Shown: positions 1 through 57,989 of the stretch, one piece after another
Layout of the letters: each line of letters begins with the position of its first letter
Position numbering within the stretch: position 1 is the stretch's first letter
NCBI RefSeq assembly: GCF_019038465.1
Contig: NZ_JAFKRH010000039.1
Coordinates: forward strand, 1 to 57,989
DNA length: 57,989 nt
Direction of reading: 5' to 3'
Source: Synechococcus sp. CCY 0621
GTDB taxonomy: Bacteria > Cyanobacteriota > Cyanobacteriia > PCC-6307 > Cyanobiaceae
The notes under the pieces: model-generated
The model's input: the letters and a program-made list of their open reading frames with translations, nothing else
What the model was told of the DNA's origin: nothing
Database searches by the model: none
Translations under genes and position numbers: made by a program

Positions 1-304
1 CCTCGGAGATGTCCCAGAAGACATAGGCCCACTGGGGATCACGGGGCAGGAAGACGACGCGGGTCTCGGCGGCGGGACGGGGGGCCGGGGACATGTCCGC
101 CTCCAGGTCCGCGACGGTCCGTCCCGGCTGCGCCGGGATTTCGGGCAAGGTCGCACCGGCCTCTCCGGAGCGATCGGCAATGGCATCGGCCAGGGCACCC
201 CTGTCCTGGGCGCTGTAGCGCTGGATGCCCAGGGTCCTGGCCAGCTCGCGCAACTGGCGCATGCTGAGGTCGGCCAGATTCGCGAACGGGTTGATCCTGG
301 CCAT
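1..304 (-). CDS. DUF4912 domain protein, N-terminal part (runs off the left edge)
   Basis: Only the first 101 codons are in the window. The protein opens MARINPFANLADLSMRQLRE, a Rho-N/SAP-like helical start, followed by an acidic, Pro-rich linker. It then enters a block reading VFLPRDPQWAYVFWDIS, the hallmark of DUF4912 proteins of cyanobacteria. Their function is unknown. The start at 304 is the first ATG of the conserved N-terminus and lies 6 bp after the stop of the zinc-ribbon gene on the same strand, so the two are probably co-transcribed. The family call is firm; the biochemical role is not known. Confidence 0.85.
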   Translation of the reverse strand, partial: MARINPFANLADLSMRQLRELARTLGIQRYSAQDRGALADAIADRSGEAGATLPEIPAQPGRTVADLEADMSPAPRPAAETRVVFLPRDPQWAYVFWDISE

Positions 305-310
305 GGTATT

Positions 311-694
311 TCAAGAATCGTTACATCCCATGATCGCCGATGGGATCAGGCTGGGATCGCTTCTGTCAGCGGATGGCGACAGCCCCGAAGCGGCCGGGAT
401 CACCGGGCCCTGCGTGAGGTCGGCGCCACGGCGCTCCGGCGGCCGGCTGGGGCGCTCCGGAACGCTGGCCAGCAGCGCCGACACCGTCAGCAGGGACCCC
501 AGCATCAGCCACAGGCCCCAGCGACGGGGCAGGGCTAGGGCAGGGCCGCGCCCCTGCCCCCGGCGGCGCGTGCCGCTGGCGATCCGACGCGCCCTGCCGA
601 TCCCCAGCGGCTCGCCACAGCGGGCGCAGACCATGCGACCCGCCAGGCTGCGGTCGGCGCGCACAGCCCAACTGCCGCACGTCGGACACCCCAT
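311..694 (-). CDS. Small zinc-ribbon membrane protein
   Basis: A 127-residue protein. Two CxxC pairs in the first 30 residues (CPTC at 3-6 and CARC around 23-26) form a zinc-ribbon. A basic, Arg-rich linker follows, then one hydrophobic segment at about residues 60-77 (GLWLMLGSLLTVSALLA) and a polar tail. The layout suggests a single-pass membrane protein with its zinc-ribbon in the cytoplasm. It sits 6 bp upstream of the DUF4912 gene in the same direction. No specific family or function is recognised. Confidence 0.75.
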   Translation of the reverse strand: MGCPTCGSWAVRADRSLAGRMVCARCGEPLGIGRARRIASGTRRRGQGRGPALALPRRWGLWLMLGSLLTVSALLASVPERPSRPPERRGADLTQGPVIPAASGLSPSADRSDPSLIPSAIMGCNDS

Positions 695-735
695 CCCTCT
701 CCCAATCCATCATGTCTCCATCGTGGCGGAACGGG

Positions 736-1242
736 CTAGAGCAATGCCGGATCGGCGCCGGCCGGCCGCTCAGACGGCCGGAGATCGGCCATCAGCTGGA
801 AATCCTCGAAGGCAAAACCCGGTCCCACGCAACAGTGCAACAGGCTCCAGCGCCCCCGGCTGCGGGCCGCCTGCCACCAGCCGGCCGGCACGACCTGCAG
901 GGTGGCCGGCTCCGGAGCCTCGGTGGCCTCACCGGTGGCGGCAGCGACGAGGGGACCGAGCACCAGCCGTTCGGCCGTGCCTCCCTGGGGCGGCAGCCGC
1001 CAGAGGTCGAGGGGATCACCGCCGGCGTGGTGCCACACCTCATCGCCCCCCGCGACCCGATGCCAACGGCTGAGCTGCCCCTCCGCCAGCAGGAAAACGA
1101 TCACCGTGAGTCCGGCGCGTTGCCGCCCGTCCTCGCTGCGTTGCACCTGGCCGGCGGAGCGGTGCAGCTCCCGGTACCAGCCCCCCTCCGGGTGGGGCTG
1201 CAGAGCGAAGCGGGCGATCAACGCCTCCGGACTGGAATCCAT
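736..1242 (-). CDS. DUF985 family cupin
   Basis: A 168-residue cupin-fold protein. The N-terminus (ALIARFALQPHPEGGWYREL) and the core RWHRVAGGDEVWHHAGGDPL, which carries the metal-binding His and Asp/Glu residues, are typical of DUF985 (COG3542). Members are small sugar-epimerase-like cupins of uncertain substrate. The ATG at 1242 is chosen because the conserved N-terminus starts there; the open frame extends further upstream only as unconserved sequence. The gene is divergent from the UmuD-like gene, and the shared gap holds a LexA-type box. Confidence 0.85.
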   Translation of the reverse strand: MDSSPEALIARFALQPHPEGGWYRELHRSAGQVQRSEDGRQRAGLTVIVFLLAEGQLSRWHRVAGGDEVWHHAGGDPLDLWRLPPQGGTAERLVLGPLVAAATGEATEAPEPATLQVVPAGWWQAARSRGRWSLLHCCVGPGFAFEDFQLMADLRPSERPAGADPALL

Positions 1243-1297
1243 GACCTGACGGCAGGGGGTCGCCGCCGATGATCCCGCGGCAGGGGCCGACCGGAGT

Positions 1298-1311
1298 AGA
1301 ACACCTGTACT
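1298..1311 (+). promoter_or_regulatory. LexA-type SOS box upstream of the UmuD-like gene
   Basis: The 14-mer AGAACACCTGTACT fits the cyanobacterial LexA consensus RGTACNNNDGTWCB with one mismatch (A for T in the left half). It is an inverted repeat of AGAAC and GTACT separated by four bases. It ends 11 bp before the ATG at 1323 and supports that start over the upstream ATG at 1269, which would place the box inside the coding region. The TGTACT half may double as the -10 element, giving a nearly leaderless transcript. That last point is inference. Confidence 0.6.
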
Positions 1312-1322
1312 GCCACGACCTG

Positions 1323-1799
1323 ATGCTGTCCCTCCCTCCCCAGGTGCCGCTGCCCCCACGGCAGGGAGCCGCGGCGCTGCTCTGTCGTTTGGCCACCGAA
1401 GCCGTCAGCGCCGGCTTCCCCAGCCCCGCCGACGACTACGTGGAGGCCCGCATCGATCTCAACGTGGAACTGATCCCCCGCCCGCTGTCCACCTTCTTCA
1501 TGCGCGTCAGCGGCGATGCCATGCGGGGGGACGGCATCGTCGACGGCGACCTGCTGGTGATCGACCGCAGCGTCGATCCCCGTCCCGGCATGGTGGTGGT
1601 GGCGGTGCATGCCGGCGCCTTCCTGCTGCGGCGCCTGGCCCGCCGCGGCACCGGCCTGTGGCTGGTGGCCAGCGACGGCACCAGCCCGCCCCTGGTGCTC
1701 ATCAGCGACGAAGGCAGCGGTGGTGATGGCGCAGACCTCTGGGGCGTCGTGATCCACGCCGTGCACCACCTGGCGGGCGCCCCCTCCAGGCGGCGCTGA
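1323..1799 (+). CDS. umuD: UmuD-like (S24/LexA-fold) protein lacking the catalytic dyad
   Basis: A 158-residue homologue of UmuD, the SOS accessory protein of DNA polymerase V. The conserved FPSPADDYVEARIDLN block and the Ala30-Gly31 self-cleavage site are present. The nucleophile position is altered: UmuD has SGDSM, with Ser60 catalytic in E. coli, whereas this protein reads SGDAM (Ala66). The general-base Lys97 position is Arg103 (FLLRRL instead of FTVKKL). Both catalytic residues are therefore missing and self-cleavage is not expected. No umuC follows. An upstream in-frame ATG at 1269 exists, but the LexA-type box at 1298-1311 favours 1323. The family is clear; loss of cleavage is inferred from the residues. 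Confidence 0.85.
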   Translation: MLSLPPQVPLPPRQGAAALLCRLATEAVSAGFPSPADDYVEARIDLNVELIPRPLSTFFMRVSGDAMRGDGIVDGDLLVIDRSVDPRPGMVVVAVHAGAFLLRRLARRGTGLWLVASDGTSPPLVLISDEGSGGDGADLWGVVIHAVHHLAGAPSRRR

Positions 1800-1805
1800 T
1801 CGGGC

Positions 1806-2009
1806 TCACGGATCGGCGCGGTGGGGCAGGGCGCGCGCGTCGCGGGGAAGGGCGGGAGGGGTCATCAGCAGGCCGCGCCGGCGCAGTTCACGCCGGAACT
1901 CAGCGGCCAGTCCGTCGGCCATCCAGAGCTTGCGCAGGTGGCCGAAGATCACCATGCAACGCAGGGCGATGGTGACGCAGACGAGCAGCTGCAGGCAGAG
2001 TTTCAGCAC
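1806..2009 (-). CDS. Small hypothetical protein, possibly membrane-associated
   Basis: A 67-residue frame converging on the UmuD-like gene with a 6 bp gap. The N-terminal third is hydrophobic (LKLCLQLLVCVTIALRCMVI) and the remainder is basic (LAAEFRRELRRRG), which fits a small membrane-anchored protein. I recognise no family. An overlapping frame on the other strand (1821-2048) looks less protein-like. The call rests on composition and tight packing, so it is only moderately supported. Confidence 0.45.
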   Translation of the reverse strand: MLKLCLQLLVCVTIALRCMVIFGHLRKLWMADGLAAEFRRELRRRGLLMTPPALPRDARALPHRADP

Positions 2010-2147
2010 GGTGGAAGCAGCTGCGGCGCTGTGCTGAGTCCAGCCTAGGGGCGCCGGCGGCGGGCGGCCGCCGCGGGCCAGCAGGGAAACGCCGTCCAGG
2101 CGTCATGCTGGGGGCGATGAACGGCAACGCCGCCCCAGCCTGCTTCG

Positions 2148-2426
2148 ATGATCGAGCCTCTGCCGGAGCTGAGCACCGCCGAACTGGAGACGTTGCTGGC
2201 CGCGCTTGATCCGCTGCTGGATGGTTTCGGCGAAGGGGGCTCCTGCCTCGACGATGCCAGCGCCTTCCTGGAACGGCTGGGCATCGGTCAGGGCGATGGG
2301 GCGGAGACGACCTCGCCCCTGCTCCAGTGGCTGGAAAGCTGGCGGGCCGCCGGCGGCAACCGGACGACCCTGCGGCTGATGGTGCAGACCCTGCTGACGG
2401 GACGGCAGGAGGACCTGCCGGACTGA
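2148..2426 (+). CDS. Conserved small cyanobacterial hypothetical protein
   Basis: A 92-residue acidic, mostly helical protein beginning MIEPLPELSTAELETLLAAL and ending in LQWLESWRAAGGNRTTLRLM. It has no membrane segment, signal peptide or Cys motif. Amphipathic Leu-rich helices and natural residue usage support it as real coding sequence. It is convergent with folP, with 14 bp between the stops. Function unknown. Confidence 0.65.
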   Translation: MIEPLPELSTAELETLLAALDPLLDGFGEGGSCLDDASAFLERLGIGQGDGAETTSPLLQWLESWRAAGGNRTTLRLMVQTLLTGRQEDLPD

Positions 2427-2440
2427 TCCGTCGGCCGGGA

Positions 2441-3304
2441 TCAGGGGCGGCAGAGGGCATCGGCCATGCGGGCCGTCTGCACGATCGGGCCGACATCGTG
2501 CACCCGCAGCACATCGGCACCGGCGGCGATGGCCTGGCCGCAGACCGCCGCGGTGCCCCACAGGCGGGCCCGGGGGCGGGGCTCGGCCAGCACCTCGCCG
2601 ATGAACCGCTTGCGGGAAGGTCCCACCAGCAGGGGAAACCCCTCGGCCCGCAACAAGGCCAGCCCCCGCAGCAGGCTGAGGTTGTGGACGGTGGTCTTGG
2701 CGAAACCCAGCCCCGGATCCCAGAGGATCCGCTCCGGACGCACCCCCGCCGCCAGGGCCCGGTCGGTGGCGCGCAACAACTCTTCGCGCACCTCGGCGAC
2801 CACGTCGCCATAGCGGGCCAGGGCGTCCATGGTGCGGCTGTCACCACGGCTGTGCATCAACACGCAGGGGCAGTCCGCGGCCGCCACCACCGCCAGCAGG
2901 TCGGGATCGCGCCGGCCGGCGCTGACGTCATTGATCCAGTGGGCACCGGCGGCCAGGGCGGCTTCGGCCACCGGGGCGCGGAAGGTGTCGATCGACAGCA
3001 GGGGGCCGCCGGCTTCCGGGGGCGGCAGGGACGCCAGGATCAGCGCCAGGGCGGGAAGCACCCGGGCGATCTCGGCCTTGGCATCGATCTCGCTCGCCCC
3101 GGGACGGGTGCTCTGCCCCCCCAGGTCGAGCAGGTCGGCCCCCTGGCGATGCAGCAGGCGGGCCTGGCGCAGGGCCGCTTCGGGGGCCTCGTGACGGCCG
3201 CCGTCACTGAAGGAATCGGGGGTGAGGTTGAGGACCCCCATCACCAGGGTGCGATCCCCCCAGCGGAAACCGGGCGGTGTGGCGGCAGGCGGGGCGACGC
3301 CCAC
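2441..3304 (-). CDS. folP: Dihydropteroate synthase
   Basis: A 287-residue TIM-barrel enzyme that condenses p-aminobenzoate with hydroxymethyl-dihydropterin diphosphate in folate synthesis. Both signature motifs are present: VMGVLNLTPDSFSDGG near residue 21, with the Mg-binding Asn, and LLDLGGQSTRPGA, which binds diphosphate. WINDVSAG and the C-terminal RVHDV (pterin and metal side) are also present. Length is normal. It starts 5 bp after the tpiA stop and is the last gene of a run with tpiA and the S4 gene. Confidence 0.96.
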   Translation of the reverse strand: MGVAPPAATPPGFRWGDRTLVMGVLNLTPDSFSDGGRHEAPEAALRQARLLHRQGADLLDLGGQSTRPGASEIDAKAEIARVLPALALILASLPPPEAGGPLLSIDTFRAPVAEAALAAGAHWINDVSAGRRDPDLLAVVAAADCPCVLMHSRGDSRTMDALARYGDVVAEVREELLRATDRALAAGVRPERILWDPGLGFAKTTVHNLSLLRGLALLRAEGFPLLVGPSRKRFIGEVLAEPRPRARLWGTAAVCGQAIAAGADVLRVHDVGPIVQTARMADALCRP

Positions 3305-3309
3305 GGCGG

Positions 3310-4071
3310 TCAGGCCGGCACCGGCACCTGGTAGTTGGCGATGCGGGCGAAGCTGACCGGATCAAGGGAGGCGCCACCCACCAGCACGCCATCGATGTCG
3401 CTCTGGGCCATCAGCATGTCGATGGTGGCGGGGTTGACCGAACCGCCGTACTGCACCACCACCTCAGGATGGCCCACCCAGCCGCGGATCAGGCCGCAGA
3501 TGCGGTTGGCCTCCTCGGCGGCGCAGGTCTTGCCGGTGCCGATCGCCCAGATGGGCTCATAGGCCACGATCAGGCGCAGGGGGTCGACACCCTCCAGGCC
3601 CTGCTCCACCTGGCGGTGGATTACCCGCTCGGTTTCACGGGCTTCGCGCTGGTCGTCGCTCTCGCCCACGCACAGGATCGGGATCAGACCCGTCTTCTGG
3701 GCCGTGCGGGCCCGCAGGTTGATCTGCTCGTCGGTTTCGCTGAAGTACTTGCGCGGCTCGCTGTGGCCCACGATCGCGTGGGTGACGCCATGCTCCAGCA
3801 GCATCGGGGCGGAGATCATGCCGGTGTAGGCGCCGCTCTCCTCCCAGTGGACGTTCTGGCCGGCAATGGCGACGCCGGCCCCGGCCAGGTGACGGCAAAG
3901 GGTGGGGATGGCCGTGAACGGAGGGGCCAGCACCACCTCCCTGTCATCGGGCAGATCGGCGATCAGGGGCCGGAAGCTGGCCGCAAACGCCCGCGCCTGG
4001 GCGCAGGTCATGTGCATCTTCCAGTTGCCTGCGATGACGGCCTTGCGCACGTGGTCTCCCGGCAGCGACAT
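3310..4071 (-). CDS. tpiA: Triosephosphate isomerase
   Basis: Interconverts glyceraldehyde-3-phosphate and dihydroxyacetone phosphate in glycolysis, gluconeogenesis and the Calvin cycle. Diagnostic motifs are AGNWKMH (catalytic Lys), [10 protein letters not shown] (catalytic His), [13 protein letters not shown] (catalytic Glu) and VQYGGSVNP (phosphate loop). Length is about 246-253 residues depending on the start. The ATG at 4071 adds seven residues to a GTG at 4050 ([11 protein letters not shown]), which is the more usual N-terminus. The gene lies between the S4-domain gene and folP on the same strand. Confidence 0.96.
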
Positions 4072-4081
4072 TCAAGCGAGG

Positions 4082-4300
4082 TTAAGGCGTGATGCCGCCA
4101 TCGCCCCCAGGGCCCAGCCGCCTGGAGAGCATCAGCACCTCATGGCCGTCGATGGCCACCGCGTCGCCAGGGGCCAGCTGGCGGCCGCGCCGGGTCTCGA
4201 TCGTGCCGTTCACGGTCACATCGCCACGCTGGATGCGTTGCTTGGCCTCGCCGCCGGTGCCGACGAGGCCCTGCCATTTGAGGAACTGATCCAGCTTCAC
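4082..4300 (-). CDS. S4-domain RNA-binding protein (YbcJ/RqcP-like)
   Basis: A 72-residue protein that is essentially a single S4 domain: KLDQFLKWQGLVGTGGEAKQ followed by IQRGDVTVNGTIETRRGRQL. Such mini-proteins bind structured RNA, probably ribosomal or tRNA. The likely start is a GTG at 4300, giving VKLDQFLKW; a longer antisense frame over the ABC transporter is an artefact of the GC-rich code. It ends about 10 bp before tpiA, suggesting co-transcription. Divergent from the ABC exporter gene. Confidence 0.85.
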   Translation of the reverse strand: MKLDQFLKWQGLVGTGGEAKQRIQRGDVTVNGTIETRRGRQLAPGDAVAIDGHEVLMLSRRLGPGGDGGITP

Positions 4301-4339
4301 CGTCAGGGGACGCCCGGAGAGCGCTGATAGGGTTCGTCG

Positions 4340-6079
4340 ATGCTTGCACCCTCGCCGGCCGGCTTCCGCAGGCTCTGGCCGCTGCTGAAGCCCCATCGGC
4401 GACCCCTGCTGCTCGGGGGGTTGTGCATGCTCGTGTTCGTGGGCTGCTGGCCCCTGCTGGCCTGGCTGGCGGGCCAGCTGATCCCGGCCATCGGCGCCGG
4501 CGATTTCACCAAGGTGCTGCGGACCATCGCCGCGGCCCTGGCGGTGTTCCTGGTGCAGAAGATCGCCCAGTTCGGGCAGGACACCCTGCTGGCGGGTCCG
4601 GCCCTGCGGGTCAGCCAGGAGCTGCGGCGGCAGCTGTTCGCCCGCCTGCAGCGGCTCGACTTCTGCGCCCTCGAGAAACTCTCCGCCGGCGATCTCACCT
4701 ACCGGCTCACCGAAGACGCCGACCGGGTGGGGGAGGTGATCTACAAGACGATCCAGGACACCACCCCCAGCGCCCTGCAGCTGGTGGTGGTGCTGGGCTA
4801 CATGATCTGGCTCGACTGGCCCCTGGCCCTGGCCACCCTGTTGCTGGCGCCGCTGGTGGCGCTGATGGTGAGCGCCTTCGGGGCCCGGGTGATGAACGCC
4901 GCCGAGCGCAGCCAGAAGCAGGTCAGCGATCTGGCGGCCCTGCTGGGTGAAGCGATCGGCGGCCTGCCCCTGGTGCGGGCCTTCGCCGCGGAACCCTGGC
5001 TGCAGCAGCGGTTCGACACCGAGATCGACCTGCACCGCCGCGCCCGTTACCGCACCCTGGAACTGCTGGCCCTGCAGCACCCGGTGGTGGGTTTCATCGA
5101 AGCAGCGGGCATCCTCTCGGTGCTGCTGATCGGCGCGGCGCGGATCAAGGCCGGCGGCCTCGACAGCCAGGGGTTCAGCAGCTACGTCGCCGCCCTGCTG
5201 ATGCTGATCGATCCGATCTCCCACCTCACCACCAACTTCAACGAGTTCCAGCAGGGCCAGGCCTCGCTGAAGCGGCTGCGGGCGATCGAAAACGAGCCGG
5301 TGGAACCGCCCGACCACGCCGACGCCAGGCCCCTGGGGACCGTCTCCGGGGAGCTGCGGCTGGACGGGGTGAGCTTTGGCTACGGGGGCGCCAGCCCGGT
5401 GCTGCGCCAGCTTGATCTCCACATCCTTCCGGGCCAGGTGGTGGCCCTGGTGGGTCCCTCCGGTGCCGGCAAGAGCACCCTGTTTTCGCTGCTGCTCCGC
5501 TTCAACACCGCCCAGAGCGGCCGGGTGCTGCTCGATGGCCAGAACCTGGCCGACCTGCGGGCCCGGGACCTGCGCCGCGCCGTGGCCCTGGTGCCCCAGC
5601 AGAGCAGCGTCTTTTCGGGCACGGTGGCCGAAGCGATCGCCTTCGGGCGCCCCGCCAGCAGCGAACAGATCCGCCAGGCCGCCAGGCTGGCCAATGCGGC
5701 TGATTTCATCGAAAGCCTCCCTGGCGGCTACGACAGCCGCCTCGAGGAACGGGGCAGCAACTTCTCCGGTGGCCAGCTGCAGCGGCTGGCGATCGCCCGG
5801 GCCGTGCTGGGCAACCCGGCGGTGATGCTCCTCGACGAGGCCACCAGCGCCCTGGATGCGGAGGCCGAAGAGGCGGTGCAGCAGGGCCTGCAGCAGGCCA
5901 TGGCCGGTCGCACCGTGCTGGTGATCGCCCACCGGCTGGCCACCGTGCAGGAGGCCGACCTGATCGTGGTGCTCGACGGCGGCCGCATCGTCCAGCAGGG
6001 CAGCCACGATGAACTCATGGCCAGCGGCGGCCGCTACCGGGAGCTGTGCGAACGCCAGTTCATCCGCTTGGAGGCCTGA
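4340..6079 (+). CDS. ABC exporter, fused membrane and ATPase domains (MsbA/LmrA type)
   Basis: A 579-residue half-transporter expected to dimerise in the cytoplasmic membrane. Residues 1-320 form a six-helix type I exporter domain. The nucleotide-binding domain follows, with Walker A GPSGAGKST near residue 373, signature FSGGQLQRL, Walker B VMLLDEATSALD and a switch His in VIAHRLATV. The substrate (lipid, peptide or drug) cannot be read from sequence. The gene is divergent from the S4-domain gene. Confidence 0.93.
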   Translation: MLAPSPAGFRRLWPLLKPHRRPLLLGGLCMLVFVGCWPLLAWLAGQLIPAIGAGDFTKVLRTIAAALAVFLVQKIAQFGQDTLLAGPALRVSQELRRQLFARLQRLDFCALEKLSAGDLTYRLTEDADRVGEVIYKTIQDTTPSALQLVVVLGYMIWLDWPLALATLLLAPLVALMVSAFGARVMNAAERSQKQVSDLAALLGEAIGGLPLVRAFAAEPWLQQRFDTEIDLHRRARYRTLELLALQHPVVGFIEAAGILSVLLIGAARIKAGGLDSQGFSSYVAALLMLIDPISHLTTNFNEFQQGQASLKRLRAIENEPVEPPDHADARPLGTVSGELRLDGVSFGYGGASPVLRQLDLHILPGQVVALVGPSGAGKSTLFSLLLRFNTAQSGRVLLDGQNLADLRARDLRRAVALVPQQSSVFSGTVAEAIAFGRPASSEQIRQAARLANAADFIESLPGGYDSRLEERGSNFSGGQLQRLAIARAVLGNPAVMLLDEATSALDAEAEEAVQQGLQQAMAGRTVLVIAHRLATVQEADLIVVLDGGRIVQQGSHDELMASGGRYRELCERQFIRLEA

Positions 6080-6118
6080 GTCCGCCACCTAGGCTCACGT
6101 CCAATCGCTCCTCCCCCG

Positions 6119-6340
6119 TTGGAAACTCCCAGCCAGCAACCGCCCGTGCTGACCTTCGAGGGCCTGCGCTACGACCTCAACGGCCTCCCCGACGATGTCA
6201 AGGAGCTGGTGCGGGGGATGCAGGTGGCTGATGCCCAGCTGCGCATGCATGAAGACACCCTCAAGGTGCTGGCCGTGGGCCGCCAGGCGATGGCCAGCCA
6301 GCTCAACGACAAGCTGAAAACGATCACCCCACTGCCCTGA
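6119..6340 (+). CDS. DUF6447-type small cyanobacterial protein (TTG start)
   Basis: A 73-residue protein with the pattern LTFEGLRYDLNGLPDDVKEL followed by a helical stretch (MQVADAQLRMHEDTLKVLAV). This resembles small DUF6447 proteins, which are often found as predicted helical pairs of unknown role. No ATG is available, so TTG at 6119 is the apparent start. It follows the ABC exporter by 39 bp on the same strand and converges on the DUF3386 gene. Confidence 0.75.
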   Translation: METPSQQPPVLTFEGLRYDLNGLPDDVKELVRGMQVADAQLRMHEDTLKVLAVGRQAMASQLNDKLKTITPLP

Positions 6341-6349
6341 GCCCCACAC

Positions 6350-7050
6350 CTAAGCCAGGGGGGCGAGATCCTCGAACCGGAACACCTGGCGGCCGGCCGG
6401 CGTGTCGCCGTGGGCGTCCGTCTCCACCACCCGCTCGCTCAGCACCCAGGGGCCCACGCCAGAGAGGGGCACGAAGGTGTCGGTGAAGCGGCTGGTGCCG
6501 CCGCGGGCCTCACCGGTGGCAGGGTCGCTGTAGCGGCTGGTGTAGCTGTGGCTCAGGTAGCCGCTGCCGGTATCGGTGGTGCTTTCGGTGAAGATCGTCA
6601 CCACCGTGCCGTGGATATGGCGGTGCACCATCGTCACCACGTTGTCCTTGATGCGGTAGCGGTCGCCTTCGGCCTTGCCGCCCATGATCACCTCGGTGCC
6701 CACCGCATCGGTGTCACCGGCGGTGAAGGTGTTGGCGCCGTGGGTCTGCTCAAAAGGGCGGCGCACCCGGTGGATCGCCACTTCCCACAGCTGGGAGGCG
6801 ACGGCCTTGTGCACCTCTTCATCGCTGAGCCCCTCCACCGTCGCCTTGAGGTCGGCGCCAACCTGGAAGGTGCCTTCGAGGCAGCGGTCGTCCTGCTCCC
6901 AGACGCAGCGGCCGCCATAGCCGCCGAAACCCGGCTCCCAGGTGTAGCGGTTTTCATAGGCGGCGCGGAAGACCTCGCGCAGGTCGGTGCCGGGGGCGAC
7001 GGGCTGGGCGGCCAGGGTGCTGGTCACAGGAGCAAGGGACGATCGGACGA

Positions 7051-7054
<4 letters not shown>
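6350..7054 (-). CDS. DUF3386 family cyanobacterial protein
   Basis: About 225-234 residues. The block [20 protein letters not shown] with a later beta-rich region ([18 protein letters not shown]) and a C-terminal stretch ending VFRFEDL identify DUF3386, restricted to oxygenic phototrophs and of unknown function. No signal peptide or membrane helix. The frame opens at 7054, but a GTG at 7027 ([13 protein letters not shown]) is an equally good start and avoids overlap with the end of carB, which lies immediately upstream on the same strand. Confidence 0.85.
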
Positions 7055-10374
<3,320 letters not shown>

Positions 10375-10497
10375 AGGGCGTGGTCGGGCAAACCCGCCCA
10401 GCCTCTCACGGTCGCCGTCCCGACCGGCCTGTGCGGCCCTCTGGCACCGCAGGCAATCGCTAATCTGAGTGGATACCTACTGCCCGAGACGCCGCCG

Positions 10498-11133
10498 ATG
10501 AGCGAACTCCAGCGCCTGAAGGGGTTGCTGCCCCCTGAGATGCAGAGCTGGGTGTTCGTGGAAGCGGCAGCCTCCGTGGATCCGCCCCTGGTGACGATCG
10601 AAGAGATCGGCCGTGACGAAGTGGAGATCCAGGTGGATCTCGAGAAATGGGATGGTCTGGCCCTCGACCACCGCAACCTGCTCTTCTGGCACGAGGTGGG
10701 CCGCATCCAGAACGACGCGATCCCCCGGGATGGCTGGGAGATGGCGGCGCTGGCCATCGGTCTGGGCGGCGCCATCGGCGAACTCTGGGTGCAGGACGGA
10801 CTGCTGCTGGTGATGGCCCTCGGCCTGTCGGGCTTCGCCGGCTACCGCCTGTACCTCAAGAACAATTCGGAAAAGCGTCTTCAGGACGCGATCCTGGCCG
10901 ACGAGCGGGCCATCGACCTGGCCTGCCGCTTCGGCTACAGCCTGTCCAATGCCTACAAGAGCCTCGGGGGAGCCCTCAAGGAACTGGTCGAGCAGACCCG
11001 CAAGAAGCGGCGCCGCACCTTCTACGAAGACCGCCTCGAGGCCCTGCGCAAGAGTGCCGGCAAGGCCCGTGCCGAAATGGCCCAGCAACAGGGCTCCCGC
11101 CAGTCGGTCACCAGTGAGAACGTCTATGGATAG
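10498..11133 (+). CDS. DUF3318 family protein
   Basis: A 211-residue protein starting MSELQRLKGLLPPEMQSWVF, the DUF3318 opening seen across cyanobacteria. A central hydrophobic pair (ALAIGLGGAIGELW and LLLVMALGLSGFAGYRLYL) suggests membrane association. The C-terminal half is strongly basic and helical (EQTRKKRRRTFYEDRLEALR). Its function is unknown. The end overlaps the rsfS start by 8 bp, so the two are likely translationally coupled. Confidence 0.85.
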   Translation: MSELQRLKGLLPPEMQSWVFVEAAASVDPPLVTIEEIGRDEVEIQVDLEKWDGLALDHRNLLFWHEVGRIQNDAIPRDGWEMAALAIGLGGAIGELWVQDGLLLVMALGLSGFAGYRLYLKNNSEKRLQDAILADERAIDLACRFGYSLSNAYKSLGGALKELVEQTRKKRRRTFYEDRLEALRKSAGKARAEMAQQQGSRQSVTSENVYG

Positions 11134-11512
11134 TCGCGACTTAGCCCTGCTCGCCGCCGAGGCCTGCGACGACCGCAAGGCCGTCGACATCCGCCTGATC
11201 CGGGTGGATGAAGTGTCGTCCCTGGCCGACTTCTTCGTGATCTGCAGCGGCCTCAGCGACGTGCAGGTGCGCGCCATCGCCCGCTCGGTGGAAGACCGGC
11301 TCGAAACCGATGCGGCCCGCCTGCCGCTGCGGCGTGAAGGCCAGAGCGAAGGCCGCTGGGTGCTGCTCGACTACGGCGAACTGATTGTTCATGTGCTGAC
11401 CCCCCAGGAACGCAGCTACTACGACCTTGAAGCCTTCTGGGGCCACGGTGAACAGGAGCGCTTCGTCGGCACACCGATCGAGGTGAGCGGCGGCAGCCAG
11501 GTCGGCGGCTGA
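11126..11512 (+). CDS. rsfS: Ribosomal silencing factor RsfS
   Basis: A 128-residue RsfS/Iojap protein. It binds ribosomal protein L14 on the 50S subunit and blocks subunit joining when nutrients are scarce. The core SLADFFVICSGLSDVQVRAI and GRWVLLDYGELIVHVLTPQE are characteristic. The ATG at 11126 matches the usual N-terminus (MDSRDLALLAAEACDDRKAV) and overlaps the DUF3318 gene; a longer upstream frame is spurious. The CGLD27 gene follows within 11 bp. Confidence 0.93.
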   Translation: MDSRDLALLAAEACDDRKAVDIRLIRVDEVSSLADFFVICSGLSDVQVRAIARSVEDRLETDAARLPLRREGQSEGRWVLLDYGELIVHVLTPQERSYYDLEAFWGHGEQERFVGTPIEVSGGSQVGG

Positions 11513-11523
11513 GGGAAGGGCAG

Positions 11524-12042
11524 ATGGCCGCCGGCATTCCCAGCCTGCCCAGCCAGGACGCTCCCTGTCCGGTGCCCCCGGCCCAGCGCCCCCTGCAGGA
11601 ATACGACCAGCTGAGCCGCTCCTGGTTCTTTCGCTGGCCCGCCGCTGGCCCCACCGGACTCTGGCGCCCCCTCGGACTCACCTGGTTGCTGTCCCTCCCC
11701 CTGGCACTGCTGGTGGCGGGGGGCAGCATCCCCCTGCGCCACGATCCACCCCGGCTGGTGATCGCCGCTGGGGCCGCCGCCGTTCTGTTGCCGCTGTTCC
11801 TGCTGCTGCGCCAATGGCTCGGCTGGACCTACGTGCAGAGGCGGCTGGTATCCGAGCGGGTGGAGTACGAGGAGTCGGGCTGGTACGACGGCCAGGTGTG
11901 GGAAAAGCCGATCACCTGGCGCCAGCAGGATCTGCTGGTGGCCCGCCACCAGGTGCAGCCGGTGCTGGCCCGCCTGCGTCAGGCCATCGCCGTGGCCATC
12001 GCCCTGATGCTGGTCGGGACGGGGCTCTGCCAGGCTCTCTGA
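11524..12042 (+). CDS. CGLD27/Ycf36 family membrane protein (DUF1230)
   Basis: A 172-residue protein with the family signature CPVPPAQRPLQEYDQLSRSW and two membrane segments (LTWLLSLPLALLVAGG and IAAGAAAVLLPLFLLLRQWL). RLVSERVEYEESGWYDGQVW and WRQQDLLVARHQVQP follow. These proteins are conserved in cyanobacteria and plastids; plant CGLD27 has been linked to photosynthetic or iron-related fitness, but the molecular role is not settled. The gene is third in the DUF3318-rsfS run. Confidence 0.88.
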   Translation: MAAGIPSLPSQDAPCPVPPAQRPLQEYDQLSRSWFFRWPAAGPTGLWRPLGLTWLLSLPLALLVAGGSIPLRHDPPRLVIAAGAAAVLLPLFLLLRQWLGWTYVQRRLVSERVEYEESGWYDGQVWEKPITWRQQDLLVARHQVQPVLARLRQAIAVAIALMLVGTGLCQAL

Positions 12043-12073
12043 GGTCGGCTTCCACGGACTTTCTCGCAACGCC

Positions 12074-13057
12074 ATGACCCTGTCCTCCAGCTTCGCCGGC
12101 CCGGGCCGCCCCGGCATTCCCCCCCTGGAGGTTCGCCTGCTGCGCAACGGCATCGTCGAATCGCGGCACCGGGTGCATGCCGTGGTCTGCGACCAGCGGG
12201 GCCGGGTGCTGATGCGCGCCGGCGACCCCCAGCAGCTGAGCTTCGTGCGCTCGGCCCTCAAGCCCTTCCAGGCCACCGTCTTCGTGGGCAGCGGTGCCGC
12301 TGATCGGATGGGGGCCGGCGAGCGGGGCCTGGCGATCGCCTGCGCTTCCCATGCCGGCACCGCCCAGCAAGCCCGGGAGGCGTTCAAGCTGCTCTGGGGG
12401 GCCGAGCTCGACACCGAGGATCTCCAGTGCCCGACCCCCGCCGGGGGCAGCAGCCCGCTGCAGCACAACTGCTCCGGCAAGCACGCGGCCTTCCTGGCCG
12501 CTTGCCGGCAGATGCACTGGCCCCTTGAGAGCTATCTGCAGAGCGACCATCCCCTGCAGCAGGCGGTGATCAAGCGGGTCGGGGAACTGCTGGGGCTGCC
12601 GGGCGCGGAGCTGATCAGCGCCCGGGACGACTGCGGCGCCCCGACCCTGCAATTGCAGCTGGCCCAGATGGCCCTGTTGTTTGCCCATCTCGGTGGCGGG
12701 GAGCAGGCCGACCTGGAGCGGCTCAGCCGGGCGATGCTGGCCCACCCCGAACTGATCGCCGGCGAAGGGGAGTTCGACACCGAAGTGATGCGCCTGGGCC
12801 ACGGCCAGGTGCTCAGCAAAGGAGGGGCGGAGGGCATCCAGTGCCTGAGCCGGGTGGGCGAAGGCATGGGGGTGGCCATCAAGGTCGACGACGGCGCCCG
12901 TCGGGCCAAGCAGGCGGTGGCCCTGCACCTGCTCGAACAGCTCGAGTGGCTTACCCCCACCACCCTGGTGGAGCTGCGCCAGCGCTACCTCGCCCCCGCC
13001 GACCACCTGCGCCTGGAGGTGATCGGCGAGCTCCGTTTCGACGGTGCCCGCCCCTGA
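12074..13057 (+). CDS. Asparaginase family protein (PF06089 type)
   Basis: A 327-residue protein of the asparaginase family common in cyanobacteria and rhizobia, distinct from AnsA/AnsB. Recognisable blocks are VRLLRNGIVESRHRVHAVVC, SFVRSALKPFQA, the HNCSGKHAAFLA motif and DDCGAPTLQLQL. It probably hydrolyses L-asparagine to aspartate and ammonia in the cytoplasm. The ATG at 12074 lies 31 bp after the CGLD27 gene; the tRNA-fMet gene follows on the same strand. Confidence 0.88.
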   Translation: MTLSSSFAGPGRPGIPPLEVRLLRNGIVESRHRVHAVVCDQRGRVLMRAGDPQQLSFVRSALKPFQATVFVGSGAADRMGAGERGLAIACASHAGTAQQAREAFKLLWGAELDTEDLQCPTPAGGSSPLQHNCSGKHAAFLAACRQMHWPLESYLQSDHPLQQAVIKRVGELLGLPGAELISARDDCGAPTLQLQLAQMALLFAHLGGGEQADLERLSRAMLAHPELIAGEGEFDTEVMRLGHGQVLSKGGAEGIQCLSRVGEGMGVAIKVDDGARRAKQAVALHLLEQLEWLTPTTLVELRQRYLAPADHLRLEVIGELRFDGARP

Positions 13058-13122
13058 GGGGCCCTGCCCCCATCAGCCGATCCGGGGGCGGGCGCATCGG
13101 CTGATACGATCTGTTGGTGCGA

Positions 13123-13199
<77 letters not shown>

Positions 13200-13235
13200 A
13201 TTTCCGGGTTCCTTCTTGGGACCTCCACCCCGAAC

Positions 13236-13260
13236 CCCCAGCCCAGGCTGGGGTTTTTTT
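13236..13260 (+). terminator. Intrinsic terminator after tRNA-fMet
   Basis: A 7 bp stem (CCCCAGC with GCTGGGG) closes a four-base loop and is followed by seven T residues. It lies 36 bp beyond the tRNA 3' end and suits termination of the tRNA transcript. Confidence 0.85.
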
Positions 13261-13316
13261 GTTGGTGGACCCACGCCCTCTGGCGGGCGCGAACCTGCGC
13301 GGCGATGCTGGGGCCC

Positions 13317-13793
13317 ATGACCCATCCCCTGGCCGGCGTCTTCGTCCTGGTGGCCGGCTCCCCCCTGGCCCCGCTGCCCCTCAGCGCCCTGCCGGCGGAT
13401 CTGCAGCCCCTGGTGCGGGGGCTGGCCCAGCACGGATTCATAGTGAAGCTGGCGGTCCCTCCCGTGCGAGGGGTCTACGGGCTCTACGAAGCTCGCCTGC
13501 GGCGGATCTGGGTGGCACCGATCACCTTTGAGCTCGGCATCGCCCGCCAGACCTTCCTCCACGAGGCGGTCCACGCTGTGCAGAGTTGCCCCAGCGGTGT
13601 GGTGGCTCCCCTCGGATGGAAGCTTCCCCTGGCGCCGGTGGTGCGCCAGCAGATCGGTGGGATCCTCACCACCGCGTATCACGGCAACAAGGCAGCGGAG
13701 CAGGAGGCCTTCGCCCTCCAGGGCCAGCCGGACGCGGTGCCCCGGCTACTGACGGCCCTGCGCCAACGCTGCGCACCCCTGGCGGGTCGCTGA
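13317..13793 (+). CDS. HEXXH-containing cyanobacterial protein, putative metallopeptidase-like
   Basis: A 158-residue protein. The segment QTFLHEAVHAVQSCPSG contains an HEXXH zinc-binding motif (HEAVH) in a helix-like context, and an AEQEAFALQ helix downstream could supply a third ligand. No signal peptide is evident. The start at 13317 (MTHPLAGVFVLVAGS) is preferred; an ATG four codons earlier is possible. Peptidase activity is inference from the motif only; such proteins are usually annotated as hypothetical. Confidence 0.75.
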   Translation: MTHPLAGVFVLVAGSPLAPLPLSALPADLQPLVRGLAQHGFIVKLAVPPVRGVYGLYEARLRRIWVAPITFELGIARQTFLHEAVHAVQSCPSGVVAPLGWKLPLAPVVRQQIGGILTTAYHGNKAAEQEAFALQGQPDAVPRLLTALRQRCAPLAGR

Positions 13794-13797
13794 AGCG

Positions 13798-14065
13798 ATG
13801 ACCCACACGCGGCGCTGGTGGGGGTCATGGGGGCGGGCGATGCGGCCAACCCCGCAGGCGATGGGCCTGGCGGAGGCCCTGGGCGCGGAGATCAGCCGGC
13901 GGGGCTGGGCCTTGCTGAGCGGCGTGCTCCCAGGTACAGCAGCCCTGGGGCAGCTTCTTCCGCTCCCTGTCAGCCGCGGTGCAGACCGCCGCCGACGTTG
14001 CGGCCTGCTGCGAGATGATCGGAGCCCTGGAGCGCGCCCAGCGTGCCGCTGAGGCGTTGGGGTGA
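13798..14065 (+). pseudogene. Decayed SLOG-fold (TIGR00725-like) gene fragment
   Basis: Pieces of one protein appear in different frames. From about 13800 one frame reads ALVGVMGAGDAANP, a Rossmann start. The next frame continues AMGLAEALGAEISRRGWALL, the helix-strand expected directly after it in TIGR00725/LOG-like proteins. A third frame, ending at the TGA at 14063-14065, reads ADVAACCEMIGALERAQRAA, which may be the tail of the same gene or of another. The central nucleotide-binding segment is missing. The sequence therefore looks frameshifted and internally deleted, not functional. Confidence 0.6.
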
Positions 14066-14067
14066 GC

Positions 14068-15807
14068 TCAGGCGGGGGGGGGATCGATCTGGCCCTCGGA
14101 GATGGTGATGAACACCCCGTCGAAACTGCGGAAAGTGAAGGACAACGGGCGTTCCGCGTACTCCAGTGTGCGCCTGCGGAGGATCTCCATCGCCACCCGC
14201 TCCCCCAGCCGCAGGCTGCGGGTGTTGTCCGAACGCCAGTGGACCCCGCCCATGCTGCGTCCCATGGCCACATTGGCGGCCAGTTTGTTCAGCTCCCCCC
14301 CCACCGTGATCAGACCGGCATCGGCGCCGGTGTAGGCCGCGGGATCGGCGAAGTTCTCCCCTCCCAGATGGGCACCGGGCTGCAGCAGGCCCTGGATCAC
14401 GACCGGCTCCTTGCGTCGGGACGCGCTTGCCGCCTGGGCCAGCAGCGGCTCGAGCCGCGCATCTTCATCAAACCAGGCCTTGAGCACCGTCACGCAGGCG
14501 CCGGCCACGGTGGCATGGCCGGCACCGTAGGCCGGGTGGGAAGGGGATCCGGCGGAGAACGCCATCGGCAGGAAGTTCGTGCCGTGCTGCAGGCGCACCC
14601 GCTGGGCGGCCACCGAGTCGATGGCCAGCCGTTGGAGGCCGTAGACGCGCTTGCTGACGCCGACCCCGACTTCCTGCATCTCGATCATGCCCCCGTACAC
14701 CTCGGGACGGGCCCGGCGGTGCACCAGCCACTTCTGGCGCCACACCACCTTCAGGGCACGACTGGCCACCTCAGAGACCACCGTGAGCAGGTCGGGCCCG
14801 CCGAGGGTGGCGAAGGCCCCCTCCCGGCTCTTGCGCACGCCCTTGTAGGGATTGCCGTCATCGAGGGGGGCGTTGATCGCATCCAGGAACAGGGCGGCAT
14901 TGAAATAAGCCTGATGCAGGGCATCCCGATTGACGAAACGGGCCAGATCCCTGAGGGTGGAAATGAAACGCGGCGAGCTCGCGTAGTAGATCTCCCCCCG
15001 GGCCGGATCGATCTGATCCGCATAGTTGTTGCAGCTTCCATAATCCCGTCCCCATCGATCCTTCCCCGTGTTCTGGGCCCGCAGCCAGTCGTCGCGGGAG
15101 GTCAGGAAATCCTTCTCCCGCACATAGGGTGTCTGCTTGGCGGAGATCGTCTGGACGCCGTAGGGGGTGTCCCTGAGGAAGAACTGGCTGACCAGTGGGC
15201 CGAACGCTTCGTCATGAAGACCGCAACGGAACAGGGTTTCCTGCCGAAGATCCAGCCCGGACACGTTGGCCGGCAGATCCTGGCCCAGCTTCAATCGTCC
15301 CCGGGCCCGATCCTGGTCGAGGGCGGTCTGGAAGACGGGGCCGACTTCGGCCACGGCGGAGGCGACGTCAGGATCCGTGGCGAAATCGTGGAGGGGTTTG
15401 TCGCGCAGCAGCGCCATCCAGTACAGCTCCACCATCTCGGCCGCAGAACTGAGGCTGTTAATGCCGGGGGCCGGCGGCATCTCCAGGCCTGTGGGATCCG
15501 GTCCCCACTCCTCGGTGGCGGCGCCGGCCAGGGGGCTGGTGAATTTGGCGACGGCGGACGCGGCACCTGCGTCCGCCGTGGGGGCGAAGGCTGGGACCAG
15601 GAGACCCTTGCGCACCCGCTCGAAGGAGGTCCGCATGCCTGCGGCAATGTCCTGGCAGGTTCGAACGAAGTCCCGGTAGGCGTCGCGATCCACCTCACCG
15701 AACTGATCATGGGGAAGGGTCTTGTGAAAATTTCCCAGAAAGGCAGCAGCGGAACCTGGGTTGCCAAACTCCTTGATTTCGTCGCTGTTGGGTGTCGGGA
15801 ATGTCAT
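14068..15807 (-). CDS. Vanadium-dependent haloperoxidase
   Basis: A 579-residue enzyme of the bromoperoxidase type, using vanadate and hydrogen peroxide to oxidise halides and so halogenate organics. Vanadate-binding elements are visible: KWLVHRRARPE (Lys and Arg), SPSHPAYGAGHATVAGACV (acid-base His) and GRSMGGVHWRSDN (Arg and the axial His). The length matches cyanobacterial and red-algal enzymes. No obvious signal peptide; location unclear. The gene converges on the decayed fragment and is divergent from the GMC oxidoreductase. The class is secure; bromide versus chloride or iodide preference cannot be read. Confidence 0.93.
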   Translation of the reverse strand: MTFPTPNSDEIKEFGNPGSAAAFLGNFHKTLPHDQFGEVDRDAYRDFVRTCQDIAAGMRTSFERVRKGLLVPAFAPTADAGAASAVAKFTSPLAGAATEEWGPDPTGLEMPPAPGINSLSSAAEMVELYWMALLRDKPLHDFATDPDVASAVAEVGPVFQTALDQDRARGRLKLGQDLPANVSGLDLRQETLFRCGLHDEAFGPLVSQFFLRDTPYGVQTISAKQTPYVREKDFLTSRDDWLRAQNTGKDRWGRDYGSCNNYADQIDPARGEIYYASSPRFISTLRDLARFVNRDALHQAYFNAALFLDAINAPLDDGNPYKGVRKSREGAFATLGGPDLLTVVSEVASRALKVVWRQKWLVHRRARPEVYGGMIEMQEVGVGVSKRVYGLQRLAIDSVAAQRVRLQHGTNFLPMAFSAGSPSHPAYGAGHATVAGACVTVLKAWFDEDARLEPLLAQAASASRRKEPVVIQGLLQPGAHLGGENFADPAAYTGADAGLITVGGELNKLAANVAMGRSMGGVHWRSDNTRSLRLGERVAMEILRRRTLEYAERPLSFTFRSFDGVFITISEGQIDPPPA

Positions 15808-16065
15808 GTTGCCCCTGGCATCGAGAGATGATCATCGATCCGATCGATAGACACGCTGCATTTCTGTGACACAGCACAAGATGCCGCAGAGAAGCCTCCT
15901 CATTTCTTCACACCTCAGCGCAGACGAGATAGCTCAGCCCGGGGGCGAAACACACCCGGGGCGCCGGGTCCGTCAGTTTCCGTCGTTGTCCGCTCTCAGC
16001 CCCGATCACCCCTGTCGAAGCAGGCCGCTCCGCCCGTCGATGGGGAAAGGAAACCGCCATCCACG

Positions 16066-17763
16066 ATGATGCCGCGATCGCCCGCCGCTCCAATGGCCGC
16101 CGCCCCATCCCCCTCAACCGGCAGCGAGACCCCCTGGGACGCTGTGGTGGTGGGGGCGGGGGCCAACGGATCGGTGGCCGCCATGGTGTTGGCGGAAGCA
16201 GGGTTGCGGGTGCTGGTGCTCGAGGCGGGGCCGGAGCTCTCGGCCCGGCGGGCCCTGGGCAGCGAGCCGCTCAACAGCCTGCGGCGCCTTGCCCACCTCA
16301 GCAGCGGCCGCCAGCGTCTGCAGCGGCACCATCCGGGGTTCTGGAAACACAACCCCGAGCTGTTCGTCGACGAGCGCCAGAACCCCTACAGCACCCCGCC
16401 GGAGGCCCCCTTCCTGTGGACCCGGGGCCGCCAGGTGGGTGGCAAGAGCCTCACCTGGGGGGGGATCACGCTGCGCCTGTCGGAGGCGGAGTTCCAGGCG
16501 GCGCGGCGGGATGGCCACGGCCCGGCCTGGCCGATCGGAACCACCGAGCTGGCGCCCTTCTACGACCGCCTGGAAACCCTTCTGGGGGTCCACGGCCAGC
16601 GGGATGGTCTTCCCCAGCTGCCGGACGGTCAGTTCCTGCCGCCGCTGCCGTTCACGCCGGGGGAGCGACACCTGCAGGGTGCGATCGCCAGAGATCTGGG
16701 CCTGCCCCTGATCCATTCCCGCGGCTTCCGCCTGCACACACCCACCCCGGCGGCCCCCTGGCCCCCCTCCAGCGCCCAGGGCCTCAGCCTGGCCCGGGCC
16801 CTGGCCACGGGCCGGGTGCAGCTGCGCAGCGGGGCGGTGGTGAGCCATCTGGAGATGGCGGCCCAGGGCGGCCTGGCCGAGGCGGTGGTGCTGGTGGAGG
16901 CGGCCAGCGGCCGGCGGGAGCGGGTCGCCGCCCCCTTGATCGTGCTCTGCGCCTCGACGATCGAAACCGTGCGTCTGTTGCTGCATTCCAGCGACACCAT
17001 CCGACGCGGCGGCCTCAGCGACCCCTCCGGCAGCCTGGGCCGCTTCCTGATGGACCACATCTCCACCAGCCGGTTCTTCTCGATTCCTGCCATCGCCACG
17101 CCGACCGAACCCGCCGAGCTCTCCGGTGCCGGCAGTTGCTTCATCCCCAACACGGTGAATCTGGACGACAACAGCCAGGAAGGCTTTCTGCGCGGGTACG
17201 GGATCTGGGCGGCCCTGCAGCGCTTCGATCCCCCCGCCCTGCTCAGGCGCCGGCCTGGGGAGGCGGTGGGGTTCCTGATCGGCCATGGGGAGGTGCTGGC
17301 CCGGGCGGAGAACCGGGTGAGCCTCAAGGGCGACCGCACCGATGCCTGGGACCTGCCCATCCCCCACATCGACTGCCGCTGGGGCACCAACGAGCAGGCC
17401 ATGGTGGCCCACATGCAGGGGCGCATGGAGGCGGTGGTGGCCTCGGCGGGGGGCCGCATCCGACCCATTGAGGAATTGTTCGTGCTGCCCCTGCTGGAGC
17501 CCCTGATCCGCAACAGCCTGGCGGTGCGGCCCGAGCCGCCGCCTCCCGGGTACTACATCCATGAACTGGGCGGGGCACGCATGGCAGGCAGCCCGGAGGC
17601 GGGCGTCGTCGATGCCTGGAACCGCTGCTGGGGGGCCCCCAACGTGCTGGTGACCGATGGGGCCTGCTGGCCCAGCGCCGGCTGGCAGAGCCCCACCCTC
17701 ACCGAGATGGCGATCACCTGGCGTGCCTGCGCCGCCGCCGCGGATCGGATGCGGCGGGGCTGA
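16066..17763 (+). CDS. GMC-family FAD-dependent oxidoreductase
   Basis: A 565-residue flavoprotein. The N-terminal FAD-binding motif is VVVGAGANGSVAAMVLAEAG with the acidic EAGPE at the end of the second strand. The middle holds GGKSLTWGGITLRLSEAEF, and the C-terminal GMC domain contains YIHELGGARMAGSPEAGVVD and VTDGACWPSAGWQSPTLTEM. The usual catalytic His in the last block is replaced by the SAGWQSPT sequence, as in sugar-dehydrogenase-like subfamilies. The substrate is probably an alcohol or sugar. An ATG at 16093 is an alternative start. Divergent from the haloperoxidase. Confidence 0.9.
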   Translation: MMPRSPAAPMAAAPSPSTGSETPWDAVVVGAGANGSVAAMVLAEAGLRVLVLEAGPELSARRALGSEPLNSLRRLAHLSSGRQRLQRHHPGFWKHNPELFVDERQNPYSTPPEAPFLWTRGRQVGGKSLTWGGITLRLSEAEFQAARRDGHGPAWPIGTTELAPFYDRLETLLGVHGQRDGLPQLPDGQFLPPLPFTPGERHLQGAIARDLGLPLIHSRGFRLHTPTPAAPWPPSSAQGLSLARALATGRVQLRSGAVVSHLEMAAQGGLAEAVVLVEAASGRRERVAAPLIVLCASTIETVRLLLHSSDTIRRGGLSDPSGSLGRFLMDHISTSRFFSIPAIATPTEPAELSGAGSCFIPNTVNLDDNSQEGFLRGYGIWAALQRFDPPALLRRRPGEAVGFLIGHGEVLARAENRVSLKGDRTDAWDLPIPHIDCRWGTNEQAMVAHMQGRMEAVVASAGGRIRPIEELFVLPLLEPLIRNSLAVRPEPPPPGYYIHELGGARMAGSPEAGVVDAWNRCWGAPNVLVTDGACWPSAGWQSPTLTEMAITWRACAAAADRMRRG

Positions 17764-17889
17764 GGGCGCCGGTCAGGGAGCCGTCACACGAGGGGGAAGG
17801 TGGTGTCAATCACCACAGTCTTCCCAGCGCAGCCTGAGCACAATGACGGGGCGACCTCCAAAGGGTCGGGCAAGGGAGAAAACCATCGG

Positions 17890-17916
17890 CGGGGGTTGGC
17901 ACCCTCGCTTTTTTTT
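17890..17916 (+). terminator. Probable terminator downstream of the GMC gene
   Basis: A 6 bp stem (CGGGGG with CCCTCG, one G:U pair) and six-base loop are followed within one base by a run of eight T residues. It lies 126 bp past the GMC stop, facing the end of the DUF2811 gene on the other strand. Confidence 0.6.
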
Positions 17917-17919
17917 GTC

Positions 17920-18192
17920 TCAGGGTTTCTGGAAGAGTCCGTCGAGATAGTGCTGCGAAACGACGGGCTCCTGGCAACCGTTCTGGAACAGGAATCCGGC
18001 CAGGGCTGAGGTGATGACGCTGTATTGATCCCAGTGCGGATGGGTGTTGATGAAATCACGCATGCCTTCGTAGAGCACCTCCGGCACCTCCGCTTCCAGG
18101 CTGACGCTCGCCTCGTCGCCGGCGCACCCCGGGCACTCTGGATCCATGGCCATGCTGGTGGGGGTCTGCTGGGATCGTTCCAAGTACGCCAC
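17920..18192 (-). CDS. DUF2811 family cyanobacterial protein
   Basis: A 90-residue protein. VSLEAEVPEVLYEGMRDFIN followed by HPHWDQYSVITSALAGFLFQ is the DUF2811 pattern found throughout cyanobacteria; function unknown. An extra N-terminal stretch carries CPGC, a possible metal or redox pair. It is mainly helical with no membrane span. Convergent with the GMC gene. Confidence 0.8.
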   Translation of the reverse strand: MAYLERSQQTPTSMAMDPECPGCAGDEASVSLEAEVPEVLYEGMRDFINTHPHWDQYSVITSALAGFLFQNGCQEPVVSQHYLDGLFQKP

Positions 18193-18542
18193 AGGGGAGA
18201 CCCAGCGTCAAAAACGCCTCGATGGGAGCCGACCTCGGTCAGGTTGGATGAGACTCATTGCCCTGGCAGGGCCATGGTCCGGGTGTCCCACATCACGCCA
18301 GCAGCCGAGGGAGCCGGCGAGGACTGTCAAGGCTGATCCGAGCAATCATTCAGTTTCCCCAGCCCCCGCATCCCAGCCACGCCGGAACGCCCCCATCTGT
18401 GGAAAAAGCCCCATGAAACGGGGGAAAACGGCATCACGGTGGGGGAAAGCCCCGAACCATCGGAAAAAATGATCAGAGCCAAGTCTCTCGGGTCCAATCA
18501 AGGGATGAGACCGGCAAGGCCAGCGGACCCTGACGCGGAGGC
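18193..18542. other. Gene-poor interval with short G/C-run hairpins
   Basis: About 350 bp between the DUF2811 start and the CbiX stop. Open frames here are unconvincing. Between about 18385 and 18480 there is a run of small C4/G4 hairpins next to A-tracts on this strand (GGGGGAAAGCCCC is one). Read on the minus strand these become stem plus T-tract units, so they could end the cbiX transcript. I see nothing else supportable. Confidence 0.5.
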
Positions 18543-19670
18543 TCACTCGGCGGGGCGCCGCAGCGTGACGGGACCCAGGGGATGGTCGGCATGGGGATAG
18601 ATCGGATGGTGATGGTGCACCCCCTGACCAGGGCCATGGGCGTGGTCATGGCCGCCGGCCGAGCCACCCACCGGCAGGGGCACCCCATCGGGCTGGCAGG
18701 CTCCGGTGCACTCCCGCTCGCAGAGGGTGCAGCTCTCCACCAGCCCTTCCACGTGGTGGTGGTGGCTGTGCTGGGGCGCCCCCACCTCCCGCTCGAAACC
18801 CAGCACTTGGGCCCGGTACTTGCACAGGGAGCAGTTCATGTTGGCCTCACCCCCCAGCACCTCGGCGACCCGCTCGCGGAAGGTGTCCAGCACCAGGGGA
18901 TGGTCGCCGAGGTAGCCGGCCTGGACCATCTCCAGCTCGGGATGGTCCGCGGCCACGCGCTCACTGTGCTGCCGGATCCGACTCACCAGCACCCCGGAGA
19001 AGAGGAAGTAAGGGAAGACGACGATGCGCCGGTAGCCGAGCTTGACCGCCTGGCGCAGGCCCGGCTCCACCAGGGGGAAGGTGACACCGGAATAGAGCGT
19101 CTCCCCCCAGCCGAAGCCAAATCCCTCCACCAGCATCCGGGTCACCTTGGCCACGTTGGAGTTGGCATCCGGGTCGGAGGAGCCGCGCCCCACCACCGCC
19201 AGGAGCGTGTCGTGCAGGGGAACGGGGCTGCGGCCGTCGGCGACGGCTTCGGCATCGGCGGTCTCGAGGCTGGCGCGGATGCGGGCGGCCGCGGCCTGGA
19301 TCATCTTGAGATCCACCCCCAGCTCACGGCCGTAGTCGATGCGCAGCCCCGTCTCGGCGGCGTAGGTGTTGAGCACCGAGGGGATGTCGTTCTTGGCATG
19401 GCCGGCGGCAAACAGCATCGCCGGCACCGCCAGCACATGGCGCACACCCCGTTGGCGCAGGGCGTCCAGGCCGTCACGCAGGATCGGCCGGGCGAACTCC
19501 AGGTAGCCGTGGTCGACGGGCACCGGATCGAGGTGGTGCTGGAGCTGGTGGGCCAGGGAGGCGAATTCGGCCACCGCCAGACGGTTGCGGCTGCCATGGC
19601 CGCAGACCAGCACACCGATCGGGCCGTGGGGTCCGGCCAGGGCGCCGTCTCGGTCAAGGGCGGTGGTCAT
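18543..19670 (-). CDS. cbiX: Long-form sirohydrochlorin chelatase CbiX with Cys- and His-rich tail
   Basis: A 375-residue protein expected to insert cobalt (or iron) into sirohydrochlorin for corrin or siroheme synthesis. The two catalytic His occur in LVCGHGSRNRLAV near the start and FAAGHAKNDIPS in the first chelatase half; a second half follows (VGRGSSDPDANSN). The C-terminus adds MNCSLCKYRAQVLGFE, a Cys-rich ESCTLCERECTGAC and clusters of His (HSHHHH, HHHH), typical of long CbiX and suited to an Fe-S centre and metal storage. The start is the ATG at 19670; the upstream open frame is unconserved. Which metal is used in vivo is uncertain. Confidence 0.88.
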   Translation of the reverse strand: MTTALDRDGALAGPHGPIGVLVCGHGSRNRLAVAEFASLAHQLQHHLDPVPVDHGYLEFARPILRDGLDALRQRGVRHVLAVPAMLFAAGHAKNDIPSVLNTYAAETGLRIDYGRELGVDLKMIQAAAARIRASLETADAEAVADGRSPVPLHDTLLAVVGRGSSDPDANSNVAKVTRMLVEGFGFGWGETLYSGVTFPLVEPGLRQAVKLGYRRIVVFPYFLFSGVLVSRIRQHSERVAADHPELEMVQAGYLGDHPLVLDTFRERVAEVLGGEANMNCSLCKYRAQVLGFEREVGAPQHSHHHHVEGLVESCTLCERECTGACQPDGVPLPVGGSAGGHDHAHGPGQGVHHHHPIYPHADHPLGPVTLRRPAE

Positions 19671-19754
19671 GGACGTCTGCACGTGGATCGACCCTATTCC
19701 CGCGACTGGGACCAGCCGGGATGCCGCCAGGATGGGTGCCAGCCACCGGCACCC

Positions 19755-20405
19755 ATGAGCCTGCACCTGCCCCCCTATCGGCCCCTGCCCCCACCAGGAC
19801 CCAGGGTGGAACTGCTCAGCGTCGCCATCACCGACCTCCAGCCCACCCAGATGTGCGTGGGTCTGGCGGAGGTGCGCAGTCGCCAGCAGGACTTCTCCCA
19901 GGAAACAGCCGAGCAGCGGCTGCGCTATCTGCGCGGCAAACCCGTGCCCCTGGTGCGTGGTGGGGCCGGCGAGCTCTGGATGGTCGACCGCCACCATCGC
20001 CTGCGGGGGCTGATCGAAATCGATCCGACAGCCCTGGCCTATGGCTACCTGGTGCTGGATCTGCCGGGAGCCCCCCCCGAAGCGGTGCTGGCCGAGCTGC
20101 AGGAGCGGGGCTGGCTGTACCTCTATGACGGCCGCGGCCACGGCCCCCTGGCGCCGGCGGCCCTGCCGCCGCGGCTGCCGGATCTCCAGGACGATCCCTA
20201 CCGCTCGCTGGTATGGCGACTCAAGAAGGAGGGAATGATCGATCCGGCTCCCCTGATCCCCTTCCACGAGTTCCGCTGGGGGGCCTGGCTACGGCGCCGC
20301 CCCCTGCCCCCCTTCAGCTCCGGCAACCTGGCGCCGGCCCTGGCCGCCGCCCGCTCCCTGGTGCGCTCCGCTTCCGCCTCCCACCTGGCTGGCTGGAAAG
20401 GCTGA
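19755..20405 (+). CDS. ParB-like nuclease-fold protein
   Basis: A 216-residue protein. ITDLQPTQMCVGLAEVRSRQ and LWMVDRHHRLRGLIEIDPTA match the ParB/Srx-like fold of the ParBc_2 type, including the DRHHRL motif. No helix-turn-helix partition domain follows, so a chromosome-partition role is unlikely; activity is unknown. The start at 19755 (MSLHLPPYRPLPP) sits 84 bp from the divergent cbiX start. It converges on the Rieske gene. Confidence 0.8.
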   Translation: MSLHLPPYRPLPPPGPRVELLSVAITDLQPTQMCVGLAEVRSRQQDFSQETAEQRLRYLRGKPVPLVRGGAGELWMVDRHHRLRGLIEIDPTALAYGYLVLDLPGAPPEAVLAELQERGWLYLYDGRGHGPLAPAALPPRLPDLQDDPYRSLVWRLKKEGMIDPAPLIPFHEFRWGAWLRRRPLPPFSSGNLAPALAAARSLVRSASASHLAGWKG

Positions 20406-20423
20406 GCCCCCCTTGTCGGAAAC

Positions 20424-21731
20424 TCAGCCGGGCCTGTTGCGCGGCGGTTCGCCATCCCCGGCCAGCAGCAGCCGCTCCCAGCGATCGAAGCGCTGGGCCA
20501 GCAGCAACGCGGCTCCGGCCAGCAGCAGCGCCACCACCAGAACCTGGGGGGTCTGCCACCAGGCGACCGCCAGCAGCGACAGCCAGGGAATCGCCTGCAG
20601 CAGCGGCCGCCAGCGCCGCAATCCGCGCAGGGCGCCGCTGCAGGCGGCGCAGTGCTCCCCGTGGCTGGCCCAGCGCTCCATCAGCGCCGACTGGTCGAGG
20701 CGGAGCGGCAAGGGCTGGCCGGGAAACGGATCGCCGTCGTGGTGGTTGACCCAGTCGTGCAGCGCCTTCACATAGACATCGGCGCCGGTGGCCAGGAAGA
20801 ACGCCCGCTCGGCCCCGCCGCTGCGGCCCCGCTGCTCCAGCACCCGCTCCTGCCAGTGCAGAAACACCTGGTCGTCCTCCAGCACGGTGTGGTTGGCGAT
20901 GTGCTGCAGCCACCGGGGCCGCAGGCCCAGCAGCAGGGGAGGCAGCCGGGACTTGAACTGGAAGGGGAAACGGGCGAACAGACGGCATTCGCCCCGGCGG
21001 ATCGGCGTCGCGTAGACCACCGTGAGAATCCGGGCGAAGCCCGGCGCCGTGAGCTCATGCCACATCAGGCCGGGGGCGGCGAAGGTGGTGGACTGGCTGC
21101 CTAGCGTTCCCTTGCGGGGCCCTTCCTGCCACAGGGCCGTGAAGCCCTCCGGTCCGGCACTGGTGATCGTCGCGGCCACTGGAGCGGCGTTCTCACGCTT
21201 GCCCACGGTGCGGTGGTGGGTGAACGGCACATGGCTCACATCGAGCACGTTCTCCAGCAGGGTGAGGGCATCCATGGGCAGGTCCCGGAAGGTGTCCTGC
21301 ACGAACCAGCCCGGCTCCTCCAGCACCGGCACCAGGGGCAGGGGCACCGCCGCGGCCCCATCCGCCTCGCCGGCAAACACGAACAGCAGGTCCTGGCCCT
21401 CGGCGGTGGCGTAGGCCCGGCAGCTGGAGCGCAGGGCGCTGGGGGTCGCCCCCGGCTCGGCCTGGGGGATCGCGGTGCAGTGACCATCGCCGGCGAAGGT
21501 CCAGCCGTGATAGGGGCACTCCAGCTCGCCGGCGCCGTTGAGGCGCCCCTGGCTGAGGGGCACCAGGCGGTGGGGACAGACATCGGCGAAGGCGCGCCAG
21601 GCCTGGCCGGGGCCATCCCACCAGAGCACCAGGTCCTCCTCCAGGAGGGTGAAGGCGGTGGGCCTGGTGCGGTCGAGGTCCCGCAGATAGGCCACCGGAT
21701 ACCAGTGCTGGCGCCAGGCGGAACTCGTCAT
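20424..21731 (-). CDS. Rieske oxygenase of the pheophorbide-a-oxygenase/Tic55 type
   Basis: A 435-residue oxygenase. The Rieske 2Fe-2S motif is CPHRLVPLS with CPYHGW 17 residues on, at about residues 52-80. The mononuclear iron site is NVLDVSHVPFTHH. A CAAC motif lies near the C-terminus, as in plant PaO and Tic55, followed by two membrane segments (IPWLSLLAVAWW and VLVVALLLAGAALLLA) that anchor it. Relatives act on chlorophyll breakdown products; substrate here is unknown. Divergent from the antiporter operon. Confidence 0.88.
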   Translation of the reverse strand: MTSSAWRQHWYPVAYLRDLDRTRPTAFTLLEEDLVLWWDGPGQAWRAFADVCPHRLVPLSQGRLNGAGELECPYHGWTFAGDGHCTAIPQAEPGATPSALRSSCRAYATAEGQDLLFVFAGEADGAAAVPLPLVPVLEEPGWFVQDTFRDLPMDALTLLENVLDVSHVPFTHHRTVGKRENAAPVAATITSAGPEGFTALWQEGPRKGTLGSQSTTFAAPGLMWHELTAPGFARILTVVYATPIRRGECRLFARFPFQFKSRLPPLLLGLRPRWLQHIANHTVLEDDQVFLHWQERVLEQRGRSGGAERAFFLATGADVYVKALHDWVNHHDGDPFPGQPLPLRLDQSALMERWASHGEHCAACSGALRGLRRWRPLLQAIPWLSLLAVAWWQTPQVLVVALLLAGAALLLAQRFDRWERLLLAGDGEPPRNRPG

Positions 21732-21859
21732 GCCGTCGATTCTGCTGGGGGGCGCGGGCGGGTGCGGGCCCGTTACGAGACGCGATACGGACCGTTGACG
21801 GCGGCGGCGGCGCTCCTAGGACGGCCTGGAGGACATCCCTGCCATCCCTCTCCATCCCC

Positions 21860-23941
21860 GTGGGCTCCTTCCTGGCAGGCAATCCCCTGGCGATCTTCGC
21901 CCTGCTGCTGATGCTCAGCGTGGTGGTGCCGCCCCTGGTGCGGCCGTTGCGGCTGCCGGATCTGGTCGGACTGCTGGTGGCCGGTGTGGCGATCGGTCCC
22001 CATGGCCTCGCCTGGCTCGCCTCCAGCAACGAGACCGTGCGGTTGCTCTCGGACGTGGGGGTGATCTATCTGCTGTTCATTGCCGGCCTGGAGATCGACC
22101 TGGGGGAGTTCCAGCGGATCCGGTCCCGCTCCTTCCGCTTCGGCTTGCTCACCTTCACCCTGCCGATGCTGGCGGGCACGGCGCTGGGATTCGCCTACGG
22201 CTATCCGGTCGTGAGCGCCGTCCTGATCGGCTCGATCCTGGCCTCCCACACACCCCTGGGCTACCCGATCGTGCGCAGCTTCGGCGCGATGCGGGAGGAG
22301 TGCGTCACGGTGGCGATCGGCGGCACGATCTTCACCGACATCGCCGCCCTGGTGGTGCTGGCCCTCTGCGTCAGCCTCGGGAAAGGCCAGCTGAGCGGCG
22401 TTGGGGTGGTCGCCCTGCTGCTCAAGGTGGCCGTCTACGCCGCCGCCGTGATGCTGCTGATCCGGCGGCTGGGTCAAGGGCTGATCCGCCGCAGCGTCGA
22501 CGGTGACAGCCGTCTGTTCGTGGCGGTGCTGCTGGCCCTGTTCCTGGCGGCGGTGGGGGCGGAAGTGGCCGGTGTGGAGAAGATCGTCGGCGCCTTCCTG
22601 GCCGGACTGGCCGTCAATGGCGTGCTGCCGGAGGGCCGGGTCAAGGAACAGGTGGTGGTGGTGGGGGCGAGCCTGTTCATCCCGCTCTTCTTCATCGATC
22701 TGGGGCTGCTGCTGGATGTGCCGGTGTTCCTCAGCACCATGACCGGCTCGGTCTTCGCCATCGCCTTGATCCTGACGCTGATCACCAGCAAAGGGCTGGC
22801 CTCGTGGTGGTCGGGCCTGCTTTACCGCTACGACGGCCCAGAGATGCTCACCCTGTGGTCGCTGTCGCTGCCCCAGGTGGCCGCCACCCTGGCGGCCACC
22901 TATGTGGGCTTCCGCCAGGGCCTGCTGGATGAGCGGATGCTCAACAGCGTCCTGGCCCTGATGGTGGTCACCGCCACCCTGGGGCCAATCCTCACCTCGG
23001 TGGCGATGACCCGCATGGCCAGCCGCCGGGCCAGGGATCTCAGCCTGCAGGAGAGCGGCCAGCTGGCCCTGGTGCGACGGGCCCTACGGGTGCTGGTACC
23101 GATCAGCGAGGCCCGCAGTGAGGAACCCCTGCTGGCGCTTGCCGGCCGGCTGATCGACGGGGACGCGGGCCGCCAAGGCACGGTGCTGCCCCTCTCGGTG
23201 GTGTCGCCGCGCCAGGCCGAAGCGGGCCGCGGCGCCCAGCCGGTCGTGCATCGTGCCCTGGCCGAAGGGCGCCAGCTGCTGGAGCGGGCCGATGCCTTCA
23301 CTGCGGCGGCGGGGGTGCCCAGCCGCTCCCTGCTGCGGGTCGACAACGACATCCCCGGAGGCATCGCCCGCACGGCTCTCGAGCAGGGCGCCGACCTGGT
23401 GCTGTTGGGCGTGGCCGCGGCCCCCCGCTTGGGGCGCTGGCTGTTCGGCGATCTGGTGGCCGCCATCTGCCGTCAGGCCCACTGCCCGGTGGTGATGGCC
23501 CGTCTGCGGGACGACCCGGCCAGCTTCCGCCGGCTGCTCGTCCCGGTGAAGGACCTCTCCTCCGGCGCCCTGGAGCAGTACCAGCTGGCAGAGCGCCTGC
23601 TCAGCGCCTGCCCGCCCGGTGAGGGCGCCGCCATCACCCTGCTTCACATCCATGAGCCCTGGTTGCCCCAGGCGGAGCGGGAACAGCTGGCCCGCCAGCT
23701 CCAGGGCTGGGTTGCCTCCCCCTCCAGGTCCGGGAAGGGCGTGCCGGTCACGGTGGAGCTCCTGGCCCACCAGAACGTGGCTGAGGCGATTGAGAGGGGC
23801 AGCGAGAGCCACGATCTGGTGATCCTGCGCTCCCTGAGGCGCCTGGTGGAGGGCGTGCCGATTCCCGCCAGCGACCAGGCCACCAGCCTGCTGCGGCGCC
23901 TGCACTGCTCGGCCCTGGTGATCAGCGATCCACTTCACTGA
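21860..23941 (+). CDS. CPA2-type cation:proton antiporter with C-terminal Usp domains
   Basis: A 693-residue protein. Residues 1-390 form about a dozen membrane helices of the Na+/H+ exchanger fold (LRLPDLVGLLVAGVAIGPHG, LIGSILASHTPLGYPIV). A cytoplasmic part with two universal-stress-like segments follows (DLVLLGVAAAPRLGRWLFGD and a C-terminal repeat). The transported ion, Na+ or K+, cannot be read. A GTG at 21860 is the start. The gene leads an operon with a UspA and a CoA synthetase. Confidence 0.88.
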   Translation: MGSFLAGNPLAIFALLLMLSVVVPPLVRPLRLPDLVGLLVAGVAIGPHGLAWLASSNETVRLLSDVGVIYLLFIAGLEIDLGEFQRIRSRSFRFGLLTFTLPMLAGTALGFAYGYPVVSAVLIGSILASHTPLGYPIVRSFGAMREECVTVAIGGTIFTDIAALVVLALCVSLGKGQLSGVGVVALLLKVAVYAAAVMLLIRRLGQGLIRRSVDGDSRLFVAVLLALFLAAVGAEVAGVEKIVGAFLAGLAVNGVLPEGRVKEQVVVVGASLFIPLFFIDLGLLLDVPVFLSTMTGSVFAIALILTLITSKGLASWWSGLLYRYDGPEMLTLWSLSLPQVAATLAATYVGFRQGLLDERMLNSVLALMVVTATLGPILTSVAMTRMASRRARDLSLQESGQLALVRRALRVLVPISEARSEEPLLALAGRLIDGDAGRQGTVLPLSVVSPRQAEAGRGAQPVVHRALAEGRQLLERADAFTAAAGVPSRSLLRVDNDIPGGIARTALEQGADLVLLGVAAAPRLGRWLFGDLVAAICRQAHCPVVMARLRDDPASFRRLLVPVKDLSSGALEQYQLAERLLSACPPGEGAAITLLHIHEPWLPQAEREQLARQLQGWVASPSRSGKGVPVTVELLAHQNVAEAIERGSESHDLVILRSLRRLVEGVPIPASDQATSLLRRLHCSALVISDPLH

Positions 23942-23995
23942 TCCACTGCGCTGATGCAAGGCCTTGACTAGACAGAGGAGAGACCTGCCGCTCCC

Positions 23996-24442
23996 ATGTC
24001 CTTCAGCCAACTCCTGGTGCCCAGCGACGGTTCCGACCTCTCGATGGCGGCCGTGCGCCACGCCGTGGCACTGGCCGCCTCCCTCGGGGCCCGCATCACC
24101 TTCTTCCATGCCCAGGCCAGCGTGCCGGTGCAGGTGGTGGGGCTCGGCGAGATGCTCGATGCCACCACCATGGAGGCCCTGATGAGCGCCAGCCGCAAGG
24201 ATGGGGAACGGATTCTCGAGGAGTCCCTGGCGGTGGCCAAGGAGGCCGGCGTCAACGCCACGGCCGAGCGTGTGCTGAGCGACCTGCCGCACCAGGCCAT
24301 CATCGAGGCCGCCACCCGGCTGGGCTGCGACCTGATCGTGATGGCCTCCCACGGCCGCCGCGGCCTGGTGGGGATGCTGATCGGCAGCGAAACCCAGCGG
24401 GTGCTGGTCCAGTCCCCCTGTCCGGTCCTGGTGATCCGATGA
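23996..24442 (+). CDS. Universal stress protein, UspA family
   Basis: A 148-residue ATP-binding-type Usp. It starts [20 protein letters not shown] and carries the GxxG-x-GS-type nucleotide loop [20 protein letters not shown] near the C-terminus. A purine-rich ribosome-binding site (GAGGAG) lies about 20 bp upstream. Its ATGA overlaps the next gene, and the preceding antiporter already carries Usp-like domains, so the two may act in one ion or stress response. Confidence 0.93.
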
Positions 24443-27264
24443 CGGAGAACCCCTCCGGCGGGGGCGGCGCCGCCGCGGATCGGGCCTACGACATCCTGCG
24501 CTCCCAGCATCAGCCGCTGGCGGCCCTTTTCTCGCCGCGCAGTGTGGCCGTGATCGGAGCCTCCGACCGGCCGGGCAGCGTCGGGCACGGGGTGCTCTGG
24601 AACCTGATCAGCCACCCCTTCGGCGGCACCGTCTATCCCATCAACCCCAAGCGCCCGAGTGTGCAGGGAATCCGGGCCCACGCGTCGGTGGCGGAGGTGC
24701 CCGAACCGGTGGACCTGGCCGTGATCGCCACCCCCGCCGCTACGGTGCCGGCCCTGATCGAGGAGTGCGCGGCGGCCCGGGTGAAGGGCGTGATCGTGCT
24801 GTCAGCGGGCTTCCGGGAGATCGGCGCCACCGGCATCGCCCTGGAGGCCCGCATCCGGGATGGCCTGCGCCGCACCGGCATGCGACTGGTGGGCCCCAAC
24901 TGCCTGGGGCTGATGAATCCCCTCACCGGCCTCAACGCCACCTTCGCCGGCGCCATGGCCCGCCCTGGCCACGTGGGCTTCCTCAGCCAGTCGGGGGCGA
25001 TCTGCACCGCCGTCCTCGACTGGAGCCTGCAGGAGAACGTGGGCTTCAGCGCCTTCGTCTCGATGGGCTCGATGCTGGATGTCGACTGGGGGGATCTGAT
25101 CACCTACCTGGGGGACGATCCGGAAACCCACAGCATCGTCATTTACATGGAATCGATCGGTGACCCCCGGTCGTTCCTCTCGGCGGCTCGGGAGGTGGCC
25201 CTGACCAAGCCGATCGTGGTGATCAAGGCCGGCCGCACCGCCGAGGCGGCCCAGGCGGCGGCATCCCACACCGGCGCCCTGACCGGAAGCGACGCCGTCC
25301 TGGATGCCGCCTTCCGCCGCTGCGGCGTGATCCGCGTCGACAGCATCGCCGACCTCTTCGATCTGGCCGAAGTGCTGTCCAAGCAACGTCGCCGGCCCCT
25401 GGGGCCGCGGCTGACGATCCTCACCAACGCCGGGGGGCCGGGCGTGATCGCCACCGATGCCCTGGTGCGCCATGGCGGACAGCTGGCCACCCTCCCGGCG
25501 GCCACCCTGGCGGACCTCGATGCCGTTCTGCCCCAGCACTGGAGTCGGGCCAACCCGATCGACATCCTGGGGGACGCGGATCCGGACCGCTACGAGCGGG
25601 CCATCCGCCTGGCCCTGGAGAACCCCGACAGCGATGGCCTGCTGGTGGTGCTCACCCCCCAGGCCATGACCGATCCCACCAGCACGGCTGAGCGGCTGGT
25701 GGCCCTGGCGGCGACCACCACCAAGCCGCTGCTGGCCAGCTGGATGGGGGGCCAGGACGTGGAGGCTGGGGAGCGCCTGCTGAATGCCGCCGGCATCGCC
25801 ACCTACCGCTACCCGGACGGGGCCGTGCAGCTGTTCGATCTCCTGTGGCGCTACAGCGACAACCTGCGCGCCCTTTACGAAACCCCGGCCCTGGTTCCGG
25901 ACACCGAAGCGACTGGAGCCGGCGAGCCCCACGCCGATCGCCAGCGGGTGGAAGCTCTGCTGGAAGGGGTGCTGGCCCAGGGACGCACCCTTCTGAACGA
26001 ATGGGAAGCCAAACAGGTGCTGGAGGCCTACGGCATCCCCACAGTTCCCACCCACATGGCCACCAGTGCCGAGGCGGCGGCGGCGGCGGCCGACGCGATG
26101 GGCTACCCGGTGGTGGTCAAGCTGCTCTCCGCCGAGCTCACCCACAAAAGCGATGTTGGCGGGGTGCAGCTGAACCTGCGTGACGGCGCCGCGGTGACCC
26201 AGGCCTTCCGCGCCATGCAGGAGGCGATCGTGGCACTGCACGGCGAGAGCGCCTTCGGCGGGGTGACCGTGCAGCCGATGCTGGAGCTGACGGGCGCCTA
26301 CGAGCTGATCGTGGGCAGCAGCATCGACCCCCAGTTCGGCCCGGTGATCCTGTTCGGCACCGGCGGGCTGCTGGTGGAGGTGTTCCGCGACAGCGCCGTG
26401 GCCCTGCCGCCACTGAACACCACCCTGGCCCGGCGGCTGATGGAACGCACCCGCATCCATGCGGCGCTGCAGGGGGTGCGCGGCCGGCCGCCGGTGGATC
26501 TGGCGGCGCTGGAGCGGTTGCTGGTGCGCCTCAGCCGGCTGGTGCTGGAGCATCCGGCCATCCTCGAACTCGACATCAACCCCCTGCGGGTGGCACCTGG
26601 GATCGGCAAGGGTTCGCTGGTGGCCCTGGATGCCCGGGTGCTGCTGCAGTCGTCCTCCGGGGCCACCTGTTTCACCCCCAGACCGGCGATCCGTCCCTAT
26701 CCGAGCGAGTACGTGCGCGCCTGGCACCTGCCCGACGGTTCACCGGTGACGCTCCGGCCGATCCGACCGGAGGACGAACCCATGCTGGTGGCCTTCCACC
26801 GCACCCTCTCGGAGCAGAGCGTCTACTTCCGCTACTTCCATCTGATGACCCTGGGCCACCGCATCGCCCACGAACGACTGACTCGGATCTGCTTCACCGA
26901 CTACGACAGGGAAATGGCCCTGGTGGTGGAGCGGCCGGGGCAGAACGGCGCCCCGGCCGAGGTGCTGGGGGTGGGCCGGCTCAGCCGGATCCACGACGAC
27001 AACGCCGCCGAGTTCGCCATGCTGATTGCCGACCCCTGGCAACGGCAGGGGTTAGGCACCGCCTTGCTGGGGCTGCTGATCACGATCGGCCGGGCCGAGG
27101 GGCTCGAGCGGATCTGCGCCGAGATCCTCCACGAGAACAGGGGCATGCAGCATGTCTGCCAGAAGCTGGGCTTCCGGCTGCGGCCGACGGCCGAGTGCGT
27201 GCATGCCGAGATCAGCCTGCTTGATGCTGCAGTTGCCGGGCCCGCTGCAGATCCACCCGGGTGA
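24439..27264 (+). CDS. Acyl-CoA synthetase (NDP-forming) fused to a GNAT acetyltransferase
   Basis: A 941-residue protein. The order is CoA-binding domain ([20 protein letters not shown]), succinyl-CoA-ligase-like domain with the phosphohistidine in [16 protein letters not shown]-grasp domain ([20 protein letters not shown]) and a C-terminal GNAT domain ([34 protein letters not shown]). This is the Pat/PatZ architecture, in which the GNAT part acetylates protein lysines; E. coli PatZ has lost synthetase activity, but here the catalytic His remains, so both activities are possible. It overlaps the uspA stop (ATGA). Confidence 0.93.
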
Positions 27265-27391
27265 CGCCGAACCCCAGCCGGCGGGCCGCCAGCAACAGTT
27301 CCGCTCTGGAGCGGCAGTGACGCAGCCCGCGGCGGATCACCTCATCCGTCTCCGCCTCCTCAACAAGGCGCTCCAGTTCACTCCAGCTCAT
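27212..27391 (-). CDS. Nif11-family small peptide
   Basis: A 59-residue peptide reading [20 protein letters not shown], then a helix-turn with [20 protein letters not shown]. This is the Nif11 pattern found in nitrogenase-linked and leader-peptide families of cyanobacteria. No Cys/Ser/Thr-rich core follows the helical part and no lanthipeptide synthetase is nearby, so it is probably not a modified-peptide precursor. Its 3' end overlaps the acyl-CoA synthetase gene by 53 bp in the opposite direction. Function unknown. Confidence 0.72.
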
Positions 27392-27594
27392 CGTGTCCTC
27401 CCGCCCTCTGACTCACGCTGGCAAGGGCCGGCCGATCTGACCAGGGGTCGACAACAAGCGATGCAGAGGGGGCGCTGGCGGCGAGTCGCATCTTGTCGGA
27501 CATCCCCGGGGACCCATTCATGGCTCGGTCACATGACTTCGCTTGATTGATGTCATCCCCACCTCAGGGGTCGCTCCTCACAACGCGAACCACC

Positions 27595-28047
27595 ATGAAC
27601 ACCATCCTTCGTCAGGGTTCCCGCCGCCTCGCGGGCCTGCTGGGCACCACCGGCGTCCTGGCCCTGCTCGCCACCCCCCTGGAGGCCTTGGCCGGTCCCT
27701 GGGGCCAGGCCGGCGTTCCCCGTCAGGTCGACAGCCGCCGTGTTCCCTACCCCGTGCAGACCCTGCCCAGCCCCTCGTCCTACGGCGACGGCTACGGCGG
27801 CGGCTACCGGGCCGACTACGACGTCGACCGCTACCGGGCCAACCTGCCGGTGGCCCCCGACTACATCCAGGCCCAGACGGCCCAGCGCTGCAACGTCGGC
27901 CGACTGGTGGGCGGCATCATCGGCGGCGGCCTCGGCTACGCCGCCTCCCGCCAGGACGGCCGCACCTGGGCCGTGCCGCTCGGGGCCCTGCTGGGTCAGC
28001 AGATGGGCTGCAGCATCGGCGCCCAGCGCGCTCCCCTGCCCTGGTGA
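27595..28047 (+). CDS. Secreted glycine-zipper protein
   Basis: A 150-residue protein. A signal peptide (RRLAGLLGTTGVLALLATPL, cleavage near AGPWG) precedes a Tyr/Gly/Asp-rich middle. The C-terminal stretch VGRLVGGIIGGGLGYAASRQ followed by LGALLGQQMGCSIG is a glycine zipper, typical of small outer-membrane or periplasmic proteins. The start at 27595 is chosen because the signal peptide begins there. It converges on the Gly-rich gene. Confidence 0.8.
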   Translation: MNTILRQGSRRLAGLLGTTGVLALLATPLEALAGPWGQAGVPRQVDSRRVPYPVQTLPSPSSYGDGYGGGYRADYDVDRYRANLPVAPDYIQAQTAQRCNVGRLVGGIIGGGLGYAASRQDGRTWAVPLGALLGQQMGCSIGAQRAPLPW

Positions 28048-28056
28048 ACCCCCGGC

Positions 28057-29028
28057 TCAGGCAGCGGTCCCGAAGGCCACCTGGCAGGCGGCATTGAGGA
28101 GTTCCGCTTCCTGGGCCGTCTGGGGCTCCTGGCCATTCAGCAGACCCTGCTGGCAGTCAGCGGAGAGCTGAAAGACGCTGCCGTCGGCACTGACATCAAA
28201 GGCCACCGTGGAGGTGCCGGTCGGCTGGACCGTGCCGAACAGCAGCTGGTACTCGGTGTTGGGCACCACGATCACCGTCTGGCTGCTGGCCACCGCGGCA
28301 TCGACGGCACTGTTGATGATCGAGGCCGTCGCCAGCGTGGCCACACCCCAGGTGGCGGCCCGGGCCCCCCACCATCCCCAGGACGGGGTGGCCCAGCCGC
28401 CGTACCAGCCATGGTTCCAGGGCCGGGCAACCCCCCAACCCGGACGGGCCCAGCCCGGTCTGACGCCGATGGCGTTGACATTGACGGCGCGGTTCCAGTT
28501 GCGGTTGACGTTGACGTTCCGCGTGAGATTGGCGTTGCGGTTGATGGTTCCGGCCCCGCCAACCCTGTTCACACCCGCTGAGCCAACCCCTCCAGGACGG
28601 TTAAGGCCAGGGGTTCCAACACCACCAGGGCGGTTGAGACCTGCTGCTCCAACACCACCAGGTCGTCCGACGGGACCAGCCAGGGAGGGACGACCCATGC
28701 CGCCGGCGGCACCGCCACTCCAGCCACCGGCGGGTCGGGCCGCGCCACGGTTGAGGCCTCCGGCACCACCGGATCCCTGGAAACCACTGTGGGCCCTGGC
28801 ACCACCACCGGCCCTCGCCCCACCACCAGCAGCCCTGCCGGCACCGCCGCCTCGACCAGCACCACCGGCCCTGGCACCACCACCGCCTCCCCGTCCACCG
28901 CCGCCGCCGCGGGCAATCAGCTGCGGGGTGACCAAAGAAGAAGAAGAAGTCTCCACGGCCAGGGCAGCCCCGACCGGGGAGGCGATCACACCGGCCATCA
29001 ACAGAGCGAATCCAGCGAGGATCTTCAT
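28057..29028 (-). CDS. Secreted Gly/Arg/Asn-rich low-complexity protein
   Basis: A 323-residue protein. It has a signal peptide (MKILAGFALLMAGVIASPVG), a long Gly/Ala/Arg region, and 11-residue tandem repeats (RPGGVGAAGLN, RPGGVGTPGLN, RPGGVGSAGVN). An Asn-rich patch (NVNVNRNWNRAVNVN), a Trp-rich stretch and a folded C-terminal domain ending in a Cys pair (DCQQG, AACQV) follow. No family is recognised. It overlaps the stop of the upstream gene by 4 bp, so the two are probably one operon and may work together at the cell envelope. Confidence 0.75.
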   Translation of the reverse strand: MKILAGFALLMAGVIASPVGAALAVETSSSSLVTPQLIARGGGGGRGGGGGARAGGAGRGGGAGRAAGGGARAGGGARAHSGFQGSGGAGGLNRGAARPAGGWSGGAAGGMGRPSLAGPVGRPGGVGAAGLNRPGGVGTPGLNRPGGVGSAGVNRVGGAGTINRNANLTRNVNVNRNWNRAVNVNAIGVRPGWARPGWGVARPWNHGWYGGWATPSWGWWGARAATWGVATLATASIINSAVDAAVASSQTVIVVPNTEYQLLFGTVQPTGTSTVAFDVSADGSVFQLSADCQQGLLNGQEPQTAQEAELLNAACQVAFGTAA

Positions 29029-29573
29029 TTCAGGAGCAGCGCGCAGGCGTCGTCGTAGCAACTGGCATCCACCCGACCGTCCTGGCCGAAATGGACCATC
29101 ACCAGATCGCGTCCCTGAAGGCGGGTATTGGCGCGATCCTCCCGGACACTGTTGAGGTAATTGGGGTTGACCACACACAGGTCCTTGCCGTTGAAGCAGA
29201 CCGTGTTGGTGGAGAACCGGGCGGAAGCTCCTCTCAGCGGGCGCCATTTCTTGGTGTCGTTCGCCCAGATCGCCATGGTCACCGGCTCGGCGGTGATGCG
29301 GACCGTTTCGGTGACGTTGCCGATGAGGTGTCGGTAGAGCGTGGCCCCTCCCACGTCCACCGCTTCCACCTTGCAGGGGACCGGAGCCGCCCCCTGGAGC
29401 GAGCACTGGGTGGAAAGGGTGTAGAGCACCTGGGCCGCAGGAGCGGGCTGGGGGGCCAGCAGGGCCGCGGCCGTCAGGCCGGCCAGGATCCCGGCACCGC
29501 CTACGGCCAGACGGTGACGACTGCCGCCAGCAGGGCGGCCACAGGGGCGAAGGCTGATCCAGCGCTGGGGCAT
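29025..29573 (-). CDS. Secreted or anchored cyanobacterial protein with four Cys
   Basis: A 182-residue protein. After an Arg-rich start it has a hydrophobic segment (VGGAGILAGLTAAALLAPQP) with Ala-rich cleavage or anchor region. The mature part has QCSLQGAAPVPCKVEAVDVG, TVCFNGKDLCVVNPNYLNSV and a C-terminal SCYDDACALLLK, giving three Cys pairs that could be disulfides. The start at 29573 (MPQRWISLRPCGRP) is preferred; the frame extends further upstream. Overlaps the Gly-rich gene by 4 bp. Function unknown. Confidence 0.75.
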   Translation of the reverse strand: MPQRWISLRPCGRPAGGSRHRLAVGGAGILAGLTAAALLAPQPAPAAQVLYTLSTQCSLQGAAPVPCKVEAVDVGGATLYRHLIGNVTETVRITAEPVTMAIWANDTKKWRPLRGASARFSTNTVCFNGKDLCVVNPNYLNSVREDRANTRLQGRDLVMVHFGQDGRVDASCYDDACALLLK

Positions 29574-29787
29574 GGGGAAAGGAATCAACGGGGCTCCCGG
29601 AGGACCGGTGGCGTCAAATCCAGCGTGACCATCGAGACTCTCGATGACGCTGAGCATCTTGCAAAACGTTGTAATCAGCGGCGTTGGTCCGGATCACGGC
29701 GCCGCCTTGGCTGCGCGGGGCTCCAGGCGATGCGAACCCAGGCAGGAACGGGAAGATAGTGTCCGTTGACCGTCGTGACGAAGCATC

Positions 29788-31500
29788 GTGGGTCACTCCG
29801 AGCCATGGGAGCTTCGCCCACGCCCCCGATGGGCGCGCGTCATCTTGCCCCTGCTGGCCGCTCTGCTGGCGGCCCAGCTGCTGGCGTCGCCCCCCCTGGT
29901 CCGGGCGGGTGCCGCCCCACCCGAGGCCTCTGCCGCTGCCCAGAACGCTCCGCAGCCGGCCTTCATCGAACTGGATGGCCGACGGGTGCTGGAGATCCGC
30001 GCCGGCGTCGGCGCCCAGACCCCGGCCCAGATGGCGCAGCGGGGCAGCCAGCGGCTGGCCGAGCTGGCCGCCAACTACTCAATCGAGCCAGGGCAGATCG
30101 TTGTGCAGGAGGACCCGCCCTACACCACCATCGGCCTGATGCGGGGCGGCGCCTTCGAGCCCAGGATCTCTGTTGACGACCGCAACGCGGCCCGCTTTCA
30201 ACTCAGCCGTCAGCAGCTGGCCCAGCGCTACCTGGAGCAGATCCGCGCCGCGATCGTGCGCTACCGCCAGACCCACCGGCGTTCGGACTGGCTGCGGGGC
30301 GCCGCCCTGGCCCTGCTCGCCCTTGGCTTCTACATCCTGTGGCTGCGGGGACAGATGGCCCTCAACCGGCACCTGGAGCGCTGGATCAAGGACCCCGCCA
30401 ACCGCCGGATCCGGGGACTGCAGGTGGGGGGCAACCAGTGGCTCACCGCGGATCAGGAGCGCAGCCTCCTTGATCCCCTGCGCCGGATCGTGCACGGGTC
30501 CGTGCTGCTGCTGGTCAGTTACCTCTCCATCCCCCTGTTCCTGGGGCTGTTCCCCCCCACCCAGGGCCTCTCCGAAACCCTGCGGGCCCAGATCACCGGC
30601 CTGGTGGTGGGCGGGGCCCAGGCCATGGCCACGGCCATTCCCGACCTGATCTCGGTGGCGGTGATCCTGGGCCTCAGCGTGCTGCTGATGCGGGCCAGCA
30701 ACGCCTGGTTCCGGGCGGTGGAGATGGGCAACCTCCGCCTGCGCTGGTTCTATCCCGAATGGGCCCGGCCCACGGCCCGGCTGGTGGGAATCGGCATCCT
30801 GCTGCTCGGCGTGGTGGCGGCCTACCCCTACATCCCCGGAGCCAACAGCAAGGCCTTCCAGGGCGCCGGCCTGTTCGTGGGGGTGCTGGCGGCCCTGGGC
30901 TCAAGTGCCGTGGCCGCCAACCTGATCGGCGGGCTGATGCTCACCTACACCCGGGCCTTCCAGGAGGGCGACCGGGTCAGCATCAACGACACCGTCGGCG
31001 TCGTCCATGACTGCGCCCTGCTGGTGACCCGCCTGCGCACCCCCCGCAACGAGGTGGTGAGCATCCCCAACGCCACCGTGCTCGGGTCCTCGATCGTCAA
31101 CTACAGCCTGTCCCGCCGGGAGATCGCCGAGCCGGTGGTGATCGCCACCACCGTCACCATCGGCTACGACGTGCCCTGGCGACAGGTTCACCGGCTGATG
31201 CTGGATGCGGCCGGCGCCACCGCAGGCATCAGCCGGGAGAGGCCCCCGTTCGTGCTCCAGACCTCACTGAACGACTTCCACATCAGCTACGAGCTCAACG
31301 CCTACGTGGAGGATGTGGACACCTACCGCAGCACCCTCTCCGAGCTGCTAGGGGCCATCCAGGATCAGTTCGCCGGCGCTGGCGTCGAGATCCTCTCTCC
31401 CGGCTACCACGCCATGCGTGACGGCAACGGCAGCACGGTGCCCCCCTGGCCTTCCGAGTCCTTCGGCACCCCGACCCCCACTCCGCCCGGCGCCGGTTGA
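29788..31500 (+). CDS. MscS-family mechanosensitive channel
   Basis: A 570-residue membrane protein. A GTG at 29788 begins an N-terminal signal or first helix (VILPLLAALLAAQLLA), then a periplasmic region and several helices. The MscS pore-lining segment is VLAALGSSAVAANLIGGLML, and the following beta domain reads RAFQEGDRVSINDTVGVV and VVSIPNATVLGSSIVNYS. It probably releases solutes under hypo-osmotic shock. The C-terminus is Pro-rich. Convergent with the symporter gene. Confidence 0.9.
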   Translation: MGHSEPWELRPRPRWARVILPLLAALLAAQLLASPPLVRAGAAPPEASAAAQNAPQPAFIELDGRRVLEIRAGVGAQTPAQMAQRGSQRLAELAANYSIEPGQIVVQEDPPYTTIGLMRGGAFEPRISVDDRNAARFQLSRQQLAQRYLEQIRAAIVRYRQTHRRSDWLRGAALALLALGFYILWLRGQMALNRHLERWIKDPANRRIRGLQVGGNQWLTADQERSLLDPLRRIVHGSVLLLVSYLSIPLFLGLFPPTQGLSETLRAQITGLVVGGAQAMATAIPDLISVAVILGLSVLLMRASNAWFRAVEMGNLRLRWFYPEWARPTARLVGIGILLLGVVAAYPYIPGANSKAFQGAGLFVGVLAALGSSAVAANLIGGLMLTYTRAFQEGDRVSINDTVGVVHDCALLVTRLRTPRNEVVSIPNATVLGSSIVNYSLSRREIAEPVVIATTVTIGYDVPWRQVHRLMLDAAGATAGISRERPPFVLQTSLNDFHISYELNAYVEDVDTYRSTLSELLGAIQDQFAGAGVEILSPGYHAMRDGNGSTVPPWPSESFGTPTPTPPGAG

Positions 31501-31504
31501 AGGC

Positions 31505-32371
31505 TCAAGCCGTTCGCAGCGGGGCTCTGCGCCAGCGCAGGAAGGGAATCGAAAGCAGCACGGTGACCAGCAGGTAGGCCAGCACGGCCAGCTTCAGGCC
31601 GGGCATCCCGGCGCCGTAGGTGGTGGCGAACAACAGGGCCAGGCCCGGGTTCCGCATCGACATGACCAGGGCCACGGTGGTGCGCTCGCGAGGCTCCGGG
31701 CCAGCCAAGAGGTAGCCGATGGCCAGGGCCGCGGCCACCATCACCGCCATGAAGCCCAGGGCCAGCCCGTTGGAGGCCACGAACGGCAGCAGCAAAGGGC
31801 CGGCCTTGATCAGCACGAGCACGATCAGCAGCAGAAGCAGGCCGTTGGCGAGCTTGTCGAGCGGCCCCTCCAACCGCGCCACCCATTCGGGCTTCCAGCG
31901 CCTAAACAGCAAGCCGGCCAGCAGCGGCAGCACCTGGGCCTTGCCCACCTGCAGGGCCACGTCCCGGGGGGCGATGTCCCAGCCATCAATGCCGAACGAG
32001 GCCCGGAACAGATCGGCCAGCAGGGGAATGGAAACGATTGCGGCCACGGCCGCGCTGGCCTGCAGCAGCGCCGCCAGCTGGCGATCGCCCCCCGTCTTGC
32101 CGGCCTTGCGCAGGGTGAGCGGGGCGCTTGGACAGGCCGCCATCAGGGCGATGCCGAAGCGGGCCGGCGGGGAGAGGGCGAAGCTCACCGGCAGCTTCAG
32201 CAGCACCAGCGCCACCAGGGGCACCAGCACACAGGAGCCGATCAGCACCCGGATCACCAGGGCGGGCCGATGCCGCAACTGCGCGATCGCCTCCAGTTGC
32301 AACCCCAGGCCGAGGGCGAACATGATCGTGAACAGGGTGAGGCTGACGAGTGCGGCAGAGGCCTGGGCCAT
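31505..32371 (-). CDS. Bile acid:sodium symporter family transporter
   Basis: About 288 residues from the ATG at 32371 (MAQASAALVSLTLFTIMFAL) with roughly nine membrane helices. The blocks FGIALMAACPSAPLTLRKAG and VMSMRNPGLALLFATTYG match the BASS/ArsB-like fold (sodium-coupled carboxylate transport). The frame extends upstream to 32458 without conserved sequence. Substrate unknown. It ends 4 bp from the MscS gene. Confidence 0.82.
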   Translation of the reverse strand: MAQASAALVSLTLFTIMFALGLGLQLEAIAQLRHRPALVIRVLIGSCVLVPLVALVLLKLPVSFALSPPARFGIALMAACPSAPLTLRKAGKTGGDRQLAALLQASAAVAAIVSIPLLADLFRASFGIDGWDIAPRDVALQVGKAQVLPLLAGLLFRRWKPEWVARLEGPLDKLANGLLLLLIVLVLIKAGPLLLPFVASNGLALGFMAVMVAAALAIGYLLAGPEPRERTTVALVMSMRNPGLALLFATTYGAGMPGLKLAVLAYLLVTVLLSIPFLRWRRAPLRTA

Positions 32372-32408
32372 GGAGGTCAGGGGAAGGGAAGGGAGGAGTT
32401 GCGAAGGC

Positions 32409-32486
32409 TCAGAGCGCCAGACCCCCATTGGCCAGCATCGCCAGGGCAACGGAGCCAATCAAGCTGAGGCTCACGGCCGTGGCCAT
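32409..32486 (-). CDS. Possible 25-residue membrane peptide
   Basis: The short frame MATAVSLSLIGSVALAMLAN, ending in GGLAL, is one hydrophobic helix. It lies just upstream of the symporter on the same strand. It has the look of a tiny single-pass membrane protein, but no homologue is recognised and the length gives little statistical support. Treat as a candidate only. Confidence 0.3.
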   Translation of the reverse strand: MATAVSLSLIGSVALAMLANGGLAL

Positions 32487-32758
32487 GGCGATCGAGCGAG
32501 GCCGATGCCATCGCTACCGTGCCGTTCCGCATAAACGCCATCGACACCAGGCGTACCCATGGCCCGCATCGCCCACCGCGCCAGCCTGACTACTGATGGC
32601 GGCCACAATCTTGTTGAGGCCAAAACCAAACTGATCAGCGACTGGCAGGTGCGGATCCAGTCCATCAACGTGCGCTCCGCAGGCTCGGATCCATGGTTAC
32701 TTCCATGCTCCCTCTCCCCTGCCTCGCTAGCGTTGAACCAGCCACAGACAAACCATCG

Positions 32759-33133
32759 ATGGCCGTTCTCAACCGCTGCGCGATCGCGGTGGCGCCGCGG
32801 CAGCCGATGGTGGACTGGACCCGGCCCTTCTGGACCCGGGAGGACATGGAGGGTCTGGGGGACGACCACAGCCTCTATCTGATCCCCACCTACGACAGCG
32901 AGGTGGAAGCCCAGGACCGGCTGCTGGACAGCTACGGCCAGATCTTCGCCGCCGAGCTCGAGCTGTGGTGCCGCGACCGCAGCCGCTGGCCCCAGCCCCG
33001 CAGCCTCGAACTCTTCGAGGCCTGGTTCTCCGTCCGCTTCTTTCCCCTCGTCGAAGACCTGGACAGCGAGCCGTTGCACACCTACATGATCGATGACGAC
33101 CTGCAGGATGCCCTGCGCGAGGCCCTGGGCTGA
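32759..33133 (+). CDS. Conserved cyanobacterial hypothetical protein
   Basis: A 124-residue protein from the ATG at 32759 (MAVLNRCAIAVAPRQPMVDW). Features are WTRPFWTREDMEGLGDDHSL, an acidic helical region and a long ELFEAWFSVRFFPLVEDL segment. No membrane span or signal peptide. It stops 3 bp before the transglutaminase-like gene, so the two are an operon. An in-frame ATG at 32693 would add 22 unconserved residues. Function unknown. Confidence 0.75.
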   Translation: MAVLNRCAIAVAPRQPMVDWTRPFWTREDMEGLGDDHSLYLIPTYDSEVEAQDRLLDSYGQIFAAELELWCRDRSRWPQPRSLELFEAWFSVRFFPLVEDLDSEPLHTYMIDDDLQDALREALG

Positions 33134-33136
33134 GAC

Positions 33137-34030
33137 ATGTTCTTCCGCATCCACCACCGGCTCAGCTACAGCTACGACCGGCCCGTTTTCCTGGAGCCCA
33201 TGACCCTGCGGCTGACCCCCCGTCAGGACGGCAGCCAGAGGATCCTGGAGCACCATCTGCGACTGGTGGATCCCGCCGCTGGCCTCACCCGTGTGCTGGA
33301 ACCGGATGGCACCGACGCCATGGTGGCCTGGTTCCAGCAGGAGCGGGACCAGCTGACGATCGAGGTGGACATGCTGCTGGAGACCCTGCGCAGCAATCCC
33401 TACGACTGGATCATTACCCACAAGGAGGCCCAACACCTGCCGGTGGACTACCCGGAGGCGGAGGCCTGCTCCCTGGCGGGCTGCCGGCATGGCCAGATCG
33501 ATCCGGCCGTCCGTGCCTGGGCCCAGGCCATCGCCGACAAGGTCGAGGGATCGGCCACCGCGTTCCTCGGCGCCCTTGCCGATGAGATCCACCACGGCTT
33601 CCACCATGTGGGCCGGCTGGAGGGGGAACCCACCTCAGCGGCGGAGACCCTCGCGACGCTGACTGGAGCCTGCCGGGACACGGCCGTGCTGTACATCGCG
33701 GCCTGCCGCAGCCAGGGCCTGGCGGCGCGCTTCGTCAGCGGCTACTCGATGCACCATCCCCCTGAGGTGAGCGAGCATGAGCTGCACGCCTGGGCGGAGG
33801 TGTACCTGCCAGGGGGGGGCTGGAGGGGTTTCGATCCCAGCCTCGGTCTGGCGGTGGCCGATGGCCATGTGGTGCTGGCCGCTGCACCGGATCACCATCT
33901 GGCGGCGCCGGTGAGCGGACGTTATCGGGGAACCGGCGTGGGCTCCAGCCTGGCCTACCTGATCCGGCTGCAGGCCGCCTCCAGCCGCGACGAGCTGGAG
34001 GGAATGGCTCAGCCGATGGTCTCGAGCTGA
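33137..34030 (+). CDS. Transglutaminase-like cysteine protease-fold protein
   Basis: A 297-residue protein. The N-terminal beta domain begins MFFRIHHRLSYSYDRPVFLE, as in the bacterial transglutaminase N domain. The catalytic triad is readable: Cys in TLTGACRDTAVLYIAACRSQ, His in ELHAWAEVYL and Asp in WRGFDPSLGL. Such proteins may act on amide bonds of peptides or amino-acid polymers; the substrate is unknown. It follows the 32759 gene and ends 22 bp inside a convergent small gene. Confidence 0.9.
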   Translation: MFFRIHHRLSYSYDRPVFLEPMTLRLTPRQDGSQRILEHHLRLVDPAAGLTRVLEPDGTDAMVAWFQQERDQLTIEVDMLLETLRSNPYDWIITHKEAQHLPVDYPEAEACSLAGCRHGQIDPAVRAWAQAIADKVEGSATAFLGALADEIHHGFHHVGRLEGEPTSAAETLATLTGACRDTAVLYIAACRSQGLAARFVSGYSMHHPPEVSEHELHAWAEVYLPGGGWRGFDPSLGLAVADGHVVLAAAPDHHLAAPVSGRYRGTGVGSSLAYLIRLQAASSRDELEGMAQPMVSS

Positions 34031-34221
34031 AGCCAGCACCCCGCCGGGGCCAGCTTCTCAACGATCACCGGTGCCTGGTGCGTCAGGGCCAGGTTCTGGG
34101 CATAGCGTTCGGCTTCGTCACGGTGGTCGAAGAGGGGGCCGTGAACCTCGTTGGGAACGGTGGTCTCGTTCTGGTCGGCGGGTCGGACCCGGTAGCGGCC
34201 TCGAGGGCTGGGTTCACTCAT
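34009..34221 (-). CDS. Small conserved cyanobacterial protein
   Basis: A 70-residue protein from the ATG at 34221 (MSEPSPRGRYRVRPADQNET). The core VHGPLFDHRDEAERYAQNLA and PVIVEKLAPAGCW looks like a compact alpha/beta domain. It overlaps the transglutaminase-like gene by 22 bp, tail to tail. No function is recognised. Confidence 0.6.
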   Translation of the reverse strand: MSEPSPRGRYRVRPADQNETTVPNEVHGPLFDHRDEAERYAQNLALTHQAPVIVEKLAPAGCWLQLETIG

Positions 34222-34331
34222 GCCACCAATCTGCTCCCCACCCCCGGCAAGTCGCTCCAGCAGCAGAGTGTCTTTCGATCCGTGCCGGACTCCCAACAAG
34301 GACCTGCCCGCCCGGGGCGCGGATGACCATG

Positions 34332-34359
34332 AAAAAACCGCCCCGGAAAACCGGGACGG
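34332..34359 (-). terminator. Intrinsic terminator of the RRM gene
   Basis: On the minus strand a 9 bp GC-rich stem (one G:U pair) with a TTTT loop is followed by six T residues. It begins 23 bp after the stop of the RRM gene, so it most likely ends that transcript. Confidence 0.85.
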
Positions 34360-34382
34360 CCAGAGAAGAAAGAGCCGATGAC

Positions 34383-34727
34383 TCAGTAACGGCTGCGGCC
34401 GCCGCCACCGCCGCCATAGCCGCCGCCACCACCGCCGTAGCCGCCACCGCCGCCGGAGCGACCACCGCCGCCGCCGCCGCCACCGGTGCGGGGCTCAGCT
34501 TTGTTGACGCGGATGCTGCGACCCATCCACTCGACGTCCTGAAGATCATCGATGGCCTTGGTTTCGTCGGCGTCGTTGGTCATCTCAACGAAGGCGAAGC
34601 CCCTTTTGCGGCCGGTGTCGCGATCAAGGGGAAGGGTGCACTGGCGCAGTTCGCCGTACTGGGCAAACAGATTTTTGACGTCTTCCACTTCGGCGTCGAA
34701 GGAAAGATTTCCGATGTAAATGGTCAT
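34383..34727 (-). CDS. rbp: RNA-binding protein with one RRM and Gly-rich tail (Rbp type)
   Basis: A 114-residue protein. RNP2 is IYIGNLSF at the very start and RNP1 is RKRGFAFVEM near residue 42, with the aromatic residues needed to bind RNA. A Gly/Tyr/Arg-rich tail (about residues 82-114) follows. In cyanobacteria such proteins bind mRNA, are often cold- or light-regulated and may help mRNA localisation. A strong terminator follows the stop. Confidence 0.93.
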   Translation of the reverse strand: MTIYIGNLSFDAEVEDVKNLFAQYGELRQCTLPLDRDTGRKRGFAFVEMTNDADETKAIDDLQDVEWMGRSIRVNKAEPRTGGGGGGGGRSGGGGGYGGGGGGYGGGGGGRSRY

Positions 34728-35151
34728 GAACCTGAAAAAAACTATGAACCGATCCTTCGACAGCCCTTTTAGAAAGTGATGAGCTCGCTGGAGAGAAATC
34801 TTGGAATCTTCCCTACCTTACAGCCCCTGCGGTCCCAGAACGCCCCGTGGACGGGGAGCGGCAAGGGCCGGCAGGGCGATTGCCGCAGCAGCGCTGCCCA
34901 TCTGCAGCTTGCCTGTCCGAGAGGTGCAACGTCGCGGAAGCCATCCCAGCCCCGCATGCAGCCGAGGTATCAACAAACAATCTTTACAGCAAGCCTGGTC
35001 AGGGGGAGAGCGACGCCAGCCAGTTCAGGACCAAAACGAGCCGATCAACCCAGTCCGATCCTGGTACGGAGATCAGCACCCTTGGGTCCATCAATGCCAG
35101 GACGGATCGCGGCAACGACCATGGCGAAGCCGTGCGTACGTTCGGATGGAC
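34728..35151. other. Interval of about 420 bp without a supported gene
   Basis: This lies between the start of the RRM gene and the end of frp, both on the minus strand, so it holds the frp 3' end and the RRM promoter and leader. Short minus-strand frames near 35000-35130 (for example MVVAAIRPGIDGPKGADLRT) are broken by stops and look like either chance or remnants. It is less GC-rich than its neighbours. Nothing further can be supported. Confidence 0.5.
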
Positions 35152-35490
35152 TCACATGCGGGACATGGCCACAATCTTGTTGAGCTTGTCCTTATCCAGC
35201 CCGTCCAGTTCTTCCACCTGGAGCAAGCCGTCTTTTACCAGGCTGGCAAAGACGAACAAGAGTCCTGCTAGACGGAAATCGAAGCGACCTTCAATTTCGT
35301 GGCGTTGAATGCTGAGGAAATCATGAAGTTTCCAGCATTCCTCGACGGTGTCCATGCGACTGGCGTGGGCCTGGGCGGCCCTGATGATGCCGAGGACGGC
35401 TCGGGAGTGGGCCTTGTCAAAGGCGCACCGGGCTATGTCCTGTTCCTGATCCGTCCACTCCAGCACCGCTGTCACCATCGGACCCAACAT
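35152..35490 (-). CDS. frp: Fluorescence recovery protein (FRP)
   Basis: A 112-residue helical protein that binds active (red) OCP, detaches it from the phycobilisome and speeds its return to the orange form. The key block WKLHDFLSIQRHEIEGRFDF corresponds to the conserved region of Synechocystis FRP (Trp50, His53, Asp54, Arg60). FVFASLVKDGLLQVEELDGL matches the remainder. The start is the ATG at 35490, 13 bp after the crtW stop; an ATG four codons later is also possible. Third gene of the OCP-crtW-frp cluster. Confidence 0.9.
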   Translation of the reverse strand: MLGPMVTAVLEWTDQEQDIARCAFDKAHSRAVLGIIRAAQAHASRMDTVEECWKLHDFLSIQRHEIEGRFDFRLAGLLFVFASLVKDGLLQVEELDGLDKDKLNKIVAMSRM

Positions 35491-35503
35491 CTGTTTTTTG
35501 ACC

Positions 35504-36310
35504 TTAACGCGCAGGCTCGAGCCGCCGCGAGCTGTTCCCAGGGCCGTGATCAAGAGAAACGCGCCGCCGCAACTCCGGCAGCCGGAACCAGGGCACGGCC
35601 GGGTAGGCATGGTGCTCCCAGTGGTAGCCGAAGTGATAACAAGCCAGCAGGGAGAGAAGGTGGGAGTACCCCAGACTTCGCACGGCATGGCTGCCGGCAG
35701 GAAGAGGTCCTGATCCTTGGCTGCGATGGGGAAGATAGGTACCGAAGAGGAACAGTTGAAACGAGCTCAGCACCAGCGGCAGCACCCAGAATGCGACCAC
35801 ATTCATCGCCCGTTGGGGATCCAGCTCCAGTAGCAGTGCTGCTGCGGTGATCCAGGTGATCAGGAGCAGGGCCAACTGCTTCCAGGAGAGATAGTTGCCC
35901 ATGAATCGCACATACCAGCGCAGGGCACCATCGCCACTGGCGAAACGGAAATCGGGATCCCTGAGGCTGCCAGGTGAGCGGTGATGGCGCAGATGCTGGC
36001 GGCGACAGGGCCCATAGGGCAAGCCGGCGTAAAGCACCAGGGCCAGGCGACCGAGTCCGTCGTTGAGGGCAGGGCGCCCAGGCACCAGGATGCGGTGCAT
36101 GGCGTCGTGGCCCAGGATGAACAGGCCGGTCTGCAGGAACGTCCGTCCTGCGACAGCCAGCAGGATGGCCGGCGCTGGCCACTGGGCTGGATGGGCCAGC
36201 AGCAGGGTGATGAGACTGACCAACCAGCCCAAGAAGATCGCCATCCCAAGCCAAAAACCCCTGCCCAGGGGGGCAGGGGAAACAGCACAGACGCTCGCCT
36301 TGTCCGTCAT
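35504..36310 (-). CDS. crtW: Beta-carotene ketolase (CrtW type)
   Basis: A 268-residue membrane di-iron enzyme that adds keto groups to beta-carotene, making echinenone or canthaxanthin. The three His clusters are present: HDAMHR, QHLRHHRSPG and HWEHHAYP. Four hydrophobic segments are visible. Its place between OCP, which binds a ketocarotenoid, and frp points to supplying the OCP pigment. It starts 26 bp after the OCP stop. Confidence 0.9.
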   Translation of the reverse strand: MTDKASVCAVSPAPLGRGFWLGMAIFLGWLVSLITLLLAHPAQWPAPAILLAVAGRTFLQTGLFILGHDAMHRILVPGRPALNDGLGRLALVLYAGLPYGPCRRQHLRHHRSPGSLRDPDFRFASGDGALRWYVRFMGNYLSWKQLALLLITWITAAALLLELDPQRAMNVVAFWVLPLVLSSFQLFLFGTYLPHRSQGSGPLPAGSHAVRSLGYSHLLSLLACYHFGYHWEHHAYPAVPWFRLPELRRRVSLDHGPGNSSRRLEPAR

Positions 36311-36336
36311 CGGGCCAGGCTGGAGGGAGGATCCTG

Positions 36337-37293
36337 TCAGCGTGCGAATTTGAGCAACTCGGCCGGGGACGCCAGCAGGTCGATCGCCACGAAGTAGATC
36401 CGGTTCTCGGGATCCAGCAGGAAACGCCAGGCCACATTCATGCCGACGCCGGCGCCGAACCAGGGGGTCTGAACCTTTCCGGTGACCTTGATCTGGGTGA
36501 AGCCGCCATCGGAGGGCTCACTCACGCCACTTTCGGGAAGCAGCTTGAGGTTCTGGCAATCTTCGCGGAAGAAGCGCAGCACGGCATCGGTGCCGACAAT
36601 CGGCCGCTGGAAGGGGGGCTGCAGGGCGCCGTCGGGAAGGAACAGCTTGATCAGCTGGTCGAAATCGTTGGCGTTGAGCAGATCCATGTAGGAGAGGATC
36701 GTGGCATTGTCGATTCCCGCGATCGTCACCTTGGTGCGCTGCTCGGGGGCCGTGGGCAGCACGATCGGCTCAGCGATGCGCTCCGTCCCGTCCACCTTGC
36801 TGGGGTCGAAGCCCATGTCGACGACGAAGTTGCGCAGCACCGTGATCTGCTGACCGGCATCAATGCCCTTCAGCGAGGACAGCACCGAAGCGGCGTTGGC
36901 AGAGAGCTGATAACCCTCGGGGATGGGGGCGACAAGGCCTTCCTCCATCCACTCGCCCAGGCGATACCAGAACCCCAGTTTGATGTTGACCGACCAGATG
37001 GCATAGGTGCGGCAGATGTCGGTGTCGGCCCTGTTGGCCAGATCCACCATCACCTGGCTCTGCTCGGCGAAGGTCATGGCCTTGATCCGGTTGAGCACCG
37101 GCTCGGCGAACTGCATGCGGGCCGCCCCGGGCGCTGCGATGGTGATGGTCTTGCCCATCTCGAGGTAGGCGAACCAGATCAGCGCCAGCTGATCCTCCGC
37201 GCTCAGCAGAGCGAACCGAGCGGTGAGGGCGGGCACCACATCGGCGGAAAGGGTGTCCGGAAAGATCTGGGACGCTTTTTCGAGCGTGAACAT
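36337..37293 (-). CDS. ocp: Orange carotenoid protein (OCP)
   Basis: A 318-residue photoreceptor that quenches excess phycobilisome energy on blue-green light activation. The N-terminal carotenoid-binding helical domain contains LIWFAYLEMGKTITIAAPGA (Trp41 and Tyr44 environment), a linker and an Arg155-equivalent in VLRNFVVDMGFD. The C-terminal NTF2-like domain has SYMDLLNANDFDQLIKLF (Tyr201 equivalent) and VQTPWFGAGVGMNVAWRFL (Trp288 region). Full length. With frp beside it, it is most likely OCP1. First gene of the OCP-crtW-frp run. Confidence 0.96.
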   Translation of the reverse strand: MFTLEKASQIFPDTLSADVVPALTARFALLSAEDQLALIWFAYLEMGKTITIAAPGAARMQFAEPVLNRIKAMTFAEQSQVMVDLANRADTDICRTYAIWSVNIKLGFWYRLGEWMEEGLVAPIPEGYQLSANAASVLSSLKGIDAGQQITVLRNFVVDMGFDPSKVDGTERIAEPIVLPTAPEQRTKVTIAGIDNATILSYMDLLNANDFDQLIKLFLPDGALQPPFQRPIVGTDAVLRFFREDCQNLKLLPESGVSEPSDGGFTQIKVTGKVQTPWFGAGVGMNVAWRFLLDPENRIYFVAIDLLASPAELLKFAR

Positions 37294-37446
37294 GACAGGA
37301 AGGCTCCGGAGGTCAATAAATCTTTACAAATCCTAATGCATGGTGGCACCGACGCTGACGCTGAGACCACCTGTGATCAAGGAAAGCACGATTTCGTGTC
37401 CGTCATCACAGCGAGCAACAAGCGGATAACCCCTACAGGGATTGGG

Positions 37447-37477
37447 AAAGTCCCTGGGGACCGAGGCCCCCAGGGAC
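37447..37477 (-). terminator. Terminator-like hairpin after cpcL
   Basis: A perfect 10 bp GC-rich stem (GTCCCTGGGG with CCCCAGGGAC) with an eight-base loop is followed on the minus strand by only three T residues. It lies just past the linker stop and separates the cpcL and OCP transcripts. Confidence 0.55.
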
Positions 37478-37483
37478 CGCCGA

Positions 37484-38251
37484 TCACTGCGCTGCGGTGC
37501 TCAGCATCGCCGCCGCCGTCCACAGCACCAAGCCCGTGATCGCAAAGCCGCCGGCGGTGACCAAGCCCTGCCAGATCTGGCGCGCCAGTGGTGAGGGCTG
37601 CTCCCCGAGCCAGGCGGCGCGGGGGGTGCCCGGCGACCAGGGGCTGGTGCCACGGGGCGCCCTGGTGGCGATCACATCGCGCCAGCGGCCGTCATAGCGG
37701 GGAGCTTGCTGGTTGAAGGGGCGCTCACCCTGGGCCCGACCCGGCAGCACCCGAGAGCGTTGGTAGGGCACAGTGTCGTAACCAAAAGTCTCCAGATACT
37801 CCGCCGAGTCGAGCAGGGCATCCACCAAGGTGACGAGCCCATGCTGGGCAACCAGGATGGAATAGCGGATACGTTCCTGCTCGCCATAGACAGGGCGGCC
37901 CAGAACCCTGCCGATCAGCTGCTCCACCAGCCGATAGTTGCTGTTGCAGTCATAAAAGCCTTCACGGAATCGCCTGGAAAGCAACAATCCGCGGATGAAA
38001 TCCCTCATGGTGATCTGTCCGCTACGGAGCTGGGATTCCAGCACCACTTCGCGATCCACCTTGAAGGCATGAAAGAAGATCTGGCGGTAAGCCTGCTCGA
38101 TCTGAACATCCAGACCGAGGCGAGCCCCACCGGTCTTGCCGGTCTCCAGCGTGGCAACGGCCTGGCGGGGAGATTCCTCACTGGCGATGGCGAAACTCGG
38201 CACCCTGGCATTGAGGCTCGAGGGTCGGGCGGCGAGCAGGGGAAGGGCCAT
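37484..38251 (-). CDS. cpcL: Phycobilisome rod linker CpcL (CpcG2) with C-terminal membrane helix
   Basis: A 255-residue linker. It begins [20 protein letters not shown], the CpcG/CpcL N-terminus, followed by the linker domain ([37 protein letters not shown]). The end is a hydrophobic helix ([20 protein letters not shown]). This anchor distinguishes CpcL, which forms rod-only phycobilisomes attached to membranes near photosystem I, from CpcG, which attaches rods to the core. The start is set by the conserved N-terminus; the longer frame to 38434 is not conserved. Confidence 0.88.
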
Positions 38252-38324
38252 GAAGGGCTTCGGGGAGAACGACCCGGAAAGATACCGAAGATCAAAAGTG
38301 GCCTTAGGCCTGCGGCCAGATCCC

Positions 38325-38654
38325 TTACACAGCTTTACTGATCTGGCCGGCCACGGGTGGCTCCTGGGGGGTCCTGGCCAGCGGTGGCACAGGAAGCACC
38401 GAGGGTTCACAGTCCAGTCTGAGCACCCGCTCAAGGGTCTGGTTGCGGTAATTGCGCAGGCAGTACTTACAACCGCCGGTGGTCTGCAGATGGCGCTCAG
38501 GCGTGATCACGACCTCCCGGACAGGATGCTCAACGCAACGAATCTTGATGGGAGTGCGAAAACTCTTATAGATCATCTTGGAATAGTCGTATCGTGTGCC
38601 GAATCTGGAAATGGCTCTCTCCAGAAACGTGGCTTCATCAATTCGTAAACCCAT
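38325..38654 (-). CDS. DUF723-like zinc-finger-type protein
   Basis: A 109-residue protein. [20 protein letters not shown] followed by [14 protein letters not shown] and [11 protein letters not shown] resembles the repeat of DUF723/homing-endonuclease-associated modules (YDYS, I.C..H, HL..GC..C). The Cys and His residues suggest one zinc site. The C-terminus is Pro-rich. It is a lone short copy with no nuclease domain. Function unknown. Upstream of cpcL on the same strand. Confidence 0.6.
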
Positions 38655-38872
38655 TGTTCAGACCGCGTGTATCCGTTCGAAAGGCCCACCTGGACGTTGG
38701 TTCTGAACCCCATCCCAGGGAGGGGGGTACCGATGGGCTCCGTAGGCCGGACGGTGCCGGAACTGCCGGGATTCTGCCCCCTGCGCCAGTCGGGCAGGCC
38801 CAGCGCAGGATTTCTCCACACTTCCACACCGCCGCAGGCCGATGCGGAGGCCGGCGCTGGTCGCTCCGGACC

Positions 38873-39700
38873 TCAGTGGGGGGCGCTCTCGGAGGGGGCC
38901 ATCACCTCGGTGATGACCCGGAAACCGGTGAGTTGGTGATCGCCGAAGGAGCGCAGGAAGGGCACGTCCGCCGCGTCCCTGCCCCGGGCGATCAGCACAC
39001 GACCGATGCGCGGCGTGTTGTAGCGGGCATCAAAGACATACCAGCGATCTTCGAGGAACGCCTCGAACCAGGCGGAGTAGTCGATCGGATCAGGCCGGGC
39101 TGCCACGCCCGTGTAACCCAGGTAGCCGGTGCAGTAGCGCGCCGGGATGTTGAGGCAACGGCAGAGGCTGATGGCCAGGTGGGCGAAATCCCGACAGACG
39201 CCGCGCCCCTCCCGCAGGGCGTCGTGGGCGGTCTTGTCGCTGCGGGCGGCGCCGTAGTCGAAGCGGAGCTGCTCATGCACCCAGTCGCAGATGGCCTGCA
39301 CCCGCGACCAGCCCGGCCGGACACCGCCGAAACGCCCCCAGGCAACCTGGGCCAGCCGATCGGTATCGCAGTAGCGGCTGGGGTTGAGGTAGGGGTAGGT
39401 CACGATCGGCAGCGCCGCCACCGGGCACTCCCCCACGTCCGCAGCCACCGGGTCAGGATGGCCATCATCGGCCACCACCACTTCAAACTTCAGCGTGGTG
39501 CTGCCGGCAGAGGCCATGAAGCGGCAGGCACGGTTGCCATCGGCATCGGTGAGGACCTCGGCGATGCGATCCGGGCTCAGCCACAACCGCTCCGGGCCGC
39601 GCCGATCCTCCAGGCGGCTGCCATGGGGATGGACCAGGGCCAGTACCGGCGTCGGGGCCCAGCAGGAGAGGGTCAGTTCGCAACCGAGCCGGATCAGCAT
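38873..39700 (-). CDS. Transglutaminase-like protein, His-to-Ser subfamily
   Basis: A 275-residue protein. The N-terminal part starts LIRLGCELTLSCWAPTPVLA, and the core has GRGVCRDFAHLAISLCRCLN (catalytic Cys). The His position reads DYSAWFEAFLEDRWYVFDAR, with Ser where classical enzymes have His, while RYNTPRIGRVLIARGRDAAD follows. This is a known variant subfamily of uncertain activity. It is the second transglutaminase-like gene in the window. Divergent from the Cys-rich 86-residue gene. Confidence 0.85.
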   Translation of the reverse strand: MLIRLGCELTLSCWAPTPVLALVHPHGSRLEDRRGPERLWLSPDRIAEVLTDADGNRACRFMASAGSTTLKFEVVVADDGHPDPVAADVGECPVAALPIVTYPYLNPSRYCDTDRLAQVAWGRFGGVRPGWSRVQAICDWVHEQLRFDYGAARSDKTAHDALREGRGVCRDFAHLAISLCRCLNIPARYCTGYLGYTGVAARPDPIDYSAWFEAFLEDRWYVFDARYNTPRIGRVLIARGRDAADVPFLRSFGDHQLTGFRVITEVMAPSESAPH

Positions 39701-39788
39701 GGAGAAGGCAAAAGAAACGGCGCGCTACCCCAAGCTCGATTGTGGACCCCCGGCAGGGAATCCGTGGCGACCCAGCCCAGAAAGTGTT

Positions 39789-39802
39789 AGTACAGTTGTA
39801 CT
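39789..39802 (+). promoter_or_regulatory. Perfect LexA-type SOS box
   Basis: The 14-mer AGTACAGTTGTACT is a perfect inverted repeat and matches the cyanobacterial consensus RGTACNNNDGTWCB exactly. It ends 12 bp before the ATG at 39815 and 89 bp from the divergent start at 39700. The spacing to the start codon and the TGTACTGC sequence resemble the box at 1298-1311. It most likely represses the Cys-rich gene. Confidence 0.75.
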
Positions 39803-39814
39803 GCACGCCTGGCC

Positions 39815-40075
39815 ATGTCCGTCACCCCGCAAGCCCCCCTGGCTCTCACCTCCTGGCCCTATCTGGGACCGGAGCGTCTGCTGCCCAGCCGCAGCCGTCA
39901 GGTCTGCCTCACCTGCCACTGGTTTCGTCACCACGCCGACGCCGACAGCCTCCCCCTGCTCAGCTGCCAGTGGCATCAGGCCCTGATCTGCCACGGTGAC
40001 CACCTCACCCAGCGCTGTCCCCGCTGGATCGAGCCGCTCCAGGTCGGCGGTGGCTGGTGCCCGGAAGCCTCCTGA
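39815..40075 (+). CDS. Small Cys/His-rich protein under a LexA-type box
   Basis: An 86-residue protein. The middle is rich in Cys and His: CLTCHWFRHHADADSLPLLS, then CQWHQALICHGDHLTQRC, suitable for binding one or two zinc ions. N-terminal TSWPYLGPERLLPSRSRQ is probably structured. No catalytic motif is seen. The immediate upstream LexA-type box points to an SOS response role, but the actual function is unknown. The ABC transporter operon follows. Confidence 0.75.
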   Translation: MSVTPQAPLALTSWPYLGPERLLPSRSRQVCLTCHWFRHHADADSLPLLSCQWHQALICHGDHLTQRCPRWIEPLQVGGGWCPEAS

Positions 40076-40131
40076 ACACCTCCTGGAAGCACCACCCTCG
40101 ATAGGCTGGATTCCACCCCAAGCCCGTCCGC

Positions 40132-41115
40132 ATGGCCATCGTCCGCGCGCAGGGCCTCGGCAAGACCTACCGGGTGGCCGACAAGCAACCCGGACTGGCC
40201 GGCACCCTGCGTCACTTCGTGAACCGCCGCGAGCGCCTGATCGCGGCGGTTCAGGACGTGAGTTTCGCCATCGAGCCCGGCGAATTCGTCGGCTTTCTCG
40301 GGGCCAACGGCGCCGGCAAGACCACCACCCTCAAGATGCTCACGGGGCTGATCCACCCCACCAGCGGCACGGTGGAGGTGGCCGGCTGTGTGCCCCATCG
40401 CCGCCAGGCGGCCTTCCTCGGCCAGATCACCCTGGTGATGGGCCAGAAGCAGCAGCTGATCTGGGATCTGCCGCCGCTGGATTCCCTGCGGGTCAACGCC
40501 GCCGTCTACGGCATCCCCCCAGCGGAAAGCCGGCGTCGCATCGACGAGCTGGCCGACATGCTCGAACTCGGAGACGAGCTGCGCCGGCCGGTGCGCAAGC
40601 TCTCCCTCGGCCAGCGGATGAAGGCGGAGCTCCTGGCGGCCCTGCTGCACCGGCCGGCGGTGCTGTTCCTGGATGAACCCACCCTGGGGCTGGATGTGAA
40701 CGCCCAGGCCCGGGTGCGCAGTTTTCTGGCCGATTACAACCGCCGCTTCGGCGCCACCGTGCTGCTCACCAGCCATTACATGGCCGACATCACCGCCCTC
40801 TGCCCCCGGGTGCTGCTGATCCATGAGGGGCGCCTCTTCTACGACGGCAGCCTGGAGACGCTCACCCAGCGCCTGGCCCCCTGCCGCGAGGTGCGCCTCG
40901 AGCTGCATGCGCCCCTGGGGGCCGACGTCTTCGCCAGCTACGGCGACGTGGAGGCCATCGAGGGCCGGGAGGTGCGGCTGCTGATCCCGAGGGAACGGCT
41001 CACCGAGCAGGTGGGACGGCTGCTGGCCGACCTGGCCGTGGTCGATCTTTCCGTGTCTGACCCACCGATCGAGGACATCATCGGCCGCCTCTTCCACCGG
41101 GGGGCCCTGGCATGA
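40132..41115 (+). CDS. ABC-2 type transporter, ATPase subunit
   Basis: A 327-residue ATPase. Walker A is GANGAGKTT near residue 57, the signature is LSLGQRMKAELLAAL, Walker B is VLFLDEPTLGLD and the switch His is in LLTSHYMADI. The C-terminal stretch (about 220-327) is the extension typical of ABC-2 subunits (COG4586). It drives export by the two permeases encoded next. The stop overlaps the next start (ATGA), inside an 18 bp tandem duplication. Confidence 0.92.
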   Translation: MAIVRAQGLGKTYRVADKQPGLAGTLRHFVNRRERLIAAVQDVSFAIEPGEFVGFLGANGAGKTTTLKMLTGLIHPTSGTVEVAGCVPHRRQAAFLGQITLVMGQKQQLIWDLPPLDSLRVNAAVYGIPPAESRRRIDELADMLELGDELRRPVRKLSLGQRMKAELLAALLHRPAVLFLDEPTLGLDVNAQARVRSFLADYNRRFGATVLLTSHYMADITALCPRVLLIHEGRLFYDGSLETLTQRLAPCREVRLELHAPLGADVFASYGDVEAIEGREVRLLIPRERLTEQVGRLLADLAVVDLSVSDPPIEDIIGRLFHRGALA

Positions 41116-41134
41116 GAGGGGGCCCTGGCATGAG
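41100..41134 (+). repeat. 18 bp tandem duplication spanning a gene junction
   Basis: GGGGGCCCTGGCATGAG occurs twice (41100-41116 and 41118-41134) with an 18 bp period. Each copy carries an ATG in the permease frame (41112 and 41130), so the permease has two equivalent starts six codons apart. The first overlaps the ATPase stop. Confidence 0.9.
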
Positions 41135-41942
41135 GCCTCCCCTCGCTCAGCGGCTGGGCCATGCGCGCCGTATCGCTGCGGTGCTGCTCTCCAGCCAGTA
41201 CGCCTACATGCTCGAGTACCGGGCCGAGATCGTGCTCTGGGCCCTCTCGGGGGTACTGCCCTTCATCATGCTGGGCCTGTGGAGCGCCGTCGATGCCGGC
41301 GGCGGGCTGGGGATGAGCTCCCTGCAGCTGGCCCGCTACTTCCTGTCGGCCTTCGTGGTGCGTCAGTTCACGATCGTGTGGGTGATGTACACCTTCGAGG
41401 AGGACAACCTCACCGGCCGCCTCTCGCCCTACCTGCTTCAACCCCTGCCCCTGGTGTGGCGCTACGTGGCCGCCCACCTGTCTGAGCAGGCCACCCGGCT
41501 GCCGTTCGTGGCGATGCTGGTGGGGCTGTTCTTCCTTCTGTACCCCGCCGCCTTCTGGTGGCCGTCGTTGGCGTCGGTGCTGCTGGCGATGCTGGCCACC
41601 CTGGCCGCCTTCGCCCTGCGCTTCCTGATGCAGTTCACCCTGACGATGGTGTGCTTCTGGAGCGAGAAGGCCAGCGCCCTGGAACGGCTCCTCTACCTCC
41701 CCTACCTCTATCTCTCCGGGTTGGTGGCCCCCCTGGCGCTCTATCCCGAGGGGGTGCGCAACTTCGCCTTCTGGACCCCCTTCCCCTACATGGTCGATGT
41801 GCCCGCCAGGATCCTGGCCGGTGAGACCGTGCCGGTGCTGCAGAGCTTCGCGGCGATGGCCGCCTGGGCCGCCCTGCTGCTGCCGATCAACCTGCTGCTG
41901 TGGCGCCGGGGGCTGCGCCACTATTCGGCCATGGGGGCCTGA
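41112..41942 (+). CDS. ABC-2 type permease, first subunit
   Basis: A 276-residue integral membrane protein with about six helices (LWALSGVLPFIMLGLWSAVD, LVGLFFLLYPAAFWWPSLAS, LLYLPYLYLSGLVAPLALYP), matching the COG4587 permease family. Exported substrate unknown. Two starts are possible, 41112 or 41130, because of the duplication; the second lacks overlap with the ATPase stop. The stop shares a base with the next start. Confidence 0.88.
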   Translation: MRGGPGMRPPLAQRLGHARRIAAVLLSSQYAYMLEYRAEIVLWALSGVLPFIMLGLWSAVDAGGGLGMSSLQLARYFLSAFVVRQFTIVWVMYTFEEDNLTGRLSPYLLQPLPLVWRYVAAHLSEQATRLPFVAMLVGLFFLLYPAAFWWPSLASVLLAMLATLAAFALRFLMQFTLTMVCFWSEKASALERLLYLPYLYLSGLVAPLALYPEGVRNFAFWTPFPYMVDVPARILAGETVPVLQSFAAMAAWAALLLPINLLLWRRGLRHYSAMGA

Positions 41943-42730
41943 TGGGCAGGTACCTCTCCACCCTGCGCATCTTCTGGATCGCCTCGCTGACGGCGGAACT
42001 GGAATACAAGGCCAACTTCGTCATTGAGCTGGTGGCCACGGCCGGCAATCTGGTCGGCAGCATCTTTGTGCTGTCGCTCTTCTATGGACGCGGCCAGTCG
42101 CTGGGGGGCTGGAGCTGGGAGGGGGCCCTGGTGGTGCTGGGGGTCTACACCCTGCTGGAGGGGGTCACCAGCACGCTGCTGCAGCCCAACCTCAGCACGA
42201 TCGTGGCCCACGTGCGCACCGGCAGCCTCGATTTCGTCCTGCTCAAACCGATCGACAGTCAGTTCTGGCTGTCGGCCCGCACCTTCTCCCCCTGGGGACT
42301 GCCCGGCATCGCCCTGGGGGCCGCTCTGATCGGCTACGCCGCCTGGAAGGCCGGCGCCACACCATCGCCCCCCACCCTGCTGGCGGCGGCCCTGATGCTG
42401 GTCGCCAGCCTTCTGATCCTCTACAGCCTCTGGTTCGTGCTGGCGGCCAGCAGCATCTGGTTCGTGAAAATCTGGAACGCCACCGAGGTGCTGCGCAGCG
42501 TGCTGGTGGCGGGCCGGTTTCCGGTGAGTGCCTTCCCGGCCGGGTTGCGGGCCTTCTTCACCTTCGTTGTGCCAGTGGCCTTCCTCACCACCGTGCCCGC
42601 CGAGGCGATCCTGGGTCGGGCCTCAGGCCCCTGGCTGCTGGCGGGCGGCGCCGTGGCCGCTGGCTCCATGGCGCTGAGCCGTTGGTTCTGGCAGTTCGCC
42701 CTGCGCTTCTACACCTCCGCCTCCAGCTGA
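41942..42730 (+). CDS. ABC-2 type permease, second subunit
   Basis: A 262-residue membrane protein starting MGRYLSTLRIFWIASLTAEL, with helices such as FVIELVATAGNLVGSIFVLS and LMLVASLLILYSLWFVLAAS; it matches the COG3694 partner. With the ATPase and first permease it completes a heterodimeric exporter. Its ATG overlaps the previous stop by one base and its own stop abuts the PfkB gene start, so these genes are one operon. Confidence 0.88.
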   Translation: MGRYLSTLRIFWIASLTAELEYKANFVIELVATAGNLVGSIFVLSLFYGRGQSLGGWSWEGALVVLGVYTLLEGVTSTLLQPNLSTIVAHVRTGSLDFVLLKPIDSQFWLSARTFSPWGLPGIALGAALIGYAAWKAGATPSPPTLLAAALMLVASLLILYSLWFVLAASSIWFVKIWNATEVLRSVLVAGRFPVSAFPAGLRAFFTFVVPVAFLTTVPAEAILGRASGPWLLAGGAVAAGSMALSRWFWQFALRFYTSASS

Positions 42731-43606
42731 ATGGAGCCGCTCCTTCCCCTTCCCCTCGACGCCCTGCCGCCCCTGCCAGCCCTGACCCTGGCGGTGGTCG
42801 GCCATGTGGAGATGGTGAGCTTCATTGGCGTTGAGCACCTGCCGGCGGCCGGGGAGATCCTCCACGCCAACGATTTCTGTGAGCTTCCCGCCGGCGGTGG
42901 TGCCGTGGTGGCGGTGCAGATGGCCCGCCTCACGGGGCAGCGCATTCCGTTCTTCACCGCGCTGGGCAACGACGGGATGGGGCGCCGGGCCGCCGCGGAA
43001 CTTGAGGCACTGGGGCTGGAGTTGCACATCGCCTGGCGGGAGGCCCCGACCCGGCGGGGGATCACCTTCATCGACACCGGCGGCGAGCGCACGATCACGG
43101 TGATCGGCGAGCGGCTGATGCCCACCGCCGCCGATGGGCTGCCGTGGCAGCGGCTGGCCGGGGCCGACGGCGTGTTCGTCACGGCCACCGATGCGGCTGG
43201 CCTGCGGCTGGCACGGCGGGCCCGGGTGCTGGCCGCCACGCCACGGGTGCGGCTGGCGACCCTGCGGCAGGCGGGCGTGAGCCTCGACGCCCTGATCGGC
43301 AGCGCCGCCGATCCCGGCGAGGTCTACCGGCCGGGGGATCTGGAGCCGGCACCATCGCTCTACATCGGCACCGAGGCCGAAAGGGGCGGGGTGCTGGAGC
43401 CCGGTGGCCGCTATGCCGCCGTACCGCGCCAGGGCCCCGTGCTGGATGCCTACGGCGCCGGCGACAGCTTTGCCGCTGGTGTCACCACGGCCCTGGCTGC
43501 CGGCTGGAGCCTCCAGGACACCATCAGCCTCGGCGCCCAGTGCGGCGCCGCCTGTCTCGATGGCCGCGGACCCTACGCCAGCCAACTGCAGCTCAGGCGT
43601 TGCTGA
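42731..43606 (+). CDS. PfkB-family sugar kinase
   Basis: A 291-residue ribokinase-fold kinase. N-terminal ALTLAVVGHVEMVSFIGVEH, the substrate-side GGGAVVAVQMARLTGQRIPF, and the C-terminal anion-hole and catalytic motif GPVLDAYGAGDSFAAGV are clear (Asp in DSFAAG is the base). The sugar or nucleoside substrate cannot be read. It starts directly after the permease stop, suggesting a functional link. Overlaps the convergent glyoxalase-like gene by 14 bp. Confidence 0.9.
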   Translation: MEPLLPLPLDALPPLPALTLAVVGHVEMVSFIGVEHLPAAGEILHANDFCELPAGGGAVVAVQMARLTGQRIPFFTALGNDGMGRRAAAELEALGLELHIAWREAPTRRGITFIDTGGERTITVIGERLMPTAADGLPWQRLAGADGVFVTATDAAGLRLARRARVLAATPRVRLATLRQAGVSLDALIGSAADPGEVYRPGDLEPAPSLYIGTEAERGGVLEPGGRYAAVPRQGPVLDAYGAGDSFAAGVTTALAAGWSLQDTISLGAQCGAACLDGRGPYASQLQLRRC

Positions 43607-43985
43607 CCAGGAGCAGCAGCCGGTTGCCCTCCGGATCGGCCAGCCAGGCCTCGGCGCCGAAGGGTTCCTGCCGCGGCGGCTCCACCAGCGCCGCCCCCAG
43701 GGGCAGGACGGTCTTGAGCCAGTCGTTGAGCACCTGCAGGGGCGGGTTCTGCCCCGCCGGGCGGGAGAAGCAGAGGGCCAGCCGGCCCTCGCCGCGGGGA
43801 CGGGGACGCCGGCGGGACGGGGCGTAGATCTCCAGCCGCCCCTCGCCTGGCCCCTGCAAGCGCCAGTGGCGGGCACTGGCGCCCACCAGGGGAGTGGTCT
43901 GCAGCAGGGCGCCGTAGAAGACGGCCAGACGCTCGGGGTCGTCGGCGGCCAGCACCAGGAAGGGGGGTGGAACGGCAGGGGGCAT
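43593..43985 (-). CDS. Glyoxalase/bleomycin-resistance family protein
   Basis: A 130-residue VOC-fold protein. FLVLAADDPERLAVFYGALL opens the first beta-alpha-beta module, LEIYAPSRRR follows, and the second ends FGAEAWLADPEGNRLLLLV, with the Glu position of the metal site uncertain. The substrate is unknown. The ATG at 43985 begins the conserved part; the longer frame upstream overlaps the methyltransferase gene and is rejected. Confidence 0.8.
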   Translation of the reverse strand: MPPAVPPPFLVLAADDPERLAVFYGALLQTTPLVGASARHWRLQGPGEGRLEIYAPSRRRPRPRGEGRLALCFSRPAGQNPPLQVLNDWLKTVLPLGAALVEPPRQEPFGAEAWLADPEGNRLLLLVSNA

Positions 43986-44051
43986 GGCGGAAAGCGCCGC
44001 CTTGGGCGCCGCGATTCGCCACCATGGCAGGAGAACGGACTCCCGAGGGCC

Positions 44052-44705
44052 ATGGCGGTGCTGGTGCTGAACGAGGCGGAGCGGCGCAAGCTGGACGGCA
44101 CCGACGACGCCCTCTTCTATGCCGAGCCGCGCTACGTCCAGCACCTCGACGGCGCCTTCCGCCGCCGGCTCACGGCGCTCTATCGCGAGCGGATCCCCCC
44201 CTGTGCGGTGGTGCTGGACCTGATGAGCAGCTGGGTGAGTCACCTGCCCGAGGAGATCCGCTACGAAGAGGTGATCGGCCACGGCCTCAACGGGGCCGAG
44301 CTGGCGGCGAACCCCCGCCTGGATCGGCACTGGCTGCAGAACCTCAACCAGGACCAGCGGCTTCCCCTGGCGGACGCCAGCGTGGATGCGGTGCTGATGG
44401 TGGCGGGCTGGCAGTACCTGCAACGGCCCGAACCGGTGGCGGCCGAACTGCTGCGGGTGGTGCGCCCCGCCGGCCAGGTGATCGTGGCCTTCTCCAACCG
44501 GATGTTCTTCCAGAAGGCGCCCCAGGTCTGGACGGACGGCAGCGACCGTGATCACCTCGCCTACATCAGCCGGGTGCTGCAGGCCCAGGGCTGGCCGGCG
44601 CCGCAGCTGATCGCCGAGTCGACGCGGGCCGAGGGCCCCCAGGGCTGGCTGGGGGGACAGGGAGATCCGTTCTTTGCCGTCGTGGCCGAAAAGCCTGCGC
44701 CCTAG
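44052..44705 (+). CDS. SAM-dependent methyltransferase-like protein
   Basis: A 217-residue protein. It has VVLDLMSSWVSHLPEE in the SAM-binding motif I position, a weak version of the usual glycine loop. DASVDAVLMVAGWQYLQRPE and ELLRVVRPAGQVIVAFSNRM match motifs of class I methyltransferases (type 11). The substrate is unknown. Start at 44052 (MAVLVLNEAERRKLDGTDDA); divergent from the glyoxalase-like gene. Confidence 0.8.
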   Translation: MAVLVLNEAERRKLDGTDDALFYAEPRYVQHLDGAFRRRLTALYRERIPPCAVVLDLMSSWVSHLPEEIRYEEVIGHGLNGAELAANPRLDRHWLQNLNQDQRLPLADASVDAVLMVAGWQYLQRPEPVAAELLRVVRPAGQVIVAFSNRMFFQKAPQVWTDGSDRDHLAYISRVLQAQGWPAPQLIAESTRAEGPQGWLGGQGDPFFAVVAEKPAP

Positions 44706-44714
44706 GCCCGCCCC

Positions 44715-45305
44715 ATGCCCGACGCCATGCCAGCCGCTTCAGACTCCCTGCCGCCGTGGCGCCCACTGCTGCGCGGGGCGCTGGAGCGCCAGGGACGTTC
44801 TTCTCCCCAGGCCCGCTGGCTGCAGCTGGCCAGCCTGGCGGCGGACGGCACCCCGAGGGTGCGGACCCTGGTGTTCCGCTGCTGGGCCGGGGGAGCGGCC
44901 ATGGATTTGCTCACCGACCGCCGCAGCGCCAAAAGCGGTGAACTGAAAGGGAAGGCACCGCTGGAGCTTTGCTGGGTGCTGCCGAAGGCCCGCTGCCAGT
45001 TCCGTCTCAGGGGCCGGCGGCTGCCGCTTGCGGGCGAGGAGGAACGGCAGGCCCTGGATCGCCACTGGCAGGCCCTCACCCCCAGAGGCCGGGCCCTCTG
45101 GGGCTGGCCGGCGCCGGGGGAACCGCTGCAGGCGGACGCGCCATTCCCGCGGGAACTCGATGACGGCGCCCCGAGACCGGTGCACTTCGAGCTGGTGCGG
45201 GTGCAGCTGCAGCAGGTGGAACTGCTGGAGCTGCAGGGTCACCCGCACCGGCGCCGCTGCTGGCGCGCCAGCAACGGCTGGCAGGAGGAACGGCTGAATC
45301 CGTGA
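44715..45305 (+). CDS. Pyridoxamine-phosphate-oxidase-like FMN-binding protein
   Basis: A 196-residue split-barrel protein. QARWLQLASLAADGTPRVRT and FRCWAGGAAMDLLTDRRSAK match the Alr4036-like PNPOx family of cyanobacteria, and LCWVLPKARCQFRLRGR continues it. It likely binds FMN; the reaction is not known and may not be pyridoxal phosphate synthesis. It follows the methyltransferase gene by 9 bp on the same strand. Confidence 0.85.
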   Translation: MPDAMPAASDSLPPWRPLLRGALERQGRSSPQARWLQLASLAADGTPRVRTLVFRCWAGGAAMDLLTDRRSAKSGELKGKAPLELCWVLPKARCQFRLRGRRLPLAGEEERQALDRHWQALTPRGRALWGWPAPGEPLQADAPFPRELDDGAPRPVHFELVRVQLQQVELLELQGHPHRRRCWRASNGWQEERLNP

Positions 45306-45333
45306 GGGCCAACGCCCGGTCGAGCGTCCACGT

Positions 45334-45351
45334 TTAACAGATCTTTACATT
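45334..45351 (+). promoter_or_regulatory. HLR1-like (RpaB) motif upstream of the DUF2973 gene
   Basis: TTAACAGATCTTTACATT fits the HLR1 direct repeat (K TTACA WW, two bases, K TTACA WW) with two mismatches, both in the left half. It ends 24 bp before the ATG at 45376. RpaB binds HLR1 at high-light-regulated promoters in cyanobacteria. The function here is inferred. Confidence 0.55.
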
Positions 45352-45375
45352 AGGCTGGGTCAAAGCGAGAAATCC

Positions 45376-45588
45376 ATGCTGGAAGCCCTGTTCCCCATCG
45401 TTTACATGGTCAGCTTCGCGGTGATCGCTGGCGGCGCCTTTGCCCTGATGACCCAGAATCTGCGCAGCGCTTCGACCATGCCGGCCAAGCGTCCCTCCCA
45501 TCCCGAAGCCCCCGCCCCGGGCGAAGACGTGCTGTATGTGGACCTCAGCCGCGAACGGCTCGAGCAGCTCTACGAACAGGCCAGCTGA
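45376..45588 (+). CDS. DUF2973-like small membrane protein
   Basis: A 70-residue protein with one membrane helix (IVYMVSFAVIAGGAFALMTQ) and a soluble tail ending VLYVDLSRERLEQLYEQAS, which fits the DUF2973 pattern. Function unknown. An HLR1-like motif just upstream suggests light-dependent expression. It converges with the 258-residue hypothetical gene. Confidence 0.7.
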   Translation: MLEALFPIVYMVSFAVIAGGAFALMTQNLRSASTMPAKRPSHPEAPAPGEDVLYVDLSRERLEQLYEQAS

Positions 45589-45596
45589 AGGGACCC

Positions 45597-46373
45597 TCAG
45601 CCGGGGAACACCGTGATGCTGGACGTTTCCCGGTAATTGTCATCCGCCATGCTGTCGACCCGAAAGGAGGTCCAGGTGGCAAAGGGCTCGGGATCACTGG
45701 CGGTCACCGGCCATTCGATGCGGCGGGTTTGGTAGGTCAGACCAACGCAGGTCAAGGCCTGATCGTCGGCCATCAGCGACCAGAGAAGCCGCAGGTCGCT
45801 GCGCTCATAGGGAATGCTCTGCTCCTGAATGCACGGATCGGCGGGATATCCAGGCGAAAGCTCCAGGGACCGCTGGTTTTCCCAGCAGAGATAGTCGCCG
45901 TTTTCGGTGGGATAGAACCAGCAGGTTTCGTTGTCGGCGTCTCGCAGGGAAAACTGGTCGAGACAGCGAATGGACGTGATGGCCAGGCGATCCACCGGGT
46001 GGCCGGTGCTTCCCTGAAGCTCCTCACCATTGAGCTCGTAGGCGCCGAGCCAGAGGCAGCGGGGCTCCAGGTGGGGCACGACGGCATCACAGATCAGCCG
46101 GCGGACCGGGCCCGCCTCCGCGGAGGGGATGGGATCCTCCTGGCAGGGATCGGTGCGAAGGGGCTCGAACGGATCGGCGCCACTGACGTTGGCCTGACCC
46201 GAAGCGACCAGCTCATCGAGGCTCAGCTCGGGTGGCGTCGCTGTGCGGAACATGCGCAGGGCAATGCCACTACCGACGCCAAGGCGCTGTGCCGCCAGGA
46301 GATCGGCCCAGGCGGCGCCATCGCCGGGCAGGGCTCCTTCCGGGGCCAGTACAAAGACAAGAGCGTGCGCCAT
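45597..46373 (-). CDS. Cyanobacterial hypothetical protein
   Basis: A 258-residue protein. The N-terminus is mildly hydrophobic (MAHALVFVLAPEGALPGDGA), not a clear signal peptide. Several Cys are spread along it (LICDAVVPHLEPRCLWLGAY, RCLDQFSL, CWFYPTENGDYLCWENQR, CIQEQS), which would suit a disulfide-bonded extracytoplasmic protein. The family is not recognised. It lies downstream of the hli gene on the same strand. Confidence 0.65.
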   Translation of the reverse strand: MAHALVFVLAPEGALPGDGAAWADLLAAQRLGVGSGIALRMFRTATPPELSLDELVASGQANVSGADPFEPLRTDPCQEDPIPSAEAGPVRRLICDAVVPHLEPRCLWLGAYELNGEELQGSTGHPVDRLAITSIRCLDQFSLRDADNETCWFYPTENGDYLCWENQRSLELSPGYPADPCIQEQSIPYERSDLRLLWSLMADDQALTCVGLTYQTRRIEWPVTASDPEPFATWTSFRVDSMADDNYRETSSITVFPG

Positions 46374-46455
46374 GGCGGGTCGGGGTGAACGCTGCAGACA
46401 TCAAAGCCCGGATGGCAGAACCACCCGGGCTGAAGCAGGCGAACCTTCCGGTGAA

Positions 46456-46599
46456 TCAGCCGAGGCCGATCTGGGCAAGGATGCCCTGGCCGGTGAGGAT
46501 TTCGGTGCCGAGGCCGATCACGAAACCGAGCATGGCAAGACGGCCGTTCCAGGTTTCAGCGAAAGCGACGAAGCCGAAGCGGGTGGTGGAGTCGGTCAT
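46456..46599 (-). CDS. hli: High-light-inducible protein (Hli)
   Basis: A 47-residue single-helix protein of the chlorophyll a/b-binding superfamily. The motif ETWNGRLAMLGFVIGLGTEI carries the Glu and Asn-Gly-Arg-Leu-Ala-Met residues that bind chlorophyll and hold the helix in the membrane. Such proteins protect photosystem II assembly and dissipate energy. Too short for a simple frame search. An HLR1-like motif lies 31 bp upstream (46630-46647). Confidence 0.92.
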   Translation of the reverse strand: MTDSTTRFGFVAFAETWNGRLAMLGFVIGLGTEILTGQGILAQIGLG

Positions 46600-46629
46600 G
46601 GAAGGAGTTTGTTTGCGAAACTTGAAGGG

Positions 46630-46647
46630 AGTGTAAACGATCGTGAA
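46630..46647 (-). promoter_or_regulatory. HLR1-like (RpaB) motif upstream of hli
   Basis: Read on the minus strand, TTCACGATCGTTTACACT fits the HLR1 repeat with three mismatches. It ends 31 bp before the hli start. Hli genes are known RpaB targets, which makes this assignment plausible despite the mismatches. Confidence 0.5.
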
Positions 46648-46662
46648 GCGTTGTGACTGTCG

Positions 46663-46923
46663 TCAGCGATGCCGTTGACGACCCAGGGGCTCGATCCATT
46701 CCTCCAGCACCCCTGGGGTGGGCGACTCAGGGCACGGGGTATCGGCAGACACCAGGCGGCAGCCCAGCTGGATGTCGCCCTGATCGAGCAGGCGACCGAG
46801 CCTCAGGGCAGTGGCCTCCTCCAGACGGGAGAAACGGTCCTGCCCGTGGGTGAGCCAGGTGAGTTCGGTGGGGGTGATGATCCCAGTGGCCAGGGATTCC
46901 AGGTAGAGCTCGCCGACCGTCAT
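46663..46923 (-). CDS. Small conserved cyanobacterial protein upstream of hli
   Basis: An 86-residue protein. MTVGELYLESLATGIITPTE, DRFSRLEEATALRLGRLLDQ and IQLGCRLV form a compact helical domain that I recall as conserved in picocyanobacteria; function unknown. It lies upstream of hli on the same strand. An HLR1-like motif sits directly before its start at 46923. Confidence 0.72.
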   Translation of the reverse strand: MTVGELYLESLATGIITPTELTWLTHGQDRFSRLEEATALRLGRLLDQGDIQLGCRLVSADTPCPESPTPGVLEEWIEPLGRQRHR

Positions 46924-46927
46924 GACT

Positions 46928-46945
46928 GATGTAACGGAACGTAAA
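46928..46945 (-). promoter_or_regulatory. HLR1-like (RpaB) motif upstream of the 86-residue gene
   Basis: On the minus strand TTTACGTTCCGTTACATC fits the HLR1 repeat with two mismatches and the expected two-base spacer. It ends only 4 bp before the ATG at 46923, so it would overlap the translation start region. That suggests either repression or a near-leaderless transcript. Confidence 0.6.
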
Positions 46946-46948
46946 GAT

Positions 46949-46987
46949 TCTGGCGCTTGGCGGCGGAGACCGCGGCGAAGCGCCAGA
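46949..46987. other. Stem-loop with perfect 10 bp outer stem
   Basis: TCTGGCGCTT (46949-46958) pairs perfectly with AAGCGCCAGA (46978-46987), and the inner 19 bases add further G:C pairs. On the plus strand it is followed by A residues, so it is not a plus-strand terminator. On the minus strand it lies upstream of the 86-residue gene and may be a leader structure or part of an antisense or small RNA. Confidence 0.6.
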
Positions 46988-47046
46988 AAAAGGCGATGAA
47001 GCGCCTGCGGGGGTCAGTCCTTTACAATTCTTAAGACGTTCTTCGG

Positions 47047-47076
47047 GGACGGGTTCGCTGACCCGTCCTTTTTTTT
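47047..47076 (+). terminator. Strong plus-strand terminator with no obvious gene before it
   Basis: An 8 bp stem (GGACGGGT with ACCCGTCC), six-base loop and eight T residues form a classic intrinsic terminator on the plus strand. All genes for 1.4 kb upstream run on the minus strand, so it implies a plus-strand transcript starting in about 46924-47046 or antisense to the hli region. Confidence 0.8.
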
Positions 47077-47130
47077 GCCCGTGTGCCTGGGCCCAGGGGC
47101 AGGATGAAGGCTCAGTCGTCGGGGACGCCC

Positions 47131-47241
47131 ATGGAGACGGAAACGTTGCTGCCCCTGGCCGGGGCGGCGGTGCTGACCCTGATGGTGGTGGTGGGGGTCG
47201 TGGTGGTGGTGCTGCGGCCCAGCGACCTGCCGAAGCGCTGA
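47131..47241 (+). CDS. 36-residue single-pass membrane protein
   Basis: Reads METETLLPLAGAAVLTLMVV followed by a run of Val and RPSDLPKR: one membrane helix with a short basic tail. An in-frame ATG at 47104 would add nine residues. Similar tiny proteins occur in picocyanobacteria, but no function is known. It lies 55 bp past the terminator and 22 bp before the photolyase gene, so it may be in the same transcript. Confidence 0.5.
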   Translation: METETLLPLAGAAVLTLMVVVGVVVVVLRPSDLPKR

Positions 47242-47263
47242 GCGGACTTCCTAGCCTGCATCG

Positions 47264-48847
47264 ATGGCGCTGCAGGTGGTCTGGTTCAAGCGCGATCTGC
47301 GCCTCCACGACCACCGCCCCCTGGTGGAGGCGGCGCGACGCGGCCCGGTGCTGCCCCTCCACGTCGTGGAACCGGAGCTGTGGCAACGCCCCGACGCATC
47401 AGCCAGGCAGTGGCGCTTCTGCCGGGAGGCGCTGCAGGAGTTGGCAGAGGCACTGGCCGACCTGGGCCAGCCGCTGGTGGTCCGCGTTGGCGAGGTGGTG
47501 GCCGTGCTCGAGGCCGCCCATCGGCGCCATGGCATCGCCGGGCTCTGGAGCCACCAGGAGACGGGCAACCTCTGGACCTACGACCGGGACCGCCGCGTGG
47601 CGGCCTGGGCCAGGGATCGGGGCATCCCCTGGCAGGAATCCGCCAGCTTCGGCGTGATCCGGGCCCTCAAGGATCGCCGTGGCTGGGCCCGGGCCTGGGA
47701 GCAGCGCATGGCCGAACCCCTGCTGGCCCCTCCCACCGCCCTGCCCCCGCTGGTCGGGATCGCCGTGCGGAGCCTGCCCACCGCCGTTGATCTGGGGTTG
47801 GCAACGGACCCCTGCCCCGGGCGGCAGCGGGGCGGCCGCCGGGCCGGACGGGAACTGCTGGAGGGGTTCCTGCGCCAACGGGGTCGCGGCTACCACCACA
47901 GACTCTCCAGTCCCCTGACCGCCTTTGAAGCCTGTTCGCGGCTCTCGCCCCACCTGGCCTGGGGCACCCTGTCGATGGGGGAGGTGGTGCAGGAGGCCCG
48001 CGCCCGTCGGCTCGCTCTGGCGACGCTGCCGGCCCACGCCAGCGCCGGCTGGCCCCGGGCGCTGGACGCCTTCCTCTCGCGCCTGCACTGGCACTGCCAT
48101 TTCATCCAGAAACTGGAACGCCAGCCCTCGATCGAAATCCAGGAGCTGCATCCCGCCACCCGGGGGCTGCGCCGCACCGATCCAGAACGACTGGCGGCCT
48201 GGTGTGCAGGACGCACCGGGGTGCCGTTCGTGGATGCCTGCATGCGCGCCCTGCACCACAGCGGCTGGATCAACTTCCGCATGCGGGCGATGCTGCTGTC
48301 CTTCGCCAGCCATCACCTCTGGATCGACTGGCGCGACAGCGGCCTGCACCTGGCCCGACAGTTCGTGGACTACGAGCCCGGCATCCACTGGAGCCAGTGC
48401 CAGATGCAGAGCGGCACCACGGGCATCAACACGATCCGGATCTACAACCCGATCAAGCAGGGCCGCGACCACGATCCGGACGGCGTGTTTCTGGGACGCT
48501 GGTTGCCGGAACTGGCGGCTGTGCCCGCCGCCTGGCGCCATGAGCCCTGGCGGATGGATCCGGGCACCCAGGAAGCGTGCGGCTGCCGCATCGGGCTGGA
48601 CTACCCCGCCCCGATCGTGGATGTGGCCGCCGCCGCCCGGGAGGCCCGGGAACGGCTCTGGGGCCTGCGGCGTCAGCCCGGTTTCGGAGCCGCCGCCGAC
48701 GCGATCCAGGAACGGCATGGCTCCCGGCGCTCGGGACTGCCCCCCTCCGGCAAGGGAGGTGGTCCCCGGCGGCGACGGGTCGCCGACGGCCAGCTCTGCC
48801 TGGACCTGGGCCTGGCCCCGGAGGGCGCTTCACGTTCCGTTACCTAA
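47264..48847 (+). CDS. Cryptochrome/photolyase family flavoprotein
   Basis: A 527-residue protein. The N-terminal alpha/beta domain starts LQVVWFKRDLRLHDHRPLVE. The FAD-binding helical domain contains WGTLSMGEVV, LHWHCHFIQKLERQPSIEIQ, GVPFVDACMRALHHSGWINF and MQSGTTGINTIRIYNPIKQG. Whether it repairs cyclobutane dimers or is a blue-light sensor cannot be decided from sequence. A basic Pro/Gly/Arg tail (about residues 485-510) may bind nucleic acid. The end overlaps a motif for the next gene. Confidence 0.9.
   Translation: MALQVVWFKRDLRLHDHRPLVEAARRGPVLPLHVVEPELWQRPDASARQWRFCREALQELAEALADLGQPLVVRVGEVVAVLEAAHRRHGIAGLWSHQETGNLWTYDRDRRVAAWARDRGIPWQESASFGVIRALKDRRGWARAWEQRMAEPLLAPPTALPPLVGIAVRSLPTAVDLGLATDPCPGRQRGGRRAGRELLEGFLRQRGRGYHHRLSSPLTAFEACSRLSPHLAWGTLSMGEVVQEARARRLALATLPAHASAGWPRALDAFLSRLHWHCHFIQKLERQPSIEIQELHPATRGLRRTDPERLAAWCAGRTGVPFVDACMRALHHSGWINFRMRAMLLSFASHHLWIDWRDSGLHLARQFVDYEPGIHWSQCQMQSGTTGINTIRIYNPIKQGRDHDPDGVFLGRWLPELAAVPAAWRHEPWRMDPGTQEACGCRIGLDYPAPIVDVAAAAREARERLWGLRRQPGFGAAADAIQERHGSRRSGLPPSGKGGGPRRRRVADGQLCLDLGLAPEGASRSVT
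48829..48846 (+). promoter_or_regulatory. HLR1-like (RpaB) motif upstream of the DoxX gene
   Basis: TTCACGTTCCGTTACCTA fits the HLR1 repeat with three mismatches. It shares the core ACGTTCCGTTAC with the motif at 46928-46945. It lies in the last codons of the photolyase gene, 33 bp before the DoxX start. Confidence 0.5.
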
Positions 48848-48879
48848 CGCGGCAGAATCTTCATAATTCTCCCGCCGTC

Positions 48880-49548
48880 ATGACCACCACGCTCCTGCTT
48901 GAGATTTTTGCGGGGTTTTTCACCGCCTTCATCGCCCTGTGGATGCTGGCGCTCAACCGCCCGACGGCCGCCGCTGCCGTGCCCATCAGCCTCGAAGACA
49001 GCGCCCCTGCCCAGGGCTCTGCCATCGCCGCGAGCGTGCGCCACGGCCTGTCGTCCTATTTCCTGCGGGAAGGGCGCCTGGCCAACACCGGCCTGCTGAT
49101 CCTGCGCCTGGCCATCGGCGCGATGATGATCCACCACGGCCAGGACAAGCTGGCCGATCCCCAGGCGTTTGCGACCAACTACGTGGTGCCCCTGCACCTG
49201 CCCTTCCCCCTGTTCTTCGCCCACGTGGCGGGCTACTCGGAGATCCTGGGCAGCTGGCTGCTGATCCTCGGCCTGCTGTCGCCCCTGGGGGCACTGGCCC
49301 TCACCGGAACGATGACCGTGGCGGCCTACCACCACATCCTCACCAGCGGGCTCAACATCTACGTGCTCGAGCTGGTGGTGCTCTATCTGGGCGGCAGCCT
49401 CGCCCTGCTGCTGGTGGGTCCTGGCCGCTATTCCTTTGATGCTGGCATCCTTAACGGCCTGTTTGCCGGCACCGAGGCCAGTGAAGCGCCAACCACGGCC
49501 ACGAAGCCCGTTTCCGTCTCGTACGGCTTGGCGGCCGAAGCCAGCTGA
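48880..49548 (+). CDS. DoxX family membrane protein
   Basis: A 222-residue protein. The core NTGLLILRLAIGAMMIHHGQ followed by YSEILGSWLLILGLLSPLGA and an AAYHHILTSGLNIYVLELVV helix is the DoxX fold (four membrane helices). An extra N-terminal helix (LLEIFAGFFTAFIALWMLAL) and a polar linker precede it. Some relatives act in redox or thiosulfate-quinone systems; the activity here is unknown. An HLR1-like motif just upstream suggests light control. Confidence 0.85.
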   Translation: MTTTLLLEIFAGFFTAFIALWMLALNRPTAAAAVPISLEDSAPAQGSAIAASVRHGLSSYFLREGRLANTGLLILRLAIGAMMIHHGQDKLADPQAFATNYVVPLHLPFPLFFAHVAGYSEILGSWLLILGLLSPLGALALTGTMTVAAYHHILTSGLNIYVLELVVLYLGGSLALLLVGPGRYSFDAGILNGLFAGTEASEAPTTATKPVSVSYGLAAEAS

Positions 49549-49566
49549 GCGTTGCCGGCCTTCAGG

Positions 49567-51105
49567 TCAATTCGCCTGGTCGCTCTTCCCAGCATCTGGT
49601 CCTCCAGTGATCCGCGCTTGGCTCCTGGGGGCACCTCCCCAGCGCAACTGGATGCCGCCTCCCAGATCCCAGGAGGTGCCACCGCCGTAGAAGCCCGCCC
49701 CCCCACGCACATAGAAGGTGGTGTTGTCGCGGAGGGTGTAAGCCAGCCCTCCCTGCAGCCCCAGGCCACTGCCCTGGACCAGGGAACCGGTGGGGAGGTT
49801 GGTGGCCAGACCGAAGCCGTCGGTCACGCGGTTGGACGGGGCATTGCCCAGGAAACCGGCCCCCAGCCAACTCAGCCGCAGGGAGGGAGTGATCAGATTG
49901 GGGCCGTCCTTGAGCGTCGCCCTCCAGGTAAGGCCAATGTCCGCCGTGCCCACCGTGCTGCCGGAGGACGGAACATTCCAGAGGCGGTTGGTGGCCAGAT
50001 CCGGCACGGTCACACCCCCCAGGGAGAGGCTTGTCAGGGTCAGCAGGGCGCTGGGCTCGAGGATCTGACTCTCCGACAGGCTGATCCTGCCGCCGAAACG
50101 GGTGGCCAGGTTGAAGGCGCTGCCTCCCACCGAAGGGGTGCTGCTGCGGATCCCGAAGGCGTTGCTGCTGTTGATGGCGAAGGGCTGATCTGCCTGCAGT
50201 CCATCGCCACCGCCCGCCAGGCCGACGAACCAGCTGGGCTTGGACACCTGCACCAGAAGACCGCCTCCGCCCAGCTGCGTACGGGCAGAGCGGCCGCTGA
50301 ACGGCGTGCCACCGGCGGCAGCAAAGGAGCCAGCATCGGCTGAGAAGCTGCCGAATCGTCCAAAGGCGCCGATCACCAGATCGCCGACGGCGTAATTCAG
50401 CAGCAGGCCCGTCTGAGCACCACTGAAGGAGGTGGAGCCTCCAAAGGCGCCCTGGCTCAACGGGCCACCGAAGCCGCCGCCGAACAGGCGCAGCCGCCAG
50501 CCATCCCGTTCGCTGAAGTAGCCGCCCGACTTGAGGCTGAAACGAAAATCCGTCTCTGATTCACCCTCCGGCAAAGGGACCGCCAGGGTGGACGTGCTTC
50601 GCACCTTTTGGGGCAGGATCTCGAGCAGATCCCTGCTGAAGTTCTGCCAGCCGAGGCCCGCCCCCAGCGGGACCACCCGGGCATCGAGCCGATCGACATC
50701 AACCCGCAGCGGGCGGGCCGGGGCCACGGCGGCCGGCGTGGTGACCGGAGGTGTGACCGGGGGTGTGACCGGAGGTATGACCGGGGGTGGCAGGCAGAAC
50801 TCGGCCTCGGTTCCATCGGGGCACAGGACCGTTTGGGCCTTGCCGACCTCGATCATGCCGACGACAACGGCGGGGATCAGCAGCGCGAATCGAAGATCTG
50901 GACTCCGATGGCGACGGCGCACTGCCGAACCGGAGCTGGTGGGTTCCGATCGCGCTGATGTGCTGAGGCAGGTGCTCCCTGAAATGGAGGCGAGACGGTC
51001 TTGAATCCCAGGCTGGTTGACAGTTTCCACCTCCGATGAAGTAGCCAACGAGGCTGGGCGCAAGGGCGATTCAGCAGACGGCTCAGGAAAGCAACCAGCC
51101 AACAT
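49567..51105 (-). CDS. Secreted outer-membrane beta-barrel-like protein
   Basis: Up to 512 residues. A GTG at 50922 would start MRRRHRSPDLRF-type sequence with a good signal peptide (RFALLIPAVVVGMIEVGKAQ), so the true protein may be 451 residues; the longer start is kept because no other is decisive. Four PPVTP-type repeats (50741-50789) follow, then a Gly/aromatic region of alternating beta strands ending in GGGIQLRWGG, like an autotransporter or porin barrel. Function unknown. Divergent from the giant repeat gene. Confidence 0.7.
   Translation of the reverse strand: MLAGCFPEPSAESPLRPASLATSSEVETVNQPGIQDRLASISGSTCLSTSARSEPTSSGSAVRRRHRSPDLRFALLIPAVVVGMIEVGKAQTVLCPDGTEAEFCLPPPVIPPVTPPVTPPVTTPAAVAPARPLRVDVDRLDARVVPLGAGLGWQNFSRDLLEILPQKVRSTSTLAVPLPEGESETDFRFSLKSGGYFSERDGWRLRLFGGGFGGPLSQGAFGGSTSFSGAQTGLLLNYAVGDLVIGAFGRFGSFSADAGSFAAAGGTPFSGRSARTQLGGGGLLVQVSKPSWFVGLAGGGDGLQADQPFAINSSNAFGIRSSTPSVGGSAFNLATRFGGRISLSESQILEPSALLTLTSLSLGGVTVPDLATNRLWNVPSSGSTVGTADIGLTWRATLKDGPNLITPSLRLSWLGAGFLGNAPSNRVTDGFGLATNLPTGSLVQGSGLGLQGGLAYTLRDNTTFYVRGGAGFYGGGTSWDLGGGIQLRWGGAPRSQARITGGPDAGKSDQAN
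50741..50789 (-). repeat. 15 bp tandem repeat inside the barrel gene
   Basis: Units of about 15 bp, seen on the plus strand as GTGACCGGAGGTGTG-like copies, repeat three to four times and encode PPVTP. This makes a Pro-rich spacer between the signal peptide and the barrel and is likely to vary in copy number. Confidence 0.85.
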
Positions 51106-51363
51106 TCAGAACAGGTAAGCAGTTTCAGATTTTACAGCGAGATGGAGACCCATACGAAGGGAAAGCAGTGGATTGCTTGGGGGTCTCTAATACATTACTA
51201 AGGGTTTCTCAGGATAAATGGCCGGATTGGGCTGCCCGCTGACGTGATAAGTAAACCCTAAGCGCGTCTTGCTGCCCACCCCGCAACAGGGCAATTAGGT
51301 AAGCTTGCTGCAATGCGGTGAAGCGATCCTAACAATGACGACATCCGCAGGATCGATTTTCTG
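51106..51363. other. AT-richer divergent promoter region
   Basis: About 258 bp between the barrel gene and the giant repeat gene. It is noticeably richer in A and T than the rest of the window (for example ATACATTACTAAGGG near 51191) and must hold the promoters for both genes. No named operator motif was found. Confidence 0.5.
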
Positions 51364-54300
51364 ATGAGTGACATGGAACGACAGGAGGACCAACAGGGAG
51401 CGGATTCGTTGACCAAATTTCGACATTTTTACATTCAGAAAGATTTTGCCCTCCCCCTGACAAAGGCTGTTGAGAGCTTTTGGGACTCGGCTGTTTCTTG
51501 GCTGAATGAGCAACTCGATCATCTCTCCTTTCGGAGTGATTATGAACGCCTGCTGAGCGAGGTCTTTGGTTCCGCTGGCACCGACCCCACGCGTTTCAGA
51601 GATCGCGTCATCGAACTCAGTCAGAGGCTGCGCGGGCCGGGCCTCGGCCTGCTGATTGAACTGCGTAGCGGCTTGGAACTCGCAGGGGCCCAAGGCGCTT
51701 ACATCGCCCTTGACCCGGAAGGGCGTGAGCGGATTTCCATCAATGCCAACTGGCTGTCTCTCGCCACAAGCGAGGCCATTCGCCGCGTCCTTCTGGAGGA
51801 AGTGGGCCATGCCATCGACCACTGGCTGAACGGCCTCCTTGACTCACGAGGCGATGAAGGCGCTCTGTTCGCCGCCCTCGTCAGTAGCACCCCTCTGAGC
51901 GAAACCCAGCGGGCCGCGATCGCCGCCGAAAACGATCATCACCAGTTGCAGATCGATGGTCAGGCGGTGATGGCGGAATTCTCCAGTGCCCCCGTTCTGA
52001 GCGACGGTTTCGTCGGAACCCGCACCACCGCCGAGGACACGCCCCTGGCCATCACAGGCTTGAGCGTGGCCGACAGCGACAACGGGGTACCGACGCCGAT
52101 CACGCTCCGCCTGCGCCTCACCACCACCGGGGGCATCGCCACCCTGGCCAGCGCCGCCCTGATCACCAGTGGCAGCAACGGCAGCGCCGATTTCACCCTG
52201 GAAGGCAGCCTGGCCGCGATCAACGCGGCGATCTCCAGCATCCTGTTCACCCCGGCCCTCAACGCCAACAGCGTCAACACGCCGGTGGCGCCCAGCCTCA
52301 CCCTGACCGCCACGGATCTCACCAACGGCGACGGCCCCGTCAGCCTCGGCACGGGCCCGATCCAGGTCACCCCGGTCAACGATGCCCCCACCCTGAGCAC
52401 CAGCCCCCTGGTGGTGGCAGAAGGAGGCACCGCCACCTTCACGGCCGGCAACTTCAATCTCTCGGATGTGGACAACCTGCCCGAGCAGGTCATCTACAGG
52501 ATCACCTCCCTGCCGGGCAAAGGGACACTCAGCCTCAACGGCAATCCCCTGGTGGTGGGATCCAGCTTCTCCAGCAGCTTCCTCAGCAGCTTCACCTACA
52601 CCCACGAGGGCTCCCAGGTGCTGCCCGGGGTGATTCCAGGCAGTGGCAGTGATGCCTTCACCGTGTCCGTCGACGATGGTGCCGGGGGTCGGATTCCCTC
52701 GGCAACGGTGCCGATCAGCCTCACTCCCATCAACCAGGCGCCGGCCGTCAGCGGCTCGATTGCGGTCTTCGAAGGCCAGCGGGGAGTGCCGGTGACGCTG
52801 GTCATCACCGATGCCGACCAGGCAGCGGGGGTGGCCCCCACGGTCGTGATCACCTCCCTGCCCTCAAGGGGCACGCTCCGCTACAACGGCGTCCCGATCA
52901 CGGCCCCGTTCAGCCTTCCCTCGCTGGCGGGCCTCACCTACGACCACGACGGCAACGACCTCAACGGCGGCTTCCCGCCCGACGAAAGTTTCACGGTGCG
53001 GGTGAGCGACGACGGCGGCGGTCAGGGGGCCAGCAGTGCCCTCAGCACCAACGCCGTCATCACCTTGGCGGTGCAGCGGGTCAACGACGATCCCACCCTG
53101 ACCACCAACAGCCCGATCGTCACGCCCACCGGCAGCACCGCGATCACGGTCGCCGCGCTGAGGGTCAGCGACATGGATTCCGCCGCCCCCAACCTCACCT
53201 ACAGCCTCACCACGGCACCGGATCCGGCCAGGGGCCAGTTGCAGGTGTTCCGGGGCGGCTCCTGGGTGGGCCTCGTCAATGGCGCCAGTTTCACCCAGGA
53301 CGACATCGACGCCGGCCGGCTGCGGTTCAATTTCGTCGACGGCACCGCCTCGGGCACCACGGCGGGGTTCACGTTCACGGTGGAGGACGGCGCCATCAGC
53401 CGGCTGCCGAACGACTTCACCCAGACCCGCGACGGCGGCATCTATACCAACAGCAGTCCCCAGCCCCTGCCCAGCGACCCGCTGAGGCCGATCAACTTCA
53501 GCCTCACCTACCTGAATCCGCTCGATCTTCCCAGCAGCGGCGGCGGCAACGCTCCCACCACCCTGCCGCCCAACGCCTCCCCCAGCCTCGGCACCAACAA
53601 CCTGATCCGCACCAGCGAAGGCGCCACGGTGACGATCAGGGCCACGGATCTGGCGATCAGCGACAGCGACAGCAACCCTGTTCAGCGGGTGTACCGCCTC
53701 ACCGCCCTGCCAGCGGGCGGCAGCCTGCGACTGAACGGTGTCGCCCTCACCAACCTCGACAGTTTCACCCAGGACGACATCAACAACGGGCGGCTCAGCT
53801 TCGTGCATGGCGGTGGTGAAGTCTTCGACAGTGGCTTCCGCTTCAACATCAGCGATGGCCTCAACATCGTTAGCAACGCTGGCAGCGACTTCCGTTTCGA
53901 GATCCGGGCCACCCCGATCAACGATGCCCCCACGGCCAGCATCAGCGGCAGCACAAGCCTGCTGGTGGAAGGGGGCAGCTTCACCTTCAACACCAACAGT
54001 CCCGGCCCGCTGCTGGGCCCGGCGGATCGCCGCGACATCAGCATCGCCGATGTCGATGGCTCAGGGCAGCAGGTGTATGCCGGAGGTCCGCTCAACCCAG
54101 GCGCCGATCCCCTCTGGGATCCGCTCAACTTTTCCCTCCCGGACACGGCCGACCAGCGCCGGCTGCGGATCGACACCCTGCCGTCCCATGGGCTGCTGGA
54201 GTTCGACGCCACCGGCAGCGGCGGCTGGAGCACGATCGGTGATGGCAGCGGCGGCAGCCTCAATCGCGCCACCCTGCGCATCAGCCAGAGCCAGCTGTCG

Positions 54301-57300
54301 TCGGGTCGTCTGCGCTATCGCCACAACGGCAACGATGGGCCCGGGGAACTCGCCGACGGCTTCAGTTTCACCCCCTTCGACCGTTTCGACACCCCGGGCG
54401 CTCCGGTGTCGGTGCCCCTGACGATCGCGCCCCTGAACGATCCGCCGGTGGCCAGCGAAAACGCTCCTCTCTCAGTCGCGGAAGGCTCCCGCGGCGTGAT
54501 CAAGGGAAGCAACGGCACCAGCGCCAACGAACCCCGGCTGGTGTATGGCGATTCCGACAACAGTCCGCTGCAGCGTCAATACCGGATCACGACTCTTACC
54601 AGCAACGGGCGACTGTTCCTCAACGGCCGTGCCCTCGGTGTGAACAGCGTGTTCACCCAGGCCGACCTCGACAACAACCTGATCACCTACCTGCACGACG
54701 GGACCGAGACCAGCACCGACACGTTCAGCTTCACGGTGAGCGACGGGGGTGGTGACAACCCGATCACCGGAGCCACCAACAACGTTCCTGGCACCTATGT
54801 GATCTCGGTCGCCCTGGCCAACGACCTGCCCAGCCTGAGCGCACCGGTCTCCCTGGAGGTCTTCGGCAACGGCTCCACGCCGGTGGCGGTGGCCTCGGCA
54901 GGCCTTCTTGTGGCCGCCGACAGCGATCTGGACACGATCGTGAGCGGTGAAACCGATCTGCTGCGGATCGAAGCCCAGCTGCTCGACGGGGCCGATGCGG
55001 TGATTCCCTCCGGGCTGATCTCCTTCACCTCCCCCAACCCCACCTCGCTGCGGGCGTTCCTGAGCGGCAAGGGCAGCAACAGCCTGGTGGTGCAGGGCAC
55101 CAGGAGCGAAATCCAAGCGGTGCTCGCCAGCCTCACAGTGGCCTTCGGCGCCGACCTGGACGCCAGCACCCTCAAGCTGCGCGTCAGCGTCGACGACCGC
55201 CTCTTCAGCGCCGCGGGCGTGCTGGAGGTGGGGGCTAACGGTGGCCCGGTGAACCAGAACGATGCCGCCGGCAATCCAGTGCCCATCAGCGCCGCCAACA
55301 ACCGGATCAGCCGCGACATCGCTCTGACGGCCTCCAACCTCAACGATCTGCCCACGATCACCAACCCCACGCTCTTCAGCGTCAACGAAGACGCCAGCGT
55401 CACCCTGGGCGGCTTCGTGCTGGCCGACGCCGACAGCTTCGGCCGCAATGTGACCGTGCAGGTGCAACTGTTCCGCGATGCCGCGCGAACGGTACTGGCC
55501 GATGCCGCCACCGAAGGGCGGCTGCTGCTGGGCGCCACCGCCGGCCTGAGCGCTTCCAGCGGCAATGGCACCAACACGATCACGCTCACCGGACCGCTGA
55601 CCGCGGTGCAGACCGCCCTCAATCTGCTCCGCTTCCAGGGGGCCCCCGACTTCAACGGCGGTGGCAGCGGCCTGGGCAACCTGTATCTGCGCACCAGCCT
55701 CACCGACTTCGGCCACGCCGATGTGCCCGCCGGAAACCGGGTGTCCGTCGACAACGGCCTCCGCATCACCCCCGTCAACGACGCGCCGGTGCTGGCGGTT
55801 CCTGCCAACACCGTGATCGCCAGCGGCACATTCATCAACATCAGCAGCGGCTTCGCCATTCAGGACACCAGGGACACCAGCCAGGGGGCTGTCGATGACA
55901 TCCGGGTGACCCTCAGTGCCACCGACGCCGGCACCCCCTACGGCACCCTGCTGATCCAGAACGCCAACGGCGCCAGCCTCACCAACAACAATTCGGCCAG
56001 CGTGCAGCTGCGGGGCACCCGTGCCCAGGTGCAGGCCGCCCTCAACACGCTGCGCTACACGCCGGCCAATCCCAACGTGGATCGGGTGGTGACGATCACC
56101 GCCACCGCCTTCGATTTCGACAACGGGGCCGAAAGCGTTGGGGTGGGCGGCAACAACACGGCCACCGCGTCCTTCACCGTCAACGTATCCGCCAGCAACG
56201 AGGCCCCGGTGCTGACGGTGCCGGCCACCCGCACCGTGGCCGAGGACAGCAGCGCCAACGGCTTCACCGGCGCCAACCTGATCAGCTTCACCGACGCCGA
56301 CGACTTCGGCGCCCTCGAGCGGCTCACCCTGAGCGTCAACCGCGGCAGCATCGACCTGGTCACACGCACGGGACTGACCGTGACGGCGGGCAACTACGGC
56401 ACCGGTTCGGTGACGGTGACCGGCACCAAGGCCAACCTCAACGCGGCCCTGGCCACGCTCACCTACGCCCCCACGGCCAATTACCACGGCAACGCCAGCC
56501 TGACCGTGACCGTTGACGATCTGGGCAGCACCGGCAGCGGCGGTGCCCGGCAGGACAGCAAGACCGTGGCCCTGACGGTGACGCCGCTCAACGACCGGCC
56601 CGCCGCCAGCACCAACGTCGTCCTGCCCGCCCTCTCGGAAGACCTCACCGCCGCCGCCATCCCCGGCACCACCCTGGGCAGCCTCGCCTTCGGCTACTCC
56701 GACGCCACCGACAACCAGACCGGCTCCGGCGGCGGCAACACCGCCACCGCCTTCACCTACCTCGCCGTCGTCGGCTCCAGCGGCTACTCAGCAGCCCAGG
56801 GCGTCTGGCAGATCTCCACCGCCGCCACGCCCAACCCCGCCGTCCCCGGCGACTGGATCAACATCCCCAGCTCTGGCCTTTCCACTGCCGCCGCCCTGAT
56901 CTTCAACGCCAGCAGCCAGGTGCGCTTCCTTCCTGCCGCCAACTTCCACGGCACCCCCGGCAGCCTGCTGGTGCGCCTGGCCGATGCCAGCGCCTCCCTC
57001 ACCCCCAGCACCTCCAGCACCAACACCTTCAACCTCGCCACCAGCGGCGGCACCACCACCATCGGCGCCTGGAGTGCCGTGAATCGCTCCATCGCCACCA
57101 CCATCACCAACGTCAACGACCGGCCCACCGCCACACCTGCCAACCTGGCCGCCACGACCGAGGACAACCCCAATCCCCCCGGCGCCACCATCGCCGCCCT
57201 CGGTTTCGGCTTCAGCGATACGGCCGATAACCAGAGCTCCATCCCCGGTGGCGCCAATGCCGCCACACCCCTCGGTGGCATCGCCATCACCGGCAATGCC

Positions 57301-57989
57301 ACCACCGCCGCCCAGGGCGTCTGGCAGTACAACCTCAACGGCGGCGGCGGCTGGGTCAGCATCGCCTCCCCCTCCGACAGCGCCGCCCTTCTACTGCCCA
57401 CTACCGCCTCGCTCCGCTTTCTCCCCAGCAGCCCCAACTTCAACGGCACCCCGGGCGGCCTCACCCTCCGCGTCGCCGACACCCCCCTGGCCTTCAGCGC
57501 CGCCACCAACCTCACCCCCCTGCTCGGTCCCACCGGCCGCTACTCCGACCCCACCACCCTCAGCACTGCCGTCACCGCGGTCAACGACGTGCCGGCCTTC
57601 ACCAGGGGACCGGATCAGACCCTCCCGGAGGACGCCGGTGCCCAAGCTGTGACCGGCTGGGCCACGGGCCTCAGCCGCGGCGGCGGCAGCGATGAAGCCG
57701 GCCAGACCCTGAGCTTCCTGGTCACCAACAACAACAACGCCCTGTTCAGCGTCCAGCCCGGCATCGACGCCAGCGGGCGTCTCACCTACACCCCGGCGGC
57801 CAATGCGAACGGCACGGCCACCGTTTCCGTGCGCATCCGCGACAGCGGCGGCACCGCCAATGGCGGGGTCGACACCAGCGCCATCCAGACATTCCTGATC
57901 ACGGTGACGCCCGTCAACGACGATTTCACCGACGCCAACGAAACCCTCTCCATCGCCGAGGACAGCGGCACCACCACCGGCAGCCTCCT
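51364..57989 (+). CDS. Giant cadherin-like (CSPG-type) repeat surface protein, 5' part
   Basis: At least 2208 residues are open to the window edge with no stop. The first 190 residues form a unique domain with the motif LEEVGHAIDHWLNG near residue 147. After that about a dozen repeats of 100-180 residues follow, each ending near an NDAP-type turn (VTPVNDAPTLS, LTPINQAPAVS, ITPVNDAPVLA, VTPLNDRPAAS). They include phrases such as LTYTHEG and FTVSVDDG, typical of CSPG or cadherin-like beta-sandwich repeats. No N-terminal signal peptide is seen; type I secretion is probable. It is likely an adhesin or motility or defence surface protein. Confidence 0.85.
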   Translation, partial: MSDMERQEDQQGADSLTKFRHFYIQKDFALPLTKAVESFWDSAVSWLNEQLDHLSFRSDYERLLSEVFGSAGTDPTRFRDRVIELSQRLRGPGLGLLIELRSGLELAGAQGAYIALDPEGRERISINANWLSLATSEAIRRVLLEEVGHAIDHWLNGLLDSRGDEGALFAALVSSTPLSETQRAAIAAENDHHQLQIDGQAVMAEFSSAPVLSDGFVGTRTTAEDTPLAITGLSVADSDNGVPTPITLRLRLTTTGGIATLASAALITSGSNGSADFTLEGSLAAINAAISSILFTPALNANSVNTPVAPSLTLTATDLTNGDGPVSLGTGPIQVTPVNDAPTLSTSPLVVAEGGTATFTAGNFNLSDVDNLPEQVIYRITSLPGKGTLSLNGNPLVVGSSFSSSFLSSFTYTHEGSQVLPGVIPGSGSDAFTVSVDDGAGGRIPSATVPISLTPINQAPAVSGSIAVFEGQRGVPVTLVITDADQAAGVAPTVVITSLPSRGTLRYNGVPITAPFSLPSLAGLTYDHDGNDLNGGFPPDESFTVRVSDDGGGQGASSALSTNAVITLAVQRVNDDPTLTTNSPIVTPTGSTAITVAALRVSDMDSAAPNLTYSLTTAPDPARGQLQVFRGGSWVGLVNGASFTQDDIDAGRLRFNFVDGTASGTTAGFTFTVEDGAISRLPNDFTQTRDGGIYTNSSPQPLPSDPLRPINFSLTYLNPLDLPSSGGGNAPTTLPPNASPSLGTNNLIRTSEGATVTIRATDLAISDSDSNPVQRVYRLTALPAGGSLRLNGVALTNLDSFTQDDINNGRLSFVHGGGEVFDSGFRFNISDGLNIVSNAGSDFRFEIRATPINDAPTASISGSTSLLVEGGSFTFNTNSPGPLLGPADRRDISIADVDGSGQQVYAGGPLNPGADPLWDPLNFSLPDTADQRRLRIDTLPSHGLLEFDATGSGGWSTIGDGSGGSLNRATLRISQSQLSSGRLRYRHNGNDGPGELADGFSFTPFDRFDTPGAPVSVPLTIAPLNDPPVASENAPLSVAEGSRGVIKGSNGTSANEPRLVYGDSDNSPLQRQYRITTLTSNGRLFLNGRALGVNSVFTQADLDNNLITYLHDGTETSTDTFSFTVSDGGGDNPITGATNNVPGTYVISVALANDLPSLSAPVSLEVFGNGSTPVAVASAGLLVAADSDLDTIVSGETDLLRIEAQLLDGADAVIPSGLISFTSPNPTSLRAFLSGKGSNSLVVQGTRSEIQAVLASLTVAFGADLDASTLKLRVSVDDRLFSAAGVLEVGANGGPVNQNDAAGNPVPISAANNRISRDIALTASNLNDLPTITNPTLFSVNEDASVTLGGFVLADADSFGRNVTVQVQLFRDAARTVLADAATEGRLLLGATAGLSASSGNGTNTITLTGPLTAVQTALNLLRFQGAPDFNGGGSGLGNLYLRTSLTDFGHADVPAGNRVSVDNGLRITPVNDAPVLAVPANTVIASGTFINISSGFAIQDTRDTSQGAVDDIRVTLSATDAGTPYGTLLIQNANGASLTNNNSASVQLRGTRAQVQAALNTLRYTPANPNVDRVVTITATAFDFDNGAESVGVGGNNTATASFTVNVSASNEAPVLTVPATRTVAEDSSANGFTGANLISFTDADDFGALERLTLSVNRGSIDLVTRTGLTVTAGNYGTGSVTVTGTKANLNAALATLTYAPTANYHGNASLTVTVDDLGSTGSGGARQDSKTVALTVTPLNDRPAASTNVVLPALSEDLTAAAIPGTTLGSLAFGYSDATDNQTGSGGGNTATAFTYLAVVGSSGYSAAQGVWQISTAATPNPAVPGDWINIPSSGLSTAAALIFNASSQVRFLPAANFHGTPGSLLVRLADASASLTPSTSSTNTFNLATSGGTTTIGAWSAVNRSIATTITNVNDRPTATPANLAATTEDNPNPPGATIAALGFGFSDTADNQSSIPGGANAATPLGGIAITGNATTAAQGVWQYNLNGGGGWVSIASPSDSAALLLPTTASLRFLPSSPNFNGTPGGLTLRVADTPLAFSAATNLTPLLGPTGRYSDPTTLSTAVTAVNDVPAFTRGPDQTLPEDAGAQAVTGWATGLSRGGGSDEAGQTLSFLVTNNNNALFSVQPGIDASGRLTYTPAANANGTATVSVRIRDSGGTANGGVDTSAIQTFLITVTPVNDDFTDANETLSIAEDSGTTTGSL

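Follow-up and report, generated by a model that had tools for sequence, protein, structure and literature searches.

Cleavage of UmuD is usually treated as self-acting, and cutting in cis is hard to test apart from cutting in trans, as both halves lie in one polypeptide. Phage HumD is a naturally short UmuD', and UmuDAb of Acinetobacter is cleavable. In E. coli, an arm-shortened UmuD (UmuD 18) is reported to barely cut itself, yet, given RecA/ssDNA, to cleave UmuD S60A in trans efficiently (PMC5342242). In the published model of Pol V, one UmuD' subunit takes the UmuC tail and the other inserts its arm into UmuC; armless E. coli UmuD' is described there as dimerising but defective in mutagenesis, and is reported inactive (PMC11791011, PMC12926913). 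Duplication of umuD in Cyanobium gracile PCC6307 has been noted in a review of repair genes in cyanobacteria (PMC5101192).

The window, the whole stretch of DNA analysed here, is contig C39 (57,989 bases); the assembly it belongs to has 101 contigs and totals 3.23 Mb. It carries a UmuD-family gene with a LexA-type box before it, and a second UmuD gene lies on another contig of the same genome. The slash in the motifs marks the cleavage point.

1298-1311, minus strand: LexA-type box AGTACAGGTGTTCT (plus strand AGAACACCTGTACT), an exact match to RGTACNNNDGTWCB
1323-1799, plus strand: UmuD-family pseudoprotease and putative arm donor, 158 aa (PF00717, E 1.3e-19; NF007621, 112.6 bits)
1404-1439, plus strand: codons 28-39, VSA/GFPSPADDY, comprising P3-P1 and the arm 3' of the cleavage point, with A30/G31 at 1410-1415
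1518-1520, plus strand: codon 66, Ala where E. coli UmuD has the nucleophile Ser60 (by alignment)
1629-1631, plus strand: codon 103, Arg where E. coli UmuD has the base Lys97 (by alignment)
G000:C31:62353-62027, minus strand: armless UmuD (Ser/Lys kept, arm and cleavage site missing), directly before umuC

The UmuD core is present in the window protein. PF00717 matches residues 26-127 and is the sole Pfam match, with no match to a DNA-binding domain, NF007621 accepts the protein barely (cut-off 110), and the best solved-structure match is 1umu_A (Foldseek E 1.7e-8, 41% identity). A UmuD-like fold is also supported by the AlphaFold prediction for the single chain (mean pLDDT 71.0), in which the arm is disordered (pLDDT <50). 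The translation of the open reading frame reads AVSA/GFPSPADDY (A30-G31), SGDAM (Ala66) and LLRRL (Arg103), and thus holds a cleavage site of the Ala/Cys-Gly type followed by FPSPADDY in an N-terminal arm. Alignment to solved chains places Ala66 at Ser60 and Arg103 at Lys97 of E. coli UmuD, with no gap between; the Lys97 position is Lys in 1umu_A and Ala in 8gmt_B. The same Ala/Arg pair is found in 64 genes from 63 genomes. This recurrence, like the dN/dS values given below, speaks against a sequencing error and, together with the gapless alignment, rules out a dyad at shifted positions. The preliminary description of this DNA, which had reported the core, the Ala-Gly site and the replacement of both catalytic residues, was therefore right on each of these points. 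Self-cleavage is probably lost in the window protein, because the family mechanism requires the Ser/Lys dyad. The "autoproteolytic subunit" label of NF007621 can evidently fall on a protein lacking catalytic residues.

Between the box (1298-1311) and the ATG at 1323 lie 11 bp, as had been described; the box matches exactly the Nostoc LexA box as quoted in PMC3091678. Boxes with at most one mismatch precede 62/69 stretches labelled dead (64 genes of the window type plus five UmuD' genes of two-gene loci bearing that label) and 47/49 armless genes. In single-base shuffles of the upstream stretches of the group, an exact match arises in 0.1% and a match with at most one mismatch in about 5%. LexA control of the window gene is suggested by the presence of the box and its recurrence in the group. 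The armless UmuD gene of the window genome has a LexA-type box with one mismatch, 28 bp before its ATG.

A Cupin_5 (DUF985) gene at 736-1242 (minus strand, start probably at 1242) is divergent from the dead umuD, and the box thus also lies in its upstream region; a Cupin_5-like gene is found inside the fetched flank of 21 of the 63 dead-UmuD loci. On the other side, a 67-aa open reading frame at 1806-2009 (minus strand) has no Pfam or NCBIfam match, and a similar stretch occurs near dead umuD in 34 of the 63 loci.

The window genome has three S24 matches: the window protein, a LexA on contig C10 that by eye shows AAGG, Ser and Lys, and a UmuD preceding umuC on contig C31. This umuC is the sole match to a Y-family polymerase domain in the genome. 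The statement in the preliminary description that there is no UmuC thus holds for the surroundings of the window gene but not for the genome, and the umuC and second umuD that it suggested looking for are both on C31, the second UmuD with the opposite defect. The latter reads MGVDLNEQLNL...CGDSM...TLKRL and keeps an intact dyad. From the alignments it starts at about E. coli UmuD residue 36, some 11 residues past the E. coli cleavage point, and an in-frame stop lies only 7 codons upstream of its ATG; therefore it can have neither arm nor cleavage site. It is predicted with a mean pLDDT of 89.9 (single chain), and UmuD' is the top match for both it and the window protein among solved structures. 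The genome therefore contains what a protease/substrate pair calls for: a partner with an intact dyad and no cleavage site.

To place this pair among its relatives, UmuD-like genes were read in 117 genomes, comprising 112 of the family and five others of the class (G041, G042, G046, G047 and G058). A search of the family matched 264/300 genomes at 1e-8, and the reading sample took the listed genomes with at least two matches plus a hand-picked share of those with one; second matches in some genomes (e.g. G162, G164, G261) lie outside it. Genes were classed as dead (AG-type site, Ala66, Arg103), armless (no site, Ser + Lys) or canonical. As these rules use the same residues they are circular, and the actual finding is that no mixtures turned up. 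The dead class holds 64 genes in 63 genomes, none of them followed by umuC. The armless class holds 55 genes, 51 of which are followed by umuC by script; for those of G007, G163 and G105 the umuC behind was read in other loci, and in G199 it was not seen. The canonical class holds 52 genes, 47 with umuC behind. By genome, 63 of the 117 have dead genes, 50 have canonical ones (accompanied in three by a further fragment or odd gene), and four have odd single genes.

Armless UmuD is carried by 55 of the 63 dead-gene genomes and is missing from eight. One of the 55 (G029) is scored from a 37-residue match at a contig end, a fragment that shows Ser and stops before Lys; one of the eight (G080, 62% complete, no umuC found) is scored unknown. 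Among the 117 genomes read, no armless UmuD occurs without a dead gene, and no genome combines dead and canonical UmuD. No UmuD with both an intact arm motif and the dyad was seen among those read in the 63 dead-gene genomes, where the readable UmuDs preceding umuC keep both Ser and Lys (55 genes, 54 genomes). The armless UmuDs of G022 and G033 retain an arm remnant with AAG/LPL; the UmuD' genes of these two genomes and of G144 were first sorted as canonical on G.P in the leader and were reassigned by hand. In L067/L215 (G007), the armless UmuD loses its usual C-terminal ending before umuC through a frame break, and may be damaged or misassembled. In a family genome, G084, umuC has no UmuD-like gene in the upstream stretch read (L192, L193).

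Dead and armless genes are far apart in closed genomes (825437 and 469749 in G023; 3523387 and 550691 in G020), and about 0.6-1.8 kb apart in six genomes of genus group g70. The dead gene is found in six genus groups, and two of the genus groups, g53 and g68, contain split as well as canonical genomes; therefore replacement or transfer has happened. G-F-P-S-P-A-x-D-Y is invariant in 27 aligned dead proteins, and across the full set of 64 the second P is replaced by T in one. In a scan for dead UmuD beyond this clade, at least seven dead loci (L217-L223) are among the 80 listed from 570 relatives, and all seven have record titles of Cyanobium or Synechococcus(aceae); three of these seven were not fully caught by script and were classed by eye, like other odd rows. 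Named records with the dead gene include Cyanobium sp. Aljojuca 7A6, Synechococcus sp. CS-1332, Cyanobium sp. FGCU6, Synechococcus sp. 8F6, Cyanobium usitatum Tous and two MAGs.

A third type of paralog lacks arm and cleavage site as well as dyad (SGHGL, SGNGM or similar, then LLRPL or LMRPL) and is not beside umuC.

L037, L038 and L117-L126: third-paralog loci, in G013, G031, G187, G224, G255, G266, G181, G246, G271 and G103

At least 12 genes belong to it, ten in nine dead-UmuD genomes plus L122 (G246) and L120 (G266) on re-reading, and nine of the ten scored have a LexA-type box with at most one mismatch. As G266 carries it alongside a canonical UmuD, with no dead UmuD found there, the third paralog is not confined to dead-gene genomes. 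On a core tree of 110 columns, with the two dyad columns removed, weak resolution and a warning for long branches, the dead, armless and third types together need a minimum of three changes, and each fits one origin; ten rows (fragments, misreads and odd single genes, including L120, L122 and L163) were excluded. In 12 same-genus pairs each, dN/dS is 0.12-0.32 for dead and 0-0.33 for armless genes, indicating purifying selection on both.

Residues of the dyad have also changed outside the split clade. G137 (L163) and G180 (L162) have a single UmuD before umuC with GEAM, that is Ser to Ala with Lys kept; loss of the nucleophile thus does not require a split. The single UmuD beside umuC in G074 (L181) keeps Ser and has Arg for Lys and Ser at P1, and that of G041 (L199) has GDRM with Arg, the whole dyad being lost. 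Judged by these residues, all four loci would be further losses of UmuD self-cleavage.

Seven genomes, five from the same genus as the window and two from genus group g82, have a dead gene and umuC with no UmuD' before umuC, and form four lineages. Searched with the armless protein, they yielded the dead protein, the third paralog (in G031) and weaker matches presumed to be LexA, and nothing else; the same search recovered the armless UmuD from the controls G000, G022 and G144. All seven are drafts (90-340 contigs, 77-99% complete) in which the stretch before umuC was read directly. A LexA-type box with no or one mismatch precedes umuC in each, a level reached by 0-9 of 100 shuffles. An eighth genome, G005, has umuC and no UmuD of any kind found by the searches.

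L187-L191, L208, L212 and L213: umuC with a LexA-type box and no umuD before it, in G032, G034, G005, G019, G001, G117, G031 and G167

The cleavage site has fared differently with and without the protease. All 56 dead genes from protease-bearing genomes have Ala at P1 and Val or Ile at P3, whereas five of the seven protease-less genomes (G031, G032, G034, G117, G167) have lost both residues. In three lineages both positions have changed, P3 from Val to Pro, Gly or Gln and P1 from Ala to Ser or Thr; V-A-A/G persists in the fourth (G001, G019). The tree requires four changes of protease presence and three of P1, all three in protease-less lineages, which make up 22% of tree length, so that three of three by chance has a probability of 0.223 cubed = 0.011 (0.015 for two of two when the fast G031 branch is left out). 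An independent-pairs test gives three pairs with, none against and one neutral (p 0.25), too few pairs for significance. P1 is Thr in 2/52 canonical UmuDs (G085, G089) and in L291, all dyad-bearing, and Ser in G074, which keeps half the dyad, so Ser or Thr at P1 may not stop cutting. The pattern is suggestive, not proof, that the scissile motif is maintained so that the armless partner can cut it. The protease-less dead genes are full-length open frames with the UmuD core, and GFPSP survives the loss of P1, so the arm has a further function; likewise, as seven genomes retain the dead protein with no protease, it has a role needing no cut by that partner.

We lean, with moderate confidence, towards the view that duplication with complementary loss has divided UmuD here into a protease and a cleavable arm donor, which work jointly on UmuC. 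The genes are complementary, co-occur, fit one origin each, are under purifying selection and have LexA-type boxes, and P3/P1 loss is seen only without the protease; pairing, RecA dependence and the role in UmuC we infer, and trans-cleavage of the arm donor is suggested by the comparative data. The window gene would be the arm donor, keeping the VSA/GFPSPADDY arm and the scissile bond without the ability to cut, and the unlinked armless UmuD would have Ser/Lys and nothing of its own to cut. Damage would inactivate LexA and both genes would be expressed; the two proteins may then pair as a heterodimer, in which RecA-ssDNA would activate the armless subunit to cut its partner in trans, between A30 and G31. 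GFPSPADDY, the N-terminus so created, could enter UmuC, like one UmuD' arm in the E. coli Pol V model, and would turn on error-prone DNA synthesis; before the cut the arm donor would be a brake on the complex. Since armless UmuD' is reported inactive in E. coli, armless UmuD would need an arm donor, which would explain why it was not seen alone in the genomes read. That Pol V of this clade is an obligate complex of UmuC and a UmuD heterodimer, a natural two-gene split with a dedicated protease and a dedicated arm-bearing substrate, is a tentative claim, about evenly poised; the unequal roles within the E. coli UmuD' homodimer, filled there by one protein, would then have become two genes here. 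Weighing against the split are the motif kept in G001 and G019, the GFPSP retained where P1 has changed, the non-Ala P1 residues of dyad-bearing UmuDs, the p of 0.25, the start of the armless UmuD well beyond the truncation point of UmuD 18, the arm remnants of G022 and G033, the low pLDDT of the predicted arm and the loss of Ser outside the split. The preliminary description held that the window protein should stay uncleaved. This is sound as far as self-cutting goes and is probably wrong overall, as 55/63 genomes have an armless Ser/Lys UmuD, and the dead protein keeps the cleavage motif in all 55. The restraint of translesion synthesis that it proposed is plausible before cleavage, as the resting state of the proposed complex.

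The retention of the dyad by the armless partners is where a permanent brake fits poorly. On that account the dead UmuD is never cut and pairs with an always "mature" armless UmuD, restraining Pol V or slowing the replicase, with the ratio of the two LexA-controlled genes setting activity. The loss of the dyad in all 64 genes of the type would agree with it, as would the persistence of the dead gene, with GFPSPA kept, in the seven genomes lacking a UmuD' in front of umuC. E. coli is reported to form UmuD/UmuD' heterodimers, the UmuD' of which is degraded by ClpXP (PMC4552617), and its UmuD 8 S60A is reported to disturb replicase-clamp contact and also, when the copy number is raised, UV survival (PMC5342242). 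Permanent braking nevertheless leaves unexplained why each readable armless partner has Ser + Lys, and why P3/P1 is kept in 56/56 dead genes with a partner and lost in three of the four lineages without; the reported inactivity of armless E. coli UmuD' means that the armless protein would need an arm donor (PMC11791011). We consider this reading unlikely. The same seven genomes, which have a umuC and no UmuD' found by the searches and in which the dead genes remain full-length with the UmuD core, could instead be taken to mean that the arm of the dead protein works in UmuC intact, and that the armless dyad is kept for some other substrate. The three lineages that lost P3/P1 speak against this, and the branches leading to them (0.28-1.45) are among the longer ones of the tree, as if constraint had relaxed there; an arm donor that is never cut seems quite improbable.

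A DNA-binding regulator like Acinetobacter UmuDAb, or a decaying pseudogene, would agree with the LexA-type box and the lost dyad. A regulatory role was also raised in the preliminary description, and the DNA-binding form of it finds no support, with only about 25 residues N-terminal to the S24 match and nothing else matched by Pfam, in a genome that already has a LexA (AAGG, Ser and Lys as judged by eye). Decay is opposed by the dN/dS of 0.12-0.32 and by recurrence across genomes in six genus groups. Either of these is very improbable.

If the split into protease and arm donor is real, single-gene deletions would make it possible to test trans-cleavage, activation by RecA and the differing roles of the two UmuD' arms in Pol V, and named isolates exist for this. 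A natural UmuD split is absent from the titles and opening abstracts of the literature searched, a partial coverage that makes this weak evidence of absence. The umuD duplicates of C. gracile PCC6307 are probably the same pair as here; the part of the review that deals with them makes no mention of lost catalytic residues, an armless copy or a split (PMC5101192).

Compared with E. coli UmuD, the self-cleaving S24 subunit of Pol V, the window protein has in common the fold, the cleavage-site sequence and an upstream LexA-type box; it differs in lacking the dyad, in not being beside umuC and in having a complementary second UmuD elsewhere in the genome. The armless partner resembles UmuD' and the phage HumD type, for which NCBIfam lists a model, as a ready-made short form with Ser/Lys, although it is shorter and, in every genome read, has a dead UmuD of full length alongside it. 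UmuDAb of Acinetobacter (PMC11332147, PMC4807011) is likewise a UmuD relative turned to another use, but it is a repressor needing an N-terminal domain, whereas the window protein has only a short arm. A further likeness is to the engineered pair of UmuD S60A and UmuD 18, in which one partner has the arm and no nucleophile and the other an active site and no self-cutting; the second is reported to cut the first in trans in vitro (PMC5342242). UmuD 18 is a laboratory construct that lacks only 17 residues and keeps 18 onward (PMC5342242); in the present pair, one protein lacks Ser as well as Lys and the other the entire arm.
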